Shown piece by piece: positions 1 through 64,000 of a DNA stretch of 64,000 bases. The position numbers were made by a program, and so were the translations under genes. Below the pieces are notes generated by a model. The model did no database searches. It was given only the letters and a program-made list of their open reading frames with translations, and was not told where the DNA came from. The DNA comes from Candidatus Micropelagos thuwalensis. GTDB lineage: Bacteria > Pseudomonadota > Alphaproteobacteria > RS24. The stretch spans positions 248,001 to 312,000 of the forward strand of contig NZ_AWXE01000004.1 of the NCBI RefSeq assembly GCF_000469155.1, in the 5' to 3' direction. How positions within the stretch are numbered: the first letter of the stretch is position 1; every line of letters starts with the position of its first letter.

Positions 1-292
1 AAGCTGATTTAAAAAAAGGTTTCTCGGTAACGGTTTCACTTCGGGCATTGATTTGCGGACGGCTGGACATTTCGGTAATTTTTTCGGCCTTCATCCAACC
101 CGGGACCAGCCCCCATTGAAGGCGCGCACATTCATATTGCCCCGCCCCGCTTATCACCGCTGAGTCGCGAATAATCGGCACTGGATGACTAGGCGCGATA
201 TTGTAGGAAGCCGGAAAATTCGGGGAATTTGCAAATGGCAGAAGCCGTTTTAACCCCTCTGGCGGAGTCTCCAGCGCATAGCGACCACACAT
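1..292 (-). CDS. SRAP/HMCES (YedK-like) family protein, 3' part missing
   Basis: Ninety-seven codons are visible, running off the left edge. The protein begins Met-Cys-Gly-Arg-Tyr, so the catalytic Cys2 is exposed after Met removal. Further on are YNIAPS (residues 30-35), QWGLVPGWMK (59-68) and INARSET (81-87), which are hallmark SRAP segments. Family members form a covalent thiazolidine crosslink between Cys2 and abasic sites in single-stranded DNA, shielding them at replication forks. The later active-site Glu and His lie outside the window. The ATG (292-290) shares one base with the TGA of the upstream DUF192 gene (TGATG), so the two are probably translationally coupled. Confidence 0.93.
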   Translation of the reverse strand, partial: MCGRYALETPPEGLKRLLPFANSPNFPASYNIAPSHPVPIIRDSAVISGAGQYECARLQWGLVPGWMKAEKITEMSSRPQINARSETVTEKPFFKSA

Positions 293-750
293 CAGCGACT
301 ACCTCCGTTGGATTCAAGACGGATAAAATGACCGGGCTTAATTCCAAGTACTGCAGACTGACCGGCATTAATTTCTAATACATAAGCAACAGGCTTTTGT
401 GAGCGCGTGCGTTCCTGCGACAGAGTATCTTCTCGCGTTACAATGCTCTCAATTTCCCCATTCAGGCGAATGAAAATCATATCTAATGGAACAAATGTAT
501 TGTGCATCCAAAAAGTTGCAATACGTGGCGCCCCCATGACAAATAACATGCCCTGATCCACCGGCAAAGATGTACGGTACATCAAACCGCGAGACATTTT
601 TTCGGATGTGTCAGCAAGCTCAACTTTAAAATCGGCAATTTTCTGCTTGGTTTCTGACTCAATGGTCAGCGTCAGTAATTTCTCCGACTGCGCGGCAGCC
701 TCAATAGACGACAAAGAAATCAGACAGGTCAGAAGAAACAGCCAGCGCAT
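292..750 (-). CDS. DUF192 family exported protein
   Basis: This 152-residue protein has a clear signal peptide (about residues 1-20, hydrophobic, ending near AAAQ). It is followed by a DUF192 domain with typical segments such as ADTSEKMSRGLMYR, LPVDQGMLFVM, FWMHNTFVPLDMIF and AYVLEINAGQSAVLGI. DUF192 proteins are small secreted beta proteins of unknown biochemical function and are common in Alphaproteobacteria. The stop overlaps the start of the downstream SRAP gene by one base. The start lies 9 nt downstream of the dihydroorotase stop (minus-strand order pyrC, DUF192, SRAP), so all three may be cotranscribed. The family is clear; the role is unknown. Confidence 0.9.
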   Translation of the reverse strand: MRWLFLLTCLISLSSIEAAAQSEKLLTLTIESETKQKIADFKVELADTSEKMSRGLMYRTSLPVDQGMLFVMGAPRIATFWMHNTFVPLDMIFIRLNGEIESIVTREDTLSQERTRSQKPVAYVLEINAGQSAVLGIKPGHFIRLESNGGSR

Positions 751-759
751 GGCTTATCC

Positions 760-2094
760 TTAAAGGTTGAACACTATGGGACGCCCGGTTGATGGCGTCA
801 CGAGTTCAGCCTCCCACATGACGCGCTTGCCACGCACCATTGTGCCAACGGGCCATCCTTTAATTTCGTCACCCGTGAAGGGTGACCAGCCACATTTACT
901 TTCGAGCCAGCCCTCATCTATAATTTGTTTTTTGTTCAAATCTACAAATGTCAAATCAGCATCATTGCCCAGCTTCACCTCACCTTTCGAGGCAAAACCG
1001 AACAGCTTATGCGCATTATAGCTGGTTAGTTCCACCAGCCTTTGCAGACTCAGCTTGCCCTCCGCCATATGGTTAAGCATGAGTGGCAAAAGTGTCTGCA
1101 CCCCCGGCATACCGGAAGGCGAATGGGGATAGGCAGATTGTTTCTCTTCAAGTGTGTGGGGCGCATGGTCTGACCCGACAACATCAACAATACCTTGCTC
1201 CAATGCTTTCCAGAGCGCTGCACGGTGGCGTTTCTCACGGATGGGGGGATTCATCTGGGCAAATGTGCCCAATCTTTGATAACAGTCCGGTGCTGCTAGA
1301 GTTAGATGCTGAGGTGTGACTTCTACCGAAGCAATATCCCTATTGGCTGCAAGGATCATCATTTCTTCTTCTGTCGTGATATGCAGCACATGAATTTGTT
1401 TTCCAGCATTTCGCGCCAGATTAATCAACCGTCGGGTGGAGGAAACAGCAGTTTCTACATCGCGCCAGACAGGGTGCGTTTCAACCTTGCCGAGTTGAGC
1501 CTCTGCACGCCGTTCGCGCAAGCGGAACTCATCTTCGCTATGAAAGGCTGCGCGTCTTTTAATGGCCTTCAGGATACGCCCGACCCCATCATCATCGGCA
1601 ACAAGCAAATTACCTGTAGACGATCCCATAAAGACTTTAACACCGCACACACCGGGAAGTTTTTCTAAGTCCGGCAGCGTCTCGGCATTATCAGGGGTGC
1701 CGCCAACATAAAAAGCAAAATCGCAATGCATCCGATCTTGACCAATAGCAACTTTTCCAGCAACGGCTTCTGCTGTTGTTGTCGGTGGCTTCGTGTTTGG
1801 CATTTCAAAAACCGCTGTAACCCCGCCCATAACAGCAGCCCTGGAACCGGACTCTAAATCCTCTTTTGCGCCCAGTCCTGGTTCACGGAAATGAACCTGT
1901 GTGTCGATCACACCGGGAAGAATGGTCAAACCGGTTGCATCAATCACCTCATCCGCAAGTTCACCCACCTCAGAGTCAGAAAAACGATCCAAGGCCGCGA
2001 ATTGACCATCTTTGATAGCAATATCAACAGGCTCTGCGCCTTCATGCGTCGCTAAAGTGCCACCTTTAATTAAGCTGTCATAATTTTTGCTCAT
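760..2094 (-). CDS. pyrC: dihydroorotase (class I, alphaproteobacterial subgroup)
   Basis: This 444-residue amidohydrolase would interconvert carbamoyl-aspartate and dihydroorotate in pyrimidine synthesis. Visible landmarks are D64-T-Q-V-H68-F-R-E-P-G at the first metal site, MPNTKP near residue 98, GVKVFMGSSTG (151-161), His185, His238, and GSDHAPH (307-313) with the catalytic Asp309. The first metal-binding motif reads Q66-x-H68 instead of the canonical His-x-His. I recall this from an alphaproteobacterial dihydroorotase subgroup, but it deserves checking. It is transcribed alone or with DUF192-SRAP and is divergent from ygfZ. Allantoinase or hydantoinase is less likely given the HFREPG and GSDHAPH wording. 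Confidence 0.85.
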   Translation of the reverse strand: MSKNYDSLIKGGTLATHEGAEPVDIAIKDGQFAALDRFSDSEVGELADEVIDATGLTILPGVIDTQVHFREPGLGAKEDLESGSRAAVMGGVTAVFEMPNTKPPTTTAEAVAGKVAIGQDRMHCDFAFYVGGTPDNAETLPDLEKLPGVCGVKVFMGSSTGNLLVADDDGVGRILKAIKRRAAFHSEDEFRLRERRAEAQLGKVETHPVWRDVETAVSSTRRLINLARNAGKQIHVLHITTEEEMMILAANRDIASVEVTPQHLTLAAPDCYQRLGTFAQMNPPIREKRHRAALWKALEQGIVDVVGSDHAPHTLEEKQSAYPHSPSGMPGVQTLLPLMLNHMAEGKLSLQRLVELTSYNAHKLFGFASKGEVKLGNDADLTFVDLNKKQIIDEGWLESKCGWSPFTGDEIKGWPVGTMVRGKRVMWEAELVTPSTGRPIVFNL

Positions 2095-2271
2095 ACGCGT
2101 TATTTCTTTCTTTTTTCAATTTGGAGAGTCGAACTGGTAAAGCTGTTTCATCATATTATATGCTACAATTAGCGTGGAAATTTATCCAGCCTTGTTCGCT
2201 GACCAGTGCTTTTTTTCGACTCGCAATTCACGACAAGCAATACATATAAGATGCCAAAAGGGAGTTAGGGC

Positions 2272-3087
2272 ATGACATTATACCGACTGGAGATAACAGA
2301 CCGTAGTGCCCTACAAGTTTGTGGGCCGGAGTCAGAAACATTCCTCCAGAGTATTCTATCCAATGACATGACCGGATTAACCCCGGGTCAGCCCGTTTTT
2401 TCACTCCTTCTGACACCTCAAGGAAAAGTGGTATTTGACCTCATCATCTGGCGGATGGAAGACGGATATATAATTGAGGTAGAAAAATCACGCAGTATAG
2501 AGTTAGAAAAAAAGTTCAAACTTTATAAGTTGCGGGCGGATGTCGATATTTCTCTCAAGGACCTCTCAGTCACTTGTTTATGGGGGGATATCCCAGAATC
2601 TTTAGCTAAAGACCTCCCCTTTGATCCGAGACATAAAGGATTGGGTTTGCGTGTCCCCGATTTGGATATATTCGCTTCTTTGAATTTTGATGATGTTTCA
2701 GAAACTGCAACCGAAGGAATGTATAAAAAACATCGCATTGCACATAAAGTTCCTCAAGGCTCCGATGAAATTCCGCAAGATCAGGCTTTCCCGCTTGAAT
2801 ATGGTCTGCATGAACTGACAGCTATTGATTTCCAAAAAGGCTGTTATGTCGGTCAGGAAGTCACCTCCCGCACCTATCGCAGAGGGAAAATCCGCAAGTC
2901 GCTTTATAGATGCGCGGCACAAGACATTTTTTCCTGTCAGGATAAAATAATGGTTGGCGAACGTCAGGTTGGTGAAATAAGTGCATGGCAAGATGATGAA
3001 GGGCTTGCGCTGTTGCGGGATGACTGTCTGGAAGAAAACCTTACCGTCAATAACGTCAAATTACAGCTTATGGAAAGGCAAGATTAA
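2272..3087 (+). CDS. ygfZ: YgfZ/CAF17 folate-binding Fe-S assembly/repair protein
   Basis: This 271-residue protein of the GcvT-like fold carries the diagnostic KGCYVGQEVTSR motif at 189-200, with the conserved Cys191. YgfZ-type proteins use tetrahydrofolate in the maturation or repair of certain iron-sulfur enzymes such as MiaB. The start is supported by GGGAG seven bases upstream of the ATG. The gene overlaps tag by one base (TAATG-type junction), so the two form a coupled pair. The upstream 177-nt divergent region with pyrC has AT-rich -10-like hexamers and two GANTC sites (2126-2130 and 2218-2222). Confidence 0.92.
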   Translation: MTLYRLEITDRSALQVCGPESETFLQSILSNDMTGLTPGQPVFSLLLTPQGKVVFDLIIWRMEDGYIIEVEKSRSIELEKKFKLYKLRADVDISLKDLSVTCLWGDIPESLAKDLPFDPRHKGLGLRVPDLDIFASLNFDDVSETATEGMYKKHRIAHKVPQGSDEIPQDQAFPLEYGLHELTAIDFQKGCYVGQEVTSRTYRRGKIRKSLYRCAAQDIFSCQDKIMVGERQVGEISAWQDDEGLALLRDDCLEENLTVNNVKLQLMERQD

Positions 3088-3662
3088 TGGCCTGCACTTG
3101 GCCTGGAAGAGATATTCAACATCTCGCCTATCACGATACGGAATGGGGTGTGCCGGAATTTGACTCACGCGCTCTGTTCGAAAAACTTATATTAGATGGC
3201 TTTCAAGCCGGACTCTCATGGATAACAATTTTGCGCAAACGCGATAACTTTCGCGCGGCTTTTGATGGTTTCGAGCCGGAAATCATCGCCCATTACACAG
3301 AGAAAGATATCCAACGATGCCTCAATGATGCGGGCATTATTCGCCATCGCGGTAAAATTGAGGCCACAATTGGAAACGCCCAAGCTTTTTTAAACCTCCG
3401 CAATGCCGGACAGGAATTTAATGATTTCTGTTGGCGATTTGTCGATGGAAAACCAGTCATCAACACCTTTCAGACAACACAGGAAATCCCGACGCAGAAT
3501 GATGTCAGCCGAAACCTTTCAAAGGCACTAAAACAAGCAGGGTTTAAATTTTGTGGCCCAGTGATTGTCTACGCATTCATGCAAGCCGTCGGTATGGTGA
3601 ATGACCACCTTGTCGATTGCCCCCAATATGAAAAATGTAAGAATCTCGCTGAAAATTTATAA
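3087..3662 (+). CDS. tag: DNA-3-methyladenine glycosylase I
   Basis: This 191-residue base-excision repair enzyme removes 3-methyladenine. It closely follows the TAG family: Cys3, YHDTEWG at 15-21, QAGLSWITILRKR (40-52), DAGIIRHRGKI, GFKFCGPVIVYAFMQAVG and the C-terminal NDHLVDC. The structural zinc of the family is held by an N-terminal Cys, the His of YHD, and the His and Cys of NDHxxxC; all four are present. The usual Glu before GxQAGLSW is replaced by Asp37, a conservative change. The ATG overlaps the ygfZ stop, so the genes are cotranscribed. Confidence 0.95.
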   Translation: MACTWPGRDIQHLAYHDTEWGVPEFDSRALFEKLILDGFQAGLSWITILRKRDNFRAAFDGFEPEIIAHYTEKDIQRCLNDAGIIRHRGKIEATIGNAQAFLNLRNAGQEFNDFCWRFVDGKPVINTFQTTQEIPTQNDVSRNLSKALKQAGFKFCGPVIVYAFMQAVGMVNDHLVDCPQYEKCKNLAENL

Positions 3663-3730
3663 AACCGATTAGATTTGCTGGTCAATTTTTACGGCGCTCT
3701 TTATGATATGTTCATTGCGGAGGGTTTATT

Positions 3731-4849
3731 GTGCAAACAGTAATGAGTGGTACAGGAATTTTTGTTCCTGAAGAACAGGTTAGTAATGACGAACTGGTTA
3801 TTGCGTTTAACCAATATGTCGATAATTTTAACGTCGCACATGCCGCCGATATTGAGTCCGGTAAGATTGCGGCACGTGAACATTCTAGCAGTGATTTCAT
3901 CTTCAAAGCATCGGGGATTGAGAGACGTTATGTCGTGAATAAATCGGGCCTTATTGACCCGGATATTCTAGCACCGGTTCTTTCTGAAAGAACGAATGAT
4001 GAAATTTCTATTTTAGCCGAGATTGGCGTCAAAGCAGCTGAAAAAGCCCTTGACGATGCACGCCTGACTGCCGACGATATTGACGCTGTGATTGTTGCCT
4101 GTTCGAACATGCAACGCGCCTATCCGGCTATGGCAATTGAAATTCAAAAATTTCTCGGTATTAACGGTTTTGCATTCGATATGAATGTCGCCTGCTCATC
4201 TGCGACTTTTGGGATTAATGTCGCGTCTGATATGATTAAAGCCTGTAGCGCCAAGCGTGTCTTAATGGTTAATCCTGAAATATGCTCAGGTCATTTGAAT
4301 TTCCGAGACAGAGACAGCCATTTCATTTTTGGGGATGTTGCAACAGCCGTGATTATCGAAGCTCAGGACACCTGCCAATCTGATGAATCTTTCGAGATTA
4401 TCGGCACAAAATTATTTACCCAATTTTCAAATAATATAAGAAATAATTTCGGTTTCCTGAATCGCACTGCTCCGGAAGGTATTGGCGCAACAGATAAATT
4501 ATTCGTTCAGGACGGACGGCGAGTCTTTAAAGAAGTTCTCCCACTGGTAGTCAATTTAATAGAAACGCACATAACGGAAACTGGACTAAACCTTGCGGAC
4601 ATTCGTCGTCTTTGGTTGCATCAAGCCAATAAAAATATGAATGACTATATTGGTAAAAAGATTTTCGGACGTGACCCCGCACCGGAAGAACAACCCAATG
4701 TGCTGCAGGATTTTGCAAATACCAGTTCAGCTGGATCGATGATTTGCTTTCATAAGCATCACGACAATTTACAATCCCAAGACATGGGTGTGATTTGTAG
4801 TTTTGGCGCCGGCTATTCCGCAGGCTCTATTATTGTCAAAAAATCTTAA
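3731..4849 (+). CDS. beta-ketoacyl-ACP synthase III-like (KAS III/FabH family) enzyme
   Basis: This 372-residue thiolase-fold condensing enzyme has the KAS III triad in place: Cys155 (MNVACSSATFG), His297 (WLHQANKNM) and Asn330 (FANTSSAGS). It is longer than housekeeping FabH (about 320) because of an N-terminal insertion around residues 30-75, as seen in the second KAS III family of some proteobacteria. It would condense an acyl-CoA or acyl-ACP with malonyl-ACP; the substrate cannot be read from the sequence. The start is GTG at 3731, with an in-frame ATG at 3743 as alternative. It stands alone between tag and nadQ, with no acyl carrier or plsX neighbour. Confidence 0.82.
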   Translation: MQTVMSGTGIFVPEEQVSNDELVIAFNQYVDNFNVAHAADIESGKIAAREHSSSDFIFKASGIERRYVVNKSGLIDPDILAPVLSERTNDEISILAEIGVKAAEKALDDARLTADDIDAVIVACSNMQRAYPAMAIEIQKFLGINGFAFDMNVACSSATFGINVASDMIKACSAKRVLMVNPEICSGHLNFRDRDSHFIFGDVATAVIIEAQDTCQSDESFEIIGTKLFTQFSNNIRNNFGFLNRTAPEGIGATDKLFVQDGRRVFKEVLPLVVNLIETHITETGLNLADIRRLWLHQANKNMNDYIGKKIFGRDPAPEEQPNVLQDFANTSSAGSMICFHKHHDNLQSQDMGVICSFGAGYSAGSIIVKKS

Positions 4850-4900
4850 AAATAAAATCTAGCTGAAACATTTCCCGCAGTCCTGTAAAATGCGGATGTC

Positions 4901-5848
4901 ATGGATAAAAACCACACTGCCTCAGTTTTGATTGATTTGAGCGCCGCCATTGTCAGTGTGCGCGGTGACCAACCCGTATGCCTGACCGTGCCGGATGTTT
5001 CTGAATATAAAACACCTGGCCTACCATTTGGCCCATTTTATCCTGACCGTCACCGCACAATGGAAATTGGACTCAGGCAATGGGTCATTGAACAAACAGC
5101 GCTAGATATTGGCTATGTCGAACAGCTTTATACATTTGGTGATAGAGGGCGACGATCTGAGGGCGCAGATAATAAGAAAGAAAACGAACACATTGTTTCG
5201 GTCGGCTATCTTGCTTTGAGTAAACAATGCCCACAACCCGATCAATGGAGTGAATGGTATAAACATTTTCCATGGGAGGACTGGCGAGAGGGGCGACCAA
5301 ATATCTTAAATCAGCAAATCATTCCTTATCTGGAAGCTTGGGCTGGCTCTGACGAATTACGTCGCCTTCGCCTACAGCAGGCTTTTGGGGTTCCTAACAA
5401 AGCATGGAATGATGAGTTTGTCCTCGATAGATATGAATTAATGTATGAGGCCGGACTGGTTTGGGAAGCCTATGCGGATGGAAGACAAAAAGAAAAAATA
5501 TCAGCGCAAAACGGTATTGCCATGCAGTTGGATCATCGCCGGATACTTGCGACAGCAATGAGTCGTCTTCGCGCTAAATTGAAATACCGACCAGTTGTTT
5601 TTGAACTCATGCCTTCCGCCTTTACTCTGACACATGTTCAAAAAACGACGGAAGCCATATTGGGCGCCGTATTACATAAGCAAAATTTCCGACGTCAATT
5701 AGCCAAAAATGAACTGGTTGAACCAACCGGTAAAATGTCAAAAGCGCGCGGTAGACCTGCAGAACTTTTTAAATTCAAGCACGATGAAAGCCAGAGCACG
5801 AACTTACCGGGACTCAGAATACCGCTCGGCAAATCCAGAAACTTCTAA
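4901..5848 (+). CDS. nadQ: NadQ/NrtR-type regulator of NAD synthesis (Nudix domain + winged helix)
   Basis: In this 315-residue protein the N-terminal half (about 5-130) is Nudix-like. Its Nudix box is degenerate: the RExxEExG core reads RQWVIEQTALDIG, so it probably binds a nucleotide ligand instead of hydrolysing one. The C-terminal half (about 215-305) matches the winged helix of NrtR-type regulators, with SAFTLTHVQKTTEAILGAVL, NFRRQL, LVEPTGK and GRPAELFKF. It lies directly upstream of nadABC, with a palindromic operator between them. Regulators of this kind repress NAD synthesis genes when NAD or a derivative is plentiful. The name is inferred from architecture and neighbourhood. Confidence 0.82.
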   Translation: MDKNHTASVLIDLSAAIVSVRGDQPVCLTVPDVSEYKTPGLPFGPFYPDRHRTMEIGLRQWVIEQTALDIGYVEQLYTFGDRGRRSEGADNKKENEHIVSVGYLALSKQCPQPDQWSEWYKHFPWEDWREGRPNILNQQIIPYLEAWAGSDELRRLRLQQAFGVPNKAWNDEFVLDRYELMYEAGLVWEAYADGRQKEKISAQNGIAMQLDHRRILATAMSRLRAKLKYRPVVFELMPSAFTLTHVQKTTEAILGAVLHKQNFRRQLAKNELVEPTGKMSKARGRPAELFKFKHDESQSTNLPGLRIPLGKSRNF

Positions 5849-5871
5849 AGAGCAAAAAACCCTTAAAATAC

Positions 5872-5901
5872 TTGCCAAAACCCTTTTTATAGCCATATAT
5901 T
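5872..5901 (+). promoter_or_regulatory. putative nadABC promoter
   Basis: TTGCCA (5872-5877) and TATATT (5896-5901) are separated by 18 nt in the gap between nadQ and nadA. Transcription would start near 5908, just before the palindrome at 5911-5933, a position where a bound repressor would block clearance. The call rests on hexamer similarity only. Confidence 0.45.
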
Positions 5902-5910
5902 ATGGTGTTA

Positions 5911-5933
5911 ATTATACTCAATTTGAGCATAAT
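5911..5933. promoter_or_regulatory. palindromic operator, likely NadQ-binding site
   Basis: An 11-1-11 inverted repeat, ATTATACTCAA-T-TTGAGCATAAT, has a single mismatched pair. It ends 17 nt before the nadA ATG and starts about 10 nt after the putative -10. Its placement between a NadQ-type regulator and its expected target operon makes autonomous regulation of nadABC the natural reading. Assignment to NadQ is inference. Confidence 0.7.
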
Positions 5934-5950
5934 AGAGTTTCAGGTGAGTT

Positions 5951-7039
5951 ATGTCAGATGTGACCTCAAATACAATGCCCCCATCATCTCCTGTTTTACC
6001 GGGACAACAGGCACAGGCAATTTTATCCGATATGGATATTTCCTTCACGCCGGCACTGGAAAAGGAGATGTCACCTCTTTATGACCGGATCAGTTCAGTT
6101 GTGCCTGAAATTGAATGGCCTTTCTTCGCGCCCTATGTCAAAGCCATCAACGAATTAAAACGCGAGAAAAATGCTGTCATCCTCGCGCATAATTACCAGA
6201 CGCCAGAGATTTTTCACTGCGTCGCAGATGTTGTTGGCGATAGCCTCCAATTGGCGCGTGAGGCAGCACAGGCAAAGGGTGACATGATTGTTCAATGCGG
6301 CGTGCATTTTATGGCTGAAACGTCCAAATTGCTGAATCCCGATAAAAAAGTGCTTATCCCAGATATGGGTGCTGGATGCTCCCTTGCAGAGAGTATTACC
6401 GGTGCAGATGTCAAAGCCCTTCGTCAGGCTTATCCCGGTGTGCCAGTTGTCACCTATGTGAACACCTCAGCTGATGTGAAAGCCGAGAGTGATATCTGCT
6501 GCACCTCATCTAATGCTGTCGCTATCGTCGAGGCCATGGCGAAAGAATTTAACAGCAACAAGGTTTTGTGTATTCCTGACGAGTTTCTGGCGCAAAATAT
6601 CGCACGCGAAACCGATATAGAGGTTATTGCCTGGAAAGGCCGTTGCGAAGTACATGAGCAATTCAGTGCCGATGAAATCAGACAATATCGCGCGGATGAT
6701 CCGGGACTGGTCATTATCGCACACCCTGAATGCCCGCCTGAAGTGGTCGATGAAAGTGACTTTTCAGGTTCAACCTCTGGCATGATTAAATGGGTGCAAG
6801 ACAATCAACCCGAGCGTGTTTTGATGGTGACGGAATGTTCCATGAGCGACAATGTTGCTGTTGAGAACCCAAATGTAAATTTTGTCAGACCCTGCAACCT
6901 TTGCCCCCATATGAAGCAAATTACATTGCCCAAAGTTCTCGAGGCGCTGGTCTTTGACCGCCAAGAGGTGTTGGTTGATGCTGATGTCGCCGCCGATGCA
7001 CGACTTGCTGTTCAGCGCATGATTGACATTAACAATTAA
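5951..7039 (+). CDS. nadA: quinolinate synthase
   Basis: NadA (362 residues) condenses iminoaspartate with dihydroxyacetone phosphate to make quinolinate, using an oxygen-sensitive [4Fe-4S] cluster. The presumed cluster ligands are Cys116 ([10 protein letters not shown]), Cys232 (GRCEVHEQF) and Cys318 (CNLCPHM). Other family segments are AHNYQTPEI (79-87), [23 protein letters not shown] and GSTSGMIKW. It is the first gene of nadA-nadB-nadC; nadB follows within 5 nt. Repression by NadQ at the palindrome upstream is likely. Confidence 0.96.
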
Positions 7040-7044
7040 TCGTG

Positions 7045-8667
7045 ATGACCCCTGCAAATATCATTGATGCGGGTGATGTGCTGGTCGTTGGCGCTGGGCT
7101 TGCAGGCTTATATACGGCCCTGAAACTCAGCCACCGACCAGTCACGCTTATTGCATCTGCGGGAACCCACAAAGGGTCATCAAGTTTCTGGGCTCAAGGC
7201 GGCATCGCCGCAGCGATTGGCGCAGATGACAGCCCTGACTTGCATACCGAGGACACGATAAGAGCCGGGGATGGTCTCGTGGACGAAACAATTGCCGCCC
7301 TACTCGCACATAATGCCGCCGACAGGTTACAAGATTTGGTAGATTTCGGTGTTCCATTTAACAAAGATCTAAATGGTGGCTTGGCCTTAGGACGCGAAGC
7401 CGCCCATCAACGCAACCGCATTGCCGGTGTCAGTGGGGACCGCGCCGGACGAGAGATTATGAAATGCCTCGGGCGATTGGCAGAAAGTTCACCCTCCATT
7501 AATATGCTTAACGGCTTTAGCGCTTATGAACTTGCGATTGAAGACGGGCGCGTGGTTGGTGTTTTTGCTGATACCGGAAAGCATCCGTTCGGCACGACGC
7601 TTATTAAAGCCCGCGCCGTTATTTTAGCCTGTGGCGGTAGCGGCTATCTTTACGCCACCACAACTAACCCTCAATTTGCAAATGGTGCCGCCCTTGCAAT
7701 GGCGGCGCGCGCGGGAGCGAGTATTGCAGACCCCGAATTTGTGCAATTCCATCCCACCGCCATTCACGGCATGGGAGACCCTGCCCCACTTGCTACAGAA
7801 GCCTTGCGCGGCGTCGGCGCGAGACTTATCAACGCAAGAGGCGAGGCCTTTATGTCCGCATATCACGATGATGCAGAAATGGCACCCAGAGATATTGTGG
7901 CACGTGCCGTATTTGATGAAATTCAAAAATCGGGGTCCGTCGGACTGGATTTACGCGGTCAAATTGCCGAAACACTCGATGAAAAATTCCCAACCGTCGC
8001 CGATTATTGCAAAAAAGGCGGCGTTGACCCGCGCGTGTCACCTATTCCTGTAGCCCCTGCTGCGCATTATCATATGGGTGGTATTAAGGTTGATCAAAAC
8101 GGGCGCACCAGCCTGCCCGGGCTTTGGGCATGTGGAGAATGCGCCTCTACTGGCGCGCATGGCGCAAATAGGCTCGCGAGTAATTCGCTTCTCGAAGCAC
8201 TGGTTTTTGGCGCTCGTATTGCCGAGCATATTGATTTCACTGTACCGATTCGTGCGGCTTCATCACCACAACCCCCCATGCTGGCACCGACCACAACCAT
8301 CCAACAAGTAATGCCTGCTATGCAAAAACTACGCGATTGTATGGCACGTCATGTTGGCGTGGTGCGCACACGCGAAGGCCTTGAAGAAGCCTTTGTGCAA
8401 CTCTTTCGGTTGGAGCGCATTGCCTCTGATACGCCGGATTTGTCCAATATGGTTGTGACAGCACTTATGATAACTGCCGCCGCCTATGAGCGCGAGGAAA
8501 GCCGTGGCAGTCATTTTAGATCTGATTATCCAAACAAACATGCTATCACGGAAAGAAGTACCCTGACACTAGATGACGCCCGAGCGATTGCATCTCAGGC
8601 ATGTACTATTGATCATGATGCCGAACAGCACCAAAAGGAAACAGGCACTGGTCAGCTGATGGCTTAA
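7045..8667 (+). CDS. nadB: L-aspartate oxidase
   Basis: This flavoprotein of about 540 residues oxidises L-aspartate to iminoaspartate, the substrate of NadA. It shows the N-terminal dinucleotide fold ([15 protein letters not shown]), [54 protein letters not shown] and [26 protein letters not shown], typical of NadB and shared with succinate dehydrogenase flavoproteins. A GTG at 7042 directly precedes the ATG at 7045; I chose the ATG. No clear Shine-Dalgarno is visible, and the start sits 5 nt after the nadA stop, consistent with coupling. Confidence 0.95.
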
Positions 8668-8689
8668 GCTTCAAACTAAAGAGACAATC

Positions 8690-9550
8690 ATGCCAAACAC
8701 CGCACCCATTCCCAAAAGCCTATGCCATTCTGCTGTGTCGCTTGCGCTTGCGGAAGATTTAGGGCGCGCCGGAGATATTACCTCTCTTAGCGTTATTCCC
8801 GAAAACGCACCTGCCAAAGCTTCTATCGTCAGCCGCGAAGCAGGTGTTTTGGCTGGGCTTGACTTGGCGATTGAAGCTTTTTTGCAAAACGACCCGACCG
8901 CCAATTTCACCAATGCCGTTTCGGATGGCGCTCATGTCTCCCCTGGAGATACTGTGTTAACCATAGAAGCTCAGGCAAGAGGCCTACTGGCAGGCGAACG
9001 TGTTGCACTGAATTTTGTCAGTCACCTCTCTGGTATAGCCAGTCATACCGCAGCTTTTGTGGCTGCGATTTCCGGCACAAATGCGCGAATTACCTGTACC
9101 CGCAAAACCACACCCGGCCTGAGGGCATTGGAAAAATATGCTGTACGAACAGGCGGGGGGTTTAATCATCGCTTCGGGCTGGATGATGCTATCCTTATCA
9201 AAGACAATCACATTGTCGTTGCCGGAAGTGTGACCGCCGCACTAAAAGCAGCTAAAGAAAATGCAGGACACATGGTGACAATAGAAATTGAAATCGACAC
9301 ACTGGAACAACTTGACGAAGCCTTGCAAGAAGGGACAGATGTTGTATTGCTCGATAATATGTCACCGGACTTACTGAATAAAGCCGTCGCTATGGTGAAT
9401 GGTAAAGCGACAACAGAAGCCTCAGGTCGTGTCAGCCTTGAGACCGTTGCTGAAATCGCCCGGACAGGTGTCGATTATATTTCTGTTGGAAAGATTACAC
9501 ATTCCTCCCCAACCATGGATTTTGGGCTGGATATAGAAATTTTTAGTTAA
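8690..9550 (+). CDS. nadC: nicotinate-nucleotide diphosphorylase (carboxylating)
   Basis: NadC (286 residues) converts quinolinate and PRPP to nicotinate mononucleotide. Recognisable segments are [97 protein letters not shown] and SVGKITHS. It is the last gene of the nadABC operon, 22 nt after nadB, and ends 14 nt before the convergent wall-hydrolase gene. Confidence 0.96.
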
Positions 9551-9564
9551 AATCTGAAAATTAA

Positions 9565-10332
9565 TTAAGACGATAAACCCGGTCGCTTGCGCGGTGTAGG
9601 TGCAGTGCCACCCGGTTCCTCACGATAAAAAATATGCCGCCCGATTTTGCGGATGGGTGTCAGGGATGACGACCAATGGGGTACGACATAATCGGCATGA
9701 TAATGTGTTGCCGTGCCAACTATTGGCGAGACTGTTTGCGAGGCAACACCACGGGTTAGTAACTTTCCAGAGAGTTTATAAACGGCTTGCCATGAATCTT
9801 TATCATAAGGGCGGTCGGAGACACCGTCACATGCAAAGGAAAATTGGCAACGATGGCGGCGATACTCACCCTGAAAAACAACATCACAAATCCGGCCGGG
9901 ATATCTTTTATCCCTCACGCGATTAATGACGACCTGCCCCACAGCTTCCCAGCCTTCAACAGGTTCACCTCTGGCTTCAAAATAAATTGCCTGAGCAAGA
10001 CAATGTTGCGCCTCTTCAAGTGTCTCATGGTCAGGGTTTTCTGAAGCTGTGTTATAGAGACTTTCAACCCGTGCCATGCGAATTTTACCATCAATATTTT
10101 CAGGTAAATAAAGCGGAACAGTCGCCACACGCGCAATTTCATAATCCGACCCAGCAGTCATATCCATATCAGGTGATACAGCCAGATAGATGCGATATCC
10201 AACCAACCCAATATTCGCAATAATCATAGCAAGACAAACGTGTCCAAAAAGACGCCACCTGGAACGATAAAGAGATTTATCAAGTTCTAGCCATTGAATA
10301 AGTGCCCGCATTCCATTCCACCTAATCAGCAA
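9565..10332 (-). CDS. SleB/CwlJ-type cell wall hydrolase, membrane anchored
   Basis: This 255-residue protein has one N-terminal membrane segment (about residues 28-50) and a C-terminal SleB-type hydrolase domain. The signature AQAIYFEARGEP is followed by GWEAVGQVVINRVRDKRYPG, ICDVVFQGEY, CQFSFACDG and THYHADYVVPHWS. Such enzymes cleave peptidoglycan; in non-sporulating Alphaproteobacteria the physiological role is undefined. The predicted active site is periplasmic. A TATAAT-like -10 lies on the minus strand at 10380-10385, and one GANTC site (10401-10405) lies just upstream of it. Confidence 0.87.
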   Translation of the reverse strand: MLIRWNGMRALIQWLELDKSLYRSRWRLFGHVCLAMIIANIGLVGYRIYLAVSPDMDMTAGSDYEIARVATVPLYLPENIDGKIRMARVESLYNTASENPDHETLEEAQHCLAQAIYFEARGEPVEGWEAVGQVVINRVRDKRYPGRICDVVFQGEYRRHRCQFSFACDGVSDRPYDKDSWQAVYKLSGKLLTRGVASQTVSPIVGTATHYHADYVVPHWSSSLTPIRKIGRHIFYREEPGGTAPTPRKRPGLSS

Positions 10333-10502
10333 TTAAGACCGAGTTATTAATTACGTTGTTTATCGAAAATTAGATGTTGATTATACAATTTCGCAGTTTT
10401 GATTCGATACAAAATAGTGTGAGTAAAATGTGACAATCGCGTGAGGGATATTATTTCGCCAAATAATCCTGGAAAAAACAAAAAATCACTAAAACGACTA
10501 AA

Positions 10503-10565
10503 TTTTTCGTTTTTTTGATGTTTTTTACGCCTTTTTATGCGTTTTTAGACATTTTTTAGAGTTTT
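10503..10565. promoter_or_regulatory. phased T/A-tract array, predicted intrinsically curved DNA
   Basis: Seven T-tracts of 4-7 bases lie at 10503-10507, 10510-10516, 10521-10526, 10532-10536, 10542-10546, 10552-10557 and 10562-10565. Centre-to-centre steps are about 8, 10.5, 10.5, 10, 10.5 and 9 bp, so most are in phase with the helix turn. Such phasing produces strong static bending. The array ends 5 nt from the ppdK stop codon and lies upstream of the wall-hydrolase promoter. An AT-rich 7-4-7 dyad is nearby at 10450-10467. Confidence 0.75.
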
Positions 10566-10569
10566 AGGC

Positions 10570-13242
10570 TTACTTACGTATCTTCAAATAAGACTGTGCA
10601 GCCGCAAGTCGAGCTATGGGAACCCGGTAGGGCGAGCAAGAAACATAATCAAGGCCGGTTTTTTCACAAAAAGCGATAGAAGCTGGATCGCCGCCATGCT
10701 CTCCACAAATACCCAATTTTAGGTCTTTACGCGCTGAACGCCCGCGTTCTGCAGCCAGTTGAACCAATTCTCCCACACCGTCTTGATCAAGGCTGACAAA
10801 AGGATCGTATTCAAAAAGCCCTCTCGACAAGTATGGCTCCATAAATGATGCTGCATCATCCCGACTGATGCCGAAAGTAGTTTGAGTTAAATCATTTGTT
10901 CCAAATGAGAAGAATTTAGCCGTTTTAGCAATATCTCCAGCCCGTAATGCCGCACGCGGCAATTCTATCATGGTGCCGATAAGATAATCCAGTTCTGCGC
11001 TTTTTTCCTGCATAACATCTTGTGCGATTTTCTCAATGCGATCCGCCAACTCTTTTAATTCGCTGTGATCAGCTACAAGAGGAATCATCACTTCCGGCAC
11101 CACCGTCGAACCGGTTGTTTTAGCCACATTAATCGCGGCTTCAAAAATAGCACGTGCCTGCATCTCATAAATTTCAGGATAGGTCAGTCCCATGCGACAA
11201 CCCCGATGACCCAGCATCGGATTTACTTCTTCCAGTTCCCGAATACGACGTTTGAGTTTGTCCTGCGTCATGCCAATCGCCTCAGCTACCTGCAGCACAT
11301 CTTCCTCATGTTGGGGCAAAAATTCGTGTAACGGTGGATCGAGCAATCTGATTGTCACCGGCATGCCGGACATAATGGTAAACAATTCAGTAAAATCATC
11401 GCGCTGCATCGGCAAGATACGCTCAAGCGGATTAGCTCGGTCATCGGGATTTTCGGCAAGTATCATTTCCCGCACCGCCATAATTCTATTGGCATCAAAG
11501 AACATATGCTCAGTCCGGCATAGTCCTATACCTTCTGCCCCAAACTTAACAGCTGTCGCCGCATCAGCGGGTGTCTCAGCATTTGTACGAACCCGCATAC
11601 GACGTATCTCATCTGCCCAAGCAATTAGTTTCGCAAAATCACCTGAAAGTTCCGGCTGACGAGTTGGTACTTCCCCCGCCATGACTCGGCCCGTACTACC
11701 ATCCAGCGTGATGGTTTCCCCAGCTTTCACCGTAACCCCGGCGACTTGGAAATCTTGTTTATCGTAATCAATCCGCACACTGCCTGCACCGGATACACAG
11801 GGTCGTCCCATACCACGCGCAACTACGGCGGCATGACTTGTCATCCCACCTCTGGATGTCAAAATTCCCTCAGCAGCATGCATGCCATGAATATCTTCCG
11901 GGCTGGTTTCCATCCGCACCAGAATGACCTTTCGCCCATCGGCTTTAGCTTTTTCTGCTTCATCTGCACTAAAGACGACCGCACCACTTGCCGCCCCCGG
12001 AGAAGCCGGCAGGCCAGTTGCGATAATGTCGAATTGAGCATCGGGATCAAGCATCGGATGCAGTAACTGATCCAATGACATCGGGTCAATGCGCAACACT
12101 GCCTCATCTTTAGTAATGAGACCTTCCGCAACCATATCAACAGCAATTTTCAACGCCGCCGCAGTGGTACGTTTCCCGGCACGTGTTTGTAGCATCCATA
12201 ATTTGCCGTCCTGAACGGTAAATTCAATATCCTGCATATCGCGGTAGTGATTTTCGAGCTTGAGGTTCACATCAACCAGCTGGCCAAAAACCTCCGGCAT
12301 GACCTCTTCCATGGAAGGCATATCACTGAGAGCCTCTTCGCGCGCAATTTTGGTAAGGTTTTGCGGAGTGCGGATACCCGCGACAACATCTTCGCCTTGG
12401 GCGTTAACCAAAAATTCACCGTAAAGAGCATTTTCCCCTGTTGATGGATTACGCGTAAAGGCAACGCCCGTTGCCGAAGTTGGCCCAAGATTACCGAATA
12501 CCATAGCTTGCACATTGACAGCCGTACCCCAACTTTCAGGGATATTATTCAAGCGCCGATAGGTTTCGGCCCGTGCATTTCGCCATGATCCAAAAACAGC
12601 CCCAACAGCCCCCCAAAGCTGTTCCATCACATCTTGAGGGAAGTCGTCGCCATAAACTTCATTTACGCGTTGCTTGTAAACAGTAACAATATGTTGCCAG
12701 TCCTCAGCAGTTAAATCGGTGTCAACATAATGGCCTTGTTGCATTTTATAGTCATCGAGGATTTCCTCGAAATTATCATGACTTACACCTAACACCACGT
12801 CGGAATACATCTGAATAAAACGGCGATAGCTGTCCCAAGCAAACCTCTCATCCCCGGCACGCTTCGCAAGTCCAGTAACCGTTTCATCATTCATACCAAG
12901 ATTAAGAACCGTGTCCATCATACCCGGCATGGAAGCGCGCGCACCAGAACGAACGGAAACAAGCAGAGGGTTTTCAGGATTACCAAAATCACTGCCAACC
13001 GCCTTACTGATTGCCTCAAGCGCATCATTCAACTGGCTATCCAACCCGTCAGGATAGTTGCGGTCATTATCGTAAAAAGCGGAGCATACTTCAGTGGTAA
13101 TCGTCAGGCCAGGAGGTACAGGCAAACCGAGGCGACACATTTCTGCCAGATTGGCGCCCTTGCCACCCAGCAAATTTTTCATATTTGCAGATCCTTCGGC
13201 AGAGCCATCCCCAAAACTATAAACCCATTTGGTATCCGACAT
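10570..13242 (-). CDS. ppdK: pyruvate, phosphate dikinase
   Basis: This enzyme of about 890 residues interconverts pyruvate, ATP and phosphate with phosphoenolpyruvate, AMP and pyrophosphate. The N-terminal ATP-grasp domain shows GGKGANLAEM (27-36), SVRSGARASMPGMMDTVLNLG (97-117) and AFTRNPSTGE. The swivelling phosphohistidine domain has GGMTSHAAVVARGMG with His471. The C-terminal PEP-binding barrel has GLCRTEHMFF, MLGHRGCRMGLTYPEI, FFSFGTNDLTQTTFGISRDD, and GICGEHGGDP and SCSPYRVP near the end. The ATG at 13242 was chosen over an adjacent GTG at 13245. It ends next to the curved-DNA segment; no stem-plus-U-run terminator is visible. Confidence 0.96.
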   Translation of the reverse strand: MSDTKWVYSFGDGSAEGSANMKNLLGGKGANLAEMCRLGLPVPPGLTITTEVCSAFYDNDRNYPDGLDSQLNDALEAISKAVGSDFGNPENPLLVSVRSGARASMPGMMDTVLNLGMNDETVTGLAKRAGDERFAWDSYRRFIQMYSDVVLGVSHDNFEEILDDYKMQQGHYVDTDLTAEDWQHIVTVYKQRVNEVYGDDFPQDVMEQLWGAVGAVFGSWRNARAETYRRLNNIPESWGTAVNVQAMVFGNLGPTSATGVAFTRNPSTGENALYGEFLVNAQGEDVVAGIRTPQNLTKIAREEALSDMPSMEEVMPEVFGQLVDVNLKLENHYRDMQDIEFTVQDGKLWMLQTRAGKRTTAAALKIAVDMVAEGLITKDEAVLRIDPMSLDQLLHPMLDPDAQFDIIATGLPASPGAASGAVVFSADEAEKAKADGRKVILVRMETSPEDIHGMHAAEGILTSRGGMTSHAAVVARGMGRPCVSGAGSVRIDYDKQDFQVAGVTVKAGETITLDGSTGRVMAGEVPTRQPELSGDFAKLIAWADEIRRMRVRTNAETPADAATAVKFGAEGIGLCRTEHMFFDANRIMAVREMILAENPDDRANPLERILPMQRDDFTELFTIMSGMPVTIRLLDPPLHEFLPQHEEDVLQVAEAIGMTQDKLKRRIRELEEVNPMLGHRGCRMGLTYPEIYEMQARAIFEAAINVAKTTGSTVVPEVMIPLVADHSELKELADRIEKIAQDVMQEKSAELDYLIGTMIELPRAALRAGDIAKTAKFFSFGTNDLTQTTFGISRDDAASFMEPYLSRGLFEYDPFVSLDQDGVGELVQLAAERGRSARKDLKLGICGEHGGDPASIAFCEKTGLDYVSCSPYRVPIARLAAAQSYLKIRK

Positions 13243-13271
13243 CACAGCACCTAAGACCCTTAAAAAAGCAT

Positions 13272-15353
13272 CTACTCGATTAAACTAAAATCAGCAGCGC
13301 TATCCATAGCAATAATGAGTTTGTTTATCAAAGCCAGGCGATTCTGGCGAATTTTTTCATTTTCATCCTGCACAAGTACATGATCGAAAAAGATATCAAC
13401 AGGTTCACGAAGAGCCGCAAGGCTTTCAAGATTGTTTGTATAATCATCGACGGAAACGATCTCAGCCATCTGCAGGCTGTTCAACGCCGCGAAGAAAACT
13501 TTTTCTGCATCACTCACGAAAAGTGACTCGTCAATCCGTGCGATATCAGCAGGTGATTTTTTAAGAATACCGCGCACACGTCGATAGGCCGCCAGCAAAT
13601 TCGTGCCATTTTCGGAGGCCAGGAATTTTTTTAGCGCCTCCGCCATAAGCGACAATACATATATATCGTCCCGATAAGCCTGCACTGAAACTGCAAGCAC
13701 TGAGTCGACAATATCGGGGCGAATGTCTTTTTTATCGCGAAGATAAATTTTCAAACGTTCAATGTAGAACAGCCGTAGTTTTTCTGCTGCTGAACTATTT
13801 TCCAATGACGCCGGATAATTCTGCATGGCGGCATTAATAAATCCGTCAAGATTAAGCCGCCGTCCCCCTTCAATGAGCATCCGGATAATACCTAAAGACG
13901 CGCGCCTCAGAGCATACGGGTCTTTCGAACCTGTCGGCAGCTCATCAATTAACCAGAACCCTGCCAACGTATCCATCTTATCTGCCATGGCAACCAGCCG
14001 CCCTTCAGACGTCGCAGGTATCGCATCATTAGGACCGAGAGGTTTATAATGATCACGGATAGCATTTCCAACTTTGTCATCACCCAATTGAAGAGCAGCG
14101 TAATAACCGCCCATTATGCCTTGTAATTCGGGAAACTCGTAAACCATGCCCGTCACGAGGTCTGCTTTACAAAGAGCCGCTGCCTGATTTGTCACCTCTG
14201 ATGACGCATTTTGAGACAGGTCCTCAAAACTGAAACCGGATTCAATATCGGCTAAATAAGCCACGAGTTTTTCAATGCGGTCTGTTTTATCACTGACCGT
14301 GCCGAGTTTGGCATGAAAGGTCACCTTATCTAAGTCAGGCTTACGAGCGGATAAATCTGTTTTCCTATCTTCATCCCAGAAGAAGCGGGCATCCGAAAGC
14401 CGCGCACGCAAAACGCGCTCATTACCCGCAATAATCTTCGCGCCATTATCAGCAGTTTCTATATTGGCAATGGTGATAAAGCGGGGCGCAAGTTGACCGC
14501 TCTTATCGCGCAAAGCAAGATATTTCTGATGTGTTCGCATGACAGAGACCAGCACTTCCTCAGGCACGTCCATAAACGCATCATCAATCCGTCCCATAAG
14601 GGGCACCGGCCATTCTACAAGTCCGGCAACTTCAGCCAACAGGCCAGCATCATCTACCAGAACCAGATCTTCGGCAGTTGCCAGATCTTCTGCTTTTTCC
14701 AGAATCACTGCCTCACGTTTTGCCTTATCGGCAATCACATAGGCTTGTTCAAGCTTTGACAAATAATCATCAGCTTTATCAATCTTCAATGCATCCGGCG
14801 CCATGAACCTATGTCCGAACGTCGTGCTACCAGCTTCAATGCCATCAACCGCGCAGGAAAGAACTTTGCCATTAAACATGCATAAAAGAGCCCTTAAGGG
14901 ACGTACCCAACGCAGAGTGCCATCCCCCCAACGCATTGATTTTGGCCAGTTGAAACCGCGCAAAAGTTCTGGAACAAAATCATCCAGCGCAGCGCTGAAA
15001 TTTCGACCAGGTATCACTTCTTCAATGATGTAAAACGACCCTTTCGGGTCTTCCCGGACGCTTAAGCCGTCCGTGCTTGTTAACCCATTGGCTTTGAGAA
15101 AACCTTCAATCGCCTTTTCAGGCGCATCAACACGTGGGCCTTTTTTTTCTTCTCTCTGCTCAGCGAGTTCGACAGGCAAATTGCGCCCTAGTAAAGCCAA
15201 TCTTTGTGGGGCGCAGAAGGTTTCAAGGGCCACGTCTTCTATGCCGTTGGATTTAAGAAAATCAGCAACCTTTTTTTGTAAATCAGCCGCCGCCGGAGCT
15301 TGCATACCAGAAGGAATTTCTTCGGAGTAAAATTCGAGAATCAAATCAGTCAT
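13272..15353 (-). CDS. glyS: glycine--tRNA ligase beta subunit
   Basis: The beta chain of the bacterial alpha2-beta2 glycyl-tRNA synthetase is about 693 residues long. The frame is open to 15407, but the conserved N-terminus begins [16 protein letters not shown], so the ATG at 15353 is the likely start. It overlaps the glyQ stop by 8 nt. Family segments include [81 protein letters not shown] and [16 protein letters not shown]. It is cotranscribed with glyQ. Confidence 0.96.
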
Positions 15354-16221
15354 TATTTGACTCGTCTTTATGCAACCAAGTTTCAGCACAGATTTTTGCC
15401 AGCGCACGAACCCGCCCTATAAAGGCCTGACGTTCAGTTACCGAAATGACTCCGCGTGCGTCCAGAAGATTGAAATTGTGACTGGCTTTCATACATTGAT
15501 CATAAGCAGGCAGAGCGAGACCTCTTGCGGCAAGTTGGCGGCACTCAGCCTCCGCATCCTCAAAATGTCGTAAAAGAATATCCGTATTAGCGGCTTCGAA
15601 ATTATAATGCGAAAACTCTACTTCATTACGATGAAATACATCTCCATAGGTCACACCCTTGCCGTTAAAATCAAGTTCATAGCCATTATCAACGCCCTGC
15701 ACATACATGGCGAGCCTTTCAAGACCATAAGTCAATTCTCCCGAGACAATATCAACATCAATACCGCCAACTTGCTGGAAATAGGTAAATTGAGAGACTT
15801 CCATGCCATCGCACCAGACCTCCCAGCCCAGCCCCCATGCGCCCAGTGTCGGGCTTTCCCAGTCATCTTCGACAAAGCGAATATCATGGGCCTTTGAGTC
15901 AATGCCCAGCACGTCAAGACTATCAAGATAAAGTTGCTGAATATTATCGGGGGACGGCTTTAGAATAACCTGAAACTGGTAGTAATGCTGAAAGCGATTA
16001 GGGTTTTCACCATAACGACCGTCTGTCGGGCGGCGGGAGGGCTGTACATAAGCCACATTCCACGGCTCGGGTCCCAAAGCGCGGAGCACTGTGGCAGGAT
16101 GGAATGTCCCCGCACCCATTTCCATATCATAGGGCTGTAAAATCACGCATCCTTGATCCGCCCAGTAACGTTGTAAGTTCAGGATAAGATCTTGAAAAGA
16201 ATGTTTTACGTCATTTGCCAT
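15346..16221 (-). CDS. glyQ: glycine--tRNA ligase alpha subunit
   Basis: This 291-residue catalytic alpha subunit makes glycyl-tRNA with GlyS. The class II aminoacylation core is clear: [93 protein letters not shown] and [12 protein letters not shown]. It overlaps glyS by 8 nt, so synthesis of the two subunits is probably coupled. It lies 75 nt downstream of the TrmN6-like gene on the same strand. Confidence 0.97.
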
Positions 16222-16296
16222 GGGCTCAAAGCGTTCCTTGAATTGAAGCGAAACTATCCACTCAGGACATGAATTGCAATCCTAATGGATTAAAAT

Positions 16297-17079
16297 CTAT
16301 TGGAAATCAAACCTTTTCTGCAGACTCCCGCCTTCACGCAAAATATGTTCTACCTCTTCAGTATAGTGGTTATTTTTGTGCGTCACGAGAGGGGGTAATA
16401 AACTCAATTTACCTTTTGAGTCTCGGGTGGCACGGATAATCACACGGCTAGCCGGCTCATCCGACGCGGCAGAAATTGGTAAAATATCAATACCTCCAAA
16501 ATTAGGTGATAAAGCAGATAACAGCCTGTTCAGTGCATCAGATCTGTAAATTAACGTCAACTGTCCACCGCCGGTAAGGCAGGTGGCTGCACGTTTGATC
16601 CATATATCCAAGTCAGTTTGGTCGCTAACATGCGCCAATGCCTTGCTCTTATCTGGCGGCGCAAAACTTTTATCTTTCTCAAAATAGGGCGGGTTAGCAA
16701 AGACATGATGAAAACCCGATGGCTGGATATGGATCCAATCAGAAAACTTAGCCGTAATATCTTGAAGAAAAAATTCCGGTTTTGGAGTCATACCATTCAT
16801 ATCGGCGTTTTTCTGGGCCATATCGATGAGTTTTGACTGGATATCAATGCCTGTGATGGCAGGGGTAATGCCCTCTCCGGCCAATCTTTTGGCAAGGCAC
16901 AAAGATGCAACGCCAACGCCGCATCCAAATTCGAGGCATTTTTCACCATTTTGCGCTTTCACTGCCGCAGCAAGCAAAACAGCATCAGAGCCGCTGCGAA
17001 AGCCTTTTTCTGGTTGATAGGCCTTTACTTGCCCACCCAAAAATTGGTCACAAGTGGCTTGCAATAAATTAGTCGACAT
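16297..17079 (-). CDS. TrmN6-like (COG4123) SAM-dependent methyltransferase
   Basis: This 260-residue class I methyltransferase has a SAM motif, LEFGCGVGVASLCLA (about 50-64), an acidic second strand, GIDIQSKLIDMA, and the catalytic NPPY tetrad of amino-group methylases (ANPPYFEKD). Close relatives methylate the exocyclic N6 of A37 in tRNA1(Val); the same family also holds uncharacterised members, so the substrate is inferred. It is divergent from ispB across 96-115 nt that carry the ispB promoter and an inverted repeat. Confidence 0.8.
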   Translation of the reverse strand: MSTNLLQATCDQFLGGQVKAYQPEKGFRSGSDAVLLAAAVKAQNGEKCLEFGCGVGVASLCLAKRLAGEGITPAITGIDIQSKLIDMAQKNADMNGMTPKPEFFLQDITAKFSDWIHIQPSGFHHVFANPPYFEKDKSFAPPDKSKALAHVSDQTDLDIWIKRAATCLTGGGQLTLIYRSDALNRLLSALSPNFGGIDILPISAASDEPASRVIIRATRDSKGKLSLLPPLVTHKNNHYTEEVEHILREGGSLQKRFDFQ

Positions 17080-17111
17080 ATTGTTGCCCCGCTTTATAAC
17101 CCCAAGGAGAC

Positions 17112-17138
17112 GGGATGAGGCACTTGAAACTTCATCCC
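17112..17138. repeat. inverted repeat GGGATGA-N13-TCATCCC around the ispB -35
   Basis: Perfect 7-nt arms (17112-17118 and 17132-17138) flank the TTGAAA -35 hexamer of the putative ispB promoter. They could serve as an operator or as a stem on either transcript. A related GGATGAG/CTCATCC repeat occurs upstream of pmbA at 60438-60464. Confidence 0.45.
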
Positions 17139-17152
17139 TAGGCTGATTTAAT
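17124..17152 (+). promoter_or_regulatory. putative ispB promoter
   Basis: TTGAAA (17124-17129) and TTTAAT (17147-17152) have a 17-nt spacer. The expected start near 17159 leaves a short leader before either candidate start codon. Based on hexamers only. Confidence 0.45.
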
Positions 17153-17193
17153 CCGCCAACATTAATATATCATGATTGAAAAGCGATAAGTTT

Positions 17194-18204
17194 ATGGACA
17201 GTGTTGTTTTTTTTGAAAATTTTAAACATCAAGACGTCTTAAGCGATATGCTATCTGCTTTTCAAAAAGAGATGCAATCGGTTGACCAGACCATCAGAAA
17301 CAAAATTGTTTCCGATGTCGCAACCGTCCCCGATATCGGCAATCACATTTTCAGATCCGGCGGCAAAAGGCTAAGACCTTTGCTGACTCTTGCCTCAGCA
17401 CGGCTGACAGAATATTCCGGCAAAAACCACATAATTCTCGCCGCTGCAGTTGAGCTCATGCACACAGCCACGCTTTTACATGATGATGTGGTTGATGAAA
17501 GTGATATGCGCCGTGGGCGCCAAACGGCTCGTATGGGGTGGGGAAATGCCGCAAGTGTTCTGGTCGGTGATTATCTGCTAGGTCAGGCTTTTCGCTTAAT
17601 GGTTTCCACCGGCTCTTTACCAGCATTGAAAGTACTCTCAGATGCCGCCGCCATCATCGCAGAGGGCGAAGTACTGCAACTGAGTATTATGAATAATCTT
17701 GATACAACGGAAGATGCGTATATGCGCGTTGTGGACTCCAAAACGGCGGCTCTATTCTCGGCCTCAACGGAAGTCGGCGCATTAATCGGTAATCAGGGTC
17801 ATTCCGAAACAGCGGCGCTCGCATCATATGGAAGAAATCTTGGTATTGCCTTTCAACTTGTAGACGATGTTCTGGATTATGGGCAAACTTCCGATATCGG
17901 CAAAAATGCTGGTGATGATTTCAGAGAGGGTAAAATCACCCTGCCAATTATTCTGGCCTACCGCAGAGGCAATGATACAGAAAGAGAATTTTGGAAACGC
18001 ACCATTGAAGCCCGCGACCAGAAAGAAGACGATTTCGAAAAAGCTTGCGATCTTTTTACTAAATATAAAACGCTTGAGGACACCCGCGATAGAGCAGCCC
18101 ATTATGGCAGCATTGCCATAGATGCTCTAGTCACATTCCGGGAAACCGAGACCCGTCAGCAAATGCTGGATGTTATAAATTTCTGCATTTCACGCGCTTA
18201 CTAA
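17194..18204 (+). CDS. ispB: long-chain polyprenyl (probably octaprenyl) diphosphate synthase
   Basis: This trans-prenyltransferase of about 336 residues supplies the ubiquinone side chain. Visible landmarks are GGKRLRP (57-63), the first aspartate-rich motif LLHDDVVDESDMRRGR (95-110, DDVVD at 97-101), GDYLLGQAF, and the second motif LVDDVLDYG (222-230, DDVLD at 224-228) followed by GKNAGDDFREGKITLP. I chose the ATG at 17194; an in-frame TTG at 17176 is possible and neither has a strong Shine-Dalgarno. Chain length cannot be proven here. The last 4 nt overlap the convergent ispE stop. UbiA, the acceptor of the prenyl chain, is encoded at 59.4 kb. Confidence 0.9.
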   Translation: MDSVVFFENFKHQDVLSDMLSAFQKEMQSVDQTIRNKIVSDVATVPDIGNHIFRSGGKRLRPLLTLASARLTEYSGKNHIILAAAVELMHTATLLHDDVVDESDMRRGRQTARMGWGNAASVLVGDYLLGQAFRLMVSTGSLPALKVLSDAAAIIAEGEVLQLSIMNNLDTTEDAYMRVVDSKTAALFSASTEVGALIGNQGHSETAALASYGRNLGIAFQLVDDVLDYGQTSDIGKNAGDDFREGKITLPIILAYRRGNDTEREFWKRTIEARDQKEDDFEKACDLFTKYKTLEDTRDRAAHYGSIAIDALVTFRETETRQQMLDVINFCISRAY

Positions 18205-19100
18205 TCAGTTTTAAGAGCTGTAGCTTCAACCCAGTAGTCAGGAAATAATTTCTTAAGCTGCTCTTTAGCATGACGCGCAGAGACCTCGTCTTTGAACAGA
18301 CCGAAACATGTACTTCCACTGCCCGTCATTGCAGATATATCCGCGCCAGTGTTACTTATCGCATCGAGAACCAACCCAATAGACGGGGCAATTTCCATTG
18401 CAGGTGACAAAAGATCATTACCAGTATTTTGCAGATAGTTATAAAGCGCTTCATATGTGGTTAAGTCAGGCAGCTTTTCGTTTGGCGTGTTCCTTTTATC
18501 TGCGTCTATCTTCGATGTGTTCAACTTGCGGAAAATCTCTGCAGTAGATAGATGTACACCCGGATTTACAAGCACACAAAACAAAATCGGTAGCGAGGCG
18601 ATTTTTGTGACGTGCTCACCGCGTCCGGACATCCTACAAGGCGCGTTCATCAAGCATGCGGGAATGTCTGATCCGATATTTGCACCCAAAGTCATTAAAG
18701 CTTCCATTGACCAATCGAGTTTCCAGAAGCTATTCAGCAAGCGTAAACATGCCGCAGCGTCTGCCGATCCACCGCCCAATCCAGCACCAAGCGGAACCGA
18801 CTTGGTCAATTGCAACGCGGCACCCATGGATGTACCACTCTCCTGCTGGAGTGCCGTGGCAGCTTTCAAAACAAAATCATCAGACTCATGCACAAATGAG
18901 TCCTTCAGGTCTGACGCAAATGCGCCCTCATAGCTAAGCGTTAATTCATCTGAGGACGAAACGGACAACTCATCACCTAGCACAGCAAATGTGACCAGAC
19001 TATCAAGCGCGTGATACCCGTCGGCCATTTTCCCCAAAACAGAAAGATTGAGATTAATTTTTGCGTTTGCCGTATTCGAAAATAAGAAGCTATCGGTCAT
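18201..19100 (-). CDS. ispE: 4-diphosphocytidyl-2-C-methyl-D-erythritol kinase
   Basis: This 299-residue GHMP kinase of the MEP isoprenoid pathway phosphorylates CDP-methylerythritol. It has the N-terminal AKINLNLSVLGK (13-24), the GHMP glycine loop PLGAGLGGGSADAAACLRLL (103-122), IGSDIPACL, and the C-terminal SAMTGSGSTCFGLF. It is convergent with ispB, with a 4-nt overlap of stop codons, and lies 7 nt downstream of the TPR gene on the minus strand. IspH, another enzyme of the pathway, is at 42.1 kb. Confidence 0.95.
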   Translation of the reverse strand: MTDSFLFSNTANAKINLNLSVLGKMADGYHALDSLVTFAVLGDELSVSSSDELTLSYEGAFASDLKDSFVHESDDFVLKAATALQQESGTSMGAALQLTKSVPLGAGLGGGSADAAACLRLLNSFWKLDWSMEALMTLGANIGSDIPACLMNAPCRMSGRGEHVTKIASLPILFCVLVNPGVHLSTAEIFRKLNTSKIDADKRNTPNEKLPDLTTYEALYNYLQNTGNDLLSPAMEIAPSIGLVLDAISNTGADISAMTGSGSTCFGLFKDEVSARHAKEQLKKLFPDYWVEATALKTD

Positions 19101-19107
19101 TCAAATA

Positions 19108-20847
19108 TCAGATTGCAGGGCCGGGTCCGGCGGCGTCTTCAATGACGCCATAATCGATTTTTTCTTCGATTTCTTTTTGCTTTGTCGCATCATCCTCAAG
19201 AGATAAAGCACGACGCCATTGATAACGTGCCTCAATCTGGCGACCTGATTGCCACAAAGCATCGCCCAAATGATCTATAATTTCAGGGTCATCAGGTTCC
19301 AACTCGGTTGCTTTCTCTAAAAACTGTACCGCCGCCCCAAAATCTTTCATCCGATAAAACGCCCAACCCAGACTATCAACGAAGAAACCGTTACGTGGTT
19401 CTTGCGCCACCGCTTTCTTAATCATCTCCAAGCCTTGATAGAGATTTATGCCATTATCTATCCAGCTGTAACCAAGATAATTAAGAACAAAAGGCTGGTT
19501 ACCTGAAAGCCGTCTTGCTTTCAACAAATCTGCTTCAGCTTCATCCCATCTATCTTGTTGCTCCAGCGTTATGCCACGATAGAAATAAAGCTCCCAATTT
19601 GAGTCATTGTCTTCCTCAAGTTGATCAATCAGCTTGTTATATATTAATTCGGCCTTGGCCATTTGTTCATCGCGACGATAAAAATCCGCCAGAGTTTGCA
19701 AGGTAAATGAATAGTTTTCTTTTTCAACAAAGGTCTCAAGCAAGGACTGTGCTTCAGCTTTACGACCTAGGTTTTCCAAAATTCTAGCTTCGGACAGTCG
19801 CGCAAAAGTCAAAGATATTGATTGCGCCTTTACGTCACCATAAATATCTAACGCCCGGCTTTCATCCCCCATTCCCGTTAATAACTCACCAATCACAACA
19901 CGAGCTTTGTCAGATGTGCGATCCAGCCAGAGTGCCTGATGAAGATAAGGGAGAGTAATTTCAGCCGGCAACTCACCGCTAAAAATCACGCCTAACTCCA
20001 TCAGCCCCATAGATAACCCCTCAGCTGGAGACATCTTTGCGCGTTTACTGGGTGTTTCTACGACCCGATAAGCATCAAGCGTATAGGGTGTTTTGTCTTT
20101 TTGCGGGAGATGGTTTTCAAGAAGCATCATGGCTTCATCGCCCCTACCTTGACTGACGAGAAAGCTCATATAATCAGAGAAGAAACTACTCCCCTTCATC
20201 GCATTTTTCTGTATGACAGCGATAAATAAATCATTTGCGGCCATGTTATCGCCTAAGGCTTCATAAAGTCGGGCAATGTTCCAGCTAGCGAGCGTATCTA
20301 ATGTTTTGAGGTCAAGTAGGGCTTCAGCATGAGCCCGGGCGCGGTCATCATCTCCTTGTCCATAGGCAGACCACATCAAAAACATATTTTTCACGAAAAC
20401 CGAAAACGGGTCATCCCGCGTCTGCCGGATAATGGCTTCCGCTTCAACATAATTTCTATCTTTAAACTTCTCTACCGCCAGAATCAATCTTGCTTGTTGA
20501 ACATCTTGCTTTAGGTCGATCAAGCGGGGCGCGATACCTGAAGCTTTGGTCATTTCTCCGGCAGACATATAAAGACTAAATAGCTTTTCTAGTAAGGCAG
20601 GGTCGTCAGGATTTACGCTCTGCGCCACCTCATAATATTTAATGGCCGAAGACAAATCCTTTTGCTCATACGCAAAACTCCCTGCCAGAATATGCCCTGT
20701 CAAAGACGGGCCGATATCTTGTAAAATCTTTACAGACCGCGCGCGCAAAAACGGCATTACAACAAGCATTGCAAAGATGACGACACCCAGAATGACAGGC
20801 ATCAAAAAGCGCAGTTTTGTCAAAAGAGATAATTTTTGACCTGACAT
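19108..20847 (-). CDS. membrane-anchored tetratricopeptide repeat protein
   Basis: This 579-residue protein has an N-terminal membrane anchor (about residues 12-35) followed by TPR-like helical repeats throughout. Examples are the segments around LSSAIKYYEVAQSVNPDDPALLEKL and NGFFVDSLGWAFYRMKDFGAAVQFLEKATELEPDDPEIIDHLGDA. The C-terminal repeats are the most regular. TPR proteins are scaffolds for protein complexes, and this one is probably periplasmic. A TPR protein beside ispE and ETF-QO is a familiar alphaproteobacterial neighbourhood, but no function is established from sequence. Confidence 0.85.
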   Translation of the reverse strand: MSGQKLSLLTKLRFLMPVILGVVIFAMLVVMPFLRARSVKILQDIGPSLTGHILAGSFAYEQKDLSSAIKYYEVAQSVNPDDPALLEKLFSLYMSAGEMTKASGIAPRLIDLKQDVQQARLILAVEKFKDRNYVEAEAIIRQTRDDPFSVFVKNMFLMWSAYGQGDDDRARAHAEALLDLKTLDTLASWNIARLYEALGDNMAANDLFIAVIQKNAMKGSSFFSDYMSFLVSQGRGDEAMMLLENHLPQKDKTPYTLDAYRVVETPSKRAKMSPAEGLSMGLMELGVIFSGELPAEITLPYLHQALWLDRTSDKARVVIGELLTGMGDESRALDIYGDVKAQSISLTFARLSEARILENLGRKAEAQSLLETFVEKENYSFTLQTLADFYRRDEQMAKAELIYNKLIDQLEEDNDSNWELYFYRGITLEQQDRWDEAEADLLKARRLSGNQPFVLNYLGYSWIDNGINLYQGLEMIKKAVAQEPRNGFFVDSLGWAFYRMKDFGAAVQFLEKATELEPDDPEIIDHLGDALWQSGRQIEARYQWRRALSLEDDATKQKEIEEKIDYGVIEDAAGPGPAI

Positions 20848-20891
20848 GATTTTTTTAGGCTCTCCGCTTTAACGCTCCAAAGGGAAGCGTA

Positions 20892-22604
20892 TTACATATT
20901 CGGATAGTTTGGCCCCCCGCCACCCTCTGGCACGACCCAATTAATGTTCTGAGACGGACATTTAATATCACATGTTTTACAATGCACACAATTCTGAGCA
21001 TTAATCTGCAGGCGCGGTGCTTCACCAGCTTCCTCTCCGACAATTTCATATACGCCGGCAGGGCAATAACGTTGTGCTGGTTCGGCAAAATCAGGAAGGT
21101 TGACCTCAACAGGAACACGCGCATCTTTGAGCGTCAAATGTGCGGGTTGGTCTTCCTCATGATTGGTCGCTGATAGAAACACTGAGGACAATTTATCAAA
21201 AGCGACAATGTTATCCGGCTTAGGATAATCAATCGGCTTACTAGCGGATGCCTTTTTAAGTGCGGCATGGTCTGGTTTGCCGTGGCTCAGCGTGTAGGGC
21301 AGACCGATTCTGAGTGTCTGCATCCACATTTCAAAACCACCCAAAATCGTACCAAGGAATGTCCCGAATTTAGACAGAAGTGGCTTCACATTTCTGACAA
21401 GTTTCAGCTCTTTTTTAATATCCGAAGCATCATAAGCATCTTGATACGCGGTCAATTCATCCTGTGAACGCCCGGCAGTAATGGCCTCAAAAGCAGCGTC
21501 TGCCGCCATCATCCCACTTTCCATTGCGTTGTGACTGCCTTTAATACGTGGCACATTCACAAATCCCGCCGCACAGCCCAATAAGGCACCACCCGGAAAT
21601 ACAAGTTTTGGAACGGACTGATAGCCGCCTTCTGTAATTGCGCGTGCGCCATATGAAACACGCTTACCGCCTTCTAGTGTCTCACGAATGGCTGGATGCA
21701 TTTTGAAGCGTTGGAATTCATCGTAAGGCGACAAATAAGGGTTCTGATAGTTCAGATGTGTCACAAAACCGATAGAGACATAATTATCGCCAAAGTGATA
21801 AAGAAACGAACCGCCCCCGGTTTTATTATCAAGCGGCCAACCCAGCGTATGTTGGACATAGCCAGATTTAAACTTCTCAGGCGCTACCTGCCATAATTCT
21901 TTTATGCCAATGCCATATTTTTGATGGTCGGCATCTTTATCTAATTCAAAATGGGAAATCGTAGCCTTTGACAAAGACCCTCGGACACCCTCTGCCAGAA
22001 GTGTATATTTGGCGTGAAGTTCCATACCCGGCATCCAGCCATCTTTCTTGCCGCCTTCTTTGGAAACACCCATATCGCCAGTGGCGACACCGCGAACTGC
22101 GCCATTATCATCAAACAGTAATTGAGCAGCAGCAAAGCCAGGGTATATCTCAACGCCAAGTGCTTCTGCCTGTTCGCCGAGCCAGCGTGTGACGTTACCG
22201 AGACTGGCAATATAATTGCCGTGATTTTTCATCAGGGGTGGTAGCATCATATTCGGCAGAGGCAATGCACCGGCGTGACCGAGCCATAAAAAGCGATCGC
22301 TTGTCACGGGTGTTTCAAGAGGCGCCCTGCGCTCTTTCCAATCACTGAATAATTTATTCATGCCACGCGGGTCAATGACAGCACCGGACAGAATATGCGC
22401 ACCGACTTCTGAGCCTTTTTCAAGCACACAAACCGAAATATCGTTACCCGCTTCTTCGGCAAGTTGCTTCAAACGTATAGCCGCCGATAGACCTGCTGGG
22501 CCTGCACCAACAATAACAACATCATACTCCATACCTTCACGTTCTTCCGGCGCAAGCGCCCAGCCCTGAAGGGTGTTAACCTCATTTACCGGTAAGTCTG
22601 ACAA
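20892..22604 (-). CDS. etfD: electron transfer flavoprotein-ubiquinone oxidoreductase
   Basis: This FAD and [4Fe-4S] enzyme of about 570 residues passes electrons from ETF (fatty acid and amino acid oxidation) to ubiquinone at the membrane. The N-terminal FAD fold is YDVVIVGAGPAGLSAAIRL (GAGPAG near residue 33). The C-terminus carries the ferredoxin-like CVHCKTCDIKCPSQNINW and ends in the family signature GGGGPNYPNM. The start is a TTG at 22604 with an AAGGAG Shine-Dalgarno seven bases away; the frame is open further upstream but without support. The divergent 219-nt gap to the uracil glycosylase gene holds one GANTC site (22691-22695) and no other clear signal. Confidence 0.94.
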   Translation of the reverse strand: MSDLPVNEVNTLQGWALAPEEREGMEYDVVIVGAGPAGLSAAIRLKQLAEEAGNDISVCVLEKGSEVGAHILSGAVIDPRGMNKLFSDWKERRAPLETPVTSDRFLWLGHAGALPLPNMMLPPLMKNHGNYIASLGNVTRWLGEQAEALGVEIYPGFAAAQLLFDDNGAVRGVATGDMGVSKEGGKKDGWMPGMELHAKYTLLAEGVRGSLSKATISHFELDKDADHQKYGIGIKELWQVAPEKFKSGYVQHTLGWPLDNKTGGGSFLYHFGDNYVSIGFVTHLNYQNPYLSPYDEFQRFKMHPAIRETLEGGKRVSYGARAITEGGYQSVPKLVFPGGALLGCAAGFVNVPRIKGSHNAMESGMMAADAAFEAITAGRSQDELTAYQDAYDASDIKKELKLVRNVKPLLSKFGTFLGTILGGFEMWMQTLRIGLPYTLSHGKPDHAALKKASASKPIDYPKPDNIVAFDKLSSVFLSATNHEEDQPAHLTLKDARVPVEVNLPDFAEPAQRYCPAGVYEIVGEEAGEAPRLQINAQNCVHCKTCDIKCPSQNINWVVPEGGGGPNYPNM

Positions 22605-22850
22605 CGGCCTCTCCTTTACACATGCTCCCAAAGCTTCTCAGCACCGGAATATGTATTAGCTAAAGTAATTATTACATACTATTTTATGACGAATCAGGCG
22701 GATTGCAAATCACATTGACTATACTTCTTGTCATGTGCGACCTATTGTCTAAAGCGTGATGTCGTGTATGAAAATGAAATAATCCTCTAAAATATATGTT
22801 TTAAACGACTGACGAACAAATCTATATTATAAAACTGTTTAGGTAGCGAT

Positions 22851-23822
22851 TTGGATAAACTCACCGTGACAGAAACACAACAGACACATATCAGTCATGC
22901 TGATTATATGGCACTGGTTCGTGCGTTAGAATTCCAGATAGATGCCGGGGTAAACGTGTTTCTTGAGGCCGAGCCGGTGAACCGGTTTGATCATCAACCA
23001 TCAACAGAAACAGTTGAGCCCAACCTCCAATCCAATTCTCCAATAACACCACCATCAGACTCTGCTCCGGTTTTTGAACCTCAAGGTCAAAACGATGACA
23101 AGCCATTATATGAACTACCAGAGCCACGCCCTGTCGCACCTGCCGTCCTTCGCAAAAATACGACAGAAGCCGGAGATATTTCGGCGGCAGAAAGTGCCGC
23201 TTTACGAGCCGACACTCTCGAGGCGTTAAAGCAAGCCATGGAAGCTTTCGAAGGGTGCGCGCTGAAACGGGCAGCTAAAAATACTGTATTTGCGGATGGT
23301 AATCCTGCAGCCAAAATCATGTTGGTGGGTGAAGCTCCTGGGCGTGATGAAGACCGCGAGGGCAAACCCTTTATCGGGCGCAGTGGTAAATTACTGGATA
23401 AAATGTTCGCAGCAATCGGACTTGACCGTAACGACATCTATATAACCAACCTCGTGCCGTGGCGTCCGACCGGAAACAGAACCCCGACACCTGACGAGAC
23501 AGCTTTATGCCGACCATTTCTGTTACGTCATATCGAATTGGTACAACCGGATATTCTCGTTCTCGTTGGCGGTGTTTCTGCAAAAGAAATGCTCGATAGC
23601 TCACTTGGCATCACAAAATTGCGCGGCACATGGCAAGATCTCAACATTAAAGGCCGCGATATTCCTGCTTTGCCGATTTTACATCCGGCCTATCTGCTAA
23701 GAAACCCAGCACGCAAAGCTGAGACTTGGCAAGATTTATGCAGTCTTCAAAAAAAGCTTTCACATTCCCCCCCTGCACACGCAGCAAATAATTCAGCTAA
23801 CCATATTGGCGGTACAGACTGA
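22851..23822 (+). CDS. family-4-like uracil-DNA glycosylase with incomplete Fe-S cysteine set
   Basis: In this 323-residue protein an N-terminal region of about 110 residues is low-complexity and Pro/Glu-rich. It is followed by a uracil-glycosylase domain with motif A GEAPGRDEDREGKPFIGRSG (160-179) and the catalytic HPAYLLRNP (278-286). Canonical family 4 enzymes hold a [4Fe-4S] cluster with four cysteines. Here only Cys136 (GCALK) and Cys220 (TALCRPF) are at those positions; the second ligand position is Lys139 and the third is Trp204 (VPWRP). The start is TTG at 22851, preceded by AGGTAG; a GTG at 22866 is an alternative. The stop overlaps the next start (TGATG). Confidence 0.85.
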   Translation: MDKLTVTETQQTHISHADYMALVRALEFQIDAGVNVFLEAEPVNRFDHQPSTETVEPNLQSNSPITPPSDSAPVFEPQGQNDDKPLYELPEPRPVAPAVLRKNTTEAGDISAAESAALRADTLEALKQAMEAFEGCALKRAAKNTVFADGNPAAKIMLVGEAPGRDEDREGKPFIGRSGKLLDKMFAAIGLDRNDIYITNLVPWRPTGNRTPTPDETALCRPFLLRHIELVQPDILVLVGGVSAKEMLDSSLGITKLRGTWQDLNIKGRDIPALPILHPAYLLRNPARKAETWQDLCSLQKKLSHSPPAHAANNSANHIGGTD

Positions 23823-25615
23823 TGCGTCTCTTCCTCTCCGTTATTTTTCTATGTTTATTGCTTTTGGGCATCGGCGCACCTGCTGAAGCCCGGACTCTCG
23901 GCCCGCCTGAGCCGCGACCCGCTTATCAACCACCGCCCAAACAGCCAGACCACGAACTCTATAAAAGAATTTTCGAATTACAGGAAAGAGCGCAATGGGC
24001 ATCTGCTGACAGACTCATCAGAGAACTTGATGACACAACTTTGCTCGGGCATGTTTATCGCTTGAGATACATGCACCCGACGGCTTATCGCTCCAAATGG
24101 TCGGAATTGCGTGACTGGCTAAAAAAATATGCTGACCACCCAGGGGCATGGCAGGTTTATCATCTCGCCAAGAAACGCCGCCCAAAAGGGGCGCGGATGC
24201 CAAAACCGCCCCCCGCACGAATTTATAACCAAACTTACGCCTCATCCATGCCAACAGTGAGGACTTTTTACAAACGAAGTACGCAACGCATCCGGCGTGA
24301 GGTAAACCGTCTGACTTATCGCGAACGCCCGACACAAGCTTTACGATATATCTCTAAAAGATCTGTGGATCGGCAACTCTCCGCCGCAGAGACAGATTTG
24401 TTACGCTCTAAAATTTCCCGCTCATATTTTATTGAAGGTAAACCGTCAAAAGCGTTGGAAATCGCACAACTCGCAACACGAAGCCGTCATGTTGTCACCC
24501 TGTCTGACTGGCATGCAGGTCTGGCGGCATGGCGTCTCAATAAATTCGATGTTGCTGTAACGCACTTCACTTATCTGTCTGAAAATGAAAATGCCAAAGA
24601 CCGTCATCGAGCCGCTGCCTCGGTCTGGGCTGCCCGCAGCTACCTAGCCTTAAACAAAAACCCTGAAGCCACCCTAATGCTTGAAGAAGCTGTCAAATAT
24701 GGCCGTAATGATTTCTATGGCCTTCTGGCCTATCGTCGCTTGAACGGGCCAGTTGCTTTCTCTTGGACACAAACCAGTCTGCAAGAGTCTGAAACCATAG
24801 AAAACCTTGATGCCGTCCAACGCGCGCTCAAACTTCTCGAAGCTGACCAGCAAGAACTTACTGAGCTTGAATTACTCAATATAAGAAACCGACTAACCCG
24901 GCCGCAACAAAAGGCTTTGCTTGAGCTTGCAATAAACCTCAAGCTTTCAGCCGTTGAACTCGCCATGACAGAAATACTTGAATATGGCAATGAACGTACG
25001 CCTCATGTGCTTCCGGAAGGCTATTATCCAATCCATGACTATATGCCATCTGCAGATTACATAGTTGATAAAGCGCTTGTATTCGCCCTTATCCGTCAAG
25101 AAAGCCGCTTTAAAGCGCGGGCCAAATCTCGGGTTGGCGCGCGCGGACTGATGCAAATTATGCCCTCTACTGCAGCTTTTATGACCGGAGACAGAAAATA
25201 CCGATATAAATCCGGACGGGATCGACTCTATGATATTTCTGTGAATCTCGACATTGGTCAATCTCTACTATTCAAACTACTTGGCGAGAAGAGCATGGAA
25301 AATAATCTGATTAAGGTGCTTGCCTCTTATAACGCCGGATCAGGGAAAGTGAAAAGGTGGTCACGAGAAATAGGCCGACCTGATGACCCACTTTTATTTA
25401 TGGAAAGCATGAGTGCGCCAGAAACGCGGCTATATGTTCAAAAGGTTATGGCAAATCTCTGGATTTACAGAGACAGGCTCAATCAATCCAGCCCGAGTCT
25501 TGATGAACTTGCCTCTGGGGAATGGCCGATATATCGCAGCCAACCAGACATGCAGATCGAAACAAAAAACAGGCAAAACAGATCAGTTAAGATGACTGCT
25601 GACGTTTTTAATTGA
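23822..25615 (+). CDS. soluble lytic murein transglycosylase family protein
   Basis: In this 597-residue protein a signal peptide (about 1-23) leads to a long alpha-helical superhelix resembling Slt70 (roughly 40-390). The C-terminal SLT domain has the catalytic Glu427 in ALIRQESRF, then GARGLMQIMPSTA and LASYNAGSGKVKRW. Such enzymes cleave the MurNAc-GlcNAc bond with formation of 1,6-anhydroMurNAc in the periplasm. It is translationally coupled to the uracil-glycosylase gene (1-nt overlap). Its last 33 nt overlap the 3' end of the convergent atpF. Confidence 0.93.
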   Translation: MRLFLSVIFLCLLLLGIGAPAEARTLGPPEPRPAYQPPPKQPDHELYKRIFELQERAQWASADRLIRELDDTTLLGHVYRLRYMHPTAYRSKWSELRDWLKKYADHPGAWQVYHLAKKRRPKGARMPKPPPARIYNQTYASSMPTVRTFYKRSTQRIRREVNRLTYRERPTQALRYISKRSVDRQLSAAETDLLRSKISRSYFIEGKPSKALEIAQLATRSRHVVTLSDWHAGLAAWRLNKFDVAVTHFTYLSENENAKDRHRAAASVWAARSYLALNKNPEATLMLEEAVKYGRNDFYGLLAYRRLNGPVAFSWTQTSLQESETIENLDAVQRALKLLEADQQELTELELLNIRNRLTRPQQKALLELAINLKLSAVELAMTEILEYGNERTPHVLPEGYYPIHDYMPSADYIVDKALVFALIRQESRFKARAKSRVGARGLMQIMPSTAAFMTGDRKYRYKSGRDRLYDISVNLDIGQSLLFKLLGEKSMENNLIKVLASYNAGSGKVKRWSREIGRPDDPLLFMESMSAPETRLYVQKVMANLWIYRDRLNQSSPSLDELASGEWPIYRSQPDMQIETKNRQNRSVKMTADVFN

Positions 25616-26068
25616 ACTATCGAGAATTTTATCAGCGGTCTCAGTGGTCAAATTTTCACTGATAAGCTTACCAGCCGCTGAGATAGCGAGCTCTGCGGCG
25701 ACCGCTCGAATTTCTTGAGAAAGTTGTGCCTCTGCTTGCCCGATTTTATCTTCAGCCTGACGAGTTTTTCTTTCCAGTCTGGCTTGTAATGCAGTTTTGG
25801 CATCTTCTGCCATTTTTTCAGAGTCCAACTTTGCCTGTTCAATCATGGCGCGGGACTCTTCCTCAGCCTTTTTGGCACGCTGACGGTAGCTTTTCAGCAA
25901 GGCTTGCGCCTCATCCCGAAGACTTTGAGCCTGCTCAAGTTCCTCTCGGATTTTATCAGCGCGGTCATCAAGCATGGATGCGACTCGCCCCGGCAATCCA
26001 AGTTTTAAAAACCCAAGAATGACTAGAGCAAAAGAAAGAGCAACAAAAAAGGAAGCGTCAAAACTCAT
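25583..26068 (-). CDS. atpF: F0F1 ATP synthase subunit b
   Basis: This 161-residue protein has a single N-terminal membrane helix (about 5-25) and a long charged coiled coil rich in Ala, Glu, Lys and Gln (about 30-140), the layout of the peripheral-stalk b subunit. It is the last gene of the F0 cluster atpI-atpB-atpE-atpF'-atpF and lies 3 nt after the b' gene. Its 3' end overlaps the transglycosylase gene by 33 nt tail to tail. F1 genes are not in the window, as is usual in Alphaproteobacteria. Confidence 0.9.
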   Translation of the reverse strand: MSFDASFFVALSFALVILGFLKLGLPGRVASMLDDRADKIREELEQAQSLRDEAQALLKSYRQRAKKAEEESRAMIEQAKLDSEKMAEDAKTALQARLERKTRQAEDKIGQAEAQLSQEIRAVAAELAISAAGKLISENLTTETADKILDSSIKNVSSHLN

Positions 26069-26071
26069 GTA

Positions 26072-26563
26072 TTATCTCCGGTTGTTCATTTCTTCTGAAA
26101 CGGCTTTTTTAACGGCATCCTCGTTAACGTCCTGACCTATGGTCATTTGGACAATCTCAGCAACAACGGCTTCAGCCGTCTCTTGAATACCTGTCAGTGC
26201 CGCTTCACGCGACGCCTGAATCCGCGCCTCAGCCTCGGCGGCTTGAGCTGAGAGTTTCCCCTCAAGCTCTGCTTCCTGCTTGGCCAGTTCTGCCGCGGTT
26301 GCGTCCCGGACTTCCTGGATAATCTCGCCAGCCTTGACTCTCGCTTCTGCGAGCGCCGTTTCATAATCAGCTATAGCCTGTTCAGCTTCTTTCCGATAGG
26401 TTTCTGCTTGACTTAAGTCATCATCTAACCTGTCCTGTCGTGCTTTGATAACGCCACCGATTTTAGGCAAGGCAAAACGACCCAGCAAGAAATACAGGGC
26501 GACGAAGCTGATGAACAACCAGACAAGTTGCGGCGCAAAGGATGCCGGATCGAGCTGAGGCAT
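26072..26563 (-). CDS. F0F1 ATP synthase subunit b'
   Basis: This 163-residue second stalk subunit has an N-terminal membrane helix (LVWLFISFVALYFLLGRFALP, about 13-33) followed by a coiled coil in which charged heptads dominate. It differs from the downstream b subunit in sequence, and together they would form a b-b' heterodimer, typical of photosynthetic and many other Alphaproteobacteria. It lies between atpE and atpF, as expected. Commonly named atpF' or atpG, depending on the annotation source. Confidence 0.9.
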   Translation of the reverse strand: MPQLDPASFAPQLVWLFISFVALYFLLGRFALPKIGGVIKARQDRLDDDLSQAETYRKEAEQAIADYETALAEARVKAGEIIQEVRDATAAELAKQEAELEGKLSAQAAEAEARIQASREAALTGIQETAEAVVAEIVQMTIGQDVNEDAVKKAVSEEMNNRR

Positions 26564-26585
26564 TTACGTCTCTCTGTTAGTTAGC

Positions 26586-26813
26586 TTAAACAACAAACAG
26601 CAGAATAAGGGCAACGATAAGACCAAAAAGGCCTGTCGCTTCTGCCAGAGCAAAGCCGAGAAGAAGATTCGGGAACTGGCTTTGTGCTGCTGAAGGATTA
26701 CGAAGGGCGCCGGCAAGATAGTTACCAAAAATCGTACCGATTGAAATACCTGCACCTGCAAGGGCAATACATGCAATGCCTGCGCCGATATATTTTGCTG
26801 CTTCTGCTTCCAT
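26586..26813 (-). CDS. atpE: F0F1 ATP synthase subunit c
   Basis: This 75-residue hairpin of two membrane helices forms the rotating c-ring. Helix 1 contains the glycine-rich GAGIACIALAGAGISIGTIFG, and the loop has ALRNPSAAQSQFPN (the Arg-Asn-Pro type contact to F1). Helix 2 carries the proton-binding carboxylate in LGFALAEATGLFGL. The length and all landmarks are normal for the alphaproteobacterial form. Confidence 0.97.
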   Translation of the reverse strand: MEAEAAKYIGAGIACIALAGAGISIGTIFGNYLAGALRNPSAAQSQFPNLLLGFALAEATGLFGLIVALILLFVV

Positions 26814-26856
26814 AGTTTCTCTCCATTTATGTGCCCAGCTGGGCGGTTGGTTAAAG

Positions 26857-27669
26857 TTAGTGATCTAAATGAATGGCATCATTTAAGTAAATGCAGGTCA
26901 AAATCGTAAAGACATAAGCCTGCAAAAAGGCAATAAGAAATTCCAGTCCTGTAAAGGCGACCATCATGGCAACAGGCGCAATCGCACCGGCAGACATCAC
27001 CCCCCCGGCAGACAGGAACGCGACCGCAAAACCGCCAAAAACTTTTAACATTGTGTGTCCTGCCATCATATTGGCAAACAGACGCACCGACAGGCTGACT
27101 GGGCGGGTTAGATATGAGATAAGCTCAATCACCACCAAAAGAGGCAAGAGCGCCACAGGTATGCCCGATGGCACAAACAGCTTAAGGAAACCTATGCCAT
27201 GACGGATAAAGCCGACACCTGTAACAAGTAAAAACACAGCAGAGGCCAGTGCAAATGTAACAATCAAATGGCTCGTGACTGTGAAGGAATAAGGGATCAT
27301 GCCAAGCATGTTACAAAACAGCACAAATACAAAAAGCGTGAAGACAAAAGGAAAATATTTCATGCCTTCCTTACCCGCATTATCTCTGATCATATTGGCA
27401 ACAAATTCGTAAGTCAGTTCACCAAAAGACTGCAATCTGCCCGGAACAAGCGATGGGTTACGGGCAGAAAATATAAACAAAAGAGATGCTGCACTAATAG
27501 CAATCATCATCCAGAGAGATGAGTTGGTAAAGGACACGTCAATCCCCGCCACTGGTGGCAGTTCATATAGCGCATGAACCTCGAACTGGTGCATGGGATC
27601 CACATTGAATCCGCCGGCATCTTGCCCATGTACCTCACCGTGAGATTTAGAAGCCAATTTACACTCCAT
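26857..27669 (-). CDS. atpB: F0F1 ATP synthase subunit a
   Basis: This membrane subunit of about 270 residues forms the proton half-channels. The essential Arg sits in TRPVSLSVRLFANMMAGHTML, and the C-terminal FLIAFLQAYVFTILTCIYLNDA is characteristic. The N-terminus is extended by about 25 residues before MHQFEVHALYELPP, where most relatives begin, so the true start could be downstream at that Met. A TTG at 27687 in the same frame is possible but unsupported. It is preceded by atpI and followed by atpE. Confidence 0.93.
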   Translation of the reverse strand: MECKLASKSHGEVHGQDAGGFNVDPMHQFEVHALYELPPVAGIDVSFTNSSLWMMIAISAASLLFIFSARNPSLVPGRLQSFGELTYEFVANMIRDNAGKEGMKYFPFVFTLFVFVLFCNMLGMIPYSFTVTSHLIVTFALASAVFLLVTGVGFIRHGIGFLKLFVPSGIPVALLPLLVVIELISYLTRPVSLSVRLFANMMAGHTMLKVFGGFAVAFLSAGGVMSAGAIAPVAMMVAFTGLEFLIAFLQAYVFTILTCIYLNDAIHLDH

Positions 27670-27742
27670 ATCTTGAGGACTTATCAACCAGTGGTATTAC
27701 CTGTCTGGAGATATGTCCGAAAACAATCTCTCTGAACTGATT

Positions 27743-28216
27743 TTAAGAGCCGTCAGAAAACTCTCCAGTATGTTTTTTTGTTTCTGTTGTTACTTGCGTT
27801 TTAACATCAGAAACAGGAGTGTCATCAACTCCTAAAACCTGTCTCATGTCACGGGCTGTCCGCAACATATTCACAACACCTGCTATCATACCCAATAGTA
27901 GCATGACCAGCAAAAAAATCGGTTTGGTTGATAACCATTTATCCAACCACCAACCAATAAATCCACCAACCAGAATACCAACAACCAATTCCATGGAAAG
28001 CCGGTATGCCATTCCGATAGCTGAACCTCGACCACGTGTTTCCGTTTCCGAGATTTGCGGTTTTCGTGCCTGACTTACGCGCTCTTGGAGACTTGAGAGA
28101 ACCTCAGAGTCAAAACCGGTTTCCAAATCAGTTTCAGAGATCTTATGCATCTCCCTCTGCGTGTCATGGGGGACGTTAGATTTTACTGATTTATCGGCTT
28201 TGTCGTGACGGCTCAA
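27743..28216 (-). CDS. atpI: AtpI, F0F1 ATP synthase assembly/accessory protein
   Basis: In this 157-residue protein a hydrophilic N-terminal tail of about 65 residues precedes two membrane helices (about 70-92 and 98-118). The GMAYRLSMELVVGILVGGFIGWWLD and MLLLGMIAGVVNMLRTAR segments are typical of the family. AtpI assists c-ring assembly and is the standard first gene of F0 clusters. The start is TTG at 28216, supported by GAGGGAG a few bases upstream; no ATG or GTG is available nearby. A strong promoter lies at 28260-28288. Confidence 0.87.
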   Translation of the reverse strand: MSRHDKADKSVKSNVPHDTQREMHKISETDLETGFDSEVLSSLQERVSQARKPQISETETRGRGSAIGMAYRLSMELVVGILVGGFIGWWLDKWLSTKPIFLLVMLLLGMIAGVVNMLRTARDMRQVLGVDDTPVSDVKTQVTTETKKHTGEFSDGS

Positions 28217-28259
28217 AATGCTCCCTCAAAGCGGGTAAGAAACACCCAAACTTGCGCGC

Positions 28260-28288
28260 ACAGTATCCCCAGCAGAAACGCCTGTCAA
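28260..28288 (-). promoter_or_regulatory. putative atp operon promoter
   Basis: On the minus strand a consensus TTGACA (28288-28283) and TACTGT (28265-28260) are separated by 17 nt. A start near 28253 would give a leader of about 37 nt before the TTG start of atpI. This is one of the best sigma-70-type matches in the window. Confidence 0.6.
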
Positions 28289-28303
28289 CCCACCAGCAAG
28301 TCA

Positions 28304-31300
28304 CTAACCCATTGATTTCATTTCATCTTTATTTTGATCCGATGACAAATCTCGACCGGTTTCAGCAAATTGCTCTGCCGTCGCCAAATCAACTGAAATT
28401 AGCTGACTTACACCACGCTCCTGCATCGTAACACCAAACAGACGGTTCACCCGCGCCATGGTCAAGGCATGGTGTGTAATAATCAAAAATCGTGTGTCGG
28501 ATGTCTCGGCAATATTCGTCAACATATTGCAAAAGCGCTCAACATTCGCATCATCCAGCGGCGCGTCAACCTCATCAAGAACACAAATGGGGGATGGATT
28601 GGTCAAAAACACGGCAAAAATAAGCGACATCGCTGTTAATGCCTGTTCACCACCAGACAATAATGACATGACCTGAGGTTTTTTACCCGGCGGATGGGCG
28701 ATAATTTCTAAACCAGCTTCCAACGGGTCATCAGACTCCGTTAATTTCAGTTCAGCAGTTCCACCACCAAAGAGTTGCGTGAACAATTTGGCGAAGTGAC
28801 CATTAACTGTTTCAAATGCTGCCAGCAGGCGTTCCCGTCCTTCGCGGTTTAATTGACCAATTCCGTAGCGCAATTTGTTAATTGCCTGAGATAAATCATC
28901 ACGCTCCGTCTGAATCTCGTTAATTTGTGCTTCGACTTCTTCAGCCTCTTCCTCTGCCCGCAGATTAACACCCCCAAGACTTTCTCTTTCGCGGCGATAG
29001 CGTTCGAGTTTTGCTTCAATCTCTTCAATTTCGGGAAACTTTTTCTCTGGATCAAAATTGGCAATAGCGAGTGCATCTTCCGGCGCACAATGAAGCGTGT
29101 CTTTTATATGTTGTCCGATTTCTTCCAGCCGTTCTTTTGCCGCTGTTGTTTTCGCCTCCAACGCAGCACGGGTTTCACGGACTTCCGAAAGCGCAGATTG
29201 TGCGGCACGATGGTGCTTATCAGCTTCCGCAAGGCGTTTCTCTGCTTCTGCAAGCGTATCAGCCGCCTGTTTACGATTGGTTTCGGCAAGATTAATCTGT
29301 TCGACCAATGCGGAACTCCGTTCGGCAAGTATTTGCGGAATACTCTCTGCCTCTTGTTTTTCTTGCTCTGTCTGGGTTTGACGCGCCTTCAAGCTTTCAA
29401 TTTGCTGGCGTGAGTTTTCTAACCTGCTTTGCCAGCTATCAATGTCTTGTAGTAAACGCTTTAACCTGTTCTCGCGTTCATTTCTCTCTCGCACGAGATT
29501 TTCACGCTCGGCACGGTCCTGTTCATAGATGCTCCGCGCCTCCCCAACCAACTCTTGATGGGTGGACTGCTCGGATGTGAGAGCATCCCCACCATCGACC
29601 AAAGCCTGAAGGTCTGCTTCACTTGCTTTAATCATATCCGCAAGCTCATCAATATCAGATGTCATGCGCTGACATGCTTCTTCAATCGCAGCAAGACGAG
29701 AAATTTGTTTTTCAGCACCCGTTTCCACTTCAGACAGCTCTTCACGCGCCTCGGTCAATTTCATTTGAATTTGCTTGAGTTGCGCGCGGCAATTATTATC
29801 AACTTCAGTGGCATCGCGAACCTTAGATTTAGCAGTCTGCGCCGCTTCATCTGTCGCATGAGCGTTGGTTTCTGCCATTGCGATTTCAGACGTAAGGGCA
29901 TCAAGACGATTCATTTGCGCAAGTCTCTGTGCAGCAGGTGTTTTCGCATCTGCCGTAGCGCAAAACCCGTCCCAGCGCCACAAATCACCTTCAAGACTGA
30001 CCAGTCTTTGACCGGCTGAGAGATGTTTTTGTAATGCCGCACCCTTTGAGCGATCGACAAGCCCGACAAGAGATAAGCTCCGACCCAAAACATTCGATCC
30101 GTGTACAAATCCCGACAATGATGTCGCACCATCGGGCAAAGATGGAGGCTCAGAGAAAGGCGGCAAGGCCAACCAGTGCGCGGCAGCTTCAGCGTCAGAA
30201 GGGGCGTTCAAATCATCACCAAAAGCCGCACCCAGCGCTGCCTCATACCCTGTTTCAACTTTAAGGGTTTCAATCAAGCCCGGCGTGTCTGCATCCTCTG
30301 ACGCGCTCAAAATGGCTTGCAAAGCTGATTGCTCACCCAGCAAACGCTCTAGAACCGCATGCGCCTGGCGCGACGGCTCAGCACATGTCTCCGCTTGCTT
30401 GTTGCAGGCTGCCAACTGGTCATGTGCACTCTGCACGGACTCGGCAGCTTTTTTATAATCCTCAGACAACGCGCTGATGGTTGTTTTTAATTCCTGACGC
30501 CGTGTTTCCGAGAGACCTTCCTCAAGCAAGGTATCACGTTCTTGTTCCAGTCGCGTGCGTTCTTCTTCAATGCGGGTATGCTTCTTTCGATTGTTTTCTA
30601 GCGCCGCCGTTATATCGGTCTTTCTGGCCTGATGCGCAGCGAGTTTTCGAATTATCGCATTGAGATCATTTTCTGCTTCGGCGAGGCGTTTTTGTGACGC
30701 ATCACATTTTTCCTGAGCAGCTTTTTCAGCGGCGCGCACAGCTTTACCCGACGCGCCGGCATTTTTCTCCCGCAGGATTTCTTTTTCTTCCGTTATTTGC
30801 TTAAGCTGATTTTCAGCGTCCTTCAGAACATCTTGTTCGCGGCGCGCATCTTCCTGAATGGTTTCAATTTGCGCAGAAAGGCGGCTCACGGTCTCTGCTG
30901 CACGTTGTGCTTCGTTTTCCAGCCCGTCCTGTTCAATCGTCAGGCGGCGATAAATAGCGGCGCACTCGGCTTCCTTTTCACGTAAAGGCGGCAAGGCTTC
31001 TTGCGACGCAAGTTGTTCGGTACTGGCACCCGCAGAGTCACGCGTTAGGGACGCAACCGACTCCTCTGCAGCGGCAAGGGCATTTTCAGCCTCTGTTGCA
31101 GCATCCAACGCCTGTTGCCACCGCAAATGAAGTGCCAGAGCCTCGACTTCTTTAATCTGTCCCGACAGGTTTTTATATCGTGTTGCTTGCCTGACCTGCC
31201 GCTTCAAAGCACGCAGATTATTGTGCAGATTTTCCAAAGTATCATCGACTTTTTCGAGATTGCTTTCCGCACCCCTTAGCCGCAATTCAGCATCATGGCG

Positions 31301-31828
31301 ACGTGTATGCAGACCAGATATGCCTGCCGCTTCTTCAAGGATTTTACGGCGCGCTTCTGGCTTAGCATTAATCAGTTCACCAATCTGCCCCTGTCTGACC
31401 AATGCAGGAGAACGCGCACCAGTCGACGCATCGGCAAAAAGAAGTTGAACATCTTTGGCCCTGACATCGCGCCCATTAATGCGATAGGCCGAACCGGCAT
31501 CGCGTTCAATACGGCGGGTGACTTCGACATTTTCTTCATCATTAAATTCAGGCGGGGCTGTTTTGTCCTTATTGTCGAGCAATAAGGAGACTTCTGCATT
31601 ATTGCGAGACGGACGCCCCGTCGTGCCAGAAAAGATCACATCCTCCATACCCGCACCCCGCATAGATTTATATGAAGTTTCCCCCATTACCCAGCGTAAG
31701 GCTTCAAGCAGATTAGACTTGCCGCACCCATTCGGCCCGACAACCCCTGTCAGACCTGGAAGGATTTGCAAATCGACCGGATCAAGAAAGGATTTAAATC
31801 CGGATAGCCGCAGGCGATCAAATTTCAT
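28304..31828 (-). CDS. smc: chromosome segregation protein SMC
   Basis: This 1174-residue condensin ATPase compacts and segregates the chromosome. Walker A GPNGCGKSNL is at 31-40, followed by the family ALRWVMGE. Two long coiled-coil arms flank a hinge around residues 510-660. The C-terminal head has the signature LLSGGEQALTAMSL and Walker B CVLDEVDAPLDDANV. The length is normal. Its ATG overlaps the stop of the DsbA-like gene (ATGA, 4 nt). The smc, dsbA-like, dciA and mutY order is a familiar alphaproteobacterial arrangement. Confidence 0.97.
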   Translation of the reverse strand: MKFDRLRLSGFKSFLDPVDLQILPGLTGVVGPNGCGKSNLLEALRWVMGETSYKSMRGAGMEDVIFSGTTGRPSRNNAEVSLLLDNKDKTAPPEFNDEENVEVTRRIERDAGSAYRINGRDVRAKDVQLLFADASTGARSPALVRQGQIGELINAKPEARRKILEEAAGISGLHTRRHDAELRLRGAESNLEKVDDTLENLHNNLRALKRQVRQATRYKNLSGQIKEVEALALHLRWQQALDAATEAENALAAAEESVASLTRDSAGASTEQLASQEALPPLREKEAECAAIYRRLTIEQDGLENEAQRAAETVSRLSAQIETIQEDARREQDVLKDAENQLKQITEEKEILREKNAGASGKAVRAAEKAAQEKCDASQKRLAEAENDLNAIIRKLAAHQARKTDITAALENNRKKHTRIEEERTRLEQERDTLLEEGLSETRRQELKTTISALSEDYKKAAESVQSAHDQLAACNKQAETCAEPSRQAHAVLERLLGEQSALQAILSASEDADTPGLIETLKVETGYEAALGAAFGDDLNAPSDAEAAAHWLALPPFSEPPSLPDGATSLSGFVHGSNVLGRSLSLVGLVDRSKGAALQKHLSAGQRLVSLEGDLWRWDGFCATADAKTPAAQRLAQMNRLDALTSEIAMAETNAHATDEAAQTAKSKVRDATEVDNNCRAQLKQIQMKLTEAREELSEVETGAEKQISRLAAIEEACQRMTSDIDELADMIKASEADLQALVDGGDALTSEQSTHQELVGEARSIYEQDRAERENLVRERNERENRLKRLLQDIDSWQSRLENSRQQIESLKARQTQTEQEKQEAESIPQILAERSSALVEQINLAETNRKQAADTLAEAEKRLAEADKHHRAAQSALSEVRETRAALEAKTTAAKERLEEIGQHIKDTLHCAPEDALAIANFDPEKKFPEIEEIEAKLERYRRERESLGGVNLRAEEEAEEVEAQINEIQTERDDLSQAINKLRYGIGQLNREGRERLLAAFETVNGHFAKLFTQLFGGGTAELKLTESDDPLEAGLEIIAHPPGKKPQVMSLLSGGEQALTAMSLIFAVFLTNPSPICVLDEVDAPLDDANVERFCNMLTNIAETSDTRFLIITHHALTMARVNRLFGVTMQERGVSQLISVDLATAEQFAETGRDLSSDQNKDEMKSMG

Positions 31829-32589
31829 AGACCGGAACTTTCTTTTTCTTCAGGGGCTTCAATGCCCATTTTTTTCAGTTTTTTGTCGAGTAATTTTTTG
31901 AATGCCTCAAAACCGATATTGCCAGCAACTTTCTCACCATTAACAAAAAATGTCGGGGTGGACTGTACGCCCAGCTCGTCCTTGGCGGCATTATACATGC
32001 TCCGCACGGCTGTCAGATTAGCTTCGCTTTGAAGACACATCACAAAATTTTCACCACTCATCCCAGCTTGCTTAGCATAAGCCCGTAAGCTGTTGAGGGG
32101 GTCATCACTTCTCACCCATTGCAACTGCCGCTTGAAAAGTGTTTCGAGAAAGGCCAATCGCGCTTGCGGGATAGCACATTGCACCAGCATCGCGCCTGTC
32201 ATGGCATAAGGATCCAACGGGAATGGTCGGAAGTTAAATTGCACAAGCCCTGTATCGACATATTGCTTTTTCAAGTCTGGCAGGACTTCCGTATGAAACG
32301 CCGCGCAATGACCGCAAGTCAGGGACGCATATTCATATATCTTAATCGGGGCGTTCGCATCCCCGATTGAAATCTCACCCAACGGATTAGGCGTTTCAAG
32401 AGCCCCACCTGATTTTACTTTAATGACCTGCGTATCGGCGGATGACATTTGCACATCATCAGCAGCTTCATCATTCATGGCTTCAGCGGGTGCCGTTTGC
32501 TCTGCATCCATATCAGTCAGAATTGAAACCAGCACGAACAGACCGACCAGCATGGCGATTGAGGTAAGAATAAGGTTTAACTGCTTCAT
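31825..32589 (-). CDS. DsbA-family thiol-disulfide oxidoreductase, membrane anchored
   Basis: This 254-residue protein has an N-terminal signal anchor (about 5-25) and an acidic linker (about 27-60). The DsbA-type thioredoxin domain has active site Cys92-Gly-His-Cys95, and the cis-Pro loop reads STPTFFVNGEK. It is predicted to act in the periplasm on disulfide formation or exchange. Two further Cys residues (in VQCAIPQ and FVMCLQS) lie in the helical insertion. It is coupled to smc by a 4-nt overlap; the functional link is unknown. The partner oxidase DsbB is not in the window. Confidence 0.9.
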   Translation of the reverse strand: MKQLNLILTSIAMLVGLFVLVSILTDMDAEQTAPAEAMNDEAADDVQMSSADTQVIKVKSGGALETPNPLGEISIGDANAPIKIYEYASLTCGHCAAFHTEVLPDLKKQYVDTGLVQFNFRPFPLDPYAMTGAMLVQCAIPQARLAFLETLFKRQLQWVRSDDPLNSLRAYAKQAGMSGENFVMCLQSEANLTAVRSMYNAAKDELGVQSTPTFFVNGEKVAGNIGFEAFKKLLDKKLKKMGIEAPEEKESSGL

Positions 32590-32738
32590 TTTTTGCTTTC
32601 GTTTATGAACCTAGATTATGAACTTCCAATATGTCGTATGCCGGAAGCTTCCGAATCACATTTGTTTATAATTATAGCCTTATGGTGGGCACAAGCCGAA
32701 TCTGTAAACCGCGATTAAGAGCAAGCGTTAACGCAAGC

Positions 32739-32747
32739 TGTGGACAA
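32739..32747. promoter_or_regulatory. DnaA-box-like 9-mer TTGTCCACA
   Basis: On the minus strand TTGTCCACA differs from the TTATCCACA consensus at one position. It lies 3 nt beyond the dciA stop, in the 160-nt gap before the DsbA-like gene, which also carries two GANTC sites (32653-32657 and 32698-32702) and a TATAAT-like -10 on the minus strand. A single 9-mer can arise by chance. Confidence 0.3.
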
Positions 32748-32749
32748 TT

Positions 32750-33256
32750 TTATCCCTTATCCCGACGCATCAGCAGAGCGAGAGAGGCCAATGCGCGCTT
32801 CAAACGGGGTGTATCAATCTCGTCGAAATCATCCGCGAGGGCTGAAATTTCTTCATCTTTAATTGGTGGCGGGCTCAGCGGCGAGGGTGTTACTGTCACA
32901 GGCCCTTGAACAATATTGAGCCGAGCAATCGCGGCATATCCATAATAGATGTTAAGACGATCAATAATCTGCGGCGCAAGATGCTGGATTTCCAGTGCAA
33001 TTGCGCCTTCGGCTTTCACGGTCAGCACGCCGCCGGCTGTTTCCTCACCATCGCGCCCACTTTTACGACGCGATAAACGCACGGGCTGGCTCATCGCGGC
33101 AAGTTGAGGGCCGACAATCGCCGACCAGTTTTCCAGCATACGGCTATCGCTAAAGCCGCGCCGGTTCATGGTGCGTCCCGTAATGCGCCCCAGCACTTTA
33201 GACACATGCGGCGTGCCGGAACTACGGAGCGGGTTGCTGTCAAATTTATCGGTCAT
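32750..33256 (-). CDS. DciA-type (DUF721) replicative helicase loader candidate
   Basis: In this 168-residue protein a DUF721 domain occupies about residues 18-115, with LENWSAIVGPQLAAMSQPVRL, GVLTVKAEGAIALEIQHLAPQIIDRLN and YGYAAIARLNIVQGP. DUF721 proteins such as DciA interact with the DnaB helicase in bacteria that lack DnaC/DnaI. The C-terminal extension (about 120-168) is acidic and then basic and is not recognised. It is divergent from mutY with only 27 nt between start codons. Confidence 0.85.
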   Translation of the reverse strand: MTDKFDSNPLRSSGTPHVSKVLGRITGRTMNRRGFSDSRMLENWSAIVGPQLAAMSQPVRLSRRKSGRDGEETAGGVLTVKAEGAIALEIQHLAPQIIDRLNIYYGYAAIARLNIVQGPVTVTPSPLSPPPIKDEEISALADDFDEIDTPRLKRALASLALLMRRDKG

Positions 33257-33283
33257 AATCTGTCTTCATGTTACAAGAAACCC

Positions 33284-34357
33284 ATGTCCGAGCGCAAAAA
33301 TAATCTGGCTGAAATGCACGCCGCCCAAAAACTCTTGGGCTGGTATGACCGCCACCGGCGTGTTTTGCCGTGGCGCGCCTTGCCGGGGGAAACACCAGAC
33401 CCTTACCGCGTTTGGCTGTCCGAGATTATGCTCCAACAGACAACAGTTGTAACTGTAAAGCCCTATTATGAGAAGTTTCTGCAACTCTTCCCGACAATTC
33501 ACGATCTGGCCGCCGCACCCGATGATGCGGTGATGACTGCGTGGGCGGGACTTGGTTATTACAGCCGCGCCCGCAATCTTTTAAAATGTGCGCGCACACT
33601 GGTCACCGCACATGACGGGGTCTTCCCGCAGTCGGAAAGCGCGCTCCTCACCCTGCCAGGCATTGGCCCTTATACGGCGGCGGCAATCGCGGCGATTGCC
33701 TTCAACCAACAGGCTGCACCTGTGGATGGCAATATTGAGCGTGTGCTGGCGCGGCTTTTGGCACTCACCACGCCGCTTCCCAAATTAAAAGCAGAAGTCA
33801 AAACCTATGCCACGCAATTTGTGGAAGCAGATGCGCCGAACAATCGCCCGGGAGACATCGCGCAGGCCATGATGGATCTTGGCGCAACGATATGCACTCC
33901 CAAGCGCCCGAATTGTTTGCTCTGCCCATGGCAAGAGGACTGCGCCGCCAAACTCCAAGGCATTGAAGAAACCCTACCGCGCCGCGCCCCCAAAAAGCCA
34001 AAGCCCGAACGCCGTGGCACGGTCTGGTGGCTTGAAAATAAAAAGGGGGAAGTGCTGATGTATCGCCGCCCCGAAAAGGGTTTGCTGGGCGGGATGATGA
34101 TGTTGCCCTCTGCCGGATGGGACGCTGACAATGACAGCACGCTCACACATGCCTTACCGGATATCGAAACACAGAGCCTCCCCGGTGCGGTGGTGCATGT
34201 GTTCACACATTTCCGCCTGACCCTGAAGGTCGAACGCCTGACGGCACCGCCGCGCTTTAAGCCACCTGCCGCGCATATTTGGGTGCATCCTAAAGACTTC
34301 CCCGACACGGCCCTGCCCAGCGTGATGCGGAAAGTCGTCACGCATGTTTTGGGGTGA
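33284..34357 (+). CDS. mutY: A/G-specific adenine glycosylase
   Basis: This enzyme of about 357 residues removes adenine mispaired with 8-oxoguanine. The frame is open from 33104, but the conserved part begins after MSERKNNLAEMHAAQ, so the ATG at 33284 is chosen. Key residues are Glu47 in WLSEIMLQQTTV, the helix-hairpin-helix LPGIGPYTA (124-132) and Asp148 in VDGNIERVL. The [4Fe-4S] cysteines are 204, 211, 214 and 220. The C-terminal third is the MutT-like domain for 8-oxoG recognition. Codons are GC-rich compared with most of the window. Confidence 0.96.
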   Translation: MSERKNNLAEMHAAQKLLGWYDRHRRVLPWRALPGETPDPYRVWLSEIMLQQTTVVTVKPYYEKFLQLFPTIHDLAAAPDDAVMTAWAGLGYYSRARNLLKCARTLVTAHDGVFPQSESALLTLPGIGPYTAAAIAAIAFNQQAAPVDGNIERVLARLLALTTPLPKLKAEVKTYATQFVEADAPNNRPGDIAQAMMDLGATICTPKRPNCLLCPWQEDCAAKLQGIEETLPRRAPKKPKPERRGTVWWLENKKGEVLMYRRPEKGLLGGMMMLPSAGWDADNDSTLTHALPDIETQSLPGAVVHVFTHFRLTLKVERLTAPPRFKPPAAHIWVHPKDFPDTALPSVMRKVVTHVLG

Positions 34358-34411
34358 GGCCAAATTCTCACTCATATATCTAAATTTAACCAACTATCAG
34401 CAGTAAATTTT

Positions 34412-34699
34412 GTGAATTTGACAAATAGTGAAGAGCCTCCGAAAATTCAAAAAGAAGAGGTACCAACAACATCAAACAGTGATAAGGAAGGCTCTTTCAA
34501 AGAGCTGGAAGATAATAATCGCCATAAGACTACAATGTGGACCGAGACTTGGTTACGCAGGACGATGGTTGGACTTTGGATGATAGGCATAATAGTCTGC
34601 TTCTTTGCAGAAGTTTGTCTAATTTATCTTATGATAAAATACACCGTATATGTTGGCTCAGATAATGAGATTTTAGAAAAATTTATGGGATTAGCTTAG
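34412..34699 (+). CDS. unrecognised small membrane protein, reading frame interrupted by an amber codon
   Basis: This 95-residue frame starts at GTG 34412. An acidic, hydrophilic N-terminal part (1-48) is followed by WLRRTMVGLW and a strong membrane helix (about 52-74). The frame stops at TAG 34697-34699 but continues open for 25 more codons to TAA 34775-34777, and that extension contains a second convincing membrane helix. No Shine-Dalgarno is seen. The gene is visibly AT-richer than the flanking mutY and ccrM. I do not recognise the family. It may be a recently acquired or decaying gene, a readthrough gene, or a sequence error. Confidence 0.5.
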   Translation: MNLTNSEEPPKIQKEEVPTTSNSDKEGSFKELEDNNRHKTTMWTETWLRRTMVGLWMIGIIVCFFAEVCLIYLMIKYTVYVGSDNEILEKFMGLA

Positions 34700-34777
34700 C
34701 AGACTGCGAGTAGCATTGCTGTTGGTGGTTTTATTCCAACAATTATTTTACTCCTTAGAAGACAAGGCGTGTCATAA
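34700..34777 (+). other. in-frame extension downstream of the amber codon (second membrane helix)
   Basis: The 25 codons after TAG 34697-34699 read QTASSIAVGGF-IPTIILLLRRQGVS and then TAA. This is an uncharged hydrophobic segment closed by Arg-Arg, as expected for a second membrane helix of the upstream protein. The TAA is only 5 nt before the convergent ccrM stop. Confidence 0.5.
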
Positions 34778-34782
34778 CCCCC

Positions 34783-36616
<1,834 letters not shown>

Positions 36617-36622
36617 CCTCTA

Positions 36623-38167
36623 TTATTCAGCCGCTTGAGCTGTTGCCTCTGCCGCCTGCCAGCGTAAAATCGGCTGACGCGCCGCACGGGTTTCATCCAA
36701 ACGACGACGTGGCGCAAGCTCAGGCGCATTCGTAAAGCGTTCCATTTCTCCCGCTTTGGCACAGCGTACCAAATCCTGCAAAGTTGCGATAAACAAATCC
36801 AGCGTGTCGCGACTTTCAGTTTCCGTCGGCTCAATCAGCATCGCGCCATGCACCACCAATGGGAAATACATCGTCATCGGGTGATAGCCTTCATCAATCA
36901 TGGCCTTGGCGAAATCAAGCGTCTCCAAGCCTGTGCCCTTCAGGAAGCCGTCATCAAACAGCGCCTCATGCATACATGGCCCGGCAAATGGAGCCGTCAT
37001 GACATCCTGCAAAGATGCCAGAATATAATTTGCATTTAACACCGCATCTTCGGCTACCTGGCGCAGACCATCAGAGCCATGGCTTTTCATATAGGACAAA
37101 GCACGGACAAACATGCCCATCTGCCCGTGAAACGCGACCATCCGCCCAAATGGTTGGTCGGCGCTTTGTGCCTCAAGCTCAATCAAGTCAAAGCCATGCT
37201 CACCTGCCACTACATAGGGCAGAGGCGCAAAGGCCGCTAGCCGATCGGAAAGAACCGTCGGCCCTGACCCCGGACCACCGCCGCCATGCGGGGTTGAGAA
37301 TGTTTTATGCAAATTAATATGCATCGCATCAATGCCAAGATCTCCTGGTCTGACGCGCCCGACAATGGCGTTAAAATTCGCTCCATCACAATAAAAATAA
37401 CCGCCAGCCTCGTGCAGAGCATCGGCAATCTCTATGATGTCGCGCTCAAACAATCCGCATGTATTCGGATTGGTCAGCATAATCGCGGCAACATCATCAC
37501 CCAACTTGTCCTTAAAAGCGACCAGGTCAACACGACCATCATGATTGGCCGGGATTTCATCAACCTTAAAGCCCAGCAAAGCCGCCGTAGCCGGATTTGT
37601 ACCATGCGCGGACTCCGGCACCAGAACGCGGCGGCGTGTTTCCAATTCACCACGTGCTTCAATCGCCGCACGTATTGCCATCATGCCGCATAATTCACCA
37701 TGAGCACCTGCTTTTGGCGAAAGCGCAACCGCAGGCATATTCGTCAATGTTTTCAACCAATGCGCCAACTCATCCATTAATGCTAACGCACCTTGCACTG
37801 TCGAGACAGGCTGAAGCGGATGAATATCTGAAAAGCCGGGCAGACGTGCCATTTTTTCATTAAGGCGTGGATTGTGCTTCATGGTGCAAGACCCCAGTGG
37901 ATACAGACCCGCATCAATCGAATAGTTTTTCTGGCTGAGCCGTACAAAGTGGCGTAATGCCTCAGGCTCTGACAGACCGGGCAGATCCGGCTGAGCAGGA
38001 GCCATGCAATCACCAAGTCTGTTGCTCACCTCTGGTACGGGCTCAAGGTCAACGCCCGACTTGTCGGCACTCCCAATTTCAAAAATAAGCTTTTCTTCGA
38101 GGATTAAAGCTTGATGCCCGGTAAAGGTTTGTTTTCTGTCCTGTTTAATAGGCGTTATCTCATTCAT
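36623..38167 (-). CDS. gcvPB: glycine dehydrogenase (decarboxylating) subunit 2
   Basis: This PLP-carrying half of the split P protein, about 514 residues, decarboxylates glycine and passes aminomethyl to lipoyl-GcvH. It shows [52 protein letters not shown] and the PLP lysine in [21 protein letters not shown] chose the ATG at 38167 over an in-frame start at 38179; it overlaps the gcvPA stop by 8 nt. The C-terminus is slightly extended and Ala/Glu-rich. It is the fourth gene of the riboswitch-controlled gcv operon. Confidence 0.95.
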
Positions 38168-39518
38168 GCCGATACCCATTCAGCACATCGCGCAGTGCTG
38201 CCTCATAAATTGCTAAATCTTCTTCGGTATTCGCCTCGGTTGCTGCGACAAGAAGCACATCGTTCATACCAGTGTCCGGCATAAGGCGCGATACCGGCAC
38301 GCCGCCCAGAACCGACTTTTCTGCCAATGCCTCAACAACCTGTCCGGCTGGGGCAGGCAGGCGAATTGCAAACTCATTGAAGAAAGCCGGCGTCAACACC
38401 TCTACACCATCAATAGTTTCTAGCTTTTCAGCCAGTTGTACGGCGCGGGCATGGTTCAATTGGGCAAGTTGCCGAAGACCCTGACCGCCAAGCAGTGTCA
38501 TATGTGCAGTAAAAGCCAACGAACACAGACCTGAATTGGTGCAAATATTAGACGTTGCTTTATCACGCCGGATATGTTGCTCACGCGTTGAGAGCGTCAA
38601 AACGAAACCGCGTTTGCCATCTGCATCAACTGTTTCACCACATAAACGACCTGGCATCTGACGAAGATATTTTTCTTTGGCGGCAAACAATCCTACATAA
38701 GGCCCACCAAAATTAAGACCATTACCAAGGCTTTGCCCTTCACCAGTCACAATATCAGCACTCATATCACCCGGACGCTTCAATAAACCGAGTGAAATAA
38801 TTTCGGGCACAACAACAATCAACAAACAGCCGCGTGACTGGACGTCGCGTGCAAGTGTCGAATAATCCATAATGTTGCCGAAGAAGTCAGGATACTGCAC
38901 CACGACGCTAGATGTATCATCATCAATAAGAGCAATCAGATCTTCTACGCCGCTAACGGAGTCTTCAGGTGAGGCAACATCAAACCCACCCATATCGGAG
39001 AGATTATCTATCACCCCACGATAATGTGGATGCAAACGCGCAGAAATCACTGCACGTTTTTTGCGTGTAATCCGGTGCGCCATCAACACAGCCTCACCCG
39101 TGGCCGTTGACCCATCATACATTGATGCATTTGCAACCGGCATACCGGTCAATTCACAAACCTGTGTTTGAAACTCAAACAGATACTGCAAAGTACCTTG
39201 AGTGATTTCAGGCTGATAAGGCGTATAAGACGTCAAAAACTCTGACCGTTGGATGATATGATCCACACTGGCAGGCACATGGTGTTTATAAGCGCCTGCG
39301 CCACAAAAAAATGGCACGGTAGAGGCTGTTTTATTTTGCGCCGCCATAGCAAAGAGGTCGCGCTCAACCTGCATCTCGCTTTGATGCGGTGGCAGATTAA
39401 TTGGGCCGTCGAGACGCGCAGTTTCAGGCACATCTATAAAAAGGTCATCAATGGCATCCACGCCAATACGCGATAACATCTCGCCACGATCCGTCGGGGT
39501 TAGAGGTAAATAACGCAT
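38160..39518 (-). CDS. gcvPA: glycine dehydrogenase (decarboxylating) subunit 1
   Basis: This 452-residue N-terminal half of the split P protein forms the glycine decarboxylase with GcvPB. Family segments include [14 protein letters not shown] at the start, [66 protein letters not shown] and [15 protein letters not shown]. Its ATG shares one base with the gcvH stop (TAATG). It partners with GcvPB, GcvH and GcvT encoded in the same operon. Confidence 0.96.
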
Positions 39519-39892
39519 TAACCAAGCTCCTTTACATAGTCGGCATAAGCTGCCTCATCCATCAAATCGTTCAACTCGTCGGGGTTGGACACTTTCATAG
39601 TGAAGAACCATCCACTTTCCGTCGGATCCTGATTCACCAATGCTGGGTCATCTTCTAATTTGGTATTCGGCTCAACAATTTCACCCGATACCGGCGCATA
39701 GACTTCACTCGCAGCCTTTACGCTCTCGACAACAGCAGCGTCATTGCCCTGTTGAAATTGGCGTCCTGCTTCAGGCAATTCGACGAAGACAACATCACCA
39801 AGCTGTTCTTGGGCATAATTCGTAATGCCGATGCGCGCGACATCCCCCTCAATATCAATCCATTCATGGTCTTTGGTAAATTTCTTGCTCAT
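39518..39892 (-). CDS. gcvH: glycine cleavage system H protein
   Basis: This 124-residue lipoyl carrier shuttles the aminomethyl group between P, T and L proteins. The lipoylation site is Lys59 in [14 protein letters not shown]. The N-terminal [24 protein letters not shown] and the C-terminal [19 protein letters not shown] are normal. It overlaps the gcvT stop by 4 nt (ATGA) and the gcvPA start by 1 nt, indicating tight translational coupling. Confidence 0.97.
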
Positions 39893-41070
39893 GGTTTTGT
39901 CCTCAAATATTTATGTTCCACAAAGGGCATGCTGGTGATGTGAGCCAGCATCGGTTTGCCGCGAATAATTAGCTGTACTTGTGTGCCGGGCGCCGCATGT
40001 TCGGCACTCACATATCCCATCGCTATCGGGGCTTGCAAACTAGGGGCAAACCCGCCACTCGTGATGCGCCCGATTGGGTTATTATTCATGTCATGAATCT
40101 CCGAGCCTTCCCGCGCAGGTGCTCGCCCATCAGGTTTAATCCCGACACGAAAGCGATCAGGTTTTTGCGATAATTGCTGAGATATTTTATGCGCGCCGGG
40201 AAAATTGAGTGACTCACGACGGCGACGTGGCACAGACCACATTAAATCAGCTTCAACAGGTGTCGTGCCGGTATCAATATCGTGACCGTAAAGGCAAAGG
40301 CCTGCTTCAAGCCTTAAACTATCCCGTGCGCCCAAACCAATCGGTGCAACCGCATCATTTGCGAGGAGAAGCGCAGCAAAATGTGAAGCCATTTCATTTG
40401 GAAGAGAAATCTCAAAACCGTCTTCGCCAGTATATCCGCAACGAGAAATGATAATCTTTTCACCTTCATAATCTGCATGACAGGCCTGCATGAAAGCCAA
40501 ATCCGCTACGGCGGGTAAATGCTCTTTCAAAACGGCTTCTGCCAATGGGCCCTGCAATGCCAAGAGCGCTCGATTTTCAACAGACAGTCTGGCCTTACCG
40601 GCAAGTAATTGAGCGATATGGGCAAAGTCATCATTCTTACACGCGGCATTGACAACCAACCAGAGCGTGTTCCCGAAACGGGTCACCATCAAATCATCAA
40701 GAATGCCGCCATCTTGATTTGTAAGTTGTGTGTAACGAATACCGCCTTCTTTTAACGAAATAATACCACCGGGGACGAGTTCTTCAAAAACAGGGGCCAC
40801 ATCGCTATCGGGGTCTTCGGGAAATAACTGGGCTTGCCCCATATGGGAGACATCAAACAACCCGGCTTTCTCCCGCGTATGGAGGTGTTCGCCCATAACA
40901 CCCAGACCATATTGAACCGGCATGTCATATCCGGCAAAAGGAACCATTTTAGCGCCCAGTTGAACATGCATATCAAAGAGCGGGGTTCTGGCAAGACTCT
41001 GCGAACCCGGAGATGCTGAAGCATCCGTGCCTTTATTGTTACCGTCTAAATCTATTGTAGAGTTGGTCAT
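39889..41070 (-). CDS. gcvT: glycine cleavage system T protein (aminomethyltransferase)
   Basis: This 393-residue folate enzyme releases ammonia and makes methylene-tetrahydrofolate from aminomethyl-GcvH. It shows [27 protein letters not shown] (starting near 29), [57 protein letters not shown] and TSGGFAPSL. The N-terminus has a polar extension of about 25 residues before the conserved part. It is the first gene of the gcvT-gcvH-gcvPA-gcvPB operon, behind the glycine riboswitch. Confidence 0.96.
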
Positions 41071-41078
41071 AAAACCGA

Positions 41079-41090
41079 CAGGTTAACCTG
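41079..41090. repeat. 12-bp perfect palindrome before gcvT
   Basis: CAGGTTAACCTG lies 9-20 nt upstream of the gcvT ATG, around the place where a ribosome binding site would sit (AGG). It could be part of the riboswitch expression platform or a protein site. A perfect palindrome without loop cannot itself form an RNA hairpin. Confidence 0.3.
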
Positions 41091-41149
41091 CTCCCTAAAC
41101 TCAAGAGTAAACACACCAATACCGAACCACTCATATGGAACGTGCTGCG

Positions 41150-41370
41150 CCCTCCTCTGTCTTGGGAACCTGAGAGAATTATGGCTCATGCATAATTGAA
41201 TAATCGATCAATTAAATGCCATTTACCCCGTCGGTGAGATTAGCCAAATTCAAAACTAAGAATTAGAACCAACCTGCTTTCCAGAGTCCTTAATTGAAGC
41301 GGTCCTTTTGCCTGAGAGTTTCCGAGGGCGGTTGCTCCTTCGGCGCTGAATTTAATCAGTCTCTTCCGCA
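41150..41370 (-). ncRNA. tandem glycine riboswitch
   Basis: Two glycine aptamers lie in series on the minus strand upstream of gcvT. Aptamer 1 (about 41370-41276) starts GCGGAAGAG and contains GCGCCGAAGGAGCAA, AACTCTCAGGCAAAAGGACCGC and GGACTCTGG. Aptamer 2 (about 41245-41150) contains CACCGACGGGG, CTCTCAGGTTCCC and AAGACAGAGGAGGG. The linker is about 30 nt. Aptamer 2 has an AT-rich extended internal arm. In known cases glycine binding switches on gcv expression. The roughly 80 nt after aptamer 2 have no stem plus U-run, favouring translational control. Confidence 0.93.
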
Positions 41371-41388
41371 ACAATATAAAAGGTAAAT

Positions 41389-41419
41389 ACAATATGGAAT
41401 CGAGTCGACCAAGAGTCAA
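41389..41419 (-). promoter_or_regulatory. putative gcv operon promoter with three GANTC sites
   Basis: On the minus strand TTGACT (41419-41414) is followed after 19 nt by TATTGT (41394-41389), or after 17 nt by CATATT (41396-41391). GANTC sites at 41413-41417, 41402-41406 and 41397-41401 fill the spacer and overlap the -35. The riboswitch begins about 20 nt downstream. GANTC in the -35/-10 spacer is the arrangement described for GcrA-dependent promoters in Caulobacter. Confidence 0.5.
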
Positions 41420-41452
41420 TCAAGAGACATATTTATTCGGTTAAAAATCCGT

Positions 41453-41983
41453 TTAATATCCGAGACGCCGCTTCTTTTCTGAAATATTTGACGCCAGTTC
41501 TCCGGCAGATAATTCAAAGCCGACAATAACTTGCATGTCTGGTGAAACCGAGTCCAGTTGAATATCAAGTCCGTTTATCATTTTCTTGAACCCGATAAAA
41601 TCACCTGATTTATCGGCCTTTAACGTCACAGAAATATTTTGAGTCATGCGCGACATGACCTCATCATCTGCTGTTATATAAGCAATAAAAATGGGTAGCG
41701 TCGCATTATATGTACCCGCAGAATTTGCATAGAAGCGACCGCTTAAAAATAATGCCATTTCTATACGAGAAGCATCTTTTACCTCACAAGCCAGATCAAC
41801 CCAATTTAACTCTGCCGTCCAATTTTGTTCAGCACTTCTAACGAGACGCTCCCCATCTGCAAGAATAAACGGCTTAGGGCAGGCAACATAAGGAAGCGGC
41901 TCCTCTCCTGCACAGGCGGACAGTAGGGTTCCCATTAAAGTCACCAGCAGAAAAGTTTTTGTTATTTTAGACATAAACATCAT
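41453..41983 (-). CDS. unrecognised lipoprotein
   Basis: This 176-residue protein has a lipoprotein signal peptide (MSKITKTFLLVTLMGTLLSAC, lipobox LLSAC with Cys24). The mature part contains two further Cys in VACPKPF and LACEVKD and no repeat or catalytic motif that I recognise. The start could be the first Met or Met4; AAGGAAAC precedes the first. It is divergent from ispH. The gcv promoter lies just beyond its 3' end. Probably attached to the inner or outer membrane facing the periplasm. Confidence 0.75.
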   Translation of the reverse strand: MMFMSKITKTFLLVTLMGTLLSACAGEEPLPYVACPKPFILADGERLVRSAEQNWTAELNWVDLACEVKDASRIEMALFLSGRFYANSAGTYNATLPIFIAYITADDEVMSRMTQNISVTLKADKSGDFIGFKKMINGLDIQLDSVSPDMQVIVGFELSAGELASNISEKKRRLGY

Positions 41984-42149
41984 GTTTCCTTTTATAATGT
42001 CGCCTGTAAGTTAGTTTCGGTTTATAAGTATTGTGGAATTAAATATCCAGTGATTTGCTCACCAAATGTTTCACAAGAGGTACGAGTCTAAACTAACCAA
42101 GCCAACTACATTGAGCAAGTCTCATGATTATCAGCATACGGATCAGTTA

Positions 42150-43112
42150 ATGTCAGATATTACCAAACCCGGATTAAAACTCCTGCTTGCCACGCCGCGA
42201 GGGTTTTGCGCGGGGGTCGATCGTGCTGTGCTGATTGTTAAGCGTGCACTCGAAATTTACGGGCCGCCGGTTTATGTGCGCCATGAGATTGTTCATAACA
42301 AGCGCGTTGTTAATGACCTCGCCAATAAAGGCGCGGTGTTTATTGAGGAACTGAGCGATTTACCGGACAACCTTGATGAAAAAACACCTGTGATTTTTTC
42401 TGCCCATGGCGTCCCTAAAGCCGTCACTCATGAAGCTAACCGGCTGGAACTGAACTGGCTGGATGCAACCTGCCCACTCGTTTCCAAAGTTCATATTGAA
42501 GCACAGCAACATTTTTCAAACGGCTATGAAATTTTAATGATTGGTCATGCTGGTCACCCAGAAGTTATCGGCACTATGGGACAGTTGCCAGAGGGAAAGA
42601 TTAAGCTGATTGAAAACATCGAGGATGCTGAGTCGGTAGAAGTTTCCGACGTGTCGAAAGTCGCCTATATTAGCCAAACGACCTTATCTGTAGATGACAC
42701 ATCCGCAATGATTTCAGTCCTGAAACGTCGTTTCCCCAATATAATAGCCCCCCACAAACAGGATATTTGTTATGCAACAACTAACCGTCAGGCAGCGGTA
42801 AAGGATATTGCCCCGCAATCAGATATGGTGCTGGTTATCGGCGCACAGAATTCGTCCAATTCAATGCGTCTTGTTGAGGTCAGTCTGACGTCGGGCTGTC
42901 CCGAAGCATATCTAATTACAGGGCATGAGGATATTCCGCTTAAAAAGCTTGAGGGCATTTCCACGCTGGGGTTAACCGCAGGCGCATCGGCACCTGAAAG
43001 TTTGATGGAAGAAGTCATCGAAGAATTATCCACCCACTTCTCACTTGCGATTGAAGAAGTTGTCCATACTACTGAGTCGGTAGAGTTTAAACTTCCAAAA
43101 CAAATACGATAA
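42150..43112 (+). CDS. ispH: 4-hydroxy-3-methylbut-2-enyl diphosphate reductase
   Basis: This enzyme of about 320 residues performs the last step of the MEP pathway, forming IPP and DMAPP. The iron-sulfur cysteines are Cys20 ([11 protein letters not shown]), Cys108 ([11 protein letters not shown]) and Cys207 ([10 protein letters not shown]). [22 protein letters not shown] and [10 protein letters not shown] are typical. The frame is open from 42066; the ATG at 42150 (MSDITKPG) fits the family N-terminus better. It starts a plus-strand run ispH-thrB-rnhA. Confidence 0.96.
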
Positions 43113-43133
43113 AGGTGACGGAGACTTTTCCTT

Positions 43134-44120
43134 ATGGCTGTATATACCGATCTCACTGATGAACAGCTAGCGGACTTATTGTCTGATTATGATATTGGCA
43201 ACGTCTTATCACTCAAGGGTATTGCAGAGGGGGTTGAAAACTCCAATTTTCTTCTCACCACTGAGCGAGAGGGTCGGCCCGAAAAATTTATCCTCACGCT
43301 TTATGAAAAACGGGTAAATCCCACGGACTTACCCTTTTTCATTAACCTCATGATGCATCTTGCTGAGTCCGGCCTTCCCTGTCCAGTTCCAGTGAAACGT
43401 AAAGACGGATCAACGCTCTCCAATATTGCCGGACGTCCGGCAGCTATTATCAGCTTTCTTGAGGGTTTAAGCCTACGGCGACCTGAGGCCGTGCATTGTC
43501 ATGCGCTCGGTGCCAGCATGGCTGAGATGCATCTCGCCGCACAGCAGTTTGGTATGACCCGCGCAAATAATCTCTCAATTGATGCATGGCCTGAACTCTA
43601 CGAAACATCGCGCCATAATGCAGACACTCTCCATGCTGGACTGACCGAATTGATTGACGGTGAGCTGGTTCGGCTAAAAGAACATTGGCCAAATGCTGAT
43701 GCCGCCCTGCCACGCGGCATAATTCATGCCGATTTATTTGCCGATAATGTGTTTTTCATTGGTGACAAACTATCGGGCATTATTGATTTTTATTTTGCTT
43801 GCTCGGATATGATGGCTTATGACCTTGCCATTGTGCTTAATGCCTGGTGCTTTGAGACTGACACAAGTTTTAATATTACGAAAGCACGCGCCTTGATGGA
43901 TGGCTATAATTCTGTGCGGAAACTCACACCAGAGGAAATTGAAGCATTGCCAATTTTAGCCGCAGGTGCTGCCATGAGATTTCTCCTTACCCGCTTGCAT
44001 GATTGGTTCGCACCGCAAGAAGGTGCTCTCGTCAAACCCAAAAACCCTCTGGACTACTTACACAGATTAAGGTTTCACAAGAAAACAAAATCTGCAGCAG
44101 AATATGGAGTAGAGCTATGA
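43134..44120 (+). CDS. thrB: homoserine kinase (ThrB2, aminoglycoside phosphotransferase-like)
   Basis: This 328-residue kinase of the choline/aminoglycoside phosphotransferase fold is the ThrB type common in Alphaproteobacteria, unlike the GHMP ThrB of enterics. The catalytic loop is [16 protein letters not shown] and the metal motif is [19 protein letters not shown]; the N-terminal ATP-binding part includes GVENSNFLL and FILTLYEKR. It phosphorylates homoserine for threonine synthesis; thrC is at 47.7 kb on the opposite strand. Its stop overlaps the rnhA start (ATGA). Confidence 0.93.
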
Positions 44121-44545
44121 TGATGGCATACACGGATGGGGCTTGCTCCGGCAATCCCGGCCCCGGTGGTTGGGGTGTGCTTCTGATTATTGACGGGCAA
44201 GAAACCGAATTATGCGGCGGCGAAGCAGAGACCACCAATAACCGTATGGAGCTTAAAGCCGCAATTGAAGCTTTACGCGCCCTGCCTAAAAATGGCGCAG
44301 TAAAGATCGTGACGGACTCCACCTATGTGAAAGACGGTATCACATCATGGATGGCAAACTGGAAGCGAAATGGCTGGAAGACTGCCGCTAAGAAGCCAGT
44401 AAAGAATGAAGATTTATGGCGTGAGCTTGATGCTGAAAATGCAGCACACCAAGTCGAATGGGCATGGGTAAAGGGTCATAGCGGCCACCCAGAAAACGAA
44501 CGCGCTGATGAATTAGCACGGCGTGGAATGGCCGCTTATCAGTAA
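44117..44545 (+). CDS. rnhA: ribonuclease HI
   Basis: This enzyme of about 142 residues degrades RNA in RNA-DNA hybrids. The catalytic carboxylates are Asp7 ([14 protein letters not shown]), Glu45 ([12 protein letters not shown]), Asp67 (TDSTYV) and the Asp of [11 protein letters not shown]. The frame is open from 44003, but the ATG at 44117, overlapping the thrB stop by 4 nt, gives a family-length protein. The next in-frame Met codons are 44120 and 44123. It ends 13 nt before the convergent peroxiredoxin gene. Confidence 0.96.
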
Positions 44546-44558
44546 ATGGCTTAATGAG

Positions 44559-45044
44559 TTAGAGTTGGCTCATAAGGTTTTCAGCACCTGAGTCTACAGC
44601 TTCACCGGGATTGGACTCAATATTGAGCGAATCCACGACACCATCGCGCACAATCATAGAGTAGCGTAAAGACCGCGTGCCAAGACCAAAACCAGAGCCG
44701 TCCATTTCAAGGCCAATAGCTTTGGTAAATTCACCATTACCGTCACCGACCATCATGATGTTTCCACCCGCACCCTGATCTTTTCCCCAAGCGTCCATAA
44801 CGAAAGCATCATTAACGGAAACACAGACAATCGTATCAACACCTTTTTCACGGATGCTTGCAGCATGCTGCACATAACCGGGCATATGCTGGTTCGAACA
44901 TGTCGGGGTAAACGCCCCGGGCACGGCAAACAAAGCGACGGTTTTGCCGCCAAAAAGCTCTTCTGTAGAAATCGGTGCGGGGCCAGCATCAGACATGTGC
45001 ATGAAGGTTACCGAAGGGAGTTTTTCTCCGACTTGAATGGTCAT
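44559..45044 (-). CDS. peroxiredoxin of the Prx5 (redoxin) subfamily
   Basis: This 161-residue thiol peroxidase has the peroxidatic Cys49 in VPGAFTPTCSNQHMPGY, the Prx5-type PxxFTPxC motif. VSVNDAFVMDAWG, GDGNGEFTKAIGLEMD and GTRSLRYSMIV are also characteristic. It should reduce hydrogen peroxide or alkyl hydroperoxides, probably with glutathione/glutaredoxin or thioredoxin as reductant. No second conserved resolving Cys is seen in the chain. A good promoter lies directly upstream. Confidence 0.94.
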   Translation of the reverse strand: MTIQVGEKLPSVTFMHMSDAGPAPISTEELFGGKTVALFAVPGAFTPTCSNQHMPGYVQHAASIREKGVDTIVCVSVNDAFVMDAWGKDQGAGGNIMMVGDGNGEFTKAIGLEMDGSGFGLGTRSLRYSMIVRDGVVDSLNIESNPGEAVDSGAENLMSQL

Positions 45045-45071
45045 ATTTCAATCCTCTCATTGTGAAACTCA

Positions 45072-45100
45072 ATCATATATTATTGCTCATAGATTACCAA
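45072..45100 (-). promoter_or_regulatory. putative peroxiredoxin promoter
   Basis: On the minus strand TTGGTA (45100-45095) and TATGAT (45077-45072) have a 17-nt spacer. The expected start near 45065 is about 20 nt upstream of the ATG, which is preceded by GAGAGG. Confidence 0.5.
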
Positions 45101-45110
45101 GTGGTTGGAA

Positions 45111-46022
45111 TTATTCATTTACAGGTTTTTTAGACTGAACCTGATATGTTTGAAAAACTGCACCTGAAATATCCTCCACGACAAATTCCAGCACTCGCTC
45201 TGAAAAATTTCCGTCTGCCGGCACTGCAGATACCTTAAAAATCCAAAGCTTGGGCGATGTAGAAATAATTTCAGGGACATCAAAAAAATCTCCGTCACGT
45301 CCCGCAATAAAAACATCTGGTTTCGTCAGATTTTCTCCGGCAATAGCCACTTGGAGGCTATTTCCTGAAAAACTGACTTCTTTAACGAATAATTTATCAT
45401 TAGCTGGCTGTGGCAAGGCAGATAGGGCTTTGTTCAACCATATTTGTGCAGGAGACTTTCTGATGTCTTTGAGGGTAATACGTTCTGAAAATTTGAAGCT
45501 TGCCGGAATACAAATATCTTTGCATAGACCTAAGGTAAGCTTCAGGCTGAGCGGAAATGCTGTCTTTCCTCCATTCTCAAACGTGTCGTTAAATGTAAAG
45601 GGAATGAAAATAACCGTTTCACCATCATAGCCATAGGTGGGGCCACCTGGCTCATTAAAGCGTTTCGGGGGCAAAAAAAGCGGTTCCCCTGCAGGTATGT
45701 AAGGAGATGAGCCCCATTCAAATCTAGGCGCGATACCTGCTGCCCCCGGGAAATACCAATAGCTGTGCCACCCCGCCGACATCATTAGACGTAACGCAAT
45801 AACGGGTCGTCCCTCATAAACGCCGGTCACGAATTTGGCCTTGGCAACATGCAACGGCTCGCCATAGAGGGACGTTGGCACTTTCCAATCTTCATAAAAA
45901 GAAAGAGATTTTGTGGATAAGCTAAGGCTTTCCTTTTCTGACGCATTTGAAGTAAAAGCGAATCCTATGCCTAAAAGCATTATAAGAAGCGCCAAAACCA
46001 GAAAGGATTTCTTATCTAACAT
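45111..46022 (-). CDS. exported protein with DsbD/ScsB-type N-terminal domain
   Basis: In this protein of about 303 residues a signal peptide (MLDKKSFLVLALLIMLLGIG and following) leads to a periplasmic beta-rich domain resembling the N-terminal (alpha) domain of DsbD. It includes GWHSYWYFPGAAG, the Cys pair GLCKDICIPA and a second Ig-like half. No membrane domain or thioredoxin domain follows, so it is an orphan DsbD-N module. It may accept electrons from a separate DsbD-like membrane protein or act in cytochrome c or copper-centre maturation. The start is ATG 46022; a GTG at 46058 is in frame. It is divergent from yqgE. Confidence 0.75.
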   Translation of the reverse strand: MLDKKSFLVLALLIMLLGIGFAFTSNASEKESLSLSTKSLSFYEDWKVPTSLYGEPLHVAKAKFVTGVYEGRPVIALRLMMSAGWHSYWYFPGAAGIAPRFEWGSSPYIPAGEPLFLPPKRFNEPGGPTYGYDGETVIFIPFTFNDTFENGGKTAFPLSLKLTLGLCKDICIPASFKFSERITLKDIRKSPAQIWLNKALSALPQPANDKLFVKEVSFSGNSLQVAIAGENLTKPDVFIAGRDGDFFDVPEIISTSPKLWIFKVSAVPADGNFSERVLEFVVEDISGAVFQTYQVQSKKPVNE

Positions 46023-46090
46023 TGATTTGTTTGCATCCGGTCTGTTTAGATGTTTCACTGTGAGAATGATGTTAGGTTATATAAACCGTT

Positions 46091-46660
46091 ATGTCTTTAA
46101 TGAATGAAAATTTAAGTGGGCAAATGCTTCTGGCCATGCCCGGTATTGGCGATCCGAGATTTGATCGTAGCGTTGTCTATATTTTTGAACATGGTCCTGA
46201 AGGGGCTATGGGGTTTGTTGTTAATCAACCCGCAGAAGATGTAACCCTGAACGATATACTTGAAAGTCTTGACCTCCCAATCAGTGATAATGGCGACAGA
46301 ATGAAAGCCTATCTGGGCGGGCCGGTTGAAACTGGACGCGGATTTGTTCTGCATACAAGCGATTATACAGCATCCACCACCAGCCTCGGGAATAATCACC
46401 GCATTGCGCTTACAGCAACATTGGAGATTATGGAAGTCCTCGGCAAGCATGGCGCCCCAGATAGATCGCTCTTATTTCTCGGCTATGCTGGATGGGATGC
46501 AGGACAACTGGATGCAGAACTTCATGAAAACGCATGGCTGGCATGCGAAGCAGATTTAGATTTGATTTTTTCGATTGATCCCGAGAAAAAATATCCTGCA
46601 GCCATGGCACGCATAGGGATTGACCTTGGCAAGCTCAGCGCTGATCAAGGGCAAGCTTAA
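46091..46660 (+). CDS. YqgE/AlgH family protein
   Basis: This 189-residue DUF179 protein has the family N-terminus LSGQMLLAMPGIGDPRFDRSV, then GAMGFVVNQPAEDVTL, YLGGPVETGRGFVLH and LFLGYAGWDAGQLDAEL. The biochemical role is not established; it is widely conserved in Gram-negatives. It is paired divergently with the DsbD-N protein across a gap of under 70 nt, a pairing I recall in other Alphaproteobacteria. Confidence 0.93.
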   Translation: MSLMNENLSGQMLLAMPGIGDPRFDRSVVYIFEHGPEGAMGFVVNQPAEDVTLNDILESLDLPISDNGDRMKAYLGGPVETGRGFVLHTSDYTASTTSLGNNHRIALTATLEIMEVLGKHGAPDRSLLFLGYAGWDAGQLDAELHENAWLACEADLDLIFSIDPEKKYPAAMARIGIDLGKLSADQGQA

Positions 46661-46675
46661 ACCGGGAGCAGGCCA

Positions 46676-47623
46676 TCAATTTTCAGGTAATTTTAATGAT
46701 ATTACCACTGCCAGACATAACAATATGGATGGAATGACCAGAAACATCTCCAGCCAATCAACAGTCATTGCACCCAAAAAATCCGGATAAAAAAATTGTG
46801 TAACCCAACCCAAAATAACAACCAGCAATATCGTGTCCACATTTAATATGACACGCCGCCAATATCGTTTCGAAACCGCCGACATATCCATCAAAGAAAA
46901 ATGCGCAATAATCAACGCTACTGACATGAGAACCATGGCGAGACGCAAATCATTCATATCCAAATAATTCATAAAAATCTGCCAACGCACCAACATGATA
47001 ACAACAAATGAGAGAGCAAAAAGAGAGGGAATAATCAGCCGCCTTCTATTTCGTAAATGAGCGACGACCAAAGCTAGCATGGCGACAAAAATCAACGCCA
47101 CCAGAACAAATTGGTGAAAGTAGAACCGATTCTTTTCAATCTCGGATTTGTAGTCTGGATTCCATAACCAAAATTTCGTTTTGCCGGGAATATCACCATG
47201 AAGAATATATCTTCGCGTAGCACCGGGGGGGACTTCCCAGTCTATTTCATTGGACATGGCATCCTCAGGAGCAATCTCAGTATCGTCGGAGCCGATGAGT
47301 CTTAAATTAAACGGTATGTCCAACTTCGGATATGTCGCAATATGAAAAATATCGGGGTGGGAAAGTTCTAGCGTCAGATACATGGTCTCATCACCCGTAT
47401 TCTGAATTGCAAAATCATATATATCCTGTCGAACCCGCTTAATATGTTGGGTGAAATCAATGTAACGCATATTGCTGGAGACAAGCACAACGTCAACCGC
47501 CAAGGCTTTAGACGGAAACAAAGCCTGTGCCGGTAGCAATGCAAGGAAACACAAAAATACCGGAAGAGCATGTCGTAACATCCGGATAAAAAATACAGCC
47601 ACACTATCCGATAGTCTTTTCAT
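46676..47623 (-). CDS. unrecognised multi-pass membrane protein with periplasmic beta domain
   Basis: In this 315-residue protein a signal or first membrane segment (about 15-42) precedes a soluble domain (about 43-165) rich in beta-type sequence. Five predicted membrane helices follow (about 168-190, 194-217, 224-245, 255-277 and 287-311), and the protein ends shortly after. The layout resembles 7TM-DISM sensors (extracellular sensory domain plus a helical bundle) but with no output domain and fewer helices. No family was recognised. It is convergent with yqgE and upstream of nothing obvious; thrC lies behind it on the same strand. Confidence 0.7.
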   Translation of the reverse strand: MKRLSDSVAVFFIRMLRHALPVFLCFLALLPAQALFPSKALAVDVVLVSSNMRYIDFTQHIKRVRQDIYDFAIQNTGDETMYLTLELSHPDIFHIATYPKLDIPFNLRLIGSDDTEIAPEDAMSNEIDWEVPPGATRRYILHGDIPGKTKFWLWNPDYKSEIEKNRFYFHQFVLVALIFVAMLALVVAHLRNRRRLIIPSLFALSFVVIMLVRWQIFMNYLDMNDLRLAMVLMSVALIIAHFSLMDMSAVSKRYWRRVILNVDTILLVVILGWVTQFFYPDFLGAMTVDWLEMFLVIPSILLCLAVVISLKLPEN

Positions 47624-47681
47624 TGTATTAGCTTATCATGGAATACCGGCAAAGTTAAAAGCCGTTAGTCTTCCAACCGCA

Positions 47682-49088
47682 TCAAAAGCTGTTTTTTTGG
47701 CGAACAAAATCTTGAACTCTAGCAAGTTCATTTGGATAAGTTTCGTATGCTTCGTCTTGCTTCATCATGACTTGCACCCGTTCTGGGGTAGCGATAATTT
47801 CCTCAGCAGAACGATGGCAGGCTTTTTCGACTGAAGCCGGAAATTTTGCGGGATGCGCAGTCGCCAAGGTAACAATGGGTGTGGAAGTTGGTACATCACT
47901 TCGCAATGCAGCGCCGTAACCGACCGCGGTGTGCGGGTCAAGCAACATTCCGTCCGCCTCAAACATATCCTTGATGATTTTGGCAGTCTCACCTTCATCA
48001 ACACGCTCAGCAGCAAAGCTCCCACGCATAACTTCGAGTACATTTGGAGAGAGGGAGAATTTACGTTTCTCTGCCAATTCACCCATGAGGCGGCAAACCT
48101 CATCAGCATTCCGACCCGTGGCCTCAAACAACAAGCGTTCAAAATTACTCGACACCTGAATATCCATGCTCGGACTCGAAGAAGCAACAACATCCCCGAT
48201 TTCATAAATGCCTGTCTTCAAAACGCGCGCAAGGATGTCATTTATATTTGTCGCAATCATGAGTTGCGCGATTGGAAGGCCCATCTGCTTAGCAACATAT
48301 CCAGCAAAAATATCACCGAAATTACCTGTCGGAACAGAAAAGGCAATTTCTTTGTCAGGCACTCCCAGTTGGGCTGACGCAGTGAAATAATAAACGGTTT
48401 GCGCCATGACGCGCGCCCAATTAATTGAATTCACACCAGCAAGACCGGTTTCATGACGGAAATCCGCATCGTTAAACATATCTTTGACAAGCGCCTGACA
48501 ATCATCAAACGTACCATCAATTGCTAGAGCGTGAACATTCTCATCCGTTGGGGTTGTCATTTGTTTTCTTTGAACATCCGACACGCGCCCTTCGGGAAAG
48601 AAAATGAAAATATCTATATTTTCTCGTCCGCGAAACGCCTCAATCGCAGCGCCGCCCGTATCACCTGAAGTCGCACCGATAATTGTTGCGCGTCGCCCAC
48701 GGCGTGCCAGAGCTTCATCCATCAAACGAGCAAGAAGTTGCATAGCAACATCTTTAAAGGCCAATGTCGGCCCATGGAAAAGTTCCAGCAAATAATGCTG
48801 ACCACCCAAAGGGATAACGGGCGCAACTTCAGGAACTTCAAATGCCTGATAAGCGGCCTCCAAAATTTCTCTGAAACGGTCATTATTGGGTGTGCCGCCA
48901 ATGAAGGGGTTTAAGACCTCATAGGCAACCTCAGCATAGGGTTTATATTTGAAACTCGTGAGTGTCTCACGGGATAGACGTGGCCAGCTTTCTGGCACAT
49001 AAAGACCACCATCCGCAGCCAGACCCGCCAGAAGCGTATCTTCAAAATCAAGAACCGGTGCGGTGCCGCGTGTGCTGATATATTTCAC
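47682..49088 (-). CDS. thrC: threonine synthase
   Basis: This 468-residue PLP enzyme converts phosphohomoserine to threonine. The PLP lysine is Lys112 in HGPTLAFKDVAMQ; also visible are STRG (5-8), GLAADGGLYVPE, ATSGDTGGAAIEAF, FPEGRVSDVQRKQMTT and VPTGNFGDIFAGY. The length fits the proteobacterial long form. Its ATG shares a base with the SURF1 stop, placing it at the end of the cytochrome oxidase operon. ThrB is encoded at 43.1 kb. Confidence 0.96.
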   Translation of the reverse strand: MKYISTRGTAPVLDFEDTLLAGLAADGGLYVPESWPRLSRETLTSFKYKPYAEVAYEVLNPFIGGTPNNDRFREILEAAYQAFEVPEVAPVIPLGGQHYLLELFHGPTLAFKDVAMQLLARLMDEALARRGRRATIIGATSGDTGGAAIEAFRGRENIDIFIFFPEGRVSDVQRKQMTTPTDENVHALAIDGTFDDCQALVKDMFNDADFRHETGLAGVNSINWARVMAQTVYYFTASAQLGVPDKEIAFSVPTGNFGDIFAGYVAKQMGLPIAQLMIATNINDILARVLKTGIYEIGDVVASSSPSMDIQVSSNFERLLFEATGRNADEVCRLMGELAEKRKFSLSPNVLEVMRGSFAAERVDEGETAKIIKDMFEADGMLLDPHTAVGYGAALRSDVPTSTPIVTLATAHPAKFPASVEKACHRSAEEIIATPERVQVMMKQDEAYETYPNELARVQDFVRQKNSF

Positions 49089-49852
49089 TACTCTGTCTCG
49101 TTTTCAGGTTTCGCACGATTGGTTTGCTTTATGAGCCACTGCACATAAACAATTACAAGCGCCAAGGCAAGACCGTACCATGTAACAACATATTCTAAAT
49201 GACGATTCGGTAAATTGACCCGCGTTTGTCCGCCAATAGGAGATTGTACAGGAAAAATATTTTCCGGGGTTTCTAGGCTATCAACAAAAAAGGGGGCAAT
49301 CGACCAGCTATTCTCCTCATAGCCAGCATTTTGAGCCATGGCAGCGACATCTTTCACAAACCAAAGTTTCTTACCCGGTTCATTAGGGGGATCAAAAATA
49401 TTGCGCTCACCAGGCCAGACCATCAACCCTTCCAAACGAACCTCACCTGAAATCTGACCGGCTTGCCGGGAAGCAGGGGCTTTCTGGGATGCTGGAACAT
49501 AGCCGCGATTGACCATGACAATCCGGTCATCCCCTATCACAAAAGGTGTAATGACCTGATAGCCAGGACCGAATTTTTCGTGATGCGCAAACCAGAACTG
49601 CTCGGCCTGATGATCAAAAGCACCCTTAACAAAAACACGTTGATACACATAGTCATCGGATGAAAGGCCTTGCCATTCGCGTGACGTTGGAATGCTCTGA
49701 ACTGGAGTGGCAAGACGCGCTTCAATCACCTCAATAAGGTTTTTTTTCCATGTCAGACGTTCCATCTGCCAATTGCCAAGACTTACAAGAAATGCAAAGA
49801 CTGGCAGACAGACCAGCGTCGGTATCAAATATAGCCTTAACTGCGTCATCAC
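49088..49852 (-). CDS. SURF1 family cytochrome oxidase biogenesis protein
   Basis: This 254-residue protein has two terminal membrane helices (about 7-25 and 222-242) enclosing a periplasmic domain, the SURF1 layout. LGNWQMERLTWKKNLI, VYQRVFVKGAFD, GPGYQVITPF, VNRGYVPAS and NRHLEYVVTWYGLALAL are typical. SURF1 helps insert haem a into subunit I of aa3 oxidases. It follows DUF983 and ctaE in the oxidase operon and overlaps thrC by one base. Confidence 0.93.
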   Translation of the reverse strand: MMTQLRLYLIPTLVCLPVFAFLVSLGNWQMERLTWKKNLIEVIEARLATPVQSIPTSREWQGLSSDDYVYQRVFVKGAFDHQAEQFWFAHHEKFGPGYQVITPFVIGDDRIVMVNRGYVPASQKAPASRQAGQISGEVRLEGLMVWPGERNIFDPPNEPGKKLWFVKDVAAMAQNAGYEENSWSIAPFFVDSLETPENIFPVQSPIGGQTRVNLPNRHLEYVVTWYGLALALVIVYVQWLIKQTNRAKPENETE

Positions 49853-49875
49853 TTAATCCGCAAAAAAAGAGGGCA

Positions 49876-50244
49876 TTACTCACCCTCATTGTGCTTTTTT
49901 TCATTACCCTTGTGAAGTCTGCCTTCATGCGCATTATGCCGATATTGGGAATAAATAAGCCACGCCTTAGCCGGGCGAAGCATCAACATCGGCACTGCGA
50001 AGCCAAGCGGAAGGAAGATCGCAAAATGAATAATGTATGCCGGTTGCCAACGTAATTCGACATAAAGCGCTACACCCGTTACCAATAACCCTGCCAGCAT
50101 GATCACAAAGACAGCAGGGCCGTCACCTGTATCTATCTGGCTATAGTCAAAGTGACAGGCCGCGCAAGTTTTGGGCAGAGACAAAAAACCTTCAAACAAA
50201 GGTGTTTGCCCACATGCAGGGCATCTTGATGAGAAAATGCCCAT
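49876..50244 (-). CDS. DUF983 family membrane protein
   Basis: In this 122-residue protein an N-terminal zinc-ribbon-like part (CPACGQTPLFEGF and CAACHFDYS, four Cys) is followed by two membrane helices (about 46-66 and 72-92). DUF983 proteins sit next to SURF1 and COX subunit III genes in many Alphaproteobacteria, as here, and are presumed to aid oxidase assembly. Their chemistry is not established. Confidence 0.9.
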   Translation of the reverse strand: MGIFSSRCPACGQTPLFEGFLSLPKTCAACHFDYSQIDTGDGPAVFVIMLAGLLVTGVALYVELRWQPAYIIHFAIFLPLGFAVPMLMLRPAKAWLIYSQYRHNAHEGRLHKGNEKKHNEGE

Positions 50245-50252
50245 ATTTTTCC

Positions 50253-51086
50253 TTAATGGGCTGCCGGCGTTCCCGCACCAATGATGTAAATCACCACAAA
50301 CAGGAATAGCCAGACAACATCAACAAAATGCCAATACCAGGCTGCAGCCTCAAACCCAAAATGCTGCTTAGGCGTAAACCCGCCATTAATGGCCCGCAAA
50401 AGACAAACCAGAAGAAAGATAGTACCTACAATCACATGGAAACCATGAAACCCGGTTGCCATAAAGAAAGTCGCACCATAAATATGACCGGAAAAGCCGA
50501 AAGCTGCGTGCTGGTATTCATAGACTTGGAAAACCGTGAATAAAGCGCCAAGCCCAACAGTGAGGATGAGACCCCATTTAAGCTCTTCACGATTATCCTC
50601 AAGCAGTGCATGGTGCGCCCATGTAACTGTTGTACCGGAAGTCAGCAATATCAGTGTATTAATCAACGGCAAATGCCAAGGGTCGAATGTTTCAATACCG
50701 TCTGGTGGCCAATGTCCACCTGTCAGTTCTGTTCTGGAAAACTGAATGGCTTCGCCCGGATAAAGGCTCGCATCAAAATAAGCCCAGAACCAGGCAACAA
50801 AAAACATAACCTCTGAGGCAATAAACAAAATCATGCCATAGCGGTGGTGAAGTTGAACAACTGGTGTGTGATCACCACTATTGGCTTCAATAATTACATC
50901 GCGCCACCATGAAACCATAGTGTAGAGCACACCCATAAGGCCAATGAGCATCACCCATGGGCCACTATCATGAAAGTATAAGACAGCCCCTACAGCCAAT
51001 ATAAAAGCACTTAACGAGCCAACAAACGGCCATGGACTCGGATTGACAAGATGATAATCGTGTTTTTTAGCGTGTGCATCTGCCAT
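50253..51086 (-). CDS. ctaE: cytochrome c oxidase subunit III
   Basis: This 277-residue integral membrane subunit has seven predicted helices. [90 protein letters not shown] and [16 protein letters not shown] are hallmarks. It stabilises proton uptake in aa3-type oxidase. It belongs to the ctaC-ctaD-ctaB-ctaG-ctaE operon; a 45-nt gap separates it from ctaG upstream. Confidence 0.97.
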
Positions 51087-51131
51087 ATTTTTCCCCTGTA
51101 TTCATCGTGTAGGCATTTTTGTGAATGCTTA

Positions 51132-51740
51132 CTAACCCTGTGGTATCTGTTTTGTGTTTAACGCCGCCTGATTGGATACCTTTTCAGACGCCGGTTTAGG
51201 TTTTAAAAAGAAAGTATAAGACAAGGTGATGGTTTTAATATCATTCATCTCGTCGTCCTCGGCAATTTCCGGATCGATAAAGAATGTCACTGGCATATCT
51301 ACTGTCTCGCCAGGTGCTAATGTCTGTTCTACGAAGCAGAAACAATCAATTTTAGAAAAATAATATCCTGCTTTTTGAGGCGTGACATTAAAAGTCGCCG
51401 TACCGGTTAATTCTTCATCAGTCGGATTATGCGCTTTATAGAAAGCCAGACCCGTCTCGCCGACCTTCAGACTGACAGCGTTCTCAGGGGCTGTAAACTC
51501 CCAAGGCATTTGTCGGTTGCGTGAGGCATCAAAGCGAACCGTCACTTGTCTTTCAATAATTGTGTCAGATGCAGTTTCAGCACGGTTGGTGGTTCCGGCA
51601 TATCCCGTCACACGACAAAACAGATCGTAAAGCGGGACAGCGGCATAAGCCATGCCACCCATAAAAACTACACCGGCAAGGCAGAACCCGACGGTTCTGT
51701 TTAAATGAGACGATGTTTTACGGATAGACTGTTTTGACAT
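51132..51740 (-). CDS. ctaG: cytochrome c oxidase assembly protein CtaG/Cox11
   Basis: This 202-residue copper chaperone delivers CuB to subunit I. A single N-terminal membrane helix (about 15-38) is followed by a periplasmic beta domain with the conserved copper motif IDCFCFVEQTL (Cys-Phe-Cys). AVPLYDLFCRVTGYAGT, LAFYKAHNPT and MPVTFFIDPEI are also family features. It lies between the small ctaF-like gene and ctaE. Confidence 0.95.
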   Translation of the reverse strand: MSKQSIRKTSSHLNRTVGFCLAGVVFMGGMAYAAVPLYDLFCRVTGYAGTTNRAETASDTIIERQVTVRFDASRNRQMPWEFTAPENAVSLKVGETGLAFYKAHNPTDEELTGTATFNVTPQKAGYYFSKIDCFCFVEQTLAPGETVDMPVTFFIDPEIAEDDEMNDIKTITLSYTFFLKPKPASEKVSNQAALNTKQIPQG

Positions 51741-51761
51741 GAGTAACCTTCGATAATGTCC

Positions 51762-51929
51762 TTATAACGGTCGTTGCACGATATTTGAGCCGAGCTTGAC
51801 AACTGTGACGAGGAAAAATAGCACGACGAAACCGGCAAGAACCCAGCCCATAACAGCAGCTCTTTTGCGCCGACGAGTGAGCAACTCATCATTCCATTCA
51901 GGTGTTCCTTCGAATTCTTCTCTCATCAT
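51762..51929 (-). CDS. small single-helix membrane protein of the oxidase operon (CtaF/CoxF-like position)
   Basis: In this protein of about 55 residues an acidic start (MREEFEGTPEWNDEL) is followed by a basic RRRKRAA stretch and one membrane helix (VMGWVLAGFVVLFFLVTVV). The ATG at 51929 has AAAAAGG five bases upstream; an in-frame TTG at 51950 is less likely. Small ORFs at this spot between ctaB and ctaG recur in alphaproteobacterial oxidase clusters. The function is unknown. Confidence 0.75.
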   Translation of the reverse strand: MMREEFEGTPEWNDELLTRRRKRAAVMGWVLAGFVVLFFLVTVVKLGSNIVQRPL

Positions 51930-51939
51930 AAACGCCTTT

Positions 51940-52902
51940 TTAAATACCAATCAGCTTATCAGCGGGAAACCCAGCAAACAGCAGGAATAAGTAAAAAATG
52001 GAATAAGCAAACAGTGCCTTCGCCGCCGCTGCTTGCCGTTCATCAGGCGCAATCAAAAGCCAAAAGCTCATCGCAACAAACAAGGTGCTTAAAGCCGTTG
52101 AAAACAAAGCATAGAAAAGACCCGCATAACCCAACAAAGCTGGTAAAGCAGCAAATATGGCCATGATGAGCGCATAAGCAAAGATTTGGATACGCGTATT
52201 TTTTGACCCGGCAACCGCTGGCATCATGGGAATGTTATTTTCTGTGTAGTCTTTGTTTTTCAAAAGGGCGAGCGCCCAAAAATGCGGCGGTGTCCAGAAA
52301 AAAATAATCGCAAACATTAAAACTGGAAGCGTTTCTACAGACCCTGTCACTGCCGCCCAGCCAACCACTGGTGGAAAAGCGCCGGCGGCTCCCCCAATAA
52401 CAATATTCTGAGCTGTGAAGCGCTTCAGCCATATCGTGTATATCACGGCATAAAAGAAAATCGTGAAGGCCAAAAGTCCCGCTGACAACCAGTTGATGAA
52501 AACGCCGAGGCACATAATCGAGCCGGCTGACAGTGTCAGCCCAAAACCCAGTGCTGATTCTTTTGTAATCCGACCGGATGGAATGGGACGCGTCCGGGTG
52601 CGTTCCATATTCGCATCAATATCTGCGTCATACCACATATTCAGTGCGCCTGAAGCCCCTGCACCAAGTGCAATCAGTAATAAAGCTGTAAAAGCAATGA
52701 CAGGATGCACCCCGCCCCCTGCACCACTTGGTGCCATAATCATGCCGATAAGTGTGGTGAACACAACCAACGACATGACACGGGGTTTAAGCAATTCAAA
52801 ATAATCCGCAGCGCTTGCCATTTCTGTCGTCAAATCAGGGACACCACCCGCCCTCGGGACGGATGTGTCGATGACTGGCAAGTCGGCGCTATTATTTGCC
52901 AT
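51940..52902 (-). CDS. ctaB: protohaem IX farnesyltransferase
   Basis: This UbiA-superfamily membrane enzyme of about 320 residues converts haem b to haem o for the aa3 oxidase. The prenyl-diphosphate/metal motif NMWYDADIDANMERTRTRPIPSGRI is clear, and the second motif region has PPHFWALALLKNKDYTENNIPMMP. About eight or nine membrane helices are expected. The ATG at 52902 is preferred over a TTG at 52917. The stop lies 10 nt before the next ATG. A haem a synthase (CtaA) is not in the window. Confidence 0.95.
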   Translation of the reverse strand: MANNSADLPVIDTSVPRAGGVPDLTTEMASAADYFELLKPRVMSLVVFTTLIGMIMAPSGAGGGVHPVIAFTALLLIALGAGASGALNMWYDADIDANMERTRTRPIPSGRITKESALGFGLTLSAGSIMCLGVFINWLSAGLLAFTIFFYAVIYTIWLKRFTAQNIVIGGAAGAFPPVVGWAAVTGSVETLPVLMFAIIFFWTPPHFWALALLKNKDYTENNIPMMPAVAGSKNTRIQIFAYALIMAIFAALPALLGYAGLFYALFSTALSTLFVAMSFWLLIAPDERQAAAAKALFAYSIFYLFLLFAGFPADKLIGI

Positions 52903-52919
52903 AGGGGTTTTCTCCAAGC

Positions 52920-54524
<1,605 letters not shown>

Positions 54525-54541
54525 TTATATCCTCTTACTCG

Positions 54542-55396
54542 TTATTTCGATAAATGTGTGGCTGAAACTTCTGCCAGATTGGTGTTAGCTTCGTCATAGG
54601 AAGCAAATTCGACTTTTGCCTGCTCAACCCAAGCAGTAAATTCTTCTTTTTCGACAACTTTAACCATGATCGGCATAAAAGAATGGCGAATGCCACAAAG
54701 CTCAGAGCACTGGCCATAATATGTGCCTGTTTTGTTGGCCCTAAACCATGTTTCGTTAAGGCGGCCTGGATAAGCATCCATTTTGACACCAAAGGCTGGC
54801 ATTGCCCAGTTATGGATGACATCTGCAGCCGTCACGAGAACACGGACGGTTGTATCGACCGGCACAACAACCGCGTTGTCTGTTGTCAAAAGACGCGGTT
54901 GACCCGGCTGTAATTCGTCGTCTTCTAACATCAAAGCGTCAAAAGCAAAATCGCCATGGTCGGGATATTCATAGCCCCAGTACCACTGATACCCTGTGGC
55001 TTTGATGGTCATATCGGCCTCAGGTGTTGCCTGATCATACAAAAGACGGAAAGACGGCACAGCGATGACCAGCAGAATCAAAATCGGGATAACTGTCCAG
55101 ACAACCTCAATCAATGTGTTGTGACTTGTTTTGGAAGGCACGGGGTTGGCTTTAGCATTAAAACGTAACATAACGTAAACCATCAGACCCAGCACGAACA
55201 CCGTAATGGCAGTCATGAGAATAAGGAGAAAATCGTTAAAACTTGAAATCCGCGCCATCATATCAGTGGCGGCGGGCTGGAAACCAAGTTGCCATGGCTC
55301 AGGCTGCGCGGCATGGACTGATGGCGCTCCCATCAGGCTCATCATACCAATGGCAAGCAGCAACGCAGAAGGATTTAATATTTTATTCAGGCGCAT
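54542..55396 (-). CDS. ctaC: cytochrome c oxidase subunit II
   Basis: In this protein of about 284 residues a signal peptide (about 1-29) precedes two membrane helices and a periplasmic cupredoxin domain. The CuA site is GQCSELCGIRHSFMPIM, with the expected Cys-x3-Cys-x3-His-x2-Met. GYQWYWGYEYPD supplies the aromatic patch for electron entry. The ATG at 55396 has AAGGG upstream; the frame is open to 55432 without support. It is the first gene of the oxidase operon. A TATAAT lies at 55440-55435 on the minus strand. Confidence 0.96.
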   Translation of the reverse strand: MRLNKILNPSALLLAIGMMSLMGAPSVHAAQPEPWQLGFQPAATDMMARISSFNDFLLILMTAITVFVLGLMVYVMLRFNAKANPVPSKTSHNTLIEVVWTVIPILILLVIAVPSFRLLYDQATPEADMTIKATGYQWYWGYEYPDHGDFAFDALMLEDDELQPGQPRLLTTDNAVVVPVDTTVRVLVTAADVIHNWAMPAFGVKMDAYPGRLNETWFRANKTGTYYGQCSELCGIRHSFMPIMVKVVEKEEFTAWVEQAKVEFASYDEANTNLAEVSATHLSK

Positions 55397-55434
55397 GAAA
55401 TTACCCTTAAATTCGGTTGGTTGATTACACATAT

Positions 55435-55480
55435 ATTATAATGGCCAATGGCACAAAATCACTGAATTAAGTGACCGTGC
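55435..55480 (-). promoter_or_regulatory. ctaC promoter region with imperfect dyad
   Basis: A consensus TATAAT (minus strand 55440-55435) lacks a good -35. At the -35 position is an interrupted dyad: GCAC (55451-55454), TCACT (55459-55463), AGTGA (55470-55474) and GTGC (55477-55480). It may be an activator or repressor site for the oxidase operon. Weak evidence. Confidence 0.35.
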
Positions 55481-55579
55481 GACCAAATGCCCAAAACAGA
55501 AACGCTTAACTTAAAAAGCTATCTGCAACACAATGAAACAAAAAACTGGTACTTAAAGCAAATCATGTCAGACTAATTT

Positions 55580-55609
55580 TTGACATCAACATCATACGCC
55601 ACATATTAT
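55580..55609 (+). promoter_or_regulatory. putative tldD promoter
   Basis: A consensus TTGACA (55580-55585) is followed after 18 nt by TATTAT (55604-55609). The transcript would start near 55616, giving a leader of about 47 nt before the ATG at 55663. Confidence 0.6.
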
Positions 55610-55662
55610 CTTACAAACAATACGCCTGAACTTGGAAATCCCCTAATCAGAAATGGTGAGAT

Positions 55663-57081
55663 ATGAAACCTGAAAATCTATTTTTTGACACGTCTGGCCT
55701 CGACAAGGATCACGCGCAACGTCTCACCGAAGAAGCCTTAACTGGTTCGGATGACGGAGAGCTTTTTATGGAGCATACGCTCTCAGAGAGTTTTTCTTTT
55801 GATAACAATAGGTTACGTGCTGCAAATTTTGATACGTCCCGCGGCTTTGGATTGCGCGCGGTAAAAGACGAAACCGCAGGATATGCCCATAGCACGGATT
55901 TGAGCGAAACAGCCATAAAACGCGCTGCGTCTGCTTTGACACCTGTGATTTCCGGTCATAGCGGCACTGTATCGGACGCGCTCGCAAAAACCGATACAAG
56001 TCTTTACACGGACACAAACCCGCTTGAAGGGGAAGGCTTTGCAGACAAAGTCAAAATTTTAGAAGATATCAATGCCTATGCCCGCGCAAAAGATAACCGT
56101 GTTAGACAGGTCTCCATTGGTCTTTCTGGCGAGTGGCAGGCTGTCGCAATCATTCGACCTGACGGACAACCTGTTTTTGATGTGCGCCCCCTTGTGAGGC
56201 TTGATGTCTCAGTCGTTGCTGGTGAGGGCGACAGACAGGAAAGCGGACATTGCGGACGAGGAGGGCGTGCTGGATACGCTAAGTGGCTGACCCCTGAAAA
56301 CTGGCAAGGTCAGGTTGATGAGGCCTTGCGTTCGGCCTTGGTTAATCTTGACTCAGTTCCAGCCCCTGCAGGTGAAATGGATGTCGTGCTGGGCCCTGGT
56401 TGGCCGGGCATTTTATTACATGAGGCCGTCGGTCATGGTCTTGAGGGGGACTTTAACCGGAAAAAAACGTCTGCTTTTTCCGACAGGATCGGTCAGCGCG
56501 TCGCTTCCCCAGGCGTCACCGTGATTGACGATGGTACCCTACCTGACCGAAGAGGCTCATTGTCAGTTGATGATGAGGGGACGCCAACAGAGAAAACTGT
56601 TCTTATTGAAGACGGTATTCTGACCGGTTACATGCAAGATCGCATGAATGCGCGCCTTATGGGCATGCAACCAACCGGAAATGGTCGCCGCGAAAGCTTT
56701 GCCTGTCAGCCCATGCCGCGCATGACGAACACTTATATGCTTGGTGGTGATAAAGACCCAGATGAAATTCTGGCAGATGTTAAAAAAGGTATTTATGCGG
56801 TCAGTTTTGGTGGCGGACAGGTCGACATCACCTCAGGCAAATTTGTTTTCTCCTGCACAGAAGCCTATCAAATTGAAGACGGGAAGTTAGGCGCACCAAT
56901 TAAAGGCGCGACACTTATCGGCACAGGCCCTGAAAGCATGCAACGCATTAACATGATAGGTAATGATATGAGGCTTGATGACGGTATCGGCACCTGCGGC
57001 AAAGAAGGCCAAGGGGTTCCTGTCGGGGTTGGGCAACCCACACTCAGACTGGAAGGTCTAACTGTTGGCGGCACGGGCTAG
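55663..57081 (+). CDS. tldD: metalloprotease TldD
   Basis: This 472-residue catalytic half of the TldD/TldE (PmbA) heterodimer degrades unfolded peptides and matures some ribosomal peptides. The zinc motif is HEAVGHGLEGDFN with His253, Glu254 and His258; the third ligand Cys lies in the conserved RESFACQPMPRMTNT region. SRGFGLRAV near the N-terminus and GMQPTGNGRRES are typical. The partner pmbA is in this window at 60.5 kb but not adjacent. It is divergent from the oxidase operon. Confidence 0.96.
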   Translation: MKPENLFFDTSGLDKDHAQRLTEEALTGSDDGELFMEHTLSESFSFDNNRLRAANFDTSRGFGLRAVKDETAGYAHSTDLSETAIKRAASALTPVISGHSGTVSDALAKTDTSLYTDTNPLEGEGFADKVKILEDINAYARAKDNRVRQVSIGLSGEWQAVAIIRPDGQPVFDVRPLVRLDVSVVAGEGDRQESGHCGRGGRAGYAKWLTPENWQGQVDEALRSALVNLDSVPAPAGEMDVVLGPGWPGILLHEAVGHGLEGDFNRKKTSAFSDRIGQRVASPGVTVIDDGTLPDRRGSLSVDDEGTPTEKTVLIEDGILTGYMQDRMNARLMGMQPTGNGRRESFACQPMPRMTNTYMLGGDKDPDEILADVKKGIYAVSFGGGQVDITSGKFVFSCTEAYQIEDGKLGAPIKGATLIGTGPESMQRINMIGNDMRLDDGIGTCGKEGQGVPVGVGQPTLRLEGLTVGGTG

Positions 57082-57102
57082 AATGTCCAGCCTGATTATA
57101 AA

Positions 57103-58455
57103 TCAATAAGTTAATGCTTTATAGACAGCGGTAATATCGCCTTGCCATTCTGTTGAAAGTTGTGTTGCTAATGTCTCGGCAGGACTACACCCTTGTTCAA
57201 TGACAGCTTCCAGAGGCTTTAAATATTGGGTTTCATCCGCACCTTTATAATCCACCGCACCACGTGCAATAAGCCCCTCACGCGACAAGTCGATTGCTCG
57301 GCGCGCAACATCCAACAGGCTGCCGTCTCTAAATTCTGCTTTCAATCCTTGTCGTGCAGCATTGATACGCATCGCATGACGTTCTTCCGACGACCAGTCA
57401 GAGATCATATCAAGTGCTTTTTTCTGTGTAGCCTCATCATAGAGCAAACCGACCCAGAAAGCAGGTAACGCACAAAAAGTATCTTGTGGGCCGCTATCAG
57501 CGCCGCGCATTTCAATAAACCTTTTCAATCTCGCTTCGGGAAACAGCGTCGTCAGATGGTTTTCCCAATCTTCGCCGGTCGGTTTTTCGCCGGGGAGAAC
57601 TGACAGATTTCCATCCAGAAAATCCTTAAAACTCAGGCCTGTAGCATCAATAAAATGCCCGTCTCGAATGACGAAATACATCGGCACATCTAGCGCATAA
57701 TCTACATAACGTTCATAACCAAAATTATCAAAAACAAAAGGCAGATTACCTGTCCGTTGTGCATCGGTATCCAGCCAAACAAGCGAGCGTTCTGACACAT
57801 GCCCCGTGCTCTGCCCATTGATGAAAGGTGAATTAGCAAATAACGCAGTAGCAATGGGTTGCAGTGCCAGCGCAATTTGCATTTTCTGGACCATATCAGC
57901 TTCGGAAGAAAAATCGAGATTCACCTGCACGGTTGCCGTCAGATACATCATCTCCAACCCCCTCAATCCCCGAGTCGGCATATAGTCCGTCATAATATCA
58001 TAACGACCTTTCGGCATTTTGGGCATATCTGCAACCGACCAGTCCGGCGCATATCCGATGCCCATATAGGCTTGCCCCAAGCTATCGGCAAGTTGCAAAA
58101 CCTCTTTAAGATGTGTGCCAACCTCGGCGCATGTTTGATGGATATTCACCAAGGGCGCACCGGAAAGCTCTAATTGCCCCCCCGGTTCGAGGGTCACAGA
58201 GCCACCGCCTTGATCTTTTGGACGTGTAAGCGCAATCAGCGTTTCACCCTCATACTTGCCCTGCCAGCCCTTATCTATAAGCCCTTCAAGCATAGCTTTA
58301 ATGCCATTTGGCCCTTCATAAGGCAAAGGCGTGAAGTCATCAGGGCTATAACCAAACTTTTCGTGTTCAGTTCCGATACGCCACTGCTCTTTGGGTTTTT
58401 CACCGGCGGCAATCCATTCAATAAGGGATGCCTTGTTTTCAAGATATTCTGTCAT
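57103..58455 (-). CDS. gshA: glutamate--cysteine ligase (alphaproteobacterial/plant type)
   Basis: This 450-residue enzyme of the first step of glutathione synthesis begins as the plant-type GCL family does, with EWIAAGEKP, WRIGTEHEKFGY and VTLEPGGQLELSGAP. MKMPKGRYDIM-type and MTATVQVNLDF-like segments, FANSPF, RMRGADSG-type (here EMRGADSGP) and LPAFWVGLLYD follow in order. It ligates glutamate and cysteine with ATP. It is convergent with tldD, with 21 nt between stops, and no terminator hairpin is obvious there. Confidence 0.95.
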   Translation of the reverse strand: MTEYLENKASLIEWIAAGEKPKEQWRIGTEHEKFGYSPDDFTPLPYEGPNGIKAMLEGLIDKGWQGKYEGETLIALTRPKDQGGGSVTLEPGGQLELSGAPLVNIHQTCAEVGTHLKEVLQLADSLGQAYMGIGYAPDWSVADMPKMPKGRYDIMTDYMPTRGLRGLEMMYLTATVQVNLDFSSEADMVQKMQIALALQPIATALFANSPFINGQSTGHVSERSLVWLDTDAQRTGNLPFVFDNFGYERYVDYALDVPMYFVIRDGHFIDATGLSFKDFLDGNLSVLPGEKPTGEDWENHLTTLFPEARLKRFIEMRGADSGPQDTFCALPAFWVGLLYDEATQKKALDMISDWSSEERHAMRINAARQGLKAEFRDGSLLDVARRAIDLSREGLIARGAVDYKGADETQYLKPLEAVIEQGCSPAETLATQLSTEWQGDITAVYKALTY

Positions 58456-58537
58456 TCATCTCGTCTCTAAAGCCGATGTAAGCATGTTTTATGAATCGCG
58501 CAAGACGGGAAATGTATGACGCGCCCCAATACTGCCT

Positions 58538-59305
58538 CTATACCCAGTCCCCGATAGTCATCTGACAAAGCGAAAGAGCTGCAACCAGTGCGGTATCGGC
58601 GCGTAATATTCGCGGGCCAAGACTGATTGTAAGCGTGTCAGGGCGGGCATACAGTTTTTTTCTTTCAGCAGGCGAAAACCCACCTTCAGGCCCGATAAGA
58701 ACCGCCACGGGCTTATTCTTTATGGCTTCAAGCGCGTCTCGTGAGTCTTTTGTCAGCACCGGCCCCGCGCTCTCATCGCAAAAGATTAGAGAACGTGCGG
58801 GCGTGGCATCATCTAGTTTCTCAAGCGCCTGTTCGAAATTTATGGCTTCACATAATTCAGGGACATTCAATAAATTACATTGCTCAGCGGCCTCGACCAT
58901 ATTTGCCTTAAGACGTTCATAATTTAATCGCGTCTTTTGCGTATATTGCGTCATAACAGGCACTAAGGATGACGCACCCATTTCTGTGGCCTTTTGAACC
59001 ATATAATTAAGGCGAGCTTTTTTAACAGGGGCAAACAGCACATGGATATCCGAGGTAAAACTTTGCGGACGGGTTTGAGACCGTACCTGAATCTCGGCTA
59101 CTTTTTTATCAATTTGAGAAATCTCAGCCAACCACTCTCCATCGCGTCCGTTAAAAACTAAAATTGGTTCACCTGACTGACAGCGCATGACATTCCGCAA
59201 ATAATGATGTTGGCCTTTGATGAGCGAGCAATTCCGTCCTTCACTCAGATCTTCAGATATATAAAGCCTGATTTTGCCTGTCATCTGGTTATCTTGTGAC
59301 ACCAT
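58538..59305 (-). CDS. rsmE: 16S rRNA (uracil-1498-N3)-methyltransferase
   Basis: This SPOUT methyltransferase of about 255 residues has the N-terminal PUA-like part with HHYLRNVMR, the catalytic-domain LFAPVKKARLNYMVQKATEMGASSL and QCNLLNVPEL. The trefoil knot has VLIGPEGGFSPAE and ISLGPRILRADTALVAALSL. It methylates U1498 in the ribosomal decoding region. The start is ambiguous: 59305 (chosen, GAGAG upstream), 59284 and 59368 are all in frame. Confidence 0.93.
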   Translation of the reverse strand: MVSQDNQMTGKIRLYISEDLSEGRNCSLIKGQHHYLRNVMRCQSGEPILVFNGRDGEWLAEISQIDKKVAEIQVRSQTRPQSFTSDIHVLFAPVKKARLNYMVQKATEMGASSLVPVMTQYTQKTRLNYERLKANMVEAAEQCNLLNVPELCEAINFEQALEKLDDATPARSLIFCDESAGPVLTKDSRDALEAIKNKPVAVLIGPEGGFSPAERKKLYARPDTLTISLGPRILRADTALVAALSLCQMTIGDWV

Positions 59306-59443
59306 TGGTCTCTCTACCCATTTATGTTGCGAGCAGGTATAGTGTGCTCTGCTTAGTTTGGTTGGCATATTTATAGTGCTGTCCGTGCTAACAAAACACC
59401 AGTTATTTTTTAATCCACTTTATGAAACTCAAAGACCAAAAAT

Positions 59444-60364
59444 ATGCGTGACCAACCGCCTGCAGATGCCTCTATTGATAACTGGGTGAACCAATTTCTC
59501 CCGACTGCATGTATTCCATATGCCAGACTTGCCCGGCTGGACCGCCCCATTGGGAGCTGGTTACTTTTCTGGCCATGCCTATGGGGTGTCTGGCTGGCTC
59601 AACTTGAAACCGGCCTCATTCCTCTGTCGCAAACAATTTATATAAGTATGCTTTTTGCGCTCGGCGCTATCGTGATGCGCGGCGCAGGATGCACCTATAA
59701 TGACATTGTTGATCGCGACTATGACGGCAAGGTAGAGCGAAGTCGTAATCGTCCTCTCCCAGCTGGTCAAATCTCGGTCAAACAGGCATGGGTATTTTTA
59801 ATTGTTCAATGTCTTATCGGGCTAAGTGTTCTGTTACAGTTTAATCTGGAAACCATCGCCCTTGGCGTTTTATCGCTTATCCCCATTGCTATTTACCCAT
59901 TCATGAAACGCTTTACCTGGTGGCCACAACTGTTTCTGGGCATAGCGTTTAACTGGGGTGTATTGATGGGCTATGCGGCATTGACGGGAAACATTTCAAG
60001 TGCTGCGGGGATGGTTTATGTTGCCGCCATATTCTGGACAGTGGGATATGACACTATCTACGCCCATCAAGATCGCGAAGATGACGCACTGATCGGCCTG
60101 AAATCCTCTGCCATCCGACTCGGCGATAAGACCCATACCGCACTTTGGATTATTTACAGCTTAAGCGTGCTATGTTTCCTCACAGCAGGGGTGATGGCCT
60201 TTGCGGGCTTATGGTTCTACCTTATTATGGGTGGGGTGGCCCTGCATTTGGCGTGGCAGATTATAAACACGGATATAAGCGACAGCGACAAATGTCTTAT
60301 TGTTTTTAAATCGAACAGAAATCTAGGTTTTATCATCATGATAGCATTCGCATTCTCACTTTAG
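59444..60364 (+). CDS. ubiA: 4-hydroxybenzoate polyprenyltransferase
   Basis: This 306-residue membrane prenyltransferase of ubiquinone synthesis has the first metal/diphosphate motif NDIVDRDYDGKVERSRNRPLPAGQ (motif core 86-94) and the second motif YAHQDREDDALIGLKSSAIRLG. PYARLARLDRPIGSWLLFWPCLWG is the family N-terminus. It attaches the polyprenyl tail made by IspB to 4-hydroxybenzoate. A related fold, CtaB, is encoded at 52 kb. It is preceded by a divergent gap shared with rsmE. Confidence 0.95.
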   Translation: MRDQPPADASIDNWVNQFLPTACIPYARLARLDRPIGSWLLFWPCLWGVWLAQLETGLIPLSQTIYISMLFALGAIVMRGAGCTYNDIVDRDYDGKVERSRNRPLPAGQISVKQAWVFLIVQCLIGLSVLLQFNLETIALGVLSLIPIAIYPFMKRFTWWPQLFLGIAFNWGVLMGYAALTGNISSAAGMVYVAAIFWTVGYDTIYAHQDREDDALIGLKSSAIRLGDKTHTALWIIYSLSVLCFLTAGVMAFAGLWFYLIMGGVALHLAWQIINTDISDSDKCLIVFKSNRNLGFIIMIAFAFSL

Positions 60365-60437
60365 TCGGAAGTGGATTGAGGTTAAAAGTCTCTTAAAAGC
60401 TGACGAATGCCATAAAGGATCTATATGATTAATATAT

Positions 60438-60464
60438 GGATGAGACTCATCCGTCAGGGATGAG
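60438..60464. promoter_or_regulatory. GGATGAG repeat cluster upstream of pmbA
   Basis: A 7-1-7 inverted repeat GGATGAG-A-CTCATCC (60438-60452) is followed by a third GGATGAG copy at 60458-60464. It lies just downstream of a possible promoter (CTGACG and TATGAT with 18 nt between) and includes a GANTC site (60444-60448). It could be an operator, or alternative RNA pairings in the pmbA leader. No U-run follows, so a terminator for ubiA is unlikely. Confidence 0.4.
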
Positions 60465-60499
60465 ATTTTGCCTGTAGAAAAATATGGAGATAAATAATA

Positions 60500-61846
60500 A
60501 TGTCCGATCCCGTTTCTAATCCAATGGATTTTGCCCAACAGGCGGTTGAAAAAATGCTGGCTTATGGCGCAGATCAGGCTGATGCGCTGGTCAGCGAAAG
60601 CCTCTCTATAGGCGCTTCTTCACGGCTTGGAAATATGGAAGATATTGAACACGCAGAATCTGCCGATGTTGGTCTTCGTGCCTTAATCGGAACACAACAA
60701 GCATTTGTATCTTCTTCCGGCATGAATACCGACCAGCTGGACAGCCTCGCAGAGCGAGCCGTAGCCATGGCACGTATGGCTCCATCTGACCCGTTTTGTG
60801 GTCTGGCAGATACGAGCCGGCTGGCTAAGGTAATCCCGCAACTTGATCTGGTGGACGCCAGCGAACCTGAAATGGCAAAACTTACCCAGATGGCAATCGA
60901 AACAGAGGAAACGGCACGCGCCATGGAAGGTATTACCAATTCCGAGGGGGCAGGCGCCGGCTGGGCAAGAAGCACAACCGGCCTGGTCACCTCTGATGGT
61001 TTTGCAGAAAATTATAGCGCGACCTCATGGTCGCTTAGCTGTGCCGTTCTTGCAGGCAGTGGCGAGAATATGGAAAGAGATTACGCCGGACATACAGTTC
61101 GGCACAGAGAGGATTTGGAAACACCCCAACAGATTGGTTCAGAAGCCGCCAGTCGCGCCCTTGCCCGCCTCAATCCGCGCAAACTTAAAAGCCGTAAAGC
61201 TCCCGTTATTTATGATAAGCGTGTTTCAGCCAGTCTGCTCGGGCATTTTGCTGCCGCTATTTCAGGCACAGCTATTGCGCGGGGTACAAGTTTTTTGAAA
61301 GATTGCATAAACGATAATGTGTTTTCCAAAAGCATTACAGTTGCTGATGACCCCAAACGAATAAGGGGCCTTCGTTCCATGGCCTTTGATGCTGAGGGGC
61401 TTGAATGTGAGAAGCTCACCCCCGTATCGGAAGGTCAACTAAACTGCTGGCTGCTTGATAGCGCGACTGGAAAACAACTTGATATGCCAAGTAATGGGCG
61501 CGCAGCCAGGGGGATTGGTAGCCCGCCCTCACCTTCCGCATCTAATCTTTATATAGAAGCCGGAAGCGTTTCTTTAAAAGAGCTCATGCAGCAAATTGGT
61601 GAGGGGCTTTATGTAACCGAACTGATTGGCATGGGCGTCAATGGCGTTACTGGCGATTATAGCCGGGGCGCGGCAGGTTACTGGATTGAAAATGGCGAAC
61701 TGGCTTATCCCGTCAGTGAAATCACCATCGCCGGTAATTTGAAAGATATGTTCAAGCACATCACACCTGCCGATGATTTAAGTTTCAGATATAGCATTAA
61801 CGCGCCCACTTTACTTGTGGAAGAGATGACACTTGCAGGCCTCTAA
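60500..61846 (+). CDS. pmbA: TldE/PmbA, partner of the TldD metalloprotease
   Basis: This 448-residue non-catalytic partner of TldD lacks the HExxxH zinc motif but shows the shared fold. SLSIGASSRLGNMEDIEHAESADVGLRAL, the C-terminal FSGTA-like segment (here ISGTAIARGTSFLKD), ASNLYIEAGSVSLKEL and MGVNGVTGDYSRGAAGYWIENGEL are family signatures. Its Cys-rich start is absent, as usual. The end overlaps the cysQ frame by 14 nt. The leader carries the GGATGAG repeats. Confidence 0.95.
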   Translation: MSDPVSNPMDFAQQAVEKMLAYGADQADALVSESLSIGASSRLGNMEDIEHAESADVGLRALIGTQQAFVSSSGMNTDQLDSLAERAVAMARMAPSDPFCGLADTSRLAKVIPQLDLVDASEPEMAKLTQMAIETEETARAMEGITNSEGAGAGWARSTTGLVTSDGFAENYSATSWSLSCAVLAGSGENMERDYAGHTVRHREDLETPQQIGSEAASRALARLNPRKLKSRKAPVIYDKRVSASLLGHFAAAISGTAIARGTSFLKDCINDNVFSKSITVADDPKRIRGLRSMAFDAEGLECEKLTPVSEGQLNCWLLDSATGKQLDMPSNGRAARGIGSPPSPSASNLYIEAGSVSLKELMQQIGEGLYVTELIGMGVNGVTGDYSRGAAGYWIENGELAYPVSEITIAGNLKDMFKHITPADDLSFRYSINAPTLLVEEMTLAGL

Positions 61847-62648
61847 TCCCGTTACGTCTTCTCTGAAAGAAGACTTTGACTTGTTATGTTCTGCTGTCCG
61901 GCAGGCTGGTGATTTGTGCATGCGCTATTTCGGACAATCGCCTCAGCACTGGGAAAAAGAAAAAAACCAGCCTGTGAGTGAAGCGGACATTGCTGTAAAT
62001 GACCTGTTGCATCAACAACTGCAAACCCCCAGACCGGATTATGGCTGGTTATCCGAAGAAACCCCCGATGCGCGGCACAGACTTTCATGTGCGCGTGTTT
62101 GGGTTGTCGATCCGATTGATGGCACAAAAGCCTTTATTCAAGGTAAACCGGAATTCACTATTTCGGTGGCTCTGGTCGAAAATCGCCGGCCCATTGGCGC
62201 GGTTGTCCATAATCCCGCAAAACAAGAGTTTTACTCTGCCATGTTGGGCATGGGCGCAAAATGCAATGATAAACCAGTCCGAATTACCGCACGTCAGACT
62301 CTCGAAAACAGCCGTATTTGCGGTTATGAAAAAATGTTTGCCTATGAAGGCTGGGCGCATTTATGGCCACAATTAACTGTTGAGAACAGAAATTCCGTTG
62401 CTTATCGTCTTGCGCTGGTGGCAGGGGGACAGTTTGATGCGACCCTCATCATGAATGCCAAAAATGATTGGGATATTGCCGCCGGTGATCTTCTTGTCCA
62501 TGAGGCAGGCGGTGTGGTTTGCGGATTAGACTTTAAAAAACTGACCTATAATAATAAAGCCACCCGTCATAGCGGGTTGATGGCAGGGTCTGACATATTA
62601 ATGTCAGAATTTGCAACACGCATTGAGCATATTAAGCACAAACTATGA
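61833..62648 (+). CDS. cysQ: 3'(2'),5'-bisphosphate nucleotidase / inositol monophosphatase-family phosphatase
   Basis: This 271-residue Mg-dependent phosphatase has the metal-binding residues of the family: SEADIAVNDLL (49-59), WLSEET (72-77), VVDPIDGTKAF (91-101) and NDWDIAAGDLLVHEAGG near 210. It most resembles CysQ, which hydrolyses PAP from sulfate assimilation; other inositol-phosphatase-like functions cannot be excluded. The start is a TTG at 61833 inside the pmbA 3' end, preceded by GGAAGAG; no better start precedes the conserved part. Confidence 0.86.
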   Translation: MQASNPVTSSLKEDFDLLCSAVRQAGDLCMRYFGQSPQHWEKEKNQPVSEADIAVNDLLHQQLQTPRPDYGWLSEETPDARHRLSCARVWVVDPIDGTKAFIQGKPEFTISVALVENRRPIGAVVHNPAKQEFYSAMLGMGAKCNDKPVRITARQTLENSRICGYEKMFAYEGWAHLWPQLTVENRNSVAYRLALVAGGQFDATLIMNAKNDWDIAAGDLLVHEAGGVVCGLDFKKLTYNNKATRHSGLMAGSDILMSEFATRIEHIKHKL

Positions 62649-62694
62649 TACGCTGTGTGTATGATTAAGCATAAGAATCACCTAGTGAATTTAA

Positions 62695-64000
62695 ATGTCT
62701 GAAGACACAAATCAAACACCGTATCGGTCAAAAACGCTCGCAGTCAGCAAGCGAACGTTTTCCGTTTACATCAAGCCGTTTCTAGGGCTGATACTGTTGG
62801 GCATTTTTGCAAATTTGATCATCGCAGGCGCATCAGGTGCGCTTCCCTGGTTTATTCAGCAGGCTGTAGACTCGGTCTTTGTTAATGGTGACAGAACCAT
62901 GCTCTTGATAATCCCGCTAGGCGTGGTCTTCATGTCAATTATAAGAGGCGGCGCAACATATATTTCGAATATCATCCTAATTTTTGTCGGGCAAAAAATC
63001 ACTGCACGGCTTCAACATGAAATATATGAAAACATTATCAAGGCTGATTTGGAAACACTTGGCGACTCGCATACCGGGAATTATATCGCCATATTTTTGA
63101 ATGATGCAAAAATCATGGCGAATACTCTAAACCAGACCTTGATTAATTTGTTCAGGCACTTTTTTACTTTGATTGTCCTCACCGGTATGATGTTTAACCT
63201 AAATTGGAAGCTTGCAAGTATTTATGTCATCATTGTTATGCCGGCGGGTATTTTGTCTATGCGGCGGCTCGGCAAGGTTACCCGTAAAGCTTCTCATCAA
63301 GGCCTGACAGAAACCGGTCTTCTCTCAAGACTCATTTCAGAAACCATCAAAGGGATTAGGGTTGTTAAGGCTTATTCGGGTGAAAATCTGGAAAGCAAAA
63401 ATGCCGACAGAGTGATTAACCGCGTACTGGAATTCACCATGCGTTCGGTGCGTGCCAAATCCGCATCCAGCCCTATTGTTGAGGCCTTAGCGGGTATTGC
63501 TGTTGCTGGCATCATCTTCTGGGGGGGGAGCCAGAGCTTTGAGGGAAATTTGACTGCAGGTGAATTTATGGGCTTCATCTCGGCACTTCTCCTTGCTTAC
63601 CAACCGCTTAGATCCGTAGCCAATTTACCCGTGGTTTTGCAAGAAGGCGTAGCTGCTGGCCTGAGGGTGTTCGATATTATCGATAAACCTGTAGAAATAA
63701 AAAATAAGCCAAATGCCTCTGAACTCAGCGTTTCTAAAGGCAGCATTGAGTTTAAAAATGTCTCCTTTGCTTATGGTAATCGTTCAATGTCTGCGCTTGA
63801 CGATATTTCCATTAACATCGCCCCCGGAGAGACGATTGCTTTTGTTGGCCCGTCAGGGGCAGGTAAGTCAACTTTGTTAAATCTGGTTTTACGTTTTTAT
63901 GATCCGGTCTCCGGGTCTGTAGAGATAGACAGTCAGGACATTCAAAATGTCACCATTGAAAGCCTAAGGGCATCAACAGCACTCGTCACACAAGAACCGT
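62695..64000 (+). CDS. MsbA-like ABC exporter (half-transporter), 3' end missing
   Basis: The first 435 codons are visible. An N-terminal membrane domain of about six helices (30-320) includes NWKLASIYVIIVMPAG, LLSRLISETIKGIRVVKAYSGE and GGSQSFEGNLTAGEF. The ATPase follows, with Walker A GPSGAGKSTLLN from residue 385 and a Q-loop TALVTQEP at the window edge; the signature and Walker B lie outside. It is most like MsbA-type lipid or multidrug exporters. The ATG at 62695 is decisive because an in-frame TAA directly precedes it. The gene starts 46 nt after cysQ. Confidence 0.92.
   Translation, partial: MSEDTNQTPYRSKTLAVSKRTFSVYIKPFLGLILLGIFANLIIAGASGALPWFIQQAVDSVFVNGDRTMLLIIPLGVVFMSIIRGGATYISNIILIFVGQKITARLQHEIYENIIKADLETLGDSHTGNYIAIFLNDAKIMANTLNQTLINLFRHFFTLIVLTGMMFNLNWKLASIYVIIVMPAGILSMRRLGKVTRKASHQGLTETGLLSRLISETIKGIRVVKAYSGENLESKNADRVINRVLEFTMRSVRAKSASSPIVEALAGIAVAGIIFWGGSQSFEGNLTAGEFMGFISALLLAYQPLRSVANLPVVLQEGVAAGLRVFDIIDKPVEIKNKPNASELSVSKGSIEFKNVSFAYGNRSMSALDDISINIAPGETIAFVGPSGAGKSTLLNLVLRFYDPVSGSVEIDSQDIQNVTIESLRASTALVTQEP

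Follow-up and report, generated by a model that had tools for sequence, protein, structure and literature searches.

The promoter of the glycine-cleavage (gcv) operon carries a GANTC between its -35 and -10 hexamers that nearly all readable members of a family of small-genome bacteria share, and this single spacer site, not the overlap with the -35 or the triplet of GANTCs around it, appears to be what selection has kept. From these sequence comparisons we favour, with moderate confidence, methylation-dependent control of the gcv promoter with GcrA as the likely reader, and a coupling of the gcv operon to the cell cycle is probable. This places a core metabolic operon, a one-carbon supplier, under an apparent alphaproteobacterial cell-cycle methylation mark, next to the methylase gene. 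The window (the whole 64,000-nucleotide stretch of DNA analysed) contains the following relevant features:

34783-35895, minus strand: ccrM, GANTC adenine methylase (start placed by alignment within the family)
35918-35930, minus strand: ccrM's own putative promoter, a TTGACG box followed by GACTC
35994-36518, minus strand: rnhB, ribonuclease HII (true start further upstream)
36623-38179, minus strand: gcvPB
38160-39518, minus strand: gcvPA
39518-39892, minus strand: gcvH
39889-41070, minus strand: gcvT
41147-41294 (G000:C4:289147-289294), minus strand: glycine riboswitch aptamer 2, 35.6 bits, above the cut-off
41290-41378, minus strand: glycine riboswitch aptamer 1, RF00504, 67.1 bits
41391-41396, minus strand: -10 hexamer CATATT (CATAAT in genome G004)
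41397-41401, minus strand: GANTC site 3, GATTC, between site 2 and the -10
41402-41406, minus strand: GANTC site 2, within CGACTC, lying 5 bp upstream of the -10 and conserved as the spacer site
41413-41417, minus strand: GANTC site 1, GACTC, formed by the -35 TTGACT and the next base
41414-41419, minus strand: -35 hexamer TTGACT (from the sequence and a promoter pattern scan)

Read on the minus strand, the gcv promoter is TTGACT-CTTGGTC-GACTC-GATTC-CATATT, with a spacer of 17 nt. It lies 12 nt upstream of the first riboswitch aptamer and transcription is predicted to start at about 41384. On the plus strand the sites read GAATC (41397-41401), GAGTC (41402-41406) and GAGTC (41413-41417), which on the minus strand correspond to a GACTC overlapping the -35 and to a GACTC and a GATTC that both lie within the spacer. 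The original prediction had placed three GANTCs here, in the spacer and across the -35, ahead of a riboswitch and the gcv operon with rnhB and ccrM downstream on the same strand, and each of these points was confirmed, the tandem aptamers both scoring above the Rfam cut-off. A promoter pattern scanner recovers TTGACT-17-CATATT; its promoter-like matches in the region are no commoner than in shuffles, so it is chiefly conservation that supports the promoter call.

Taken alone, the cluster is unremarkable. The 64-kb window contains 120 GANTCs where 228 are expected from shuffles, about half the expected frequency, and such scarcity is typical of genomes with CcrM (PMC3973325). A rough Poisson estimate from the window density gives about 0.05 triples of such span per window, which is of the same order as the 0.1 originally proposed; that figure, however, disregards the rest of the genome. 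Genome-wide, the estimate is one to three triples (about three for gaps up to 14 nt), and two with gaps up to 14 nt were found in the 1.96-Mb genome, the second falling in apparent coding sequence. Nor is the arrangement generally enriched: GANTC-N5-TANNNT showed no excess in upstream regions in a 464-kb genome sample, taken as stretches, and TTGAC-N7/8-GANTC gave 13 matches genome-wide against 20 for the reversed pattern, two further matches inspected besides gcv both lying in apparent coding sequence. On a genome scale the triplet has no significance of its own; what is significant is where it lies and, most of all, that it is conserved.

Conservation was assessed in a sample of the order, 28 genomes that form one alphaproteobacterial family of six genera and were searched for the glycine riboswitch. 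A gcv promoter was readable in 24 of them, and 23 of these 24, across five genera, have a GANTC between the -35 and the -10, compared with none of 23 gcv promoters from outside the family, nearly all alphaproteobacterial (Fisher 1.6e-12, shared ancestry ignored). All but one of the 23 sites are GACTC, placed 5 bp before the -10 position. When 12 representatives of genera g1, g3, g4 and g6 were compared, between-genus identity was 1.0 at the site and 0.31 in the flanking spacer. The distance from the -35 to the site shifts by 1 nt between genera, while the 5 bp from the site to the -10 position are constant. Of the 16 pentamer words that are palindromic around a free central base, GANTC is the most frequent, with 23 of the 24 spacers against four for the runner-up. 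A functionless chance cluster retained through shared ancestry would agree with the number of triples per genome, but it is scarcely credible given a site that is invariant in so divergent a spacer and that keeps its distance to the -10 position despite changes in spacer length. The family is nonetheless one lineage with shared ancestry, a caveat on the conservation argument.

The other two sites are less constant. Genus g1 (six genomes) has TTGACTCTTGGTCGACTC invariant; site 3 is confined to this genus, as GATTC or GACTC, and is absent in G001. Promoters of g4 and g6 read TTGACTC-N5-GACTC. The -35 is TTGACT in g1, g4 and g6, and site 1 overlaps it in these genera and in g5. In g3 the -35 is TTGACA and site 1 is hence lost, with the spacer GACTC kept in three of four genomes. 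Since site 3 is missing in G001 and the -35 site in g3, three sites are not required, and by this comparison the -35-overlapping site and site 3 are dispensable. The expectation that the arrangement would be conserved in relatives thus holds for the spacer GANTC and not for the triplet. Methylation could instead act on the polymerase directly, as m6A inside TTGACT and without GcrA. Dam sites act in this way in some enterobacterial promoters, and the overlap of site 1 with the -35 in four genera fits such a mechanism. We consider it very unlikely, however, because the spacer site stays in g3 after the -35 GANTC is gone, and because TTGACTC also occurs at the -35 in 8 of the 23 gcv promoters outside the family, which have no spacer GANTC. 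The -35 overlap, although present as predicted, may therefore be just TTGACT followed by C.

Natural variants within the family provide ready-made comparisons, with site 1 lost in g3, the spacer site moved in g5 and all sites lost in G011. The single g5 genome has TTGACT-17-TATACT with a GAATC two bp before the -10, and this shift suggests that selection may act on the CcrM target rather than on one fixed word. Five GANTCs fall in about 60 nt of the g5 riboswitch promoter region. In several g4 genomes the hexamer 5 bp downstream of the site is a weak -10 match and the exact -10 is uncertain. G011, from g3, is the single readable family genome without the spacer site, and ccrM still lies downstream of its gcv operon. 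Loss of the site through a broken gcv-ccrM linkage was considered for this genome and rejected; the gaps in G011 are runs of N.

Counting against the GcrA/CcrM model is the central base, which is C in 22 of the 23 spacer sites; a protein that reads GACTC irrespective of methylation remains compatible with this. A sequence-specific regulator independent of GcrA might recognise GACTC, in tandem and one helical turn apart in most genera, with methylation incidental. Besides the nearly invariant C, the recurrence of GACTC-N5/6-GACTC pairs at both the gcv and the ccrM promoters of the family would suit such a regulator. We regard it as unlikely, because g3 has a single GACTC, g5 uses GAATC at another register, mipZ promoters use GAATC, and N takes all four letters at the analogous sites of ccrM promoters outside the family. 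Of the extended motifs, CGACTC (PMC3708114) is present at the gcv spacer in g1, g4 and g6, and YGAKTCG (cited in PMC7987155) only in g1 (CGAGTCG, plus strand, 41401-41407); g3 and g5 have neither.

Methylation-dependent control by GcrA requires both proteins, and both are encoded. The predicted methylase matches C. crescentus CcrM (6pbd) over its length with an E-value of 1.2e-152, and its score of 615 bits against the NCBIfam CcrM model is below the Caulobacter-type cut-off of 830. The predicted GcrA matches the C. crescentus protein over the DNA-binding and sigma-binding domains (7ye1, 5yiu, 5yix). Judged by these matches, the CcrM and GcrA of the present genome are true orthologues, which supports the GcrA/CcrM proposal. 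GcrA was found in 23 of the 28 family genomes, and four of the five genomes where it was missed are less than 90% complete; the fifth, G015, is 94% complete, yet keeps the spacer site. We used promoters known from Caulobacter as positive controls. mipZ is activated by GcrA/CcrM in Caulobacter (PMC3667746, PMC3708114), and in the family mipZ upstream regions (L202-L207) those of g3, g4 and g6 have a conserved GAATC in the register seen at gcv, 5 bp ahead of a TATACT or TATACT-like hexamer; g1 mipZ also has a GAATC. Upstream of ftsZ in the family, no GANTC was found within 300 nt.

The gcv spacer site agrees with published CcrM-controlled promoters (PMC3708114, PMC4287350), as had been proposed. 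In Caulobacter, a CGACTC between the -35 and -10 of ftsZ is needed for CcrM-dependent activity (PMC3708114), and gcv has the same word in the same interval. Cell-cycle promoters with a GANTC in the spacer are activated at 40-60 min (PMC4287350), and the GcrA footprint on methylated ctrAP1 covers the -35 to the -10 (PMC3667746). As in ctrA P1, podJ and mipZ, gcv has a GANTC in or near the spacer in a genome that encodes GcrA and CcrM (PMC3667746, PMC4287350); unlike them, it can carry as many as three sites, of which one falls within the -35. By its sequence the gcv element fits this class, and the GcrA dependence that marks the class is predicted for it. Conservation among relatives is a further trait shared with CcrM-activated Caulobacter promoters, as is the register common to gcv and the family mipZ. 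The differences are that the gcv target, in contrast to ftsZ and mipZ in Caulobacter, is a metabolic operon behind a riboswitch, and that ftsZ of the family, unlike that of Caulobacter, has no such upstream GANTC. Tandem aptamers in the gcvT leader are shared with other glycine-riboswitch gcv operons (RF00504), but those sampled outside the family have the spacer GANTC in none of 23 cases.

In Caulobacter, GcrA stimulates open-complex formation and binds both sigma2 and methylated DNA (PMC7403470). At gcv, we infer methylation, GcrA binding, the start site, and the sign and timing of the effect as follows. The operon would be driven by a housekeeping (sigma-70) promoter, and CcrM methylation of the one spacer GANTC would determine how active this promoter is. 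Most likely, GcrA would be tethered to sigma region 2, the part of sigma that reads the -10, and would contact the methylated site 5 bp away and speed open-complex formation. A methylated site together with GcrA would raise initiation; hemimethylation of the site after replication, or a low level of GcrA, would lower it. The transcript would next encounter the tandem glycine riboswitch, so that two inputs follow one another: methylation and the cell cycle at initiation, and glycine in the leader. If this is true, DNA methylation acts in series with a riboswitch, and metabolism is wired to the cell-cycle clock outside the Caulobacter-type models. The literature searched makes no mention of gcv as a target of GcrA or methylation, and among titles and abstracts no paper was evidently on a link between GcrA and glycine cleavage.

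In 19 family genomes (from g1, g3, g4 and g6, and including the present genome) the contig extends as far as ccrM, and every one of them has the order gcvT-gcvH-gcvPA-gcvPB-rnhB-ccrM. In most genomes outside the family rnhB adjoins ccrM, but a search of the ccrM flank in these other alphaproteobacteria found no gcvPB. This fixed gene order is a new observation, and no paper treating ccrM and rnhB together was found in a literature search. It means that the gcv promoter heads a cluster ending in the methylase gene. Together, gene order and GANTC suggest that the gcv promoter may also feed ccrM. We assign a low probability to the idea that it is an upstream promoter of gcv-rnhB-ccrM, also gated by glycine, through which the CcrM mark acts back on ccrM; the epigenetic cell-cycle loop would then include a riboswitch that senses a nutrient. 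This feedback could even be the selected function, with the gcv promoter as the distal promoter of the unit and the coupling of glycine to the cell cycle secondary, an unlikely reading that is compatible with the GcrA mechanism and overlaps it in probability. In its favour, the gene order is fixed in the family and unseen in other alphaproteobacteria, gcvPB and rnhB nearly abut, no terminator-like site was found in the gcv-rnhB-ccrM gaps, and ccrM's own promoters carry paired GANTCs across the class. However, family ccrM keeps its own conserved promoter region and a DnaA-box-like site, so read-through may contribute little, and the linkage and the spacer GANTC, both confined to one lineage, count as one instance of association. 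The rnhB frame is open back to just past the gcvPB stop (36518-36620), with no ATG, GTG or TTG ahead of the internal GTG at 36518.

The conserved region upstream of family ccrM contains a TTGACG box followed by GACTC-N5/6-GACTC. The second GANTC is degenerate in the present genome (GACAC, 35907-35911) and kept in the other family genomes read. The longest ccrM open reading frame begins at 35913, compared with the alignment-inferred start at 35895. In alphaproteobacteria from outside the family, a TTGAC box was present in 24 ccrM upstream regions (among L167-L192), and in 14 of these it is followed within 24 nt by two GANTCs, the first at a variable position and the second at an almost constant one, at the -10. 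All four N letters occur in these pairs, which is what selection on the CcrM target as such would produce, and the pattern suggests that ccrM is autoregulated through its own mark throughout the class. The gcv promoter resembles these promoters in having a TTGAC box followed by a spacer GANTC, and differs in that the second ccrM site overlaps the start of the -10 and varies at N, whereas the gcv site is 5 bp upstream. A DnaA-box-like TGTGGATAA is conserved upstream of family ccrM (35967-35975 in the window), a second word resembling TGTGGATAA occurs near ccrM in some g3 and g4 genomes, and a DnaA input to ccrM is possible.

Several minor observations concern the surroundings of the gcv promoter. 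A small lipoprotein-like open reading frame at 41453-41983, upstream of the promoter, has no NCBIfam match; relatives of it occupy the same place in several genera and are weak outside the genus. In Phenylobacterium gcv leaders (L080, L081, L086), a GACTC lies directly before the first aptamer (GACTCTCGCGGGAGA), outside the spacer. In g5, the riboswitch promoter has three tandem TTTGACTC units together with GAATC and GATTC (L136:470-540).
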